A stretch of DNA of 46,675 nucleotides from Candidatus Saccharibacteria bacterium QS_5_54_17 (GTDB lineage Bacteria; Patescibacteriota; Saccharimonadia; QS-5-54-17): contig PXOU01000014.1 in the NCBI GenBank assembly GCA_003022365.1, positions 1-46,675 of the forward strand, read 5' to 3'. The notes under the pieces were generated by a model. The model made no database searches and was not told the origin of the DNA. It worked only from the letters and a program-made list of their open reading frames with translations. Shown piece by piece: positions 1 through 46,675 of this stretch (positions are counted from its first letter, which is position 1; each line of letters begins with the position of its first letter). Made by a program: the position numbers and the translations under genes.

Positions 1-98
1 ACAACCGGCCCAGAAAATGCCTGGACTACGCCACGCCCAACGAGGTATTCTCGGAAGAGTTAACCAAGGCAAGTGTTCGGATCGAAAGTCGAATGTAG
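1..98 (+). mobile_element. C-terminal end of an IS30-family-like transposase (partial, runs off window)
   Basis: Frame 3 reads NRPRKCLDYATPNEVFSEELTKASVRIESRM*, resembling the IS30 transposase C-terminus (NNRPRKxLxYxTPNEVF). Confidence 0.75.
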
Positions 99-164
99 GA
101 GTGGGCGTTTCTCCAGCCAGCCCGTATACGATATAATCAACATAACACCATAAAAGGAGTCCTC

Positions 165-1184
165 ATGGCGGACAAGTCGGATAATCAGTCAAAACAAGAA
201 AACGATGGTAAGGGCGAAGCGCTGGAAACAGCTGTCTCCCAGATCGAAAAACAGTTCGGCAGCGGTGCCATCATGCGGTTCGGGGATAAGCAGAGCGTCA
301 ATGTGGAGACGTTCCCCTCGGGCAGCCTGAGTTTGGACATCGCTTTGGGCGGCGGGGTGCCAAAGGGACGCATCGTGGAAGTGTTCGGCCCCGAAGCCAG
401 CGGGAAAACCACCTTAGCCCTCCACATGATCGCTGAGAGCCAAAAACAGAGCGGTACGGTTGCCTTCGTGGATGCCGAGCACGCGCTCGACCCGGAGTAT
501 TCCAGGACTATCGGTGTCAATCTTGATAATTTACTAATCTCCCAACCTGACACTGGAGAGCAAGCGCTGGAAATTACGGAGACGCTGGTCCGGTCCAGCG
601 CCGTTGATGTAGTGGTGGTTGATTCAGTAGCAGCGCTGGTTCCTAAAGCGGAAATCGAAGGCGAAATGGGCGATGCCCACGTCGGCCTGCAAGCGCGGCT
701 GATGAGCCAGGCCTTGCGCAAACTGGCCGGGGCTATCGCCAAATCCAACACCACGGTGGTGTTTATCAACCAGCTGCGACAGAAAATCGGGGTTATGTTC
801 GGCAATCCGGAAACAACTCCCGGTGGACAGGCGCTCAAATACTACTCATCGGTCCGCATCGAAGTCCGGCGCACCCAGGCCATCAAACACGGCGAGGAAT
901 CGGTCGGCAATAACGTCAAAGCCAAAGTGGTCAAAAACAAGGTCTCCGCTCCCTTCAAGGTGGCCGAATTTGACATCATGTACAACGAAGGCATTTCCGG
1001 TAGCGGCGACTTGCTCGATCTCTCCGTTAAGCACAATCTGGTCAAAAAATCGGGGGCCTGGTATGAATACGATGGTGAGAAAATCGGCCAAGGCCGGGAA
1101 GCCGCCAAGCAGTACCTGAAAGATTCCCCCCAAGTCGCCCGGAAACTCGAGAAGGCTATCCGCAAAGAGGCGCTGGGCAAATAG
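165..1184 (+). CDS. recA: Recombinase RecA
   Basis: GPEASGKTT Walker [20 protein letters not shown] and [21 protein letters not shown] motifs. Confidence 0.99.
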
Positions 1185-1216
1185 TGTCTCTCCGCTGTTT
1201 TCCCGCGGCGGGCATA

Positions 1217-1530
1217 TTACCGGTTACGATTCGTCTGTGTTGGGGGGTGCTCGTGGCCGGCGCGTGCTTCCTGGGCCCATCTGTACAACTCCTCCAGGCT
1301 GATTGATACGGGATTGGGTTCGGGGAGCGCCGCTTTGGCCTCTTCATCTGTGACCTCTTCATCTATGGTTGGGTCATAATCACCGACGTGATGAGTGTTG
1401 CAATAGGAGCAGGGGTATGCATGCGCGGGCTGGAACTGTTGATCATTCAGAATTCTGGCCCGGCGACGGGCCTCTTGCTCGCTTACACGTTGTTTGTCTT
1501 GACAGGAGGATTCATGGGGGGGTTTTTCAT
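1217..1530 (-). pseudogene. Small CxxC...HH zinc-ribbon-like protein, frame interrupted near a 7-G homopolymer
   Basis: Minus frame encodes YEKPPHESSCQDKQRVSEQEARRRARILNDQQFQPAHAYPCSYCNTHHVGDYDP...TNRNR*. No canonical in-frame start; adding one base to the poly-G run at 1516-1522 joins it to ATG at 1528-1530. Confidence 0.5.
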
Positions 1531-1671
1531 ACCTTAACCTGGCGCCATTATCACGTTACCTGATAATCAAAATGTGAATTGTTACTATCAAAATACATCG
1601 ATCGGCCCTCTCCGGCAAACACAAGAGCTTTTACGGGGGTTTTAAGTAGTAATAGTAGCTGGATTTCATAT

Positions 1672-2274
1672 ATGAAGATAACGAGCATCGCCCCACAGCA
1701 AAAAACAGAAGGTCGGTACTCGGTCTACGTGGATGGAGAATTCGCGCTCGGGGTTGGGGAAGATGAGCTGGTGCGACTGGGTTTATACACCGGCCAGGAG
1801 CTTACTGGCGACCAATTGGAACGCACCCGGGCAGAAGCAGAATTTTCCAAAGCCTACCAACGGGTGGTCAATTATATATCCATCCGGCCCCGGAGTGAGT
1901 GGGAAATTACCGATTACATGCGGCGAAAGTCCTATAGCGTTGAAACCGCCCGGGCGGTGTTGGATAAAGTCAAAAGACTACAACTAGTTGATGATCAGGC
2001 ATTTGCCCGGTCGTGGATCGAGTGGCGGCAGGCCACCACGCCCCGGAGCCGCTACCAACTCCAGCAGGAACTCGCCCGAAAAGGCGTTGATGAGGAGACG
2101 ATCGAGGAAGCGCTATCCGGTATCGATGAAGACGAGCAAGTTCGCACAGCCCGTGCTTTGATTGATAAAAAAGGTCATCGCTACAGCAGCCGAGGGAAAC
2201 TCATGAGCTATCTTTCCCGGCAGGGGTTTACCTACGATACGATCCAAAAAGCACTGGGCGAGGAAACAGAGTAG
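1672..2274 (+). CDS. recX: Regulatory protein RecX
   Basis: Downstream of recA; RecX-like helical repeats (SEWEITDYMRRKSYS, LVDDQAFARSWIEWR, ARKGVDEETIEEAL). Internal Met of ORF 1579-2274 chosen. Confidence 0.9.
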   Translation: MKITSIAPQQKTEGRYSVYVDGEFALGVGEDELVRLGLYTGQELTGDQLERTRAEAEFSKAYQRVVNYISIRPRSEWEITDYMRRKSYSVETARAVLDKVKRLQLVDDQAFARSWIEWRQATTPRSRYQLQQELARKGVDEETIEEALSGIDEDEQVRTARALIDKKGHRYSSRGKLMSYLSRQGFTYDTIQKALGEETE

Positions 2275-2411
2275 GCCGCCGACACGCTCCGCGATTTCCG
2301 ATTGCCTGAGCGCCCGGATAGAACCAACACGCAACGTTGAGGTAGTGTGTGGCAACAGTCAGATTCCCCCGCCCACGTGAGGAGTCGGTGCGCCTTGAGT
2401 CCGGGAAATGA

Positions 2412-2924
2412 TTAGGTCGGGGTCTGTTGGGTGGCTAAGCTATGGGATTGAATGGTGGCGTCACTGAGGGTGACTTTGTGGTTATCCACCTCCAGGATTT
2501 GCTTCCGGTCGACGATGAGCAAGCCGCCGCTGAAACTGCGCCACACGGGTTGGTGAACGTGGATTTTCTCGATCCGGTAACTGACGGTGTCGACGATATA
2601 ATCCTCGACTTTTCCCAGCCGTTTTTTGCTATGGGTAACGGCCCGTTTGCCACCCAGTTGGTAATTTATATCCAGCACTTCCTTGAGCCGGGGTAGTTCA
2701 TCTTTGCTACTGAGCGCGTCAACGTCATCGATCATGACCTGTTTCCGGTTCAACTCCCGGATATTGCGCACCAGCAGAATATTTTCCGGCTTGTGGTCGG
2801 TGTAGAAACCGGCGACCTCCAGTTTAAACGGATCGATGATAGGGCGGACGATCTTGGTAGTCGGCTGTCCATCTCGCATATTGATGACCCGGATATCCTG
2901 GAATTGCCGTGACTGCATAAGCAT
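2412..2924 (-). CDS. PRC-barrel domain-like protein
   Basis: Two beta-barrel-like halves (VINMRDGQPTTKIVRPIIDPFKLEVAGFY; KRLGKVEDYIVDTVSYRIEKIHV) characteristic of PRC-barrel proteins; start is internal Met. Confidence 0.6.
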   Translation of the reverse strand: MLMQSRQFQDIRVINMRDGQPTTKIVRPIIDPFKLEVAGFYTDHKPENILLVRNIRELNRKQVMIDDVDALSSKDELPRLKEVLDINYQLGGKRAVTHSKKRLGKVEDYIVDTVSYRIEKIHVHQPVWRSFSGGLLIVDRKQILEVDNHKVTLSDATIQSHSLATQQTPT

Positions 2925-3017
2925 ATCCGCATTGTAACGCATTTGACACGCTACGTCAGACCGTGCTAATGCTTGACTCACATCAGAAAAACAAAAACAA
3001 AAACAAAGGACTTGAAC

Positions 3018-4925
3018 ATGAAATACGTTTCCGCGGCGCTCTTTTTATGTGTGCAGCTTGCTCCCGTTGCGGTCGCTGCCCAGAGCCATTCTGATGCTGG
3101 AACTCCGGACGGTGCCCATCCAGTCGTCAGCGAGGTACTGCTGGGCACGGAGGCCACCGCCAGTCAGGAGTTTATAGAGCTGCATAATCCCTCCGATCAA
3201 CGCATCAAGTTTGGTGAAGACTGGACCTTACAAAAAGCCGCGGCCAGCGGCGGGGGAGACCAAGAGCCGAATTGGCACCGGGAAGTTAACCTGAAAGGTA
3301 GTATCGAACCCCGTGGTTACTACCTGCTGACCGCCGATGATTGGTATGAGGAAGAAGAAATCACCGCCAACGCGGCTGATTTTTGGGATATACCACACAA
3401 CCGCGTTGCTGGGTTCTTGAATTTCGGGTTGGCCGATTCCGGCGGCCACATTCGCTTGATGGGCCCGGCTTCCGGAGGTGATGGAGCCACTGAGCCTGAA
3501 GAGATGGATCGCGTTGCTTGGGGAGAAGCTACATTCCCAGAAAAACAAGCGGTATCTCCTCCGCCTTCGCGGGGAAAAAGTATGCACCGGAGATTCGCGG
3601 TTGATGGCAGCATTATCGACACCGATGACAACGCGAACGATTTCCATATCAGTCACGGCCCTTCTCCTACTGCCACTCCTCCACCAAGCGAAAATGATGC
3701 CGGCGATGGTGATAGCGATAGGGACCAATCGTCGGATGACACCCAGCAACCGGAAGAAGAGCATTCGAGCTCATCGGATCAAGACAACGGGTCAGCATCC
3801 GGCGCCCGCGTGGTCGTGACCGAAGTACTGCCCGACCCGGAAAGTCCCGCCACTGACGCCCGGGACGAATTCGTGGAACTCTATAATCCCACCTCCGAGG
3901 AGATAGAGCTGGAAGGGTATGTTATACAAACCGGGAGTGATCTGGGATATGAGTTCCAAATACCCGATGGTATAACGATTGCCTCGCTTGAACGTCGCGC
4001 ATTCTATGCCCGCAATGCCTCGCTTACGCTGACCAATAGCGGCGGCCGGGTGCGAGTAGTCGATCCGGAAGGAAACACCGCCAGCAACGTGGTCACCTAT
4101 CCTGATGCTTCAACCGGGGCATCATGGGGCCGAGTGGAGGGTTCGTTCCAATGGTCGGAGAGAACCACGCCTGGCAGCAATAATATGCCGCCGACTCCTG
4201 AATCAGCACCGGACGAGGATTCAGCAACAGATGAATCCAACTCACCGGCCGCCTCCCAAGAACAGCTCCGGCAGACATACCCCCAGCTGCACATACGGGA
4301 AATACTTCCCGACCCTGCCGACCCCTTAACTGACGCCAAAGATGAATTCGTGGAGCTATACAATCCTACTTCCGCGGCAGTTACTCTGGAGGGGTATATA
4401 CTCGAGACCGGTACTGATTTTAACTCCAGCCACGAGCTCGAAGGTACGATTGCTCCCCAGGGTCGTGAAGCTGTTTTTTCCGACAACGCCACCATGTCAT
4501 TAGTCAATAGCGGCGGATCGGCTCGTCTAGTGGGGGAAAATGAGGATGTGATAGACAAGATTCCCGCCTATCCGGCGGCTGAAACGGGAGCTTCCCGGGC
4601 GCTGTTTGATGGGAAATGGCAATGGACGACCCGGCCCACCCCGGCCGCGATTAATAAGCTCGCCCAACCCGCTGACACGGATGAAGGCAGGGAAGGTGAT
4701 GTCGCTGCCGCTTCCGATGACAGTCAAACGTCGGGGCAGGATGAGGCGGTGAGTAATATCACGGAGCCGGCAACCATCGAAACCTCACCCTACACCACGG
4801 CTTCCGTTGTGATTTCCATCGCCTTAGCGGTACTATATATGCTGTATGAGTTCCGGTATGACATCCGAAATTACATCGAAATCACCCGACGATACATCGC
4901 GCGTTGGCGAGCAGATCGGGATTAA
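3018..4925 (+). CDS. Secreted/anchored protein with three lamin-tail-domain (LTD) repeats and C-terminal TM helix
   Basis: N-terminal signal peptide (MKYVSAALFLCVQLAPVAVAA); three repeats of (V/I)xE(V/I)LxxP...DEFVELYNPTS; acidic Ser-rich linkers; C-terminal hydrophobic segment followed by basic tail. Confidence 0.8.
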   Translation: MKYVSAALFLCVQLAPVAVAAQSHSDAGTPDGAHPVVSEVLLGTEATASQEFIELHNPSDQRIKFGEDWTLQKAAASGGGDQEPNWHREVNLKGSIEPRGYYLLTADDWYEEEEITANAADFWDIPHNRVAGFLNFGLADSGGHIRLMGPASGGDGATEPEEMDRVAWGEATFPEKQAVSPPPSRGKSMHRRFAVDGSIIDTDDNANDFHISHGPSPTATPPPSENDAGDGDSDRDQSSDDTQQPEEEHSSSSDQDNGSASGARVVVTEVLPDPESPATDARDEFVELYNPTSEEIELEGYVIQTGSDLGYEFQIPDGITIASLERRAFYARNASLTLTNSGGRVRVVDPEGNTASNVVTYPDASTGASWGRVEGSFQWSERTTPGSNNMPPTPESAPDEDSATDESNSPAASQEQLRQTYPQLHIREILPDPADPLTDAKDEFVELYNPTSAAVTLEGYILETGTDFNSSHELEGTIAPQGREAVFSDNATMSLVNSGGSARLVGENEDVIDKIPAYPAAETGASRALFDGKWQWTTRPTPAAINKLAQPADTDEGREGDVAAASDDSQTSGQDEAVSNITEPATIETSPYTTASVVISIALAVLYMLYEFRYDIRNYIEITRRYIARWRADRD

Positions 4926-5316
4926 TCTTGACGGCGGTGAAATCCTTGAACTAATCGGCGATGTCGGGAGTGGCAAAACGGTGTTCGTACGCGGCCTGGC
5001 GACAGCTGTGGGGAGCGCCGATCAAGTTACCAGCCCCACCTTCACCATTTCACGGATATACTCAGGTGAAGGGATCGAGGTGCATCATTTTGATTTTTAC
5101 CGGTTGCAGGATCCGGGTCTGATGCGGGCTGAATTGCAGGAGAGTGTGGCTGATCCGGAAGTAGTGGTGGTTACCGAATGGAGCGATGTGGTAGCCGATG
5201 TGTTGCCGCCGGAGCGCCTCCGGATCGCATTTACGCCCATTTCGGAAACGTCACGCCGACTGGAAATCTCCGCCATGGACCGGCTGCATGCCGCCTGTAT
5301 AGGAGAAATGTCGTGA
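4846..5316 (+). CDS. tsaE: tRNA threonylcarbamoyladenosine biosynthesis ATPase TsaE
   Basis: GDVGSGKTVFVRGLA, SPTFTISRIY, HHFDFYRL motifs; overlaps the 3' end of the LTD gene. Confidence 0.93.
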   Translation: MSSGMTSEITSKSPDDTSRVGEQIGINLDGGEILELIGDVGSGKTVFVRGLATAVGSADQVTSPTFTISRIYSGEGIEVHHFDFYRLQDPGLMRAELQESVADPEVVVVTEWSDVVADVLPPERLRIAFTPISETSRRLEISAMDRLHAACIGEMS

Positions 5317-5705
5317 TTCTGGCGGTTAAAACGGACAACCCGGTTGTTGAGTTGTATCTGCTCGACGACCAAACCCGAGTGCTAGACCGAGATGTATCCC
5401 AAGTCGGCAAGCGCTTATCCGAGGAATTATTAGGCCGGATAGAAAACCTTCTGGAATCGGGTGATGGCAGTCTGGAGTCCATTACCGGCATTATTGCCTA
5501 CAGGGGACCAGGTTCATTTACCGGATTGCGTATCGGGTTGAGTGTGACCAATGCCTTAGCTTACGCACTTGGGGTGCCGATCGCGGGGGCGACAGGGGAG
5601 GCATGGATCACGGAAGGTGTATCTGGTTTGGAAACGTGGGAACCGGGAAAAAGCGTCACCGCCGAATACGGCGGAGAAGCTAATATCAGTGAACGGCGGA
5701 CCTAA
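5313..5705 (+). CDS. tsaB: Short TsaB-like protein
   Basis: GTG start overlapping the tsaE stop; YRGPGSFTGLRIGLSVTNALAYALGVPIAG is the TsaB signature. Confidence 0.85.
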   Translation: MILAVKTDNPVVELYLLDDQTRVLDRDVSQVGKRLSEELLGRIENLLESGDGSLESITGIIAYRGPGSFTGLRIGLSVTNALAYALGVPIAGATGEAWITEGVSGLETWEPGKSVTAEYGGEANISERRT

Positions 5706-5857
5706 ATCATCCCCCCGGATTCTCTCAGAGTACTATTAAGCATAAGAACTTGAATTTTGTCAAAAAATACGGTATGAAAGAATGTGGTCTTCCCCGCCGG
5801 GGTGAAGACCAAAGCTATATGAGATAGTGGCAACCGATCAATGGAGTTGTTCCCGGT

Positions 5858-6430
5858 ATGAGCGTGGATGTAGGCAAGGAAAGCGAGGGTCAACCTCACG
5901 GTTCTGGGGAGGTCAGCTCTCACCAGGCAGAACGCGTTGGGTATGCAGCGGCGAACACTATTTCCGCGGTGATGGAGCGTGATGTCACCGAGGCTATAGG
6001 CGAAAAAGACCCCCAAGAGGCCGTCGATATCATAAATCAATATATGGGTTTTCTGGGGGAGTTTGATTTACAAATCACCCAACCGGCTTACGCCGAGATT
6101 GATCAACACCAATCACGGGAAGATTTTGCCGGTGACGTAAATGTAGACAACGTGCTCCTGTTTTTACTGGGCGGGAGTTACCGGGACGGTATATGCCAGC
6201 AGCGGCGCCAACGACCATGTTATCAACGGTTTGCCTTTTTGCTGCCGGATACTGCCGCTTCTTTACGTGAGAAATTACATGACCATTCAGGGGGATTCCA
6301 GGCACTTTCGTCTGAAGATCAGGAACGGGTAGCAGCAGTCTATCGGACATTGCGGCTACTCGTCGACAAAAACGACCCCTACGTCACCGACGAAAACGAC
6401 AATATCGACAGCTATTACTTGAAACGCTAA
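5858..6430 (+). CDS. Hypothetical acidic protein
   Basis: 190-aa ORF with plausible composition; no family recognised; competes with antisense ORF 5702-6040. Confidence 0.5.
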   Translation: MSVDVGKESEGQPHGSGEVSSHQAERVGYAAANTISAVMERDVTEAIGEKDPQEAVDIINQYMGFLGEFDLQITQPAYAEIDQHQSREDFAGDVNVDNVLLFLLGGSYRDGICQQRRQRPCYQRFAFLLPDTAASLREKLHDHSGGFQALSSEDQERVAAVYRTLRLLVDKNDPYVTDENDNIDSYYLKR

Positions 6431-6590
6431 ATTGATTTTGTCACTGACGCGTCATATAGTAGAGATAGCGCAATAAGTACTGATAACGAGATTACCGTTG
6501 TGTCCCGGATGCAGCCTTCATGCTTTCTTGACTAATTGCCATCATAATTACGTTTGAAACATCCGGCCACCGGTAAGAAAGGGAGCGACA

Positions 6591-8108
6591 ATGGAATTAA
6601 TTATAGTAGTAGCTGCCGTCGTCGCCGGCGGCGGTGCTGGATATGTAGCCAAATCAACCCAGGTAAAGCGGACACTCGGGCATGCCGAGGAAAAGGTAAA
6701 AAAACGTCTCCAGGAGGCGGAAGAAGAGAGTAAAAACATCGTCTTGGAAGCCAAGGAAGAAGCTACTCGCCTGGCTGAAGAGGGTAAAAAAGAGGAAAAA
6801 CAGCGCCGGCAGGAGTTGGTCGACACCGAGAAGCGCCTAACCAAACGTGAAGAAACATTGGACAAAAAATTGGACGATCTGGACAAACGTTCCGAAAAAG
6901 TCCGCCAAGAGGAAGACGAGATTGAGAAATTCAAACAAGAACTAACCGAACTCCGGCAAAAAAGTCAGGAAAACCTGGAAAAGATTGCCGAGATGAGTAA
7001 GGACGAAGCAGCTGACCGTCTGATGAAAATGACTGAAAAAGACATGCGGGAAGATCTGACCAAGTTAACCGAAAAACTCAAAAATGACGCCAAAGAGGCG
7101 GCCGAAGATGATGCCCGGACGGCGCTTCTCTCCGCCATGGAGCGGCTTGCCAGTGACGTGAGCGTCGAGAAGACCGTTTCTTCGGTTGATTTGCCCAATG
7201 ATGAAATGAAAGGCCGGATTATCGGCAAAGACGGCCGGAATATCCAGGTCATCGAGCGGGTAACCGGAGTCGACGTGTTAGTAGATGACACCCCAGGGGT
7301 TGTGGTGCTTTCCAGCTTCGACCCGATTCGCCGGCAAGTAGCCCGGCGGGCGCTGGAAATACTCATGGAAGATGGCCGTATTCATCCCGGCCGGATTGAA
7401 GAAGTCGTCCAAAAAGCACAGAAAGAGATCGACAAGGAAGTCATGCAGGCGGGTGCCGACGCGGCTCGGGAAACTGGAGTCGTTGGCTTGCCGAAAGAAG
7501 TCCAGCGTATGGTGGGAGAATTAAAATTCCGCACCTCATATGGACAGAACGTACTCAAACACTCGACTGAAATGACGCATTTGGCCGGGATGATCGCTGA
7601 AGAAGTCGGTGCCAATGTGCGGGTGAGTAAGTACGCGGCACTGATCCATGATATGGGCAAATCGCTAACCCATAAAATGGAAGGGAAGCATCACCACATT
7701 TCAGGAGAAATGGCGCGTAAATACGGCGTGGATGAAGCCATCGCCCACGCGGCTGAAGCCCATCATGATGATGTGGAAGCTACGACACCCGAGGCCATGG
7801 TCGTCCGGGTCGTGGATGCCATCAGCGCGGCCCGGCCCGGCGCCCGGAGCCAGTCAGTCGAAAACTTTATGCAGCGAATGCAGGATCTCGAGAATGTAGC
7901 CACCGGATTCTCCGGTGTGGAAAAAGCATACGCCATTTCCGCCGGACGGGAGATCCGGGTTTTCGTCCAACCTGAAGACGTCGATGATCTTTCAGCCTAT
8001 CGATTAGCACGTGACGTAGCCGACAAGATCGAAAGCACGCTCCAGTATCCGGGCACCGTCAAGGTGAACGTAATCCGTGAAACCCGCTCGATTGAATATG
8101 CCAAATAG
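6591..8108 (+). CDS. rny: Ribonuclease Y
   Basis: N-terminal TM, long coiled coil, KH motif (GRIIGKDGRNIQVIE), HD motif (YAALIHDMGK). Confidence 0.97.
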   Translation: MELIIVVAAVVAGGGAGYVAKSTQVKRTLGHAEEKVKKRLQEAEEESKNIVLEAKEEATRLAEEGKKEEKQRRQELVDTEKRLTKREETLDKKLDDLDKRSEKVRQEEDEIEKFKQELTELRQKSQENLEKIAEMSKDEAADRLMKMTEKDMREDLTKLTEKLKNDAKEAAEDDARTALLSAMERLASDVSVEKTVSSVDLPNDEMKGRIIGKDGRNIQVIERVTGVDVLVDDTPGVVVLSSFDPIRRQVARRALEILMEDGRIHPGRIEEVVQKAQKEIDKEVMQAGADAARETGVVGLPKEVQRMVGELKFRTSYGQNVLKHSTEMTHLAGMIAEEVGANVRVSKYAALIHDMGKSLTHKMEGKHHHISGEMARKYGVDEAIAHAAEAHHDDVEATTPEAMVVRVVDAISAARPGARSQSVENFMQRMQDLENVATGFSGVEKAYAISAGREIRVFVQPEDVDDLSAYRLARDVADKIESTLQYPGTVKVNVIRETRSIEYAK

Positions 8109-8279
8109 TCTGAGCCCGGAACCTCATCAATCTTTATCGCAAAAATCCCTATCTATATCCGGGAGGGGAGATGTGAGTCCCGATTGTGACATGGCCCACG
8201 CCCCCGAAGCGGCACGGTTGCCGGAACAGGACGGGCGCCTATATGCCGGGGCCAACGGGGCTTTAAGGGTCGAGCAAAC

Positions 8280-9086
8280 GTGAAATTTCTGTATATAGGT
8301 GACATCATGGGTAAATTCGGCAGATGGGTGACCGAGCGTGAATTGCCCGGTCTGCGTGCTGAGTATGAGCCGGATTTTGTCATAGCCCAGGCGGAAAATG
8401 TCACTCATGGCTCGGGTATCAACCGGCAGCATTACGGGGAGCTGAAACGGCTCGGTATAGACGGATTTACCAGTGGCAACCATATTTTCAAACGGGAAGA
8501 CATACAGCCACTATTGGATGATCCCGCGGCCCCGATTACCCGCCCGGCCAATTATCCGGCCGGCAATCAAGGAGTGCCGTATAAGACATTATCAACTTCC
8601 CGGGGTGAGGTGATATTGATTACGCTTATGGGGCAAATCGTGGGCAAGGATGCCGATGTACCCGCCAACAATCCGCTTCACGATATAGACAACATTCTCC
8701 AAGCAATACGCCCGCCACGTCCAATAGCCACGATCGTCAATTTTCACGGGGATTACTCCAGTGAAAAAGTGGTTATCGGCCAGTATTTGGATGGAAAAGT
8801 CACGGCAGTCATAGGAGATCACTGGCATATTCCCACGGCTGATGCCCGGATTCTCTCCGGGGGAACGGCCCATATGAGCGATGTGGGCATGGTCGGGGCC
8901 CGCGATTCTTCCCTGGGCGTAGATACCGAAATCATTGTGCGACGGTGGCGAGGAGAAGAGCAGGGGAGTAACCAACTCAGCGAGCGGGGGACGTATCAGT
9001 TTAGCTGCGTGTTGGTGGATGTTGATGAGTCAACCGGTCTCGCCCGGGATATACAACATATCTTCCGCAGTGGCGTCACCGGATAA
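8280..9086 (+). CDS. TIGR00282/YmdB-family metallophosphoesterase
   Basis: FLYIGDIMGKFGRW, AENVTHGSG, TSGNHIFKR, GDHWHIPTADARIL motifs; adjacent to rny. Confidence 0.93.
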   Translation: MKFLYIGDIMGKFGRWVTERELPGLRAEYEPDFVIAQAENVTHGSGINRQHYGELKRLGIDGFTSGNHIFKREDIQPLLDDPAAPITRPANYPAGNQGVPYKTLSTSRGEVILITLMGQIVGKDADVPANNPLHDIDNILQAIRPPRPIATIVNFHGDYSSEKVVIGQYLDGKVTAVIGDHWHIPTADARILSGGTAHMSDVGMVGARDSSLGVDTEIIVRRWRGEEQGSNQLSERGTYQFSCVLVDVDESTGLARDIQHIFRSGVTG

Positions 9087-9134
9087 TTGCATTCGCTTTC
9101 TTTTTGACTTATAATACCCCTTATAGGAGGGATT

Positions 9135-9410
9135 ATGACTAAGCGAGAATTAATTGATACATTAGCCAAGCGCATGAATACCAGTAAACGGGAAGCCGAA
9201 GAATGGCTGGATGAGTTTACGGATGTCGTCGTCGACAAGGTGAGTGACGGCGAAAAAGTCTCCATCACCGGTTTTGGGGTGTTCGATCTGGGCAAGCGGG
9301 CATCCCGGCGGGGTGTTGACCCCCGTACTCAAGAAGAAATACATATCCCACAAATGTCAATGCCGCGGTTCCGTGTCGGCAAGCGGTTCAAAGAATCGGT
9401 CCGTAGGTAG
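9135..9410 (+). CDS. HU-family DNA-binding protein
   Basis: MTKRELIDTLAKRMNTSKREAEEWLDEF...KVSITGFGVFDLGKRASRRGVDPRT. Confidence 0.95.
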   Translation: MTKRELIDTLAKRMNTSKREAEEWLDEFTDVVVDKVSDGEKVSITGFGVFDLGKRASRRGVDPRTQEEIHIPQMSMPRFRVGKRFKESVRR

Positions 9411-9526
9411 TCGCCACTGACGCTGGGGTACAAGGTTTTATGGGGAGCTTATGCGCTTCCTGGGTTTCCCGTGTGTCGTGAATTTATACCTGCTACCTGA
9501 TACTTTATACTTAACACTGTTACTGG

Positions 9527-9603
9527 CGGGGATTGGCGCAGCCAGGTAGCGCGCCTGCTTTGGGAGCAGGAGGTCGCCGGTTCAAATCCGGCATCCCCGA
9601 CCA
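9527..9603 (+). tRNA. tRNA-Pro(TGG), CCA encoded
   Basis: CGGGGAT/ATCCCCG acceptor stem, anticodon loop TTTGGGA, T-arm GCCGGTTCAAATCCGGC, CCA at 9601-9603. Confidence 0.96.
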
Positions 9604-9799
9604 GGAAATTTACGACTGTCGCTAGGTGGTCGTAAATTTCTGAGTCAGTGGCAGCTGACATTTGAACCGGATATTTTGCGAAGCAAAATCGGTTCAGGCG
9701 CCAAGGAGCAGCGCGCACCCGTGCCTTGCAAGGCACGGGGAGCACTGCGACTGCGCATCGCCCGCCGTCAGGCGGGCACTTATCCGGCATCCCCGACCA
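9586..9799 (+). mobile_element. Unrecognised tRNA-3'-end-associated structured element, copy E1, with flanking 18-bp direct repeats
   Basis: ATCCGGCATCCCCGACCA at 9586-9603 and 9782-9799. Between them are several hairpins and blocks shared with the element at 44582-44778. Confidence 0.75.
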
Positions 9800-9880
9800 T
9801 CCGCCATTGCTCAACCCTTGCGGCCCGGGCTATGGCGGATCTGTCAGCGACAGCTGACGATTTGAACCGGGTGTCCGCCG
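9799..9880 (+). mobile_element. Truncated second unit of the same element in tandem (E1b)
   Basis: Hairpin ATCCGCCAT...ATGGCGGAT, then GTCAGCGACAGCTGACGATTTGAACCGG, paralleling GTCAGTGGCAGCTGACATTTGAACCGG of E1; the downstream half is missing. Confidence 0.55.
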
Positions 9881-9925
9881 CAAGCTAAACAGGTGTTTTT
9901 CAGGGCGCCTAAGCCCGGATTTCTT

Positions 9926-10597
9926 TCATAATAGGTACCGGATGGCTACGAACCCCAGCACCAAAAGCACCACGAAGATCAGCGATAAGAGGTCGATGTA
10001 TTTTTCGATTTTATCTTTGTACTTTGCTCCTAACTTGTGCGCCAACCAGGATACAAGAGCGAAGCGAGCTCCGCGGCTCAAAAAAGAAGCCAAAATAAAG
10101 GCGGGGAAATTGATGCCGATGAAACCGCCTGCAAGCGTGAAAACCTTAAAAGGGATAGGCGTAAATCCGGCAGCGAATACTGCCAAAAAGGCGGTATCGG
10201 TATAACTTTGTTGCACCGCTTCAAAGTCCGATTGCAGATGATAGGCGTCAATGATGGGCTGTCCGATCGTCTCGAACACGAAGAATCCGATCAGGTAACC
10301 AAGTGCGGCACCAAGCACCGACGCCGTGGCCGTTATAAGGGCGAATCGAAGCCATTTTTTGGTATTGGAAACGGTCATGGCGATCAGCAACGGATCCGGC
10401 GGGATCGGGAAAAATGAACTCTCACTGAACGAAAAACCAAACAGTGCCCGCTCCGCCCATGGCGAATCGCCCCATTTCATCATCCAGGCATATAACCGCC
10501 GGATGGTCTTACGAGGCCAGTTGACTATCTTGATAAATACCGAATCCTTCCGCTGTGCTTGTCCGGGGCTCGTCCTCTCCGGCTCGTTCTCCGTCAT
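9926..10597 (-). CDS. YqaA/DedA-like VTT-domain membrane protein
   Basis: FSESSFFPIPPDPLLIAMTV and AGFTPIPFKVFTLAGG motifs; multiple TM segments. Confidence 0.85.
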   Translation of the reverse strand: MTENEPERTSPGQAQRKDSVFIKIVNWPRKTIRRLYAWMMKWGDSPWAERALFGFSFSESSFFPIPPDPLLIAMTVSNTKKWLRFALITATASVLGAALGYLIGFFVFETIGQPIIDAYHLQSDFEAVQQSYTDTAFLAVFAAGFTPIPFKVFTLAGGFIGINFPAFILASFLSRGARFALVSWLAHKLGAKYKDKIEKYIDLLSLIFVVLLVLGFVAIRYLL

Positions 10598-10689
10598 TGC
10601 CGCATTATATCAGTTCCATCTATCCCGTCTTCATCAGGTATACGCCCGTTCGTGGCCAGTGAAACGCGGGTTGTTATACTCGAGTATGG

Positions 10690-11508
10690 ATGAGCCGGAT
10701 AATGACAGATCAACAATGCAGAGATTTTCAAGCCGAGGTGTGGCAAGCATACGCTGATTGGGGCCGGGACTTACCCTGGCGCACGGAAGTAGCGGATCCC
10801 TACGCGATATTGGTATCCGAGATAATGTTGCAACAGACGCAAGTGAGCCGGGTGATAACCAAATTCCAGGAATTTTTAAGCCATTTCCCGACCATGCAAT
10901 GTTTAGCTGATGCTCCCCAGATGGAAGTTCTGCGTGTCTGGCAAGGACTCGGGTATAACCGCCGGGCACGGTTCCTGCACCAGACAGCGCAAATCGTCAG
11001 TTATGAATACGGAGGCACTCTTCCCGCAAGTCAGGACGAGCTGAGACGACTTCCCGGCATCGGGCCCAATACTGCCGGCAGTATCGCCACCTTCGTCTAT
11101 AATCAACCGACCGTGTTCATCGAAACCAATATACGGACCGTATTTTTGCACCGATTCTTTTCTGGTAGTCATAGCGTCGCGGATTCTCAGATATTGCCGA
11201 TAATTGCCGATACATTAGATCAGACAAATCCGCGCCAGTGGTACTGGGCGCTCATGGACTACGGGGCTCATATTAAGCAAACGGTTGGTAACGTCTCCCG
11301 CCGAAGTCAACACTACGTCCCCCAAAGCCCCTTTCAGGGTTCCAGGCGCCAGGTCCGGGGAAAAGTTGTCCGACTCCTAGCCGAGTCCAGGCATACCTAT
11401 GCCCAATTACACGCGCGGGTTTCTGATCCGCGACTGGTGGATGTATTAGCGGATTTGGAAAAGGAGCGGCTCATCGCTCGCCAGGGAAAGTATTACCTCT
11501 CGTCTTGA
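10690..11508 (+). CDS. mutY: A/G-specific adenine glycosylase (MutY-like), no Fe-S cysteines
   Basis: HhH-GPD motif LRRLPGIGPNTAGSIATFVYNQPTVFIETNIRTV; LPWR, MLQQTQVSRV, LMDYGAHIKQ. The C-terminal Fe-S cysteine cluster is absent. Confidence 0.88.
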   Translation: MSRIMTDQQCRDFQAEVWQAYADWGRDLPWRTEVADPYAILVSEIMLQQTQVSRVITKFQEFLSHFPTMQCLADAPQMEVLRVWQGLGYNRRARFLHQTAQIVSYEYGGTLPASQDELRRLPGIGPNTAGSIATFVYNQPTVFIETNIRTVFLHRFFSGSHSVADSQILPIIADTLDQTNPRQWYWALMDYGAHIKQTVGNVSRRSQHYVPQSPFQGSRRQVRGKVVRLLAESRHTYAQLHARVSDPRLVDVLADLEKERLIARQGKYYLSS

Positions 11509-11543
11509 GCAACAGGCAAGCATCGGGGTCATCAGTCCACTTT

Positions 11544-12419
11544 TTAGGTGTCTTTGGGATTTTTTTGGTTCGTATGTATGACGCGTTGGGGGAAGGGGAT
11601 TTCTATGCCCTCTTCGTCAAACGCGTTTTTGAGTCGTTTGCGGTATTCTCCGGCGGCACTCCACTGCATAAGCGGGGTAGTTTCACCCACGATTTTGACC
11701 TCGATACTTGAATCGCTAAAGTTGTCGACGCGCCAGAATTGCGGCGGAGTAATAATAATTTCTCTCCAGTCTTCGTCATCGGCTAACTCTTTCCCGATCC
11801 TGTCAACGACCTTTATGACTTGGTTGATATCAGAGCCATAGGAGACGCCGATATCCAAGTTGATTCGACCAAAGTCTTTGGAGAGGTTTTTTACCCGATC
11901 AACCGTGCTATGGGGGATGTGATGTACGGCGCCATCCAGATCACGAAGGCTTACGTAACGCAATGTAATGTCTTCTACCACGCCCCAGTCGCCGTCCAGA
12001 TCAATGACGTCGCCTATCTGGTACTGGTTTTCAGTAATAACATACACGCCGGCGAATACGTCGCGCAGTATATTCTGAGCACCAAAGCCGATCACAATAC
12101 CGATAACACCCCCTGCCGCCAGAATCGGACTCAGGTTGATTTCCAGCTCTACCAGGAGCAATATGAACGCCACAATCCATACGAATAAACCGAATATACC
12201 CCGGGAAATGTCAAGCAGCGTTTCTTCGCGTTGGCGATGCTCAGCTTCGTTCTGGAAACGGCTGGTCTTAACAGTACGGCGAATAACGCCTTTTAAAGGC
12301 CATATATTGACTCGTTTAGCCAGCGCCGCGCCGACAATGATGAGCAGTAGCGGTAACCCATGGGCGTCCAACCAGTCTAGAATGGTTTGAAAAACCTCCC
12401 AATCCTGCAATATATCCAT
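11544..12419 (-). CDS. MscS-family mechanosensitive ion channel
   Basis: VIGIVIGFGAQNILRDVFAGVYVITENQYQIGDVI, VVEDITLRYVSLRDLDG, HIPHSTVDRVKNLSKDF. Confidence 0.93.
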   Translation of the reverse strand: MDILQDWEVFQTILDWLDAHGLPLLLIIVGAALAKRVNIWPLKGVIRRTVKTSRFQNEAEHRQREETLLDISRGIFGLFVWIVAFILLLVELEINLSPILAAGGVIGIVIGFGAQNILRDVFAGVYVITENQYQIGDVIDLDGDWGVVEDITLRYVSLRDLDGAVHHIPHSTVDRVKNLSKDFGRINLDIGVSYGSDINQVIKVVDRIGKELADDEDWREIIITPPQFWRVDNFSDSSIEVKIVGETTPLMQWSAAGEYRKRLKNAFDEEGIEIPFPQRVIHTNQKNPKDT

Positions 12420-12485
12420 TAGGCCGCATCATACCACATAAGTGCCATCCGGCACGAAGCGGCCAAAAATGCTATAATATCCCCT

Positions 12486-13040
12486 GTGAAACCGTGGCAA
12501 TTTTTTCTACTCAGCATCGTCATGTTCGGTGTGGCTATTTTAGGGCTGCGACACAACGATATGACATCTCAAGACATGAAAGCCCGCATCATAAAACGGG
12601 ATTTGGCCGGTAAAAACGTTGAGCAGGAGCGGGAGGAATTAAAACGCTTCGTATACAATCACATGAACGCCAGCAGAAGAATAGAGCTGCAAGGCGCTTA
12701 TGAGCGGGCTCGAGCCAGAGCACGCGTGGAGGCCGATAATTCAGTTGACGGAAGCGTTTACGATCAAGCGCAAGCTGCCTGTGACCGTGAAGGCCAACGC
12801 ACGCGGGAAAACGCCAACTGTGTCCAAAATTACATCCAGCAGCGACTCGACGACTCCAGCGCCGGTGTCGATATGCCGGATAAGGGTAATTTTGTGTATG
12901 AATACCGCTCACCGATCTGGACGACCGATATTCCGGGTGTTGCGATCGCGCTCGGCATTCTCAGCCTATTAACCGGTTCAGTTCTATACGTTAAACACAG
13001 CATTCAAAATTTAGTAAGAAAGAAAAACGGCTCACGTTAA
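12486..13040 (+). CDS. Hypothetical membrane protein
   Basis: N- and C-terminal TM helices flanking a charged domain. Confidence 0.65.
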   Translation: MKPWQFFLLSIVMFGVAILGLRHNDMTSQDMKARIIKRDLAGKNVEQEREELKRFVYNHMNASRRIELQGAYERARARARVEADNSVDGSVYDQAQAACDREGQRTRENANCVQNYIQQRLDDSSAGVDMPDKGNFVYEYRSPIWTTDIPGVAIALGILSLLTGSVLYVKHSIQNLVRKKNGSR

Positions 13041-13055
13041 AAGTGAACCGTTTTC
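13023..13055. terminator. Bidirectional intrinsic terminator between convergent genes
   Basis: AAAAACGGCTCACGTTAAAAGTGAACCGTTTT inverted repeat with flanking A and T tracts. Confidence 0.8.
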
Positions 13056-13077
13056 CGCCGATCGTTACTGCTGGTGC

Positions 13078-13812
13078 CTACTGATTAGTCGTGGAATCCT
13101 GTTCACTGTCTGTGCTGGTTTGTTGTTGAGTGGATTGATTGTCGGTGTCGCTGGTTCCTTGTTGGTTCTGGGTACTTGGTTGGTTCTGAGTACTTGTTTG
13201 GCCTTGCCCGGCCGAACCGTTACTCCCATCGTTGTCTTGTTGGTTCTGCTCATTTTCCTTAATGGCTTGGGCGACTTGTCCGTCCGGCTTCAGGTTTTCC
13301 CAGAGTACAACCTTATCGGAAGATATAAACATTTTATCTTCGGGAGCGTGTAACTCATCGCCGAGTTCGGCGAGACTTACGTCAGGTTGCTGCTGTTGAT
13401 TGTTTTGGGCGTTTCTTTGATTGGGTTGGATTTGTTGGTCGACTTGTAGATAGTAGACGTTTTCCAGCACCATCATACCGTTACCTGCTTTGGTAATGTT
13501 GCCGAAATAGACTTGGTCATTGGTTAGGAATACTGCTTGGTACTGATCATGCTTTACCATGTTCTCGTGTTCATTGCTGCTTGCCTCAAGGAATATTCCG
13601 GCAATTAACACTCCCAGAATGCTCAAGCCGGCAACGATAACCAGAGTGACAACAATTTTGCTTCCCAACGTCGGTTGAAACCAGTTATTGCCACCAGGCT
13701 GGTTGCCCTGATTGTGACTGGGATTGTTGGGTGGTGGTTGTTGATTACCGCCGTCATTGGGTGCTTGTTGGTTTCTAACTTGGTGTGGTTGTTGTGGGTT
13801 CATTTGGTCCAT
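13078..13812 (-). CDS. Q/N-rich single-pass membrane protein with conserved core
   Basis: Q/N/P-rich N-terminus, TM segment, YQAVFLTNDQVYFGNITKAGNGMMVLENVYYLQ core, Q/N/S/T-rich tail. Confidence 0.75.
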   Translation of the reverse strand: MDQMNPQQPHQVRNQQAPNDGGNQQPPPNNPSHNQGNQPGGNNWFQPTLGSKIVVTLVIVAGLSILGVLIAGIFLEASSNEHENMVKHDQYQAVFLTNDQVYFGNITKAGNGMMVLENVYYLQVDQQIQPNQRNAQNNQQQQPDVSLAELGDELHAPEDKMFISSDKVVLWENLKPDGQVAQAIKENEQNQQDNDGSNGSAGQGQTSTQNQPSTQNQQGTSDTDNQSTQQQTSTDSEQDSTTNQ

Positions 13813-14077
13813 AGTGTCTACCTACTCCGTTTCTTTAATGCATTATGATGTTACTGCTAATGCTTGCATTGTATGAGAAGCCAGCGGTATGTGCAAGACA
13901 TAAGCGCTATTCATAACGCTATTCATAAAGTGCTGCCTTCATTTCCTGCCTTAAGATGGTATGGGGGGGGGAGAAGTAGGGGCGGTATAGAGTCTCCAGC
14001 AGCTCATCAGCCAATGTATAGTTGACAGTTGCAAAAAGATAGGTATAAGCTATACACCAGTAAGTAAAGGAGAGGAC

Positions 14078-14278
14078 ATGGCTTACACATACACGAACTA
14101 CAAAGGGGTGACATATCATTTACACGCCGAGGACGTAACGCTTCGCGGTGGTCAGCAACAGAGAATCTATTACTTTGCCAAGGAGGAAAAGCCGGGTAAA
14201 TCCATCGAGGAACTTCCGGCCGGTTACGTGGTGACCGAAAACCAGCGGAACGGTTTCCCGGTGCTTAAGCGCGGGTAA
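14078..14278 (+). CDS. Small conserved protein (66 aa)
   Basis: MAYTYTNYKGVTYHLHAEDVTLRGGQQQRIYYFAKEEKPGKSIEELPAGYVVTENQRNGFPVLKRG; RBS GGAGAGG; strong terminator follows. Confidence 0.8.
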   Translation: MAYTYTNYKGVTYHLHAEDVTLRGGQQQRIYYFAKEEKPGKSIEELPAGYVVTENQRNGFPVLKRG

Positions 14279-14303
14279 AACACCTGCAACATTTCTATAA
14301 CTC

Positions 14304-14336
14304 AAAAAGACTCCCTGACTGGGAGTCTTTTGTTTT
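14304..14336 (+). terminator. Rho-independent terminator
   Basis: AAAAGACTCCCTGACTGGGAGTCTTTTGTTTT. Confidence 0.9.
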
Positions 14337-14528
14337 GGCCACTTATTGTTCCCGGTGGCAATTAGAGATGGGCAAATATACATGATCTCTGGTGAGTGAG
14401 AAGGGAAAAGTTTTGGTGTTGTTGGGACAAATTCCCGAGTTTCGCAATAGATGGCCTGACTGTGAAACACGGGTGGTAAGTTGGGCGCAACGGATTGAGA
14501 CCTTAACTGAGATGTTTCGGAAAAATCT

Positions 14529-14604
<76 letters not shown>

Positions 14605-14718
14605 ATACATCACTACTTCAGCGAGTATAGCAAACCCGTCCCCGGCTCGCATTTGCGGTTGCCTGAGTGACAGATGCTACAATATACTCGGGCAGTATTC
14701 TTGCAAACAAAAAGCCAT

Positions 14719-15132
14719 ATGAAATTAAAATCTCCCAAGCAAGCACTCAAGCGTAAATTTACTCGGGGATATGCCATCTTCCTGATGCTCCTGATCGTAG
14801 TGGTGTATGTCGCCGGCGCTACGTTGCACGTGATCGCCCAGAATTATCATTTACAGCAACGTGTGCACGAACTCCGGAACCAAAACCAGGTTTTAGAGCT
14901 GGAAAATCAGCAACTTCGTTACCGGATAACTTACTATAAAACCGATGCCTTCGTGGAGAAGGAAGCCCGGGCCAAATTAAACCTTAAGGCACCGGGAGAA
15001 AAAGTGGTTATTTTCCCCGGCAACATGCCGGGGAACGCCCAGCCGCCCGAACCGGAACCGGAACAGACATTCACGGAAACCATGGATGATAATTGGCAAG
15101 AATGGATGCATTTCCTTTTCCGGACAGGGTAG
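14719..15132 (+). CDS. FtsB/DivIC-type septum formation initiator protein
   Basis: Single TM then coiled coil, then YYKTDAFVEKEARAKLNLKAPGEKVVIFP. Confidence 0.85.
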   Translation: MKLKSPKQALKRKFTRGYAIFLMLLIVVVYVAGATLHVIAQNYHLQQRVHELRNQNQVLELENQQLRYRITYYKTDAFVEKEARAKLNLKAPGEKVVIFPGNMPGNAQPPEPEPEQTFTETMDDNWQEWMHFLFRTG

Positions 15133-15144
15133 CGGCATCATCCC

Positions 15145-15529
15145 TTAATTGTGACAGAAACTTATTAAACACCTCCTTGTCATTGCGAAGACGTCATTCC
15201 GGACTCCGGTCCGGGATCGGTTTTGGAATCGTTTGGATCCTGAAACAAGTTCAGGATGACAATAGGGGAAGATCCTGAAATAAATTCAGGATGACATCTT
15301 TAGGATGACACTCTTTCCTCTCTGTCATTCCGGCCCCCGCCCGCACTGAGCCATGTCGAAGTGAGCCGGAATCCTTTAACCCGATATGGTCCTGAAACTG
15401 ATCCTGAAATAAATTCAGAGCCTGTCCTGAACTTGTTTCAGGAATGATATTTCGCCTGGGTTTTTGTTGCAGGGTTTTGATAATGGTTCTAGGTTCTACG
15501 CCCGTGAACACCTCCTTGTTGTTTACTGT
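15145..15529 (+). repeat. Palindrome-rich dispersed repeat, copy 1
   Basis: Ends (TGTGACAGAAACTTATTAAACACCTC and GTGAACACCTCCTTGTTGTTTACTG) recur inverted at 42726-43018; interior carries several TCCTGAAA..TTCAGGA palindromes. Confidence 0.85.
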
Positions 15530-15764
15530 AGGGGTGATGTTCAATAAGCCGGGCGACTATACGATAATATTGACTCACCCCCTGTTTCGTGATAGTTTCC
15601 AATACGCAGGCTTCTTATACAAGTACAAGAAGAAGTACCTTACGCGGGTTTAACGGGAGGGGAGTAGTAGCTCTGCCTGTCGGTGGGCAGGTGATGCAGG
15701 CTCCCCGACTTTACCCGGAGCAGGCAAACTTAAAAATTTGCCTGATCGCATTATCACCAATCGT

Positions 15765-15839
15765 CGCGGGGTGGAGCAGTGGCAGCTCGTCGGGCTCATA
15801 ACCCGGAGGTCGCAGGTTCGAATCCTGCCCCCGCTACCA
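15765..15839 (+). tRNA. Initiator tRNA-fMet(CAT), CCA encoded
   Basis: Unpaired first acceptor base, three consecutive GC pairs in the anticodon stem (TCGGGCTCATAACCCGG), CCA end. Confidence 0.93.
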
Positions 15840-15852
15840 GATGAAAATCAAT

Positions 15853-15878
15853 CAACCCCTCAAGAAGGGGTTGTTTTA
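15853..15878 (+). terminator. Rho-independent terminator after tRNA-fMet
   Basis: CAACCCCTCAAGAAGGGGTTGTTTT. Confidence 0.85.
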
Positions 15879-16007
15879 TTATGTCCAAATATTCCTCAAG
15901 GCTTCAATAATACCTTGAAATTGGGAGCTGCACCCCTCATAGTTGGCCGGGTTGTTTGAGCGCTCTTGAGTGCCTGAACAATGCCTATATTTGCTAAAAT
16001 AGTGAAT

Positions 16008-16349
16008 ATGAAGCAGGTGGAGCAGATAAAAATTGATGAGCTCCGGGAGATGGCGGAGCGGATGTATGGAGATATGGTCAAAGCGGTGGTCGATATTGAG
16101 TAGGGGTTGCTGGTGGTCGACGGGGAGATGCACGTGGACTAGGAGTAGTACCTACTGGAAGCCGGTTCCCGGCAAGAAAACTTGCGGGGTATCAATTCAT
16201 ACCCGGATCAGTACGGCACCGAGGACTTTGTGGAATTTGATTTGATGATCAATCTCCGGCCGAGCCAGGAGAATTTATCCCGCAGCGTCGAGGATGCGAC
16301 AATTCGAAAACAAATTATGGCTCTCCTAGATAGCAAGGTTAGTTCATGA
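16008..16349 (+). pseudogene. DUF5674-like gene with three in-frame UAG codons
   Basis: MKQVEQIKIDELREMAERMYGDMVKAVVDIE*GLLVVDGEMHVD*E*YLLEAGSRQENLRGINSYPDQYGTEDFVEFDLMINLRPSQENLSRSVEDATIRKQIMALLDSKVSS*; TAGs at 16101, 16140 and 16146. Confidence 0.75.
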
Positions 16350-16681
16350 GTTATCAAGTAAACCGACGGCGGTGGCAGCAGATGAGCATCCAGGAACAGA
16401 TGGGCAATATTTATAGCGAGGTCGGCCGAGCTTTTTTGGCTCGGGAGCGTGATCAAACCCAGCGATGCCGGCAAGCGGTGGTGCGGGCATTGGATTTGTT
16501 TAGCGCCACGGTGGAAGGGCTGGTTGCCGAGTGCTCACCCCGGGCTAAGGAAGTCTCCCGCGCCAAGGACCAATTTTTGCGGGCGCTTTATGGAGAGCTG
16601 GATAGCCCGGCCGAACGCCAGAAACTCGAGAAGTATTTTCGCGCCTACGCCCTGGCGATGCGACGGCCAAGCTCTGAGTGA
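16346..16681 (+). CDS. Conserved hypothetical helical protein
   Basis: WQQMSIQEQMGNIYSEVGRAFLARER...RALDLFSATVE; start overlaps the DUF5674-like stop (ATGA). Confidence 0.8.
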   Translation: MSYQVNRRRWQQMSIQEQMGNIYSEVGRAFLARERDQTQRCRQAVVRALDLFSATVEGLVAECSPRAKEVSRAKDQFLRALYGELDSPAERQKLEKYFRAYALAMRRPSSE

Positions 16682-16842
16682 AAATGATTTGCGTCACCAA
16701 CCGGTAGCTACCGCATGTATTCATATGTGGCTTCACAAAATCTAACGAAACCATTGCAAAATCCGAAAACACTTTACCTACCGGTACCATTCTCCTATTA
16801 TGAAGCCATGCGCTTATAAATAACGTAAGGAGAAAGCACAGT

Positions 16843-17382
16843 ATGGCCGAGCAGAAGAAAACTCAGAGTCAGAGCAAAAGCACACAAAGCAAAACAAGCC
16901 GGAGTAATCAACAAAAAAGCAACTCGAACACCCAAAAACAGCAGCAAACCGGTGGCGGAAAAGCGGCTTTGGGGGAAGCTACGGTCCGGCAAAAGATCCG
17001 CTTCGATCAATTCCTGGTTAACTCGACACCGCTCTTTTTTGGTGTGTATACGGCGCTGGTATCCGGGCTTCTGGCGATCGGTAAATACTACATGCAGTCC
17101 AACCTCGCCAATGAGATCTTTACCCGTAATTCACAGGACTATATAGCCTACTGGATTGCCCTCAGTGATATCGGATTTTTGGTCGGTGCTGCCGGGCTCC
17201 TGATACTGCCGGCAATTTCCTATTACCAACGCCACGGATTGCGGCGGCTTGGCATCGCCGTGCTGATCGGTTTCCTGGTGGTGCTGATCGCCATTGGCGC
17301 CGTATGGTACTACATTGACAATTTGCCGGCACCAGAGCCAACACCCAGGCAGCTCCCGGAGAACTTGCAGCAACAGCAATAG
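16843..17382 (+). CDS. Hypothetical membrane protein with S/Q/K-rich N-terminus
   Basis: Low-complexity N-terminus then three hydrophobic segments. Confidence 0.7.
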   Translation: MAEQKKTQSQSKSTQSKTSRSNQQKSNSNTQKQQQTGGGKAALGEATVRQKIRFDQFLVNSTPLFFGVYTALVSGLLAIGKYYMQSNLANEIFTRNSQDYIAYWIALSDIGFLVGAAGLLILPAISYYQRHGLRRLGIAVLIGFLVVLIAIGAVWYYIDNLPAPEPTPRQLPENLQQQQ

Positions 17383-17492
17383 CCCCAAGCTTCCCAAAAA
17401 CATCTTGAGCACTGGATCGCTATGAGTCGGAGGTGTAGCGGGGTCAAATTGCTAACTCTAAGCAGCACCTATACCCAGGTATCTGATACCAT

Positions 17493-17816
17493 ATGTCCAT
17501 GAAGCAAAAATCGCCTTGGATAGCCGCGGTCTTGAACCTATTGCTTCCCGGAGCAGGGTACATCTATGCCGGCATGAGAATCCGGTTCGGCGTGATATTG
17601 ATCGCGGCAATGGTACTGGTCTTGTTCGGCCCCAAGCCTGAGTACAATCAGAGTGTGGATACTCATACAGTCGTGACTGATCCTTCGGGCATCGTGGTCG
17701 CTGTTGCCGGTATCATGGTTTCCATCGGGTTTGCCTATGACGCTTACTGCGATGTGAAGCGAGGCAATGATTCCCACGATCAAAATAGGCCGATTAAGCC
17801 CGAGTCGGATGCCTAA
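17493..17816 (+). CDS. Small membrane protein
   Basis: KSPWIAAVLNLLLPGAGYIYAGMRIRFGVILIA, resembling TM2-like small membrane proteins. Confidence 0.7.
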   Translation: MSMKQKSPWIAAVLNLLLPGAGYIYAGMRIRFGVILIAAMVLVLFGPKPEYNQSVDTHTVVTDPSGIVVAVAGIMVSIGFAYDAYCDVKRGNDSHDQNRPIKPESDA

Positions 17817-17893
17817 AGTAATGGGCGCAGCAATTCGATAACATTAAGGTAACGTTGAACAGTAGTGTCGCTTTGGGCTACACTTTCTCCTAT

Positions 17894-17969
17894 GCCAGGG
17901 TAGCTCAGCGGTTAGAGCACGGGACTCATAAGCCCGGAGTCGTGGGTTCGAATCCCACCCCTGGTACCA
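17894..17969 (+). tRNA. tRNA with CAT anticodon (Met elongator or Ile2), CCA encoded
   Basis: GCCAGGGTAGCTCAGCGGTTAGAGCACGGGACTCATAAGCCCGGAGTCGTGGGTTCGAATCCCACCCCTGGTACCA. Confidence 0.95.
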
Positions 17970-18177
17970 CGTCGAAATTCGCTGATACGGCTCCACCATT
18001 ACAACACCAGCTACGCTCTGCTTGTAATGGTTCCAATGTAAATCGATTTCTCCTTTTCCAAACAAAACAGTATCGTTTTGTTTGGGCAAAAAGGAACGGG
18101 TGACGTTAATAATTGTTTTGGCTCTCGTCTAGAAGGCGAATGTTTTCCAGACTAGAGTTTAAACAAACATTACAGTT

Positions 18178-18780
18178 TCATTCGGCGGCGAAATATTCCG
18201 GATGTTGGCATAAATACTCGATTAACGCATCACAGATTTGGCTGACCGGTTCCGAGATACTGGTTGATTGCAGTTTATTTTCGATAAGCCGGTTTTGGGT
18301 AATGCCATGTTCTTGCCAGCTTTTGCCTTCGTCTATGGCGATCATTATCGGCGGCATCAGTTTGTCCAAGGCTTTTACGAAACGGCTCTCTTCGTCCTCC
18401 TGCGTTTCATAATCTTGCAGTGTTTCTAACATTCCAGGAAATTTTCCACCGAAGCGCGCTTTGATTTTTTCTACAGCATCCGCCTCGCGCACTGCTTTAT
18501 TAGCACGTTCTTCAGCGCTCGCAAATGCGTCAACATCTCCGGCATATGTTTCCGGCAGGTCGTGCACCAAAGCGTATTTGAGGATTTTTTCCTGGCTAAG
18601 CGGTAAGTGTAATTTTTCGGAAACATACCACCCTGCCATGGCTAGAAAATAACTATGCTCGGCATCGTTTTCATGTTCGCCATTACCTTCCGGAATAGGA
18701 GTAATACGCTCGATTTCCCGGAAGTCCAACAAAAAATCTTGTAATTCGTTCAAGCCGTCGAACGCCTCATAAGAACTCAT
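18178..18780 (-). CDS. HD-domain phosphohydrolase (YfbR-like)
   Basis: ENDAEHSYFLAMAGW and LKYALVHDLPETYAGDV; internal Met chosen as start. Confidence 0.85.
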   Translation of the reverse strand: MSSYEAFDGLNELQDFLLDFREIERITPIPEGNGEHENDAEHSYFLAMAGWYVSEKLHLPLSQEKILKYALVHDLPETYAGDVDAFASAEERANKAVREADAVEKIKARFGGKFPGMLETLQDYETQEDEESRFVKALDKLMPPIMIAIDEGKSWQEHGITQNRLIENKLQSTSISEPVSQICDALIEYLCQHPEYFAAE

Positions 18781-18798
18781 AATTGCTACAATTATTGC

Positions 18799-19710
18799 AT
18801 GGAAGAGGAATTCATGGAAAAAATTAATTTTCCCGATGAAGGGAAATATATAATCGCCGCCTCCGGCGGGGTAGACTCGATGAGTTTGTTGGATATGTTG
18901 GCTCGCCATGGAGCGTATGAGCTGATTGCGGTGCATATCAACCACGGGTTACGTGAAGAGGCCGAAGCGGATGAGGACTTAGTGCGACGAATGGCCGACC
19001 ATTACGGCGTCCAGTACAAATCCCAGCGATTGCAACTGGGCAGTAAAAGTGAAGACGCCGCCCGACGGGCAAGGTACGATCTTCTGTATACAGTGCATGA
19101 TCAAGTGAATGCTGACGGTGTCATTACCGCACACCATCTGGATGATCGCATAGAGACCATGCTGCTGAATCAACAGCGTGGTGCCGGCTGGTTGGGCCTG
19201 TCGCCATTACATGAGACAGACACGATGAAACGCCCCCTACTTGAAGTTACCAAACGCCAGCTATACGAGTATGCACGGGAGCACGACATTCAGTGGCGGG
19301 AGGACGCGACCAATGCCGACCCCGGCTACACGCCCCGAAACCGGGTGCGCCGGCAATTAACCCACCAAGCGTGGCAACGGGCGCATCGACAACTCCGGGA
19401 ATACGACAGCTGGCGACAGACCCGGGAAAAATATACCCGGGCTATATTAGATAAAACAGTCAGCACCGGTGAAAATGCGGTTACGCTCGACCGAATACAA
19501 CTCTTAATGTACGATGTGTCCACAGTCCGGGATGTGTGCTACCTTGTGCTGAAAGAACGATTCCAGGATCTTGTGGAAATTGATTTCCAGACAGTCGCCG
19601 GTTTGGAACATTTCTATAAAACCGGACGGGATGGTAAGCAGTTGTGGTTATCAAAGCACGTTTGGGTGAAATTGAGCCCGGATGCTATGGTAATTGCCGT
19701 TGCTAGGTAA
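18799..19710 (+). CDS. tilS: tRNA(Ile)-lysidine synthase
   Basis: ASGGVDSMSLLDML PP-loop, HINHGLREEAEADEDLV, TAHHLDDRIETMLLN. Confidence 0.95.
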   Translation: MEEEFMEKINFPDEGKYIIAASGGVDSMSLLDMLARHGAYELIAVHINHGLREEAEADEDLVRRMADHYGVQYKSQRLQLGSKSEDAARRARYDLLYTVHDQVNADGVITAHHLDDRIETMLLNQQRGAGWLGLSPLHETDTMKRPLLEVTKRQLYEYAREHDIQWREDATNADPGYTPRNRVRRQLTHQAWQRAHRQLREYDSWRQTREKYTRAILDKTVSTGENAVTLDRIQLLMYDVSTVRDVCYLVLKERFQDLVEIDFQTVAGLEHFYKTGRDGKQLWLSKHVWVKLSPDAMVIAVAR

Positions 19711-19757
19711 TATCGGGACATGTGTTTTATACTAGATAGGTAAAGGATGAAGTATTT

Positions 19758-21617
19758 ATGAAATCGTGGCTGCAGCATTTGAAGGGGCAGGAGCGTAACT
19801 TTGGGTTTGTGGCGATCATTGTGGTGATCGTGCTGGTTGTGCTGGCGCTTACCAATACTAATAACAACACTGAACAAGTATCGCTTTCGGAGGTGGTAGG
19901 CCAGGTCGAGAAAGGTAATATTGAAGAAGTTATCGTTGACGGCAATAAAATCACGGCGGTTCCCCGGGAAGAAGGCGCCTCGCGACTGGTAACCTACCGG
20001 GAAGATTCCGGAGTGAGCATCACCGAGTACGGGATCAATCCCGACCAGGTGAAGGTTACTACCAAAGATCCGACCGATCAGAGTCAGTTGTTGAATCTTT
20101 TACTCATCTCGTTTCTGCCCATCATTGTTATCATCGCCTTTTTCTACTTCATGATGCGACAAGCCCAAGGGCAGAGCAATCAAGCCATGGGGTTTGGCAA
20201 AAGCAAAGCCCGTTTGTACGGCAATGAGCAGACAAAAGTTACCTTTACTGACATCGCCGGTGCCGAAGAATCCAAAGAGGAATTACAGGAAGTCGTCGAA
20301 TTTCTGAAAACACCCAAGAAATTTTCCGACATTGGGGCTCGGATACCCAAAGGTGTGCTGATGATCGGCGCGCCGGGTACCGGTAAAACCATGGTCGCCC
20401 GTGCAGTGGCCGGTGAAGCCGACGCGCCGTTCTTCAGCATTTCCGGCTCGGAATTCGTGGAAATGTTCGTCGGTGTCGGCGCCAGCCGCGTCCGTGATTT
20501 GTTCATGAAAGCCAAGAAAAACGCCCCGTGCATTATATTCATTGATGAGATCGATGCAGTGGGGCGGCGCCGGGGAGCCGGCCACGGCGGCGGCCACGAT
20601 GAACGCGAGCAGACATTGAACCAGATTCTGGTAGAGCTGGATGGATTCGAACAGGACACCAACGTGATCGTTATGGCGGCTACCAACCGCCCGGACGTGC
20701 TGGATCCGGCCTTGCTCCGGCCGGGCAGGTTCGACCGGCAAGTGCAACTCGAGCTTCCGGACCGGAAAGATCGCCGAGCTATTCTGGGCGTACACTTGGA
20801 AGATAAGAAAGTCAGCAACAATCTCAACCTCGACGCTTTGGCCGCTAAGACAGCCGGAATGAGCGGGGCGGATCTCTCCAACGTCGTCAATGAGGCAGCT
20901 ATTTCGGCCGCGCGCGCCGACAGGAAGAAAATTATCAACAAAGATCTGGATGATGCCTTTGAAAAAGTGGCGATCGGGCCCGAGCGGAAAACCCAGGTCA
21001 TGACGGATCACGAGAAAAAAGTTACCGCCTATCATGAGAGTGGACACACCCTGATCGGCCATCTGCTGGAACACGCTGATCCGATTCACAAGGTTACCAT
21101 CATCAGTCGCGGCGGCGCGGGCGGCATCACCTGGAGTCTACCGACCGAAGACAAAGTGTTCCGTTCTCTGGCTGAATTCAAGGACTCGATGGCCATGGCG
21201 ATGGGCGGACGTATCGCCGAAGAGATTGTGTTCGGGCATCAACAAGTCACCAACGGGGCTAGTAATGATCTCCAGACGGCAACTAGTACCGCTCGGGACA
21301 TGGTTACCAAATACGGCATGAGCGATGAATTGGCCAATCAATATCTTGACTCCAGCGACAGTTCAATTTTGCTTGACCGGGGATTCTCCCAAACCAAAGA
21401 GTACTCCGAAGATACCGCGGAAAAAGTCGACAAAGCGGTCCGGGCACTCCTGGAGGAAGCGGAAACCAGAGCCCGTTCCATCATCAAGCAGAACAAAGAA
21501 GCACTCAATCAACTGGCCAATCAATTACTGGAGAAAGAAACGCTCGGCGAAGAAGAAGTGCTAGCTATACTTCAGGACGCGATTAATCCCGATCCCCAAA
21601 CAGCTCAAAATACCTAA
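19758..21617 (+). CDS. ftsH: ATP-dependent zinc metalloprotease FtsH
   Basis: [41 protein letters not shown]. Confidence 0.99.
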
Positions 21618-21685
21618 ACGGTCGGCTTGGCCGCGATTGTCCGATTGTGACCGCAGTGTCATAATGCCGGGCCGAAGGTTACACC

Positions 21686-23266
21686 ATGGTCAACAGAGTG
21701 CTTAAATACGCCAACCGGTCATTAACGATCACTATGGCCGCCGCGATTCTGTCCGGCGGGTATTTGATTAGCGGTGTGTTCGGATTGCTCCGCGACCGGC
21801 TGTTGGCTGCTGAGTTCGGTATCTCCGGTACCCTTGACGCCTACTTCGCCGCATTTTCCTTGCCGGATTTATTGTTCTTTATCCTGGTCTCGGGTGCGCT
21901 GGTTGTCACCTTGCTGCCGGTGCTCAATGAACGGCTGCAACACCACAATAAAAAATCGGCTTGGGAGATTGCTTCCAGTGTCATCAACATCCTGGCAATC
22001 CTTACCCTGGTTGCCAGTATATTGATTTTTGTCTTCGCCAGCTCGATCATCGATCTCATCGCACCCAATTTCGACGTCACGCGGCACGAGACCGCCGTCA
22101 ATATTATGCGGATATTGGCGCTCAATCCGTTCTTTTTCTCGCTCTCCAGTGTATTCGGCACTATACAACAAGCCTTCGGGCGGTTTTTCTTTTTCGCGCT
22201 GGCGCCGATCATTTATAACCTCGGGATCATATTCGGCATTGTCTATTTGAGTGATTCGTTCGGTATTTACGGGGTCGCCTATGGTGTGGTTATCGGCGCG
22301 ATCGCCCAGATGTTGATTCAGATTCTGGGTATGCAGGGGCTGGGATTTACCTATAAACCCCACATTTTCTGGCGGAATAAAGGATTCCGGAAAGTCATTC
22401 GTTTGATCATTCCCCGTTCCATCGATGAAGGCATCGAACACCTCATCGCCTTGATAGAGCGAGCCATTGCTTCGGGGCTAACCACCGGTGCGATCGCCTC
22501 CTATCAATTTGCTTTCAGTTTGAAGAATTACCCGATTACGCTGATCGGAACCGCCATCGCTACGGCTGCGTTTCCTTCTATATCCAGCCGGGCCCTAGGG
22601 ACTCGCACCGACTTACTCAAAAAAGAGATTTTGGAAGTTGCCCGGGCGATACTGTGGTTTGCTATCCCCGCCGCGGCCGGGATCGTGATTATGCGCGGCT
22701 ATATCGTCCGGCTTTTGCTGGGATTCGGGGATGCTACCGTGGCCAATATACTCGGGTGGTTCACGGTCGCCATCGTATTCCAGTCTTTGCTGCGTTTGGT
22801 GACCCGCATTTTCTACGCCCAGCAGGACACCAAAACGCCGCTCTATGCCAGCATCGTGGCCATTGTCCTGAACATATCGTTAGCCCTATGGTTGGCGCAT
22901 ACCTACGGGGTCGTCGGTCTGGCCATGGCACAGTCGATCGTGGCGGTGATCGAAGTCTCGTATCTGTTTGTGGTGCTGATTAAGCGTTTGGGGTGGTTCT
23001 TCAATAAAACGTTTTTAGCCCATGTGATCAAAACAGGAATCAGTGCTTTCGTGATGGCGTGCGTAACCTATGTTTTGGTCAGATTCGTGTTCCCCTTGGT
23101 GGCCGGTGAAACCGGGTTCTTCGCTCTGGCACCGAAATTCAGCGCCATTGTACTGATCAGCCTGACGGTCTATCTTGCCGCCGGGTGGGTATTACGGCTC
23201 CCCGAAGCGGTTAATATCAGTAAACGCATTAAACGCTTCATGTTTACCCGCGTGCCACTGGGGTGA
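21686..23266 (+). CDS. murJ: Lipid II flippase MurJ
   Basis: MVIM/MOP multi-TM protein; GLLRDRLLAAEFG, FFALAPIIYNLGIIFG, RIFYAQQDTKTPLYASI. Confidence 0.95.
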   Translation: MVNRVLKYANRSLTITMAAAILSGGYLISGVFGLLRDRLLAAEFGISGTLDAYFAAFSLPDLLFFILVSGALVVTLLPVLNERLQHHNKKSAWEIASSVINILAILTLVASILIFVFASSIIDLIAPNFDVTRHETAVNIMRILALNPFFFSLSSVFGTIQQAFGRFFFFALAPIIYNLGIIFGIVYLSDSFGIYGVAYGVVIGAIAQMLIQILGMQGLGFTYKPHIFWRNKGFRKVIRLIIPRSIDEGIEHLIALIERAIASGLTTGAIASYQFAFSLKNYPITLIGTAIATAAFPSISSRALGTRTDLLKKEILEVARAILWFAIPAAAGIVIMRGYIVRLLLGFGDATVANILGWFTVAIVFQSLLRLVTRIFYAQQDTKTPLYASIVAIVLNISLALWLAHTYGVVGLAMAQSIVAVIEVSYLFVVLIKRLGWFFNKTFLAHVIKTGISAFVMACVTYVLVRFVFPLVAGETGFFALAPKFSAIVLISLTVYLAAGWVLRLPEAVNISKRIKRFMFTRVPLG

Positions 23267-23272
23267 GGTAAC

Positions 23273-25060
<1,788 letters not shown>

Positions 25061-25253
25061 ACCACAACTCCTGCGCCAATTCATTTCTTTATATCGCCCA
25101 CAACAGCCGTATTCTATGAGTACCCTCGATAAAAATAATGAGCTTTGCGGGCTTTGAAAGTGGGCTCCAGTATCGGTTTCATGGAAACGACCTGCTCAGG
25201 CTCCGTCCCCGGAATAATTGGTGATCAAAACGGGACATGTATATAATGCGGGT

Positions 25254-25844
25254 ATGTCAGCATTTCCCAACCCGTTTCGGTCCGAAGTAACACCTGGCAC
25301 GCTTTTTGTCATATCGGGGACGGGTGGTTCGGGTAAGTCCACCATCGCCAATGAGTTAGTCAGTCGCCATGATAATCTGTGGCGTTCGATTAGTATGACG
25401 ACCCGCAACCCTCGTCCCGGCGAAGTTCCCAGCTTTGATTATTATTTTGTCAGTGAAGCTGACTTCAAAGCCAAATTCCGCAACGATGAATTTTTGGAAT
25501 ACGCCAGCGTTTATAATAGTTGGTACGGAACACCTCGCGCGCCAGTTGAGGCAAAACTGGCCGAGGGCGTGCATGTGCTCCTTGTCATAGACATCCAAGG
25601 TGGTCTGACGGTAAGGCAAAATCACCAGGACGCGGTGTTGATTTTTATTCAGCCACCCGATAAAGAAACGCTGCGCCAGCGTATGCAGCAACGCAATAAG
25701 GACAGTAAATTAGCCATCGAAACCCGACTCAACGCGGCCGATGAGGAAATGGACATCGGTACCAACCAATACGACCACGTAGTCGTCAATGATGATTTGG
25801 AGAAGGCCATCTCTCAAGTAGCCGACATCATCCTCCAGCACTAG
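25254..25844 (+). CDS. gmk: Guanylate kinase
   Basis: GTGGSGKSTIANELV, SMTTRNPRPGE, DYYFVSEADF, DIQGGLTVRQ. Confidence 0.93.
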   Translation: MSAFPNPFRSEVTPGTLFVISGTGGSGKSTIANELVSRHDNLWRSISMTTRNPRPGEVPSFDYYFVSEADFKAKFRNDEFLEYASVYNSWYGTPRAPVEAKLAEGVHVLLVIDIQGGLTVRQNHQDAVLIFIQPPDKETLRQRMQQRNKDSKLAIETRLNAADEEMDIGTNQYDHVVVNDDLEKAISQVADIILQH

Positions 25845-25871
25845 TTGGCACTCTTGACCCGAGAGCGCTAG
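25845..25871. promoter_or_regulatory. CIRCE-like HrcA operator 1
   Basis: TTGGCACTC-N9-GAGCGCTAG; CIRCE consensus TTAGCACTC-N9-GAGTGCTAA. Confidence 0.85.
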
Positions 25872-25887
25872 TGGATATATTATGGTG

Positions 25888-25914
25888 TCAGCACTCGTAA
25901 CAGCACAGTGCTAC
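25888..25914. promoter_or_regulatory. CIRCE-like HrcA operator 2
   Basis: TCAGCACTC-N9-CAGTGCTAC just upstream of the hrcA start. Confidence 0.75.
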
Positions 25915-25937
25915 TACCTTCAGCGAGGCCGCCATCC

Positions 25938-26639
25938 ATGACGACGCGCCAGGAACGTATTTTAAAAACGATCGTGGAGTATTACGTACAATCCGCTGCT
26001 CCGGTGGGTTCACAGGTGCTTGCCGAACAGTTCAGGGTTTCTCCCGCCACTGTTCGGGCTGAGATGGCGCATCTGGAGCAAGCGGGTTACGTAACCCACC
26101 CCTATACCAGCGCAGGGCGGGTCCCCACCGAAAAGGGCTATCGTTTCTATATCGAGTCTTTAATGGAACCTGCCTACAAGCTGGATGCGACCACCAGGCA
26201 GCGGAACGCGATTGAGCGTCGCGTGCGTACTGCCGGATCACCGCAGGGGGCAATCAAAATGGCGGTCGACTCGTTGGTAGGCGTAACCCGGAATATCGGG
26301 TTTGCGACTATGGGAGTTGCTACCTACACCAAGGGGTTTTCCCAGCTGTTTCACCAACCAGAATTTGCCAATAATCTGGGCGAAATTGCCGGATTATTGG
26401 ACAATTTGGACCTGTGGCTGGCGGAAACCCGGCCTACCGAAGACGTTGAAGCGTTTATCGGTGAAGAAAACACGGTCGGGAAAGATAGCGGGTGTGCGGT
26501 TATCGTGTCCGGCTACACCTCACCCTATAGCAACACAAGCTATGTAGGTGTCATCGGGTCTACCCGGCAAAGTTATGGCAACGTAATGCGGATCGTAAAT
26601 CATACGGCTCGCACACTGGAGGAGGTTTTACATGAGTGA
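25938..26639 (+). CDS. hrcA: Heat-inducible transcription repressor HrcA (short)
   Basis: TTRQERILKTIVEYYVQSAAPVGSQVLAEQFRVSPATVRAEMAHLEQAGYVTHPYTSAGRVPTEKGYRFYI. Confidence 0.95.
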   Translation: MTTRQERILKTIVEYYVQSAAPVGSQVLAEQFRVSPATVRAEMAHLEQAGYVTHPYTSAGRVPTEKGYRFYIESLMEPAYKLDATTRQRNAIERRVRTAGSPQGAIKMAVDSLVGVTRNIGFATMGVATYTKGFSQLFHQPEFANNLGEIAGLLDNLDLWLAETRPTEDVEAFIGEENTVGKDSGCAVIVSGYTSPYSNTSYVGVIGSTRQSYGNVMRIVNHTARTLEEVLHE

Positions 26640-27279
26640 ACCACAGGAAGACATACAACCACAAGAAGAAGAGCAGCCGGCACAAAAAGAAGAGCAACCG
26701 GAAGAGCAGCCGAGTAAACCGCCCGTCAAAAAACGCCAGTCAAAGCGGGAGCGCCAGTTGCAGCAACAAGTAGATGATTTAACCCAGGATCTGCAGCGCG
26801 AACGGTCTGATTTTGCCAACTATCAACGCCGGACAGAGGCCGAGAAAGAACAGATTATGTCCCATGCTAAATCCGAAGTAATTACCCAATTGCTTCCGGT
26901 GTTGGACGATCTGGAGCGGGCACTGGGGTATATCCCCGAAGAACTACGGGACAACACGTGGGCCCAAGGCGTGGGTAAAGTCTACGAACGAGCTCAGGAA
27001 ACAATGCGTGACATTGGGATAACCAGAATTGACGCCTTGCACCAGCCGTTCGACCCTGAGCTTCATGAAGCAGTGGAATTTGAAGACGGCGAAGGCAGTC
27101 AGGAAGTGGTGACCGAAGCAATGCGAACCGGGTACATGTTTGAAGATAGGGTACTTCGCCCGGCTATGGTGAAGGTCGGCAAGGATCCCGAACAATCACC
27201 CCAAGCACCCGAACAAGCGACCCCTGCAGACGAATCAAACGCGGAAACCCAGTCAGAAGAAGCTGGGAATGAATCATAA
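26632..27279 (+). CDS. grpE: Nucleotide exchange factor GrpE
   Basis: RSDFANYQRRTEAEKEQI, LLPVLDDLERAL, GITRIDALHQPFDPELHEAV. Confidence 0.96.
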   Translation: MSEPQEDIQPQEEEQPAQKEEQPEEQPSKPPVKKRQSKRERQLQQQVDDLTQDLQRERSDFANYQRRTEAEKEQIMSHAKSEVITQLLPVLDDLERALGYIPEELRDNTWAQGVGKVYERAQETMRDIGITRIDALHQPFDPELHEAVEFEDGEGSQEVVTEAMRTGYMFEDRVLRPAMVKVGKDPEQSPQAPEQATPADESNAETQSEEAGNES

Positions 27280-27317
27280 TATCAATAACACCATAATTTG
27301 AGAGAAAGGAGTCTATA

Positions 27318-29273
27318 ATGGGTAAGATTTTAGGAATTGACTTAGGAACTACCAATTCGGCCATGGCGATCATGGAGGGTGGTGACGCGACCGTCATTTC
27401 CAACGCGGAAGGCAATCGCACGACCCCCAGCGTCGTGGCTGTCAACAAAAACGGTGAACGGCTGGTCGGCCAGGTCGCCAAGCGCCAGGCAGTGGTTAAT
27501 TCGGAGAACACCATCCACGGCGTTAAGCGGTTGATCGGCCGAAAGTTCGACGATGAGGAAGTCCAGCGTGACGTCAAACTCATGCCGTATGAGATCAAAA
27601 AGGGTGAAGAAGGCGTCAAAGTTACCATGGGTGAAAAGGAGTATAGCCCGGAAGAGATCTCGGCTATGGTGCTGAAAAAGCTCAAGACCGACGCTGAGGA
27701 ATACGTGGGCGAGACCATCAATGAAGCGGTCATTACGGTACCGGCCTACTTCGATGACGCCCAGCGCCAGGCCACCAAGGATGCCGGCAAGATCGCCGGG
27801 TTTGAAGTGAAGCGGATCATCAACGAACCAACCGCGGCCGCGCTCGCCTACGGTCTTGATAAGCAGGAAGAAGAGAAGATCGCCGTATTCGATCTGGGCG
27901 GTGGTACGTTCGACATTTCCATCCTCGAGCTCGGCGATGGCGTATTCGAAGTCAAAAGTACGCACGGGGACACGCACCTGGGTGGTGAAGATTTCGACTT
28001 AACTATCATGAACCACCTCATAGAGGAATTCAAAAAGCAGGAAGGCATAGATGTCTCCGACGACAAAGCGGCCGTGCAACGACTCAAAGAAGCCGCCGAA
28101 AAGGCCAAAACCGAGCTGTCCAGCACCAAGGAGACCGACATCAATCTCCCCTTCCTGACGGCTGATTCGGAAGGCCCCAAACACTTTGAGTACAAACTGA
28201 CGCGCTCCAAACTGGAACAGCTGGTGGGCGATCTGATCGCCCGGACCGAGCAGCCATGCAAGGACGCGCTCAAGGACGCGGGCGTTAAGGCCGAGGATAT
28301 TAACCAGATCATTCTGGTCGGGGGTATGACCCGTATGCCGGCTGTCCAGGAGAAAGTGAAGGAGATATTTGGCAAAGACCCGCTCAAGGGCGTCAATCCC
28401 GATGAAGTGGTCGCGCTTGGGGCCGCCATCCAGGGTGGTGTGCTTGGCGGCGACGTCAAAGACGTATTGCTGCTAGACGTTACTCCCCTGTCGCTGGGCA
28501 TTGAAACCGAGGGCGGTATTTCCACTAAGTTGATTGAACGCAACACCACGATACCTACCAGCAAAAGCCAAACCTTCTCTACCGCCGCTGACAACCAGAA
28601 TTCGGTCGAAATCAATGTCCTCCAGGGTGAACGTGAAATGGCTGCTGATAACAAATCATTGGGGCGGTTCATTCTTGACGGAATCCCGCCGGCGCCGCGC
28701 GGTGTACCGCAGATCGAAGTCACCTTCAACATCGACGCCAACGGCATCCTCAACGTAAGCGCCAAGGATAAATCGTCCGGCAAGGAGCAATCGATTACCA
28801 TCGAGAACAGCGGCAACCTGGACGAGGAAGAAGTCGAGCAGATGCGGCAGGACGCCGAGGCGCACGCCGAAGAAGACAAGAAAAAGCGGGAAGTGGCCGA
28901 AGCCCGCAACCAGCTGGAAACCGCCATTTACACCGCCGAAAAACTCCAGTCCGATTACAAAGACCAGCTCTCCGAAGAAGATGGCAAAACCATCGATGAA
29001 GCGGTTAAAGAGGGCAGGGAAAAGTTGGAGTCGGATTTGAGTAAAGAAGACTTCGAGAATGCCGCCCAAGAGCTTTTGAACAAAGTGCAACCCATCGGTT
29101 CCAAGTTACATGAGAATGTCGAAGAAGAAGCCGAAGCAGAGGCGGAAAAAGCCGAAACAGAGGTTGAAGGCGGAACTACCGATTCCGATCAGACGCAAGA
29201 AGCGGAAGTTGTTGATGAGGAAAGCGATCAAGACAGCGAGACGGATAGCGACGATTCCTCCACCAAGAAGTAA
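27318..29273 (+). CDS. dnaK: Chaperone DnaK
   Basis: [10 protein letters not shown]-type start ([18 protein letters not shown]), [14 protein letters not shown], full Hsp70 length. Confidence 0.99.
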
Positions 29274-29308
29274 CCGCTAAATGATAAAGAAGACAGCAAA
29301 GGAAGACT

Positions 29309-30427
29309 ATGGCCGCGGACCACTACCAAACGCTCGGTGTTAGCCGGGACGCCACCCAGGAGGAGATCAAAAAGGCGTACCGGAAGCTGGCCGTGCAATA
29401 TCATCCGGACAAAGAAGGGGGTGATGAGCAGAAATTCAAGGAAATCGGCGAAGCCTACGAAGTACTCGGTGATCCCCAGAAACGTCAGAGTTATGACCAG
29501 GTTGGGCACGAAGCCTACCAATCAGCGCAAAGTGCTGGTGGTCCCGGAGCTGACCCGTTCCAGGGGTTTGGCGGCTTTGGCGGCGGTCAACAGTTTGAAT
29601 TCGACCTTGGCGATATGGATCTGGGTGATATTTTCGGAAGCTTTTTTGGTGGCGGTGGCGGCCAGCGGACGAGCCGGCAGCAAGCTCAGCGTGGCCGTGA
29701 TGTAGAAGCCCGGGTCACGGTTGATTTCCAGGAAGCCGTGTTCGGGACTGAAGCAACCGTCAATCTTAACTTGGAAGATACCTGTTCCCGATGCGAAGGT
29801 TCTATGGCCGAGCCGGGCTCGAGTACCGAGACCTGTCAAACATGCGGTGGGCAAGGGCAGGTTGTCCAGGCCCAGCGTACGATGCTGGGGACCATCCAGC
29901 ATGCTACTGTTTGTCCCAGCTGCCATGGCCACGGCGAGAGACCCCAGAAGCCTTGTAGTCAATGCGGCGGTAAGGGCACCGAGCGAAGCAAACACTCCAT
30001 CAACGTCAAAATTCCGGCCGGTATTAGTGATGGTGCCACGATCCGTCTCCGCCAGCGAGGAGAAGCTCCCCTGGCGGGTGGCGGTGCCGGGAAAGGTGAC
30101 CTATATGTACACGTTTCCGTCCGGCCCAGCAAACAATTCACCCGGCAAGGGAAAGACATTGTGTCTGAAGCGACGATCGATATGATCGATGCCGCACTGG
30201 GAACTGAGATCAATGTCCCCACGGTAGACGGCAAAAAGAGACTCAAAATACCGGCCGGCACCCAGCATGGTCAAACCTTCCGTATATCCGGCAGCGGTGT
30301 TCCCCACGGCCGCGGCGATACGCGCGGCGACCATCTCGTCACCATCAATGTGTCAGTCCCCAAAAAACTTACGCGCAAGCAGAAAGAGTTACTCCAGGAG
30401 TTACGGAAACACCGGAAAAAGAAATAG
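29309..30427 (+). CDS. dnaJ: Chaperone DnaJ
   Basis: J domain with HPD, G/F region, four zinc-finger CxxCxG-type motifs, C-terminal domain. Confidence 0.98.
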   Translation: MAADHYQTLGVSRDATQEEIKKAYRKLAVQYHPDKEGGDEQKFKEIGEAYEVLGDPQKRQSYDQVGHEAYQSAQSAGGPGADPFQGFGGFGGGQQFEFDLGDMDLGDIFGSFFGGGGGQRTSRQQAQRGRDVEARVTVDFQEAVFGTEATVNLNLEDTCSRCEGSMAEPGSSTETCQTCGGQGQVVQAQRTMLGTIQHATVCPSCHGHGERPQKPCSQCGGKGTERSKHSINVKIPAGISDGATIRLRQRGEAPLAGGGAGKGDLYVHVSVRPSKQFTRQGKDIVSEATIDMIDAALGTEINVPTVDGKKRLKIPAGTQHGQTFRISGSGVPHGRGDTRGDHLVTINVSVPKKLTRKQKELLQELRKHRKKK

Positions 30428-30657
30428 TATATCTATCGGTCAGAGTCTTCAACGGGAATCTCGAGGAAATAATAGAAGCCTGCCAAGACCAGTATCGTTA
30501 CCTCCGTGGTGGTCACGGCCAGAGCAACGGGGATAAAAATCCCTCCGTATTGCTCTACCCCCAGGGGAATTGTTAGAAATGGGTGAACATTCCGGCGGAT
30601 CGTGGTGCTTCCGGCGCGGATAGTGGTGCCGATCGATAAACAGTCAAAGGAGTTGTG

Positions 30658-31587
30658 ATGGCCGACAATCAACGAAACGGCTTGGTTTTGTTCAGTTTCC
30701 GGAAACACCCCAAGCGGTACTATGAAAAACTATTCGGGCGATTGAGCGAACGGGCGCCCGGGTACGGACTTAACCTCTACAAAGGTGCACTCAAAGATAT
30801 GCGGGTCTATATCGGCTCTGAAGATTTTCGCGTCCAAGAAAGCAGCAACGACATGGATGTAGCCGATTTTGATGTGGTGTATTTCGAGTTATGGTCGAAA
30901 TGTCCTCAGCAAGCGTTAGCCACCAGCACTTACCTTGACCTATGCCATGTTCCGTATTTGGGCCCTAACGTCCGGCGCATTCAACCGGATACCAAGCTGG
31001 GCGAATTGAGTCTTCTCAAAAAAGCTGGCCTACCGATTCCGGAAACGGTTTCAAGCAGCCACAAACAACTGCGGAAATGGTTTCGGGGGTCGGAGCCGGT
31101 TGCATTTCCGGTGGTCGCCAAGAACATTTCCGGCTACGGGGGAAAGATCAACTTCAAAGCACACTCCCGGGAGGAGTTATTCCAGGTTCTCGACGAGAAT
31201 CCTGAGGTGACTTTTGTGGTGCAAGCATATATACCCAGCGATCGGGATTATCGATTTCTGGTCATGGATGGTGAAGTACAGCTGGTGCTCGAACGCCAGG
31301 GGAATGATGATACCCATCTTAACAATACCTCCCGCGGCGCCCAAGCACACCTCGTGGATCCGGGTGCCTTCTCACAGAAGGTAGTAGACATGGTATTAAA
31401 CGGCGCGGCGGCGGTTGGCCGAAGAGAATTTGCCGGCGTGGACCTTATGTTTGATATGCATACTGGCCAGCCTTACGTTCTGGAAGTAAACAAAACGCCC
31501 GAGATAGAAATCGGTTCCCACAGCGAAGACAAGATGAGTGCTCTTTTGTCCTGTCTGGACCGACTGAGCAGAAAGGAAAACGCGTGA
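30658..31587 (+). CDS. RimK-like ATP-grasp ligase
   Basis: PVVAKNISGYGGKINF, FVVQAYIPSDRDYRFLVMDGEV, FAGVDLMFDMHTGQPYVLEVNKTPEI. Confidence 0.85.
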   Translation: MADNQRNGLVLFSFRKHPKRYYEKLFGRLSERAPGYGLNLYKGALKDMRVYIGSEDFRVQESSNDMDVADFDVVYFELWSKCPQQALATSTYLDLCHVPYLGPNVRRIQPDTKLGELSLLKKAGLPIPETVSSSHKQLRKWFRGSEPVAFPVVAKNISGYGGKINFKAHSREELFQVLDENPEVTFVVQAYIPSDRDYRFLVMDGEVQLVLERQGNDDTHLNNTSRGAQAHLVDPGAFSQKVVDMVLNGAAAVGRREFAGVDLMFDMHTGQPYVLEVNKTPEIEIGSHSEDKMSALLSCLDRLSRKENA

Positions 31588-32921
31588 GGAGTACCACCCA
31601 AGTTCTGATACTTGTCAATCATAAGCCCAAAGACAAAGACCATAGCTTAAACTATGGTGAATTCCGGAGACAGGTCCAGCAACAAGTCGGGGAGAATGTC
31701 GACATTACTGTGGCAGGCCTTAAGGAGTTCCGGTTCGATATCGGAGTAGCAGACACCAAAATCTGTATCCCTGAGCGTGATGTCGACGTTCGTGATTTTA
31801 ATCTCGTGGTGTTTCGCTTGTGGTCTCAACAACCGGAGCGCGCAGCGGCCATGACGTACTACCTGCGCCAGGAAGGAATAGAATATGTCGACTCTTCGAC
31901 GGCAGCAGGCCGCGGGTCAAAAGCGGCTCAGGCTATGGCGCGGTGGCTTGCCGGAGTCCCGGTTCCACGCAGCGTTTTTGCCAGGAACGCCCAATTGCGC
32001 CAATATATGGAAGATCCCAATGCGGAACTCACCTTCCCTTGTGTGTTGAAAAGCGTATCCGGCAGAAAGGGGCGGGATAACTACCTTGCCCGGGATATCA
32101 CGCAGATGAGAGATGTATTAGACCGGAACCCGGATGTGGACTTCATGCTGCAGCAATACATACCCCATGACGGAGATTATAGATTTATCGTGTTCGGTCG
32201 GTTTATCCGGTCCGTCATCCATCGCAGAGCTAATGCTCACACGCACCTGTCTAACACCAGCCAAGGCGGAGACGCGGAACTCCGTGAAGCTAAAGATTTC
32301 TCGAAGAACGTGCGCCACGATGTCTTACGGGTGGCCTCCATGGAAGGCATACAAATGGCCGGTGTCGACGTTATGTTCGATCAAGACACCGGCCGCCACT
32401 ATATACTGGAAGTCAACCGTTCCCCCCAAATTTTGACTGGCGCCTTTCCAGATGAAAAATTAGCCGCCTTTGGGAGATTCCTAAAGAACCACGCCGTTCG
32501 CACCCGCAAACCGCGCAAAACCATTGGCCGCCATGTCCCGGTCATGTTGCCCACACTCAGTAATCTGAGCCTGACCAGCAAGGTTGACACTGGTGCCTAC
32601 CGGAACGCTTTGCATGCTGAGGACATCCGGGAGAAAAATCAAAATGGTGTGCCAACTTTGTTTTTCAGCGTCCCCTTAATGGACGGCACAGTCAGTCAGC
32701 ACTCCACGACCCAATTCAAGTCGACCAAGGTGAAGCAAAGTGGCAGCGGAAAAGAAAAACGATACTTTATATATGCCGATGTACGCATCGATGGCCGGGA
32801 CTATTCGACCGTATTTACCTTAACTGACCGAAAATCGATGAAGTATCCCCTATTGTTGGGGCGAAAGTTACTCCGGCATAATTTTGTAGTTGATGTTAGT
32901 ATAACCGAAGGAGTATTTTGA
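31584..32921 (+). CDS. ATP-grasp ligase fused to a RimB-like (ATP-dependent zinc protease/retropepsin-like) domain
   Basis: N-terminal ATP-grasp (CVLKSVSGRKGRDN, MLQQYIPHDGDYRFIVFG, VDVMFDQDTGRHYILEVNRSP) and C-terminal SLTSKVDTGAYRNALHAEDI ... MKYPLLLGRKLLRHNFVVDV. Confidence 0.83.
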   Translation: MRSTTQVLILVNHKPKDKDHSLNYGEFRRQVQQQVGENVDITVAGLKEFRFDIGVADTKICIPERDVDVRDFNLVVFRLWSQQPERAAAMTYYLRQEGIEYVDSSTAAGRGSKAAQAMARWLAGVPVPRSVFARNAQLRQYMEDPNAELTFPCVLKSVSGRKGRDNYLARDITQMRDVLDRNPDVDFMLQQYIPHDGDYRFIVFGRFIRSVIHRRANAHTHLSNTSQGGDAELREAKDFSKNVRHDVLRVASMEGIQMAGVDVMFDQDTGRHYILEVNRSPQILTGAFPDEKLAAFGRFLKNHAVRTRKPRKTIGRHVPVMLPTLSNLSLTSKVDTGAYRNALHAEDIREKNQNGVPTLFFSVPLMDGTVSQHSTTQFKSTKVKQSGSGKEKRYFIYADVRIDGRDYSTVFTLTDRKSMKYPLLLGRKLLRHNFVVDVSITEGVF

Positions 32922-33013
32922 AACAGGAATTCCCAGGGTGGGCTGAGAATATCTGATTATAGGTAGCCAGGTACAGCAAACATCACCTGCCAATCGACCA
33001 GTCAGGAGTCGTA

Positions 33014-33937
33014 ATGCAAATAGCAATTTTGTCCAAAGGATCGAGCAATCCCAAGAAACGCAGGCTCTACACGGCAAGACGTTTAGCCGAAGCTGCCCAG
33101 GAGCGTGGGCACACCCCGAAACTTTTGAGTCACACGCGTTGCTATATGGGTATGAAACAGGGCATTCCGAATGTACATTATCGCGGACGTGAATTACCCA
33201 GAATTGATGCGATTATCCCCCGTCTCGGCCCCTCGGACATCAATTACGGTTCAGCTATCGTGCGCCAGTTCGAAATGCGGGACGTATATAGTTTGACCCG
33301 ATCAATCGCCCTGGTGCGCTCACGTGACAAATTACGTAGTTTGCAATTACTCTCCCGAGCAGAAATCGACATTCCCAAAACAGCTATCGCCAACCAAGCG
33401 ACAGATATCAACGATTTAGTCGAGCTAGTCGGTGGTCCACCCTTGATCGTCAAGTTAGTGGAGAGCACGCACGGGCAGGGAGTTGTGATTGCTGAGACCA
33501 AAAAAGCAGCCAAATCGGTTATACAGGCGTTCTACAGTATTAATCAACCCATTCTGGTACAAGAGTTTATCGAAGAAGCGGGCGGTGCCGATATTCGCGC
33601 AGTCGTGGTCGGCGGCCGGGTAGTAGGAGCCATGGAGCGGCAAGGATTACATGAAGAATTCCGTTCCAATATTCATCAAGGTGGTTCGGGCAGTAAAGTT
33701 AAGTTGGACCGTGAAGAGCGGCGGATCGCCATAAAGGCAACCAAGCAACTTGGTTTGGATGTAGCTGGAGTAGACTTGGTCCGCTCCGAACGCGGTCCGT
33801 TGGTCATCGAAGTCAATCCCTCTCCCGGACTAGAGGGAATTGAAACCGCCACGGGGCGTGATATCGCCAGTAAAATCATCCACTATGTAGAGATCAATGC
33901 CGGACGGAAGCCCAAAAAAGATAAAGTCGGCGCCTAA
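33014..33937 (+). CDS. rimK: RimK-family alpha-L-glutamate ligase
   Basis: DAIIPRLGPSDINYGSAIVRQFEMRDVYSLTRSIALVRSRDKLRSLQLLSRAEIDIPKT; VKLVESTHGQGVVIAE; EVNPSPGLEGIE. Confidence 0.93.
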   Translation: MQIAILSKGSSNPKKRRLYTARRLAEAAQERGHTPKLLSHTRCYMGMKQGIPNVHYRGRELPRIDAIIPRLGPSDINYGSAIVRQFEMRDVYSLTRSIALVRSRDKLRSLQLLSRAEIDIPKTAIANQATDINDLVELVGGPPLIVKLVESTHGQGVVIAETKKAAKSVIQAFYSINQPILVQEFIEEAGGADIRAVVVGGRVVGAMERQGLHEEFRSNIHQGGSGSKVKLDREERRIAIKATKQLGLDVAGVDLVRSERGPLVIEVNPSPGLEGIETATGRDIASKIIHYVEINAGRKPKKDKVGA

Positions 33938-34382
33938 ACGGTGGTTCGTTTTGGCCGGGATATGCGTGGTGGTTGCGGCCGGTGTTTACGGTGTCTGGCC
34001 CTCAGGCGATTCTTCCGCTGAACCGTCCCGGGTTCGGATTAATAGCGCAACGGTGCAAGTAGCATTGGCCGATACGCCCCGTGAGCGCACCCAAGGGCTG
34101 TCCGGTCGTCAATCACTCGCCGACAACCATGGCATGTTATTCATATTCCCTGAGCCCGGCAGGCCCGATTTTCATATGAAGGACATGCAATTTTGTATCG
34201 ACATCATTTGGCTGGATCAGCACCGCACCGTCGTCGATATTACCTCCACCATATGCCCCGAAACAATTCCCAACACGTATTCACCGCGACAGCCGGCTCA
34301 ATACGTGCTCGAGGTACCCGCCGGCTTCAGCAGCGGGCAAAATATCTCGGTTGGCGACTCCGCTCGGTTCGACATCGAATAA
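33897..34382 (+). CDS. DUF192-family protein with N-terminal TM
   Basis: LADTPRERTQGLSGRQSLADNHGMLFIFPEPGRPDFHMKDMQFCIDIIWLD. Confidence 0.88.
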   Translation: MPDGSPKKIKSAPKRWFVLAGICVVVAAGVYGVWPSGDSSAEPSRVRINSATVQVALADTPRERTQGLSGRQSLADNHGMLFIFPEPGRPDFHMKDMQFCIDIIWLDQHRTVVDITSTICPETIPNTYSPRQPAQYVLEVPAGFSSGQNISVGDSARFDIE

Positions 34383-34441
34383 CTCGTCGCCGGTTGTGGT
34401 AAAAATTTCACCACTATAACCACAAGTGGTATGATTACCGT

Positions 34442-34945
34442 ATGGACATCGACCTTACGCTTGCGCTTTCAGTTCTGGTGCTGAGCGCGCTTATCCTGCA
34501 TTACAAAAGCCACGTCAAGTTCGTGGCAATGGGGGCATTCGTGGGGTTTGTGCTCTTGGACGTTATCCCCATTCAGGGCAGCATTACTAACCCGGTACTT
34601 TTGAGTCTGGCCCAAATCGCCATCTTGCTTTTGCCGGCGGTGGTGCTTGGCATCAACCACACCGTGGACAAACGCAAAGGCAGCCTGCTCTGGACCGCGG
34701 CGTTCGTGCTCGTTTTCACCCTGTTTTTTCTTTCCAGTTTAGTGCAATTTCTCCCGGGTATGGTGCAGACGTTGATACGTGAGCAATCCGTCATCGGGTG
34801 GCGGATACTCAGCTACTTCCAATGGTACACGCTGGCGGCAGCGGTGTTGCTGCTCGCCGATAGCATTCCGCACCGCCATCATGTCGAAAAGGAAAAGAAG
34901 AAAAAGAAATCTTCCGGCAAAAAAGGATCCACGGATTCCCCTTAA
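34442..34945 (+). CDS. Hypothetical multi-TM membrane protein
   Basis: Five or so hydrophobic segments with a Lys-rich tail. Confidence 0.65.
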   Translation: MDIDLTLALSVLVLSALILHYKSHVKFVAMGAFVGFVLLDVIPIQGSITNPVLLSLAQIAILLLPAVVLGINHTVDKRKGSLLWTAAFVLVFTLFFLSSLVQFLPGMVQTLIREQSVIGWRILSYFQWYTLAAAVLLLADSIPHRHHVEKEKKKKKSSGKKGSTDSP

Positions 34946-35011
34946 TAGTTGCCAATTTTCTAAGCTCTATTTGTGATCCGAACACCCTTCCGGAAAGGGT
35001 AGACTGGGATC

Positions 35012-35108
35012 ATGAAGCAGCATCACACCAAACTTACTCCCGCGGAACGGGACAAACTGGCCCTCTCCCGCGCCCAAGGCGGGTGGTCGGATCGAAAGTC
35101 GAATGTAG
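35012..35108 (+). mobile_element. Internally deleted IS30-like transposase relic
   Basis: MKQHHTKLTPAERDKLALSRAQGGWS (IS30 N-terminus) fused directly to CGGATCGAAAGTCGAATGTAG, identical to the transposase 3' end at 78-98. Confidence 0.7.
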
Positions 35109-35162
35109 GTTTCCTGTTTCAGCAACAGTCCCGTGATATAATAAAACGCGCCTTATAATCCT

Positions 35163-35238
35163 GGGCCTGTAGCTCAGTTGGCAGAGCAGTGGCCTTTTAA
35201 GCCATGTGCCGTGGGTTCGAATCCCACCAGGCCCTCCA
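35163..35238 (+). tRNA. tRNA-Lys(TTT), CCA encoded
   Basis: GGGCCTGTAGCTCAGTTGGCAGAGCAGTGGCCTTTTAAGCCATGTGCCGTGGGTTCGAATCCCACCAGGCCCTCCA. Confidence 0.96.
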
Positions 35239-35320
35239 TGCTACTTCGCCAAGGCTTCCTAGAATGAGTTTTTATGCTGGGTGGGTGCGTTCCCAATGGT
35301 TTTCATACTAAAATAAAGGC

Positions 35321-36562
35321 ATGTTGCAATTACCGGATACCGAGAAACCCTTCTGGCGGGAAGCCTATCCGGCATCCGTATACCCTGAATTAACCGAAGA
35401 TATCAGTGTTGATGTGGCGGTAGTTGGGGCAGGGATTACCGGCTTAACTTCCGCCTATTTATTAAAACAGGCCGGATATACGGTTGCCGTGCTGGAAAAG
35501 GACACCGTTGGAGCCGGCACGACCGGCCGGACTACCGGTAAAGTAACGTCCCAGCACGAATTGAATTATTACGATCTTGGAAACCGGCTTGGCCAGGAAA
35601 CAGCCAGAGTCTATGCAGCAGCCAATAATGCTGCCGTGGAGCAAGTGGCCAGTATCATCGAGAAAGAGCAGATCGAGTGTGATTGGCAGCGGGATGATAA
35701 CTATATTTTTACAGATGACGGGAAGAAAGTAGGAACCCTCACACAAGAAGCCAAAGTCGCTGCTGATCTGGGTTTGCCGGCAACCCTGGAGAGTGACTCA
35801 CCCTTGCCATTTAAAACCAAAGTCGCGCTCAGGTTCGCCAATCAAGGTAAGTTTCATGCCCAAAAATACCTTTCAGGGCTAGCCGAAGCGGTTAATGGAG
35901 ACGGAAGCTTTGTTTTTGAAAATAGCAAAGCTGCCGGCTTTAAGGATGGAGTGCCCGCCCGAGTCAAAACTGAAAAAGCTTCCGTTGCGGCTGATCATGT
36001 GATTATTGCTTCTCATATACCCACCTTCCCTTTACTGGCGCGTGGCAGTTATGCCCTACTCGAGTACCCGACGGAATCTTTCGCTATCGCCGGGAAGATA
36101 GATAGTAGTCTTGATGGCATGTATATATCACCTGATAAAAATCATCATTCCATACAGCCGATTAAAGTAAACGGAGAAAACATGTTATTAATCGTCGGTG
36201 CCGGCGGTAATATACCCGGTTTGGGCGGCAGTCGAAAGGCTCGTTTCCGAGAGTTAGCCGATTACGGCGAAAAATGGTTGGGTATGACAACGATTACACA
36301 CTGTTGGTCCGATATGGATTACATCGCCTACGACGAAGTGCCTTTGATCGGTAAACTTTATCCGTGGTCGAGGCGGCTCTACACGGCCACGGGTTTTAAA
36401 AAGTGGGGACTTTCGGGCGGTACGGCGGCCGCCATGATTCTGAGTGACGTAATAAGCGGAAAAGAAAATCCATGGGCTTCTACTTTTGACTCGACCCGTT
36501 TCAGGCCTATTACCTCTATTCCGAGACGGGTAATTCGACATATAAAAAACAAATTCCAGTAA
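35321..36562 (+). CDS. FAD-dependent oxidoreductase (DAO family)
   Basis: VDVAVVGAGITGLTSAYLLKQAGYTVAVLEKDTVGAGTTGRTTGKVTSQH; C-terminal YTATGFKKWGLSGGTAAAMILSD. Confidence 0.9.
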   Translation: MLQLPDTEKPFWREAYPASVYPELTEDISVDVAVVGAGITGLTSAYLLKQAGYTVAVLEKDTVGAGTTGRTTGKVTSQHELNYYDLGNRLGQETARVYAAANNAAVEQVASIIEKEQIECDWQRDDNYIFTDDGKKVGTLTQEAKVAADLGLPATLESDSPLPFKTKVALRFANQGKFHAQKYLSGLAEAVNGDGSFVFENSKAAGFKDGVPARVKTEKASVAADHVIIASHIPTFPLLARGSYALLEYPTESFAIAGKIDSSLDGMYISPDKNHHSIQPIKVNGENMLLIVGAGGNIPGLGGSRKARFRELADYGEKWLGMTTITHCWSDMDYIAYDEVPLIGKLYPWSRRLYTATGFKKWGLSGGTAAAMILSDVISGKENPWASTFDSTRFRPITSIPRRVIRHIKNKFQ

Positions 36563-36593
36563 GAGATAGCAATATCTTTGTTACCATAATCGT

Positions 36594-36986
36594 ATGTATG
36601 CAATCGAACATACAACACTGATCGATGCTATACAAGACACCTGGTCTTATGAGACAAGCAATAATACAGAGTGGAGATCGGAAAATCCGTCTTTAGGCCA
36701 ATGCGCGGTTACGGCTTGTGTAGTGCAGGATTATTTGGGCGGAGAAATTTACAATAGCGTGGCAACGTTTCCTGAAGGAAAAATAGAGTCGCATTACTTT
36801 AATGTTGTCGAGGGAGAGATAATAGATTTAACCAAACAACAATTTCCGGAAGAAACTATATTTTCTGAGGGAGAGGCTAAAACAAAAGGGCATAACTCGA
36901 CACGGGAATACTGCCTTTCTTTCGAAACGACCAGAAAACGGTATGAAATATTAAAAGCAAGGGTAGCAAACCGACTAAACCAATAA
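36594..36986 (+). CDS. YunG-like protein
   Basis: NPSLGQCAVTACVVQDYLGGEIYNS and SHYFNVVEGEIIDLTKQQFP. Confidence 0.75.
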   Translation: MYAIEHTTLIDAIQDTWSYETSNNTEWRSENPSLGQCAVTACVVQDYLGGEIYNSVATFPEGKIESHYFNVVEGEIIDLTKQQFPEETIFSEGEAKTKGHNSTREYCLSFETTRKRYEILKARVANRLNQ

Positions 36987-37008
36987 AACCTATGTTACAT
37001 TACTATTC

Positions 37009-38001
37009 ATGACCCAAACGCGTTACTCTCAATTCAAAGAAGAAATAAAAAATCTCTTTGAAGACAAAAAAGGCGGTGTTTCCGTTGCCATAGTAGATGA
37101 CGAAAAAACTGAATTTTTTAACTATGGCCCGGATTCGGGTAAGCACAGCGTATATGAAATCGCCTCAATTACCAAAGTATTCACGGCGCTTCTGCTCGTC
37201 ATTCTGGAAGAGCAAGGAGTAATCAGCAACGATAAGCGGATCGGGGATATACTAACGGATATTACCTATCAGGACCCCAATGTTAGCGATATTACTCTAG
37301 GAGAGTTAGCGACTCATACCTCCGGTTTGCCGCGGCTTCCGAACAATTTAGGATTTGCGGATATAAAGAATCCTTATGCGGATTACCGAGAAAAAGATCT
37401 GCTTGAATTTTTATCCGGGCATCAACTGGACGTGGATTCCAAAGGAAAAGCACACTATTCGAATCTTGGATATGGGATTCTCGGGTATATTCTGGAAGTA
37501 GTAAGTAATAAATCATTCCCGGGTCTACTACATGAGAATATATTTAAACCGGTTGGCATGCACAACACTACTGTCAATCTTGTCAACGATCCTCCGTCTA
37601 CATCAGTATTAGACGGTTATGATAAAAAAGGATCTTGCGTTCCTGCTTGGCAACAACAGAACATAACTGTCGGAGCTGGCGGTATATTGTCCTCCACGTA
37701 TGACATGTCTCTTTTTCTTCAAACGCAAATAGGATTAAGCAAAAGTGGTTTAAGCCCAGCGATAGAGAAAACTCATATACCTTTCGTCGTTAACGATGAA
37801 CACCAAGTAAAGCATGGCTTTGGTTGGATCGTTGACCAATCGGAAACCGGTCACCAGGTCCTTTGGCATAACGGCGCAACAGGAGGATTTAAGTCGTTCA
37901 TTGGTTTTAATAAAGAAGAAAGTATAGGGGTAATCGCATTAGCCAATACCAAAGTTGATGTTGATAAGAGGGGAAGATGGTTTTTAACCGGTAAATCGTG
38001 A
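37009..38001 (+). CDS. Beta-lactamase-family serine hydrolase
   Basis: YEIASITKVFTALLL (SxxK), YSNLGYGILGYILE (YxN), GELATHTSGLPRLP. Confidence 0.9.
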   Translation: MTQTRYSQFKEEIKNLFEDKKGGVSVAIVDDEKTEFFNYGPDSGKHSVYEIASITKVFTALLLVILEEQGVISNDKRIGDILTDITYQDPNVSDITLGELATHTSGLPRLPNNLGFADIKNPYADYREKDLLEFLSGHQLDVDSKGKAHYSNLGYGILGYILEVVSNKSFPGLLHENIFKPVGMHNTTVNLVNDPPSTSVLDGYDKKGSCVPAWQQQNITVGAGGILSSTYDMSLFLQTQIGLSKSGLSPAIEKTHIPFVVNDEHQVKHGFGWIVDQSETGHQVLWHNGATGGFKSFIGFNKEESIGVIALANTKVDVDKRGRWFLTGKS

Positions 38002-38097
38002 GTTACCGGTTTAAATTCGGCCCTGCCTGGGGTGATTTTGCCCGCTTCATCCGGTAATTGTTATACTAGCTATATAAATCATGAGAGGGAAATGGGT

Positions 38098-38565
38098 ATG
38101 AATGAATTCGTGGCAAAGAAACTGGGCGAGGTGCTCGCGTTTTCCAATATCGGGATGGAGTTGTTTGAGCGGAGTGACTCGACACTCAGGGAAGCTTTTT
38201 CCGATGTTGACGAAATCAAACAAACCTTTCAGGAACAAGCCTCGAACATCAAGCAATTCACCGATACGAGCGGCGTTTGGGAAACGACAGAGGCGAAAGC
38301 CGAAGCCACGGGCGATAAACTCCGGGGTATGATGGAAACGTATATCGGCGACGAGTGGGACAATCTGGCTGAATTACTGGAATGGCTCGGCTTTATGGAG
38401 GGAGCGGCTGTGGTGCACTGGCGGGTCATCGAAGGCGCTGGGGAAACACAGAATGACGAATTGCTGCAGCAATTCGCGGCTGATGGCGCGGAGTTTCGCC
38501 ATGATCTACTCCATCGGGTGCAAGAAGAAACCAAGAAAGTCGGGGCCAAACGGGCACGAGGATAG
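38098..38565 (+). CDS. Hypothetical helical protein
   Basis: Start at MNEFVAKKLGEVLAFSNIGMELFERS; no family recognised. Confidence 0.7.
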   Translation: MNEFVAKKLGEVLAFSNIGMELFERSDSTLREAFSDVDEIKQTFQEQASNIKQFTDTSGVWETTEAKAEATGDKLRGMMETYIGDEWDNLAELLEWLGFMEGAAVVHWRVIEGAGETQNDELLQQFAADGAEFRHDLLHRVQEETKKVGAKRARG

Positions 38566-38568
38566 TTT

Positions 38569-39027
38569 TTAGGTTTTTTGGTAGACACCGATCAACTCGG
38601 TTTGCGCCAGTACGTGGCCGGCTAAGGCGTCTTCCAGGGTTTCTTTATCGCTTCCCTGGGGTAAATCTAGCTCTGTATCAAGGGCGTATAAGCGGAAGAA
38701 ATAGCGATGGGTGCCCGTGGGCGGACACGGACCCATGTATTCGGGGGTGTCGGTGCTGTTATTCCCTATGGTTGCACTTTGCGGGTGAGAATTTTCCCCG
38801 ATTTCTCCCAGCTGCGGTGGGATATTCCATAACAGCCAGTGGTCAAACGTCGTGCCGGGCCCGTTCGGGTCAGTGGCGGCATCCGGGTCGTCGCATATGA
38901 GTGCCAGGCTTACCGCTCCCTGAGGAACGCCGTTGATGACCAATGGCGGATTTATGCCGGCACCCTGGCAGGTGTATTTGGCCGGTATGGTTGTGTTATG
39001 TTCAAACGCGTTGCTCTTAAGTTGCAT
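38569..39027 (-). CDS. YbhB/YbcL (PEBP, Raf-kinase-inhibitor-like) protein
   Basis: IPAKYTCQGAGINPPLVINGVP, LALICDDPDAA, FDHWLLWNIPP, YMGPCPPTGTHRYFFRLYALD. Confidence 0.95.
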   Translation of the reverse strand: MQLKSNAFEHNTTIPAKYTCQGAGINPPLVINGVPQGAVSLALICDDPDAATDPNGPGTTFDHWLLWNIPPQLGEIGENSHPQSATIGNNSTDTPEYMGPCPPTGTHRYFFRLYALDTELDLPQGSDKETLEDALAGHVLAQTELIGVYQKT

Positions 39028-39165
39028 ACAATATCCTCCCTATAGTTTCTGCGCCTATTATAGCAATTTCCAATGATTCACCTCGAGCCACCTCTGTTAT
39101 AATCAGCACGGAGACGAGGTTAGTTAAGCGGGAGAATGCCGGCCTCCTCACCCTTGCTACTTTTA

Positions 39166-39239
39166 GCGAGTGTAGTTTAAAGGCAGAATGCCAGCCTTCC
39201 AAGCTGGAGATGAGGGTTCGATTCCCTCCACTCGCACCA
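39166..39239 (+). tRNA. tRNA-Gly(TCC), CCA encoded
   Basis: GCGAGTG...CCAGCCTTCCAAGCTGG...CACTCGCACCA cloverleaf. Confidence 0.95.
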
Positions 39240-39302
39240 CTACGGGATTTGCAAATTGAAAAATGATACTCGCTCATCGCTTTTGCTGGATATAAAGCTC
39301 GG

Positions 39303-39379
39303 GCCCCGGTAGCTCAACCGGATAGAGCAATGGAGTTCTAACCCATGTGTTGGAGGTTCGAATCCTCCCCGGGGCACCA
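39303..39379 (+). tRNA. tRNA-Arg(TCT), CCA encoded
   Basis: GCCCCGG acceptor, anticodon loop GTTCTAA, GGAGGTTCGAATCCTCC T-arm, CCA end. Confidence 0.93.
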
Positions 39380-39509
39380 TTCCCATCTTTCGTCTTCGCG
39401 GCAGCTCGCGGCCGACCCTTCATCGCCCGTAAGATCACCGTCGAATATCATAATTATAGGCATTGGAAATATGTGTTATGGTGATGGCATAAAGAAAAGG
39501 AGTCATACT

Positions 39510-39734
39510 ATGGCTACAGAGGATGAGCAACAATCAACAGATGAACAACAATCAACCCAAGCGGACCAAGAGTCCTCACAAGGGTCTGACAAGCTTGGCA
39601 ACGAAGCCGAAGCACTCGGCCAGCACCCGGACCGCCAAGAAGGGGAAGATAACACCGTCAAAAACGTGCTGGCGGTTATCGTCGGTATAGCCGTATTAGT
39701 GCTGGTTGTCTGGTGGGCCACGGGAATGATGTAG
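39510..39734 (+). CDS. Small single-pass membrane protein
   Basis: MATEDEQQSTDEQQ... acidic/Q-rich domain and C-terminal TM; AAAAGGAG RBS. Confidence 0.65.
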   Translation: MATEDEQQSTDEQQSTQADQESSQGSDKLGNEAEALGQHPDRQEGEDNTVKNVLAVIVGIAVLVLVVWWATGMM

Positions 39735-39877
39735 CTCCATTTTGCCCCCGAGGCGTGTATATGCAGCTCGTCCTTACAGTGCTGAGGCGTCGCTGAGTTC
39801 TACGTGGAGTCCGGATGATTCTTTGATCAAATTATTACTTGATTGTATTATTATGCACTATAAGGAAAGATTTTTGG

Positions 39878-40744
39878 ATGGAATCGGGAGTACGCGTTGC
39901 CGCTTGGAACGTATGTGGCGCTTTGAGTGGGGATGAACGTACCCCGCGTGCCGTGGAAGAGATACGAAGCTTAGATGCGGATGTCGTCATCCTCCCCGAG
40001 GCGACGCATAACCCCTGCGTTTCCGAACGCGGCAGCGAAAGCCAAGACAACGCACTCCAAATTCTAAGCGGTGAAGGGTATACCTATAGTATCTCCTCGT
40101 GTAGGTACGAAGACAGTCATGAAGACACGAGCCATCGGCCGGATTATACGCTCTGGATGCTTAGCAGACTGGCAGTACAAAGTGGGGTGAGGCGAGCCGG
40201 AACCAGGAATTATCTTTCACTGGATATCACCGAAAGCGGGAAAGATCCATTACGCGTCGACGGCGTGCATCTTGATGACCGAGCTGAAGCAAATCGTGTT
40301 GACGCAGTAACCGACTTGGGCAAGCAAGACCCGGGTACTGACTCGCCGCGCGTTATCGCCGGAGATTTCAACGCGCTGGACAAAAGAGAGGCAAGAGCGC
40401 GACTATACCGGAGCAAAGCTTTTAAAACTCTGGCCAACTTGACCCCGCAAGAGCGGATCCGGTATGCCGGAGAACGGTTACATGAGATGGGACAAGGCAT
40501 CACCATGGAGCTTACGGGTGAGTTCGGGTTTGCGGATGCCGACCCGGAACATCGGCCAACCGCGTTACTCGGGAGGTTTGCCATACTTGCCCATCTGGAC
40601 AAAATTCTATATTCACGAGAGAACACGAGAGCGGAAAACTTTGTCAGGCACCACCGATCATGCACTCGGGAGCGGCCCGTGTCCGACCATTGCGCTATTT
40701 CCGCGGTGTTACACGCGGATGAGGATTCCAGGACGTACTTTTAA
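39878..40744 (+). CDS. Endonuclease/exonuclease/phosphatase-family protein
   Basis: RVAAWNVCGALSG, DADVVILPEATHN, VIAGDFNALD, SDHCAI motifs. Confidence 0.85.
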   Translation: MESGVRVAAWNVCGALSGDERTPRAVEEIRSLDADVVILPEATHNPCVSERGSESQDNALQILSGEGYTYSISSCRYEDSHEDTSHRPDYTLWMLSRLAVQSGVRRAGTRNYLSLDITESGKDPLRVDGVHLDDRAEANRVDAVTDLGKQDPGTDSPRVIAGDFNALDKREARARLYRSKAFKTLANLTPQERIRYAGERLHEMGQGITMELTGEFGFADADPEHRPTALLGRFAILAHLDKILYSRENTRAENFVRHHRSCTRERPVSDHCAISAVLHADEDSRTYF

Positions 40745-40779
40745 GAAACACGAGGATCCAGTATACTGCACAGAGGTAT

Positions 40780-40857
40780 GGCGGGTGTAGCTCAGCTGGT
40801 TAGAGCGTCAGATTGTGGCTCTGAAGGTCGTGGGTTCAAATCCCATCACTCGCCCCA
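40780..40857 (+). tRNA. tRNA-His(GTG), CCA encoded
   Basis: G-1:C73 pair, anticodon loop TTGTGGC, CCA end. Confidence 0.95.
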
Positions 40858-41015
40858 TTAATTTGATGATGTAGATGTCTATACTCACTGGTTGCCCGCG
40901 GATTATGCTTTCAGCCTCGGGTAAGTAACTCCGCTTGAGGCAGTGCCGCATGCCTTACACGGCTTGCTGTAGTTGCTATAATGAAAGTATAAGTAAAACA
41001 GTGAGGTTTTTATTT

Positions 41016-41336
41016 ATGAAACGCGCGGCAGAACTGGTACAAGGTCTGACGAATTTTTTCATCGGGATCGTTGAAGTGTTTCTCGGTGTTAGATTTCTTT
41101 TCCGGTTACTGGGGGCCAATTCCAATAATGCCTTCGTATCGTGGTTATACGATGTTTCGGGTCAGCTCCTGGAGCCGTTCCGGGGCATTTTCCCGGTTGA
41201 AGCGGTCGAGCCGGGATATGTACTTGAGTTTTCCACGCTTTTCGCTATGGTTGCCTACGGATTACTCGGCTTCCTCATCTTAACGTTGGTCGATGCCCTG
41301 TTGCCGGAGCAGAAACGGACCAGAAAATCCGAGTAA
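41016..41336 (+). CDS. YggT-family membrane protein
   Basis: FLGVRFLFRLLGANSNNAFVSWLYDVSGQLLEPFRGIFP. Confidence 0.88.
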   Translation: MKRAAELVQGLTNFFIGIVEVFLGVRFLFRLLGANSNNAFVSWLYDVSGQLLEPFRGIFPVEAVEPGYVLEFSTLFAMVAYGLLGFLILTLVDALLPEQKRTRKSE

Positions 41337-41337
41337 T

Positions 41338-42636
41338 TTACTCGTAAGCGAAATCGGCGCCGACCGCGTTCAGTTTATCCGGTAACGCGTCGTACCCTCT
41401 CAGTAAGTGATCAACTCCGTTCAGCGTTGACGTGCCGTCCGCTACCAGCGCGGCGATTACGTGCGCCATCCCGGCCCGGATATCAGGGATGTCGATCTCG
41501 GTAGCGGCCAACTGTGTCGGTCCCTGGATGATGGCGCTATGTTTGTGCGCCAACCCTTTGAATCGGCACTCCAGTTCTCCCAGGCATTTGGTGAACAGCG
41601 CGATATTCGCCCCCATATAATTAAGCGAGTCAGTATAGCCGAAACGATCCTCATAAACCGTTTCATGTATAACCGAGAGTCCGCTGGATTGCGTCAAAAT
41701 AACCACCAAAGGCTGTTGCCAGTCAGTGGAGAAGCCCGGCCATGTCTCCGTTTCCAGTTCAATGCTCGATAATCCATCACCTCCCCGCCGGAAAACAATA
41801 CTTCCATTACGTACTTCATAATCCCCGCCGATGCGCCTGATCGTATTTAAGAAAGTGCTTAAATCATCCTGGCGGGCGTTTTTGACTATAATCTCTCCAT
41901 TAGTGGCGATGGCCGCTGCTGCGTAGGAAGCGGCTTCCAGACGATCCGGCATGACCGTATATGAAGCGCCGTGAAGTTTCTCCACGCCATCAATAATGAT
42001 GACCCGGTTGGCGCGGAATTCTATAATAGCGCCCATCTGCTGCAGTAGTTTTATAAGATCCAGGATCTCCGGCTCAGTGGCTGCGTTCTCTATCCGGGTT
42101 CTTCCCTGGGCGAGTGTCGCGGCCAGCAGGATGTTTTCGGTCGCGCCTACGCTGGGGTACGGAAGCCGGATGGAAGTCCCGTGCAATTGCCCGGTCTCCG
42201 CGTAATAGCGGGTGTCATCGTTGGTGATCGTTGCTCCCATCTGCTCCAGTGATTGCATGTGATAATTAACAGGCCGGGGGCCAATCTTGTCTCCTTCCAA
42301 GATGGGTACTTCTGCTTTACCTGTCCGGTGTAAAAGCGGACTAAGTGCCAATACCGATATCCGGTTTTTGCGTGAGAGCTGTTTGACACTGGTGTTGGTG
42401 ATCTGGGGAGTGTGTATTCCCAGGGTATTGCCAGGCCGATCCACTGTTGCGCCGACGGCTTCCAAGATTTCCTGTGTGACGTCAACATCGCCGATCTCGG
42501 GAACGTTGTAAATCGTTACGGGCTCATCAGTGAGTAAAGCAGCGACCATCATTTTGGTGACCGCGTTTTTGGCTCCGCTGACGCTTATTTCTCCATGAAG
42601 CGGCTTACCGCCCGTTATTTTTAGCCGTTGATGCAT
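41338..42636 (-). CDS. murA: UDP-N-acetylglucosamine 1-carboxyvinyltransferase
   Basis: LKITGGKPLHGEISVSGAKNAVTKMMVAALLT; EPEILDLIKLLQQMGA; DIRAGMAHVIAALVADG. Start at internal Met. Confidence 0.95.
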   Translation of the reverse strand: MHQRLKITGGKPLHGEISVSGAKNAVTKMMVAALLTDEPVTIYNVPEIGDVDVTQEILEAVGATVDRPGNTLGIHTPQITNTSVKQLSRKNRISVLALSPLLHRTGKAEVPILEGDKIGPRPVNYHMQSLEQMGATITNDDTRYYAETGQLHGTSIRLPYPSVGATENILLAATLAQGRTRIENAATEPEILDLIKLLQQMGAIIEFRANRVIIIDGVEKLHGASYTVMPDRLEAASYAAAAIATNGEIIVKNARQDDLSTFLNTIRRIGGDYEVRNGSIVFRRGGDGLSSIELETETWPGFSTDWQQPLVVILTQSSGLSVIHETVYEDRFGYTDSLNYMGANIALFTKCLGELECRFKGLAHKHSAIIQGPTQLAATEIDIPDIRAGMAHVIAALVADGTSTLNGVDHLLRGYDALPDKLNAVGADFAYE

Positions 42637-42725
42637 ATCCTCCCATTGTAACGTGCCCGACAATTTATTAATAGTCAGTCGTATAGTGCACGACATATTG
42701 AACACCTCTTGAACGCCTCAGATGC

Positions 42726-43018
42726 AGTAAACAACAAGGAGGTGTTCACGGGTGTAGAACCTGGAAGCATTATCAAAACCCTGTAACAAAACCGGACGAA
42801 ACATCATTCCTGAATATGTCATCCTGAACTTGTTTCAGGATCTATTTCAGGCTCAGAGGCAATTCCGAAACCGATCTCCCGGATCGGGGTCACAGCCTGT
42901 CCTGAACTTGTTTCAGGAATGACAATTGGATTGAGGTCAGAGCCTGTCCTGAATTTATTTCAGCAGTGACGTGTTCGCAGTGACAAAGAGGTGTTTAATA
43001 AGTTTCTGTCACATTAAG
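42726..43018 (-). repeat. Palindrome-rich dispersed repeat, copy 2 (inverted relative to copy 1)
   Basis: Reverse complement of both ends of 15145-15529; interior palindromes TCCTGAACTTGTTTCAGGA. Confidence 0.85.
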
Positions 43019-43040
43019 GTCAGTATTGATATCACATCAC

Positions 43041-43655
43041 TTAGGCCGATAACCCGTCGAGTACCGCCAACTCTCTCCGTATAAGATCCGACGTAACGTC
43101 TTCAGCCGCTCTCACTAAACCGTAATCCATCACCTCAAGGGAAGGCGCCACATGAGATCTTTGTTCTTCCCGCAGCGATTTCATGGCTTCACTCCAGGAG
43201 TCGTTGACGTCATCAAAATTATGGATAAATTGCTTGCGCGAGGGGAGTTGCCCTGTTTGCGCTTGACGTGGCCGGCCCCCAAAGTAGGTTAACGCGTGCT
43301 TGACTCTTTGGCGCCGCAAACCGGACTTCATAATGTCATATTCGCCGGCTCTTCGATGTTGTGTTTCTTCGCCCACCAGCAAAAGAAGCTCTAACTGTTT
43401 GAGCTTGAAATTGGGTTGAACTGTTTGCAGGTTATTGTATTCGTTGCTCCATATGCGCACCAATTCTCCAAAACGTTCCTGGTATTCCTCCAAAACGTCC
43501 GCCATGTATTGTCCCGAAGGCATGTTCATACCCTCGCTGAACGCGTTGCTCCAGGCACCCCATAGTTCCCGGCGGCTTATGTCGAGGTGTTCTTTGGCGA
43601 GCTCGAATTGGCTTTCATGGTTGGTTGACGGGATCTCGAATCGGGATTCCGGCAT
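43041..43655 (-). CDS. Hypothetical helical protein
   Basis: 204-aa ORF with balanced charged composition; no family recognised. Confidence 0.65.
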   Translation of the reverse strand: MPESRFEIPSTNHESQFELAKEHLDISRRELWGAWSNAFSEGMNMPSGQYMADVLEEYQERFGELVRIWSNEYNNLQTVQPNFKLKQLELLLLVGEETQHRRAGEYDIMKSGLRRQRVKHALTYFGGRPRQAQTGQLPSRKQFIHNFDDVNDSWSEAMKSLREEQRSHVAPSLEVMDYGLVRAAEDVTSDLIRRELAVLDGLSA

Positions 43656-43813
43656 AGGCGCATTATTTGCTCCCTATGATGTCGATTGCAGTCATTATAT
43701 CATTGCATCCGCCGGGCCGTCATTTCATACTGGTATACGAGCATAGGGCGAGCAGCCCATAGCCAGGCGAGCCACGTGCTCTTGGGAGCTCTTGTGTAAA
43801 CCGGGGCGGACAT

Positions 43814-43890
43814 GCCCTGTTAGCTCAATCGGACAGAGCGTCAGCCTCCGGAGCTGAAGGTTGCAGGTTCGAGTCCTGCGCAGGGCACCA
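43814..43890 (+). tRNA. tRNA-Arg(CCG), CCA encoded
   Basis: GCCCTGT acceptor, loop CTCCGGA, GCAGGTTCGAGTCCTGC, CCA end. Confidence 0.95.
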
Positions 43891-44028
43891 CTCGAAGATT
43901 CTCGAGATGCTCGGATGATTCTTACCCGAACCTAATGATATGTTTCTCCCGTTTCTCGTTTCGTAAGCGAAAATCGGTGCTGCCCGCCCCTTAATACCGC
44001 ATAGGCAATACTTTATACTTGGAAGTGT

Positions 44029-44105
44029 GCCCCCGTAGCTCAGTGGATTAGAGCACTGGTCTTCGGAACCAGGTGTCGTGGGTTCGAATCCTACCGGGGG
44101 CGCCA
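44029..44105 (+). tRNA. tRNA-Arg(TCG), CCA encoded
   Basis: GCCCCCG acceptor, CTGGTCTTCGGAACCAG anticodon arm, CCA end. Confidence 0.95.
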
Positions 44106-44277
44106 GATCCGCAGGTGGATCAGCGGTGATACCTTTTGCGGATTTCTACTGCCGGCAACATGAAACCACACAAGGTGAGTTTGCCGCGGGCGGAGCGGCA
44201 CACCTTTGTTGCAAGCCACGGCAAACAGCACGTAAGCTGGTGTTGTCACGGTAAAGACCCGAAAATGACCTCTGCGT

Positions 44278-44336
44278 GGGCCTGTAGCTTAGGTTGGTTA
44301 GAGCAACGGCCTCTTAAGCCGTGCGCCGTGGGTTCG
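44278..44336 (+). pseudogene. Truncated tRNA-Lys(CTT) (5' portion through T-loop TTCG)
   Basis: GGGCCTGTAGCTTAGGTTGGTTAGAGCAACGGCCTCTTAAGCCGTGCGCCGTGGGTTCG nearly matches 44523-44580, then diverges; no 3' acceptor strand. Confidence 0.9.
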
Positions 44337-44522
44337 CCCCAGTCATCCGACCCCGTTATACAACAGGGCACTGCGGGGCGCCCTATCGGCTGATAGGGCG
44401 AATCCATATATAATCGCTATATACATTATATTTATTTCTTACTACTTAAGTTATGCCTTGGGTGTACACTGGCACAATTCAGCAACAGTCCCGTGATATA
44501 ATAAAACGCGCCTTATAATCCT

Positions 44523-44599
44523 GGGCCTGTAGCTCAGTTGGTTAGAGCAACGGCCTCTTAAGCCGTGCGCCGTGGGTTCGAATCCCACCAGGCCCTCCA
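44523..44599 (+). tRNA. tRNA-Lys(CTT), CCA encoded
   Basis: GGGCCTGTAGCTCAGTTGGTTAGAGCAACGGCCTCTTAAGCCGTGCGCCGTGGGTTCGAATCCCACCAGGCCCTCCA. Confidence 0.96.
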
Positions 44600-44778
44600 T
44601 GAAAGAACCCGGTCTTTGCGCCGGGTTCTTTCATGGAAATCGTGTATTCGAACCCACCAAGTGCGAAGCACGGTTCGGGCGCCAAGGAATAGCGCGCAGG
44701 AACTACCTCTTAGTTTCGAGCACTATGACTGCGCATCGGCCGCCGTAGGCGGCCACTTATCCCACCAGGCCCTCCATG
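44582..44778 (+). mobile_element. Unrecognised tRNA-3'-end-associated structured element, copy E2, with flanking 20-bp direct repeats
   Basis: ATCCCACCAGGCCCTCCATG at 44582-44601 and 44759-44778. Interior shares two conserved blocks and the hairpin order with 9586-9799. Confidence 0.78.
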
Positions 44779-44794
44779 CTACCATTGGAAACGT

Positions 44795-45616
44795 ATGAAA
44801 CTGGATGGTAGGGAACTGGCCGGATACATCAAGCAACGGCATTTTGCCTACATTTCTGCCTTATCCCGAAACAGTCCTACACCCCACCTGGCCATCGTGG
44901 ACATAGATGGCGAGTCGGATTCCAATAACAAAGAAATAGTAAGTAATAAGTTTGTGCGACTTAAACAGGAATACGGGGAAGATGTCGGAGCGGATGTGTC
45001 TTTGCATCAACCTGTCCCGGGCGCTGCAAAAGACACCATCCGACATCTTAATGATGTTGCATCAGTCCATGGTATTCTGGTGCAACTTCCGCTCCCGGCA
45101 AATGCCGGTAATGGAGAGCTTTTGCGGCACATTACTCCCGAAAAGGATGTGGACGCGCTTAATCCGAGCAGTCTATTTAACGCGCCCACCCCAGCCGCGA
45201 TCCTGTGGCTTCTGAGCGGGTATGGGATTGATTGGCACGATAAAACCATTGGTCTTATTGGCCAGGGGCGTTTGGTAGGCAAACCGTTGGCTGAAATGCT
45301 TCGTCAGTCAGGCATCGATCCCATGGTGTGCGACAAAAACACCGGGAGTATCGAAGAGGTTTTTGGCAATTCCGATATCATCATAACCGCGACGGGAGAA
45401 CCCCGGCTTATCAAGCGTGAACACATACCAAAAGGGAGCATCGTGGTAGACGCCGGTGCGGCTAACGAAGACGGCGTGATTGTCGGTGATGTGGATCCGG
45501 CCGTCTCCGATCGGGAAGACATTACTATTAGTCCGGTTCCGGGCGGCGTCGGACCGCTTACCGTGTGTGCTTTGTTCGAGAACTTACTCAGAGCGTTTGA
45601 GGAGCAACCATCGTAA
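44795..45616 (+). CDS. folD: Bifunctional methylenetetrahydrofolate dehydrogenase/cyclohydrolase
   Basis: VHGILVQLPLPAN, ITPEKDVDALNP, GQGRLVGKPLAEML, DAGAANEDGVIVGDVD. Confidence 0.96.
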   Translation: MKLDGRELAGYIKQRHFAYISALSRNSPTPHLAIVDIDGESDSNNKEIVSNKFVRLKQEYGEDVGADVSLHQPVPGAAKDTIRHLNDVASVHGILVQLPLPANAGNGELLRHITPEKDVDALNPSSLFNAPTPAAILWLLSGYGIDWHDKTIGLIGQGRLVGKPLAEMLRQSGIDPMVCDKNTGSIEEVFGNSDIIITATGEPRLIKREHIPKGSIVVDAGAANEDGVIVGDVDPAVSDREDITISPVPGGVGPLTVCALFENLLRAFEEQPS

Positions 45617-45645
45617 GTGACCAGCAAGAAATACGAAATGAACTA

Positions 45646-46148
45646 CTGACCGATTTGCGGCATTTTGGATACCAGTCAGGTGAGGTCACTCTAGCGAATG
45701 GTGAAACGTCCGAATGGTATGTTGATGTTGCTCAAGTTCTCTTGCGCGGTCATCGACTCGATGCGTATAGGCGTGTTTTCAAAACTGTTCTGAATGAATT
45801 GCCTACATTCACCGCGGTTGGAGGACTAACTATGGGTGCGGACCTAAGTCGTTTCTTATAGCCGACGTAAGCAACACTCGAGCATTCAGTATACGCAAAA
45901 TCACCAAAGGATACGGCGGGGAAACCGAGCGTGTAGTGGGCCCGTTACGGACTGATGACCAAATTCTCATCGTGGATGATGTTGCGACGAGTGGCAGCTC
46001 GCTCCAGCAAACGCTCCAGGCACTCGAAGGATGCAATATTGTAGCGGCGTTATGTCTGGTGGATCGAAGCGAGGGCGCGATACCCCAGTTATTTTCGGAC
46101 CGTCAAATACCTTACCACCCAATGTTTACGAGTAAAGATTTTGGTTAA
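45646..46148 (+). pseudogene. pyrE: Orotate phosphoribosyltransferase, single-base frameshift (start uncertain)
   Basis: ORF1 ends VGGLTMGADLSRFL*; adding one base at GCGGACCTAAG gives VGGLTMGADPKSFLIADVSNTRAFSIRKITKGYGGETERVVGPLRTDDQILIVDDVATSGSSLQQ. Confidence 0.85.
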
Positions 46149-46528
46149 TTCCCGAGTGCCTGCTTAATTTTGGCAGTGACTTCTTTTGGTGTTAAATCGG
46201 ATTTGACGATGTACTCCTCAACACCAAGCTCATTCATTTCATCAGGTGCTTCGGATTCGCTCATGTTGGTGAGAACGATGACTTTCAGGTCTTTTCCCCA
46301 GTCTTCTTTGCGGAGTTTTTTCAGTACTTCCGTGCCGTTCATAACCGGCATCATAAGATCCAGCAACACGATATCCGGCTGGAACTCTTCGATTAATTGC
46401 AACCCCTGTTCACCGTCTTCGGCGAACGCTACCTCATAGCCTTCCGCCCGAAACTTCAACTGATACATTTGCACAATGGCAATGTCATCTTCGACGATGG
46501 CTATCTTAGAGTTAAAACTATCACTCAT
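46145..46528 (-). CDS. Response regulator receiver (CheY-like) protein
   Basis: KIAIVEDDIAIVQMYQ, PDIVLLDLMMPVMNG, VIVLTNMSE, YIVKSD. Confidence 0.95.
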   Translation of the reverse strand: MSDSFNSKIAIVEDDIAIVQMYQLKFRAEGYEVAFAEDGEQGLQLIEEFQPDIVLLDLMMPVMNGTEVLKKLRKEDWGKDLKVIVLTNMSESEAPDEMNELGVEEYIVKSDLTPKEVTAKIKQALGN

Positions 46529-46604
46529 ATGGTGTGTATATATTATCTGTTACCTACCATCAATACAAGACAAGTGCCCTCGATTCTCTCCCCAAAGTTT
46601 CCAG

Positions 46605-46675
46605 CTAGGCTTTCGCCAGCACGAGCTCCCGTTGCTCGAGCGGACTGTTCCAACCATACCGTTTCCGGGAACGAT
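46605..46675 (-). CDS. 3' end of an unidentified CDS (partial)
   Basis: Reverse frame reads RSRKRYGWNSPLEQRELVLAKA*; too short to assign, vaguely transposase-like. Confidence 0.25.
   Translation of the reverse strand, partial: RSRKRYGWNSPLEQRELVLAKA

Follow-up and report, generated by a model that had tools for sequence, protein, structure and literature searches.

The closest precedent for the element described here is provided by the ssrA islands of Dehalococcoides. According to their published description (PMC3146451), these islands carry the large serine recombinase DsiB at attL, where the 3' end of its gene overlaps the attachment site, a copy of about 20 bp of the RNA-gene 3' end lies at the far end, and islands may stand in tandem; those lacking an integration module were read there as cis-mobilizable elements. 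Such elements (CIMEs) are derived from ICEs or IMEs, keep attL and attR while their integrase and transfer genes are lost, and lie in tandem with related elements (PMC5704250). Here we describe an element, E2, that follows a tRNA-Lys gene in the genome of a tiny and parasitic member of the Saccharibacteria, together with its relatives across that class. With a probability of roughly three in four, E2 is a minimal, ORF-less, CIME-like and non-autonomous derivative of the large-serine-recombinase islands of Saccharibacteria.

The window, which is the whole stretch of DNA that was analysed, comprises 46,675 nucleotides of an 816-kb genome of the Saccharibacteria (TM7) class that is 90% complete (G000). 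The host of E2 is an intact tRNA-Lys with anticodon CTT at 44523-44599 (ARAGORN; Rfam tRNA, 74 bits), and this gene and all features of E2 and E1 given below lie on the + strand. As the earlier note had claimed, 20-bp direct repeats bracket the element: ATCCCACCAGGCCCTCCATG is found in exact copies at 44582-44601 and 44759-44778, 177 bp apart, and consists of the last 18 nt of the tRNA plus TG. The left copy covers the 3' side of the T-loop, the 3' strands of the T-stem and acceptor, CCA and TG; the part of the tRNA 3' from the T-loop is read as the left junction (attL), with the right copy on the attR side. Between the two copies there are 157 bp of hairpin-rich DNA, too short for an ORF-coded integrase or transfer gene, and the complete 197-bp stretch folds far better than its dinucleotide shuffles (DNA z = -5.3). 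With no gene between its repeats E2 is not an autonomous serine-recombinase island; as in a CIME, attL and attR flank the element and the target gene is left intact.

After the tRNA 3' end, the first unit of E2 is a terminator-like hairpin (44596-44637) with a perfect 17-bp stem (TCCATGAAAGAACCCGG, 44596-44612; CCGGGTTCTTTCATGGA, 44621-44637) in which the tRNA CCA pairs with TGG. This hairpin had been noticed before, and it is longer than was described because the stem takes in the tRNA's own CCA; its position and design are alike in nearly all relatives of E2. The supposed second copy of the T-loop (TTCGAACCCACCA) is for the most part the tRNA's T-arm 5' strand in reverse complement, a host-specific antisense copy of that strand and the loop (ATTCGAACCCAC, a 12-nt exact inverted repeat at 44646-44657). 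A sense copy does exist, but as GGTTCG at 44672-44677, within the T-arm 5' strand CGGTTCG (44671-44677) that stands immediately 5' of the core and is able to pair with 44648-44653. The small hairpin GTGC-GAA-GCAC (44661-44671) lies between the antisense and sense strands. The conserved core (44679-44736; covariance model 71.6 bits, with covariation) is made of a stem ATAG/CTAT, an internal loop CGCGCA/GAGCA and a hairpin GGAACT-ACCTCTT-AGTTTC, and is followed by a right hairpin GGCCGCC-GTA-GGCGGCC (44738-44754) whose sequence differs among relatives, by ACTT and by the second tRNA 3' end. The motifs GTGC-GAA-GCAC, GGCCGCC/GGCGGCC and CACTTAT listed in the earlier note were all found. With this order of parts, and with a sense strand that in some relatives is 12-15 nt of host sequence, the second copy amounts to an incomplete 3' half of the tRNA whose T-loop holds the core. 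A different insert is present nearby, where window positions 44278-44336 and the next ~60 bp hold a second, truncated copy of tRNA-Lys that breaks off at GGTTCG, and after it a different hairpin, GCCCTATCGGCTGATAGGGC, and GAATCC. On contig C13 (L055) two 21-bp 3' ends of tRNA-Ser(GGA) enclose a near-identical hairpin, and in G143 (L253) a similar one follows a tRNA-Leu; going by these sequences we regard such hairpins as a second, shorter family of T-loop inserts.

Within the window the blocks of E2 recur only at E1, at 9691-9717 (24 of 27 identical) and 9740-9760 (19 of 21), the same identities as had been reported, with zero matches expected from shuffles. E1 follows a tRNA-Pro(TGG) (9527-9603; ARAGORN) and is bounded by an 18-bp repeat of the tRNA-Pro 3' end, ATCCGGCATCCCCGACCA, at 9586-9603 and 9782-9799. 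Its interior (9604-9781) contains, by sequence and covariance model, a hairpin, an antisense T-arm ATTTGAACCGG and a core at 9698-9758, which has a different central hairpin, CCCGTGCCTTGCAAGGCACGGG, and scores 28.6 bits. A third copy, E3, is found at tRNA-Pro(GGG) on another contig of the same genome. E1 and E3 have about 110 bp in common with a single mismatch, and in each of them both 3'-end copies match its own tRNA.

To describe the family we built a covariance model of the core from eight copies and applied it to MAG assemblies. This gave about 115 matches in 58 of the 393 genomes of the Saccharibacteria class. A rebuilt model matched 9 of 380 genomes phylum-wide, seven of the nine within the class and the other two being fragmented assemblies, and three of four contigs found by pattern search were named Saccharibacteria. 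Viral contigs yielded one chance match inside a gene, and none for the long hairpin. Fifty-eight non-redundant copies lie 40-115 nt 3' of tRNAs of 17 amino-acid types, which bears out the earlier claim of a mobile element at unrelated tRNAs. A generic intergenic repeat, the reading that would have spoken against it, fails because the copies are overwhelmingly at tRNAs. Of the other copies some form the second unit of a tandem array (L010, L086, L093, L103), some lie at intron-bearing tRNAs (L071, L084), and some are in cargo islands or at contig ends. In one case (L016) the host is a nucleoside-diphosphate-kinase-like gene, named by eye from its translation; the copy lies at its 3' end, and the C-terminus of this gene is likewise duplicated. 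In the tRNA genes of L071 and L084, which the tRNA finder missed, group I introns apparently split the anticodon region; the group I introns of some host tRNAs were also considered as a source of the core, and by eye their sequence is unrelated.

The tRNA-derived parts of each copy are tailored to its host. The 3'-end copy matches its own host over a mean of 13.7 nt and other hosts over 5.2 nt, so that across the family the flanking repeat follows the host tRNA and not the element, as had been proposed for E2. The corresponding means are 7.4 and 5.6 nt for the antisense T-arm and 7.2 and 5.7 nt for the sense T-arm, and all three own-host values lie above every permutation. In some relatives (e.g. 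L069, L072, L101) the sense strand reaches 12-15 nt of host sequence, and the extreme is a tRNA-Gly(GCC) of G246 (L219) with a 19-nt exact antisense copy. This tRNA has an unusual T-loop, GTTAGAG in place of GTTCGAG, which is copied into both strands of its element. About ten of the 40 tRNAs detected in G246 have a trailer of this kind, counting a second core type, GGTTCGGTCGTTAGTCTG...CAGATTAACGTGCGCTGTCC, which occurs in a like tRNA context at Lys and Met tRNAs (L173, L181, L182, L222). At L128 and L100 the core lies upstream of the intact tRNA in a partial 5'-half tRNA copy, either in the anticodon loop (Met/Ile CAT) or near the D-loop (Ser GGA), and from their sequences we take these to be 5'-side versions of the same element. 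Nearest-neighbour cores share the amino-acid type in 12 cases against 4.6 expected (shuffle maximum 16) and the genome in 8 against 1.4. Such weak agreement points neither to strict tRNA lineages nor to purely local spread, and near-identical cores do occur at different tRNAs of related species (Asn and Lys in two species of genus g52).

Copies without an adjoining tRNA led to longer elements with cargo: 0.7 kb with a NADAR gene at tRNA-Lys (G023), 1.9 kb with DUF4386 at tRNA-Asn (G074) and 3 kb with NUDIX/NUDIX/PAS/GNAT at tRNA-Gln (G213). Islands of 4.6-18 kb have an intact tRNA at their start, a large serine recombinase next to it, and at their far end what we call the right-end module, consisting of terminator hairpin, antisense T-arm, T-arm strand, core and tRNA 3' copy. 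In G267 a tRNA-Glu(CTC) is directly followed by a 571-aa large serine recombinase; next come about 13 kb that include methyltransferase-like, NUDIX, GNAT-like and PLD-nuclease genes (named by eye where there was no Pfam test), and the far end holds the right-end module with a 3' copy that matches tRNA-Glu exactly. We searched 55 genomes for resolvase-family genes and inspected the 30 best loci. In 20 of these 30 a convergent tRNA (Ser, Glu, Arg, Leu, Met, Pro, Gln, Asn, Lys or Trp) stands at the 3' end of the recombinase gene, and in 19 of the 20 tRNA-adjoining loci the recombinase gene has its stop codon within or past the 3' end of the tRNA. Among 20 islands examined, the core module with a matching tRNA 3' copy ends a Leu island of 18.3 kb and a Pro island of 4.65 kb. 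A Glu island of 11.6 kb ends in a tRNA 3' copy and a core module seen by eye and not by the model, and an Asn island of 16.3 kb ends in the core module with a matching but short tRNA 3' copy beside it. The ends of the E2 module are therefore shared with recombinase-bearing islands of other species (G267 and further islands). An integrase next to the same hairpins, as envisaged earlier, thus exists in the family, but not in G000, where the 90% complete genome gave no match to the resolvase family PF00239; no resolvase-family gene was found either in G213, which has at least nine copies.

The recombinase C-terminus has a property of its own. In G267 (contig C6), L300, L301 and L308 the integrated frame ends inside the tRNA, while in the predicted circle it would be 15-63 residues longer and run through the antisense strand of the core. 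A possible consequence is an integration-dependent switch of the recombinase C-terminus, of the kind speculated for DsiB. Just 5' of the right-end module, L247, L248 and L249 show a recurring set of three genes, for an XRE-type helix-turn-helix protein, a protein of ~75 aa and a nuclease of the PLD or Mrr type (Pfam supports PLD and Mrr in L247 and L249, the other genes being named by eye); the set is possibly a defence module.

The Dehalococcoides islands thus resemble the Saccharibacteria islands in the recombinase/attL layout, the 3'-end copy and the tandem islands. The target differs, being one gene (tmRNA) in the former and many tRNAs in the latter, and the searched text of PMC3146451 shows no conserved hairpin core, antisense T-arm patch or ORF-less copies of ~180 bp. 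The CIMEs of PMC5704250 are decayed islands, whereas the small Saccharibacteria copies of about 160-200 bp have a conserved fold and so look maintained or mobile rather than like random remnants.

Filled and empty sites in one genus suggest that the element comes and goes, since a locus occupied in one species has orthologues elsewhere in the genus that lack the insert. The tRNA-Leu(TAA) locus, recognised by its shared tRNA-Cys/NUDIX neighbours, holds a tandem pair of units in G213 and is empty in G246 and G270. That of tRNA-Tyr(GTA) is filled in G213, where the ancestral terminator stem GACTTCTT.GGAAGTC now stands 3' of the second copy, and empty in G246, and that of tRNA-Lys(TTT) is filled with different cores in G213 and G246 and empty in G270. 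For E2 itself, synteny through the downstream folD-like gene gave best matches of 41-50% protein identity, relatives too divergent for this comparison. The family therefore shows the filled and empty sites (G213 against G246 and G270) expected of a CIME, and from comparison of these loci the small copies are probably mobile. The same sites bear on a reading without dedicated mobility, in which tRNA 3' ends were duplicated locally in tandem and later altered by gene conversion. E1 and E3 do look converted, and G000 has plain partial tRNA duplications, such as a tRNA-Glu(CTC) on contig C18 (L053) whose 3' part and trailer are duplicated in tandem, with a hairpin replacing the anticodon arm in the second copy. 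We give this reading very little credence, the least of those considered, in view of the empty sites, of one core that tRNAs of 17 amino-acid types share throughout the class and of islands in which the same ends enclose an integrase.

Conservation of the core is structural. In an alignment of 83 distinct rows fitted to the model, its two helices are 94% paired, against 72.5% when shuffled and 32-35% when slid by one column; a first, ungapped and hand-picked alignment gave the same covariation result. The outer helix changes on both sides in four of four pairs, and the hairpins near the junction differ in sequence among relatives. A conserved coding segment on the antisense strand of the core was rejected, because a central hairpin that varies from 12 to 19 nt shifts the frame. 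Another reading is that the element is an immobile structured RNA trailer of tRNA genes, a regulatory RNA or ribozyme in which the antisense T-arm and second 3' end give an alternative tRNA fold. The covarying stems do include G-U pairs, and when tRNA and element are folded as one RNA the T-arm pairs with the antisense copy and the acceptor with the second copy (z = -8.1). Against this stand the presence and absence between close relatives, the terminator-like hairpin directly 3' of the tRNA, the copy at the nucleoside-diphosphate-kinase-like gene and the same module on islands. The core also has no Rfam family, searches at gathering and relaxed thresholds matching only the tRNA, and we judge an RNA role very improbable. 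By this fold the tRNA would be re-paired in a read-through transcript, a possible reason for the nearly constant presence of the terminator-like hairpin.

If E2 is a derivative of the serine-recombinase islands, its movement can be pictured as follows. A circle in which the T-arm 5' strand and core are joined to the T-arm 3' strand, acceptor and CCA would recombine with the T-loop of a tRNA gene, with the crossover probably at GGTTCGA|ATCC. The tRNA on the upstream side would be completed by the incoming 3' end, while that of the host, now displaced, would stay 3' of the core as the second copy. In autonomous relatives these two ends enclose the recombinase gene and cargo, and their recombinase would presumably move the small copies in trans, or did so before the islands were lost. 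The folded core would then be a cis-acting recombination or transfer site, and not an RNA. The small form may have arisen by deletion between the full copy at the tRNA and an incomplete one situated just before the terminator hairpin of the island; an incomplete tRNA 3' end of this kind is seen in G267 (GGTGAGGTCACCA).

A difficulty for this scheme is that E1 and E3 have near-identical interiors and yet own-host tRNA copies. Conservative recombination alone does not re-tailor internal T-arm patches, so a further step such as gene conversion has to be assumed; if it acted between elements, it would be a modest answer to near-identical cores at different tRNAs with own-host patches. A bolder and rather doubtful proposal is that the right-end module is a new kind of folded attachment site, in which the antisense/sense T-arm pair rebuilds the target and the covarying core is extruded exactly at the crossover. 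If true, a single core lineage could pass from tRNA to tRNA, reaching nearly all of them, by exchanging tRNA-derived patches, and the folded site would amount to a re-targetable system of site-specific recombination with gene-bearing and gene-free cassettes.

Tailored patches also raise the question of a distinct hairpin-recognising system, similar to integron attC recombination or to single-strand transposition, whose substrate is the folded strand. Here the core would be extruded at the T-loop, the paired antisense and sense T-arm strands would mimic the tRNA gene, and an enzyme other than the serine recombinase would re-copy host tRNA sequence at each move. The family resembles integron cassettes in having a folded, structure-conserved site, arrays and cassette-like cargo (GNAT, NUDIX, NADAR) in its longer forms; the sequence-variable junction hairpins, the host-tailored antisense and sense T-arm strands and copy-rich genomes without a serine recombinase fit such a system as well. 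It differs from integrons in the T-loop insertion and the tRNA-tailored sequence. A PF00589 search of 52 genomes found no integron integrase and no second recombinase, but a single Xer-like tyrosine recombinase in 45 of them whatever the copy number, and since genomes with and without copies are alike in this we rejected the tyrosine recombinase as the mover. Reverse transcriptases, also rejected, are absent from most carriers. The right-end module is moreover common to the serine-recombinase islands, and we hold a separate hairpin system to be improbable. E2-type copies also recall MITEs in being short, gene-free, multi-copy and presumably moved in trans. Unlike MITEs, E2 has only internal hairpins and no terminal inverted repeats, its insertion is site-specific, and its 18-20-bp repeats are tRNA 3' ends and not arbitrary target duplications.

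Our preferred reading therefore remains that of a minimal derivative of the serine-recombinase islands. Among open-licence papers on Saccharibacteria with serine recombinases or integrative elements we found no description of the E2 family, which is apparently undescribed. Relative to its precedents, what is new is the extreme size, the folded conserved core, the host-tailored T-arm patches and the class-wide spread. The core model can serve as a search tool for islands and their exact ends in a class that is hard to culture, and the family is a source of serine recombinases whose tRNA targets are defined. A question that it raises is how an attachment site keeps patches that match whichever tRNA it has occupied. 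The genomes of Saccharibacteria are very small, and yet a mobile family has spread in them over tRNAs of 17 amino-acid types, bringing NADAR, GNAT, NUDIX and nuclease genes as cargo.
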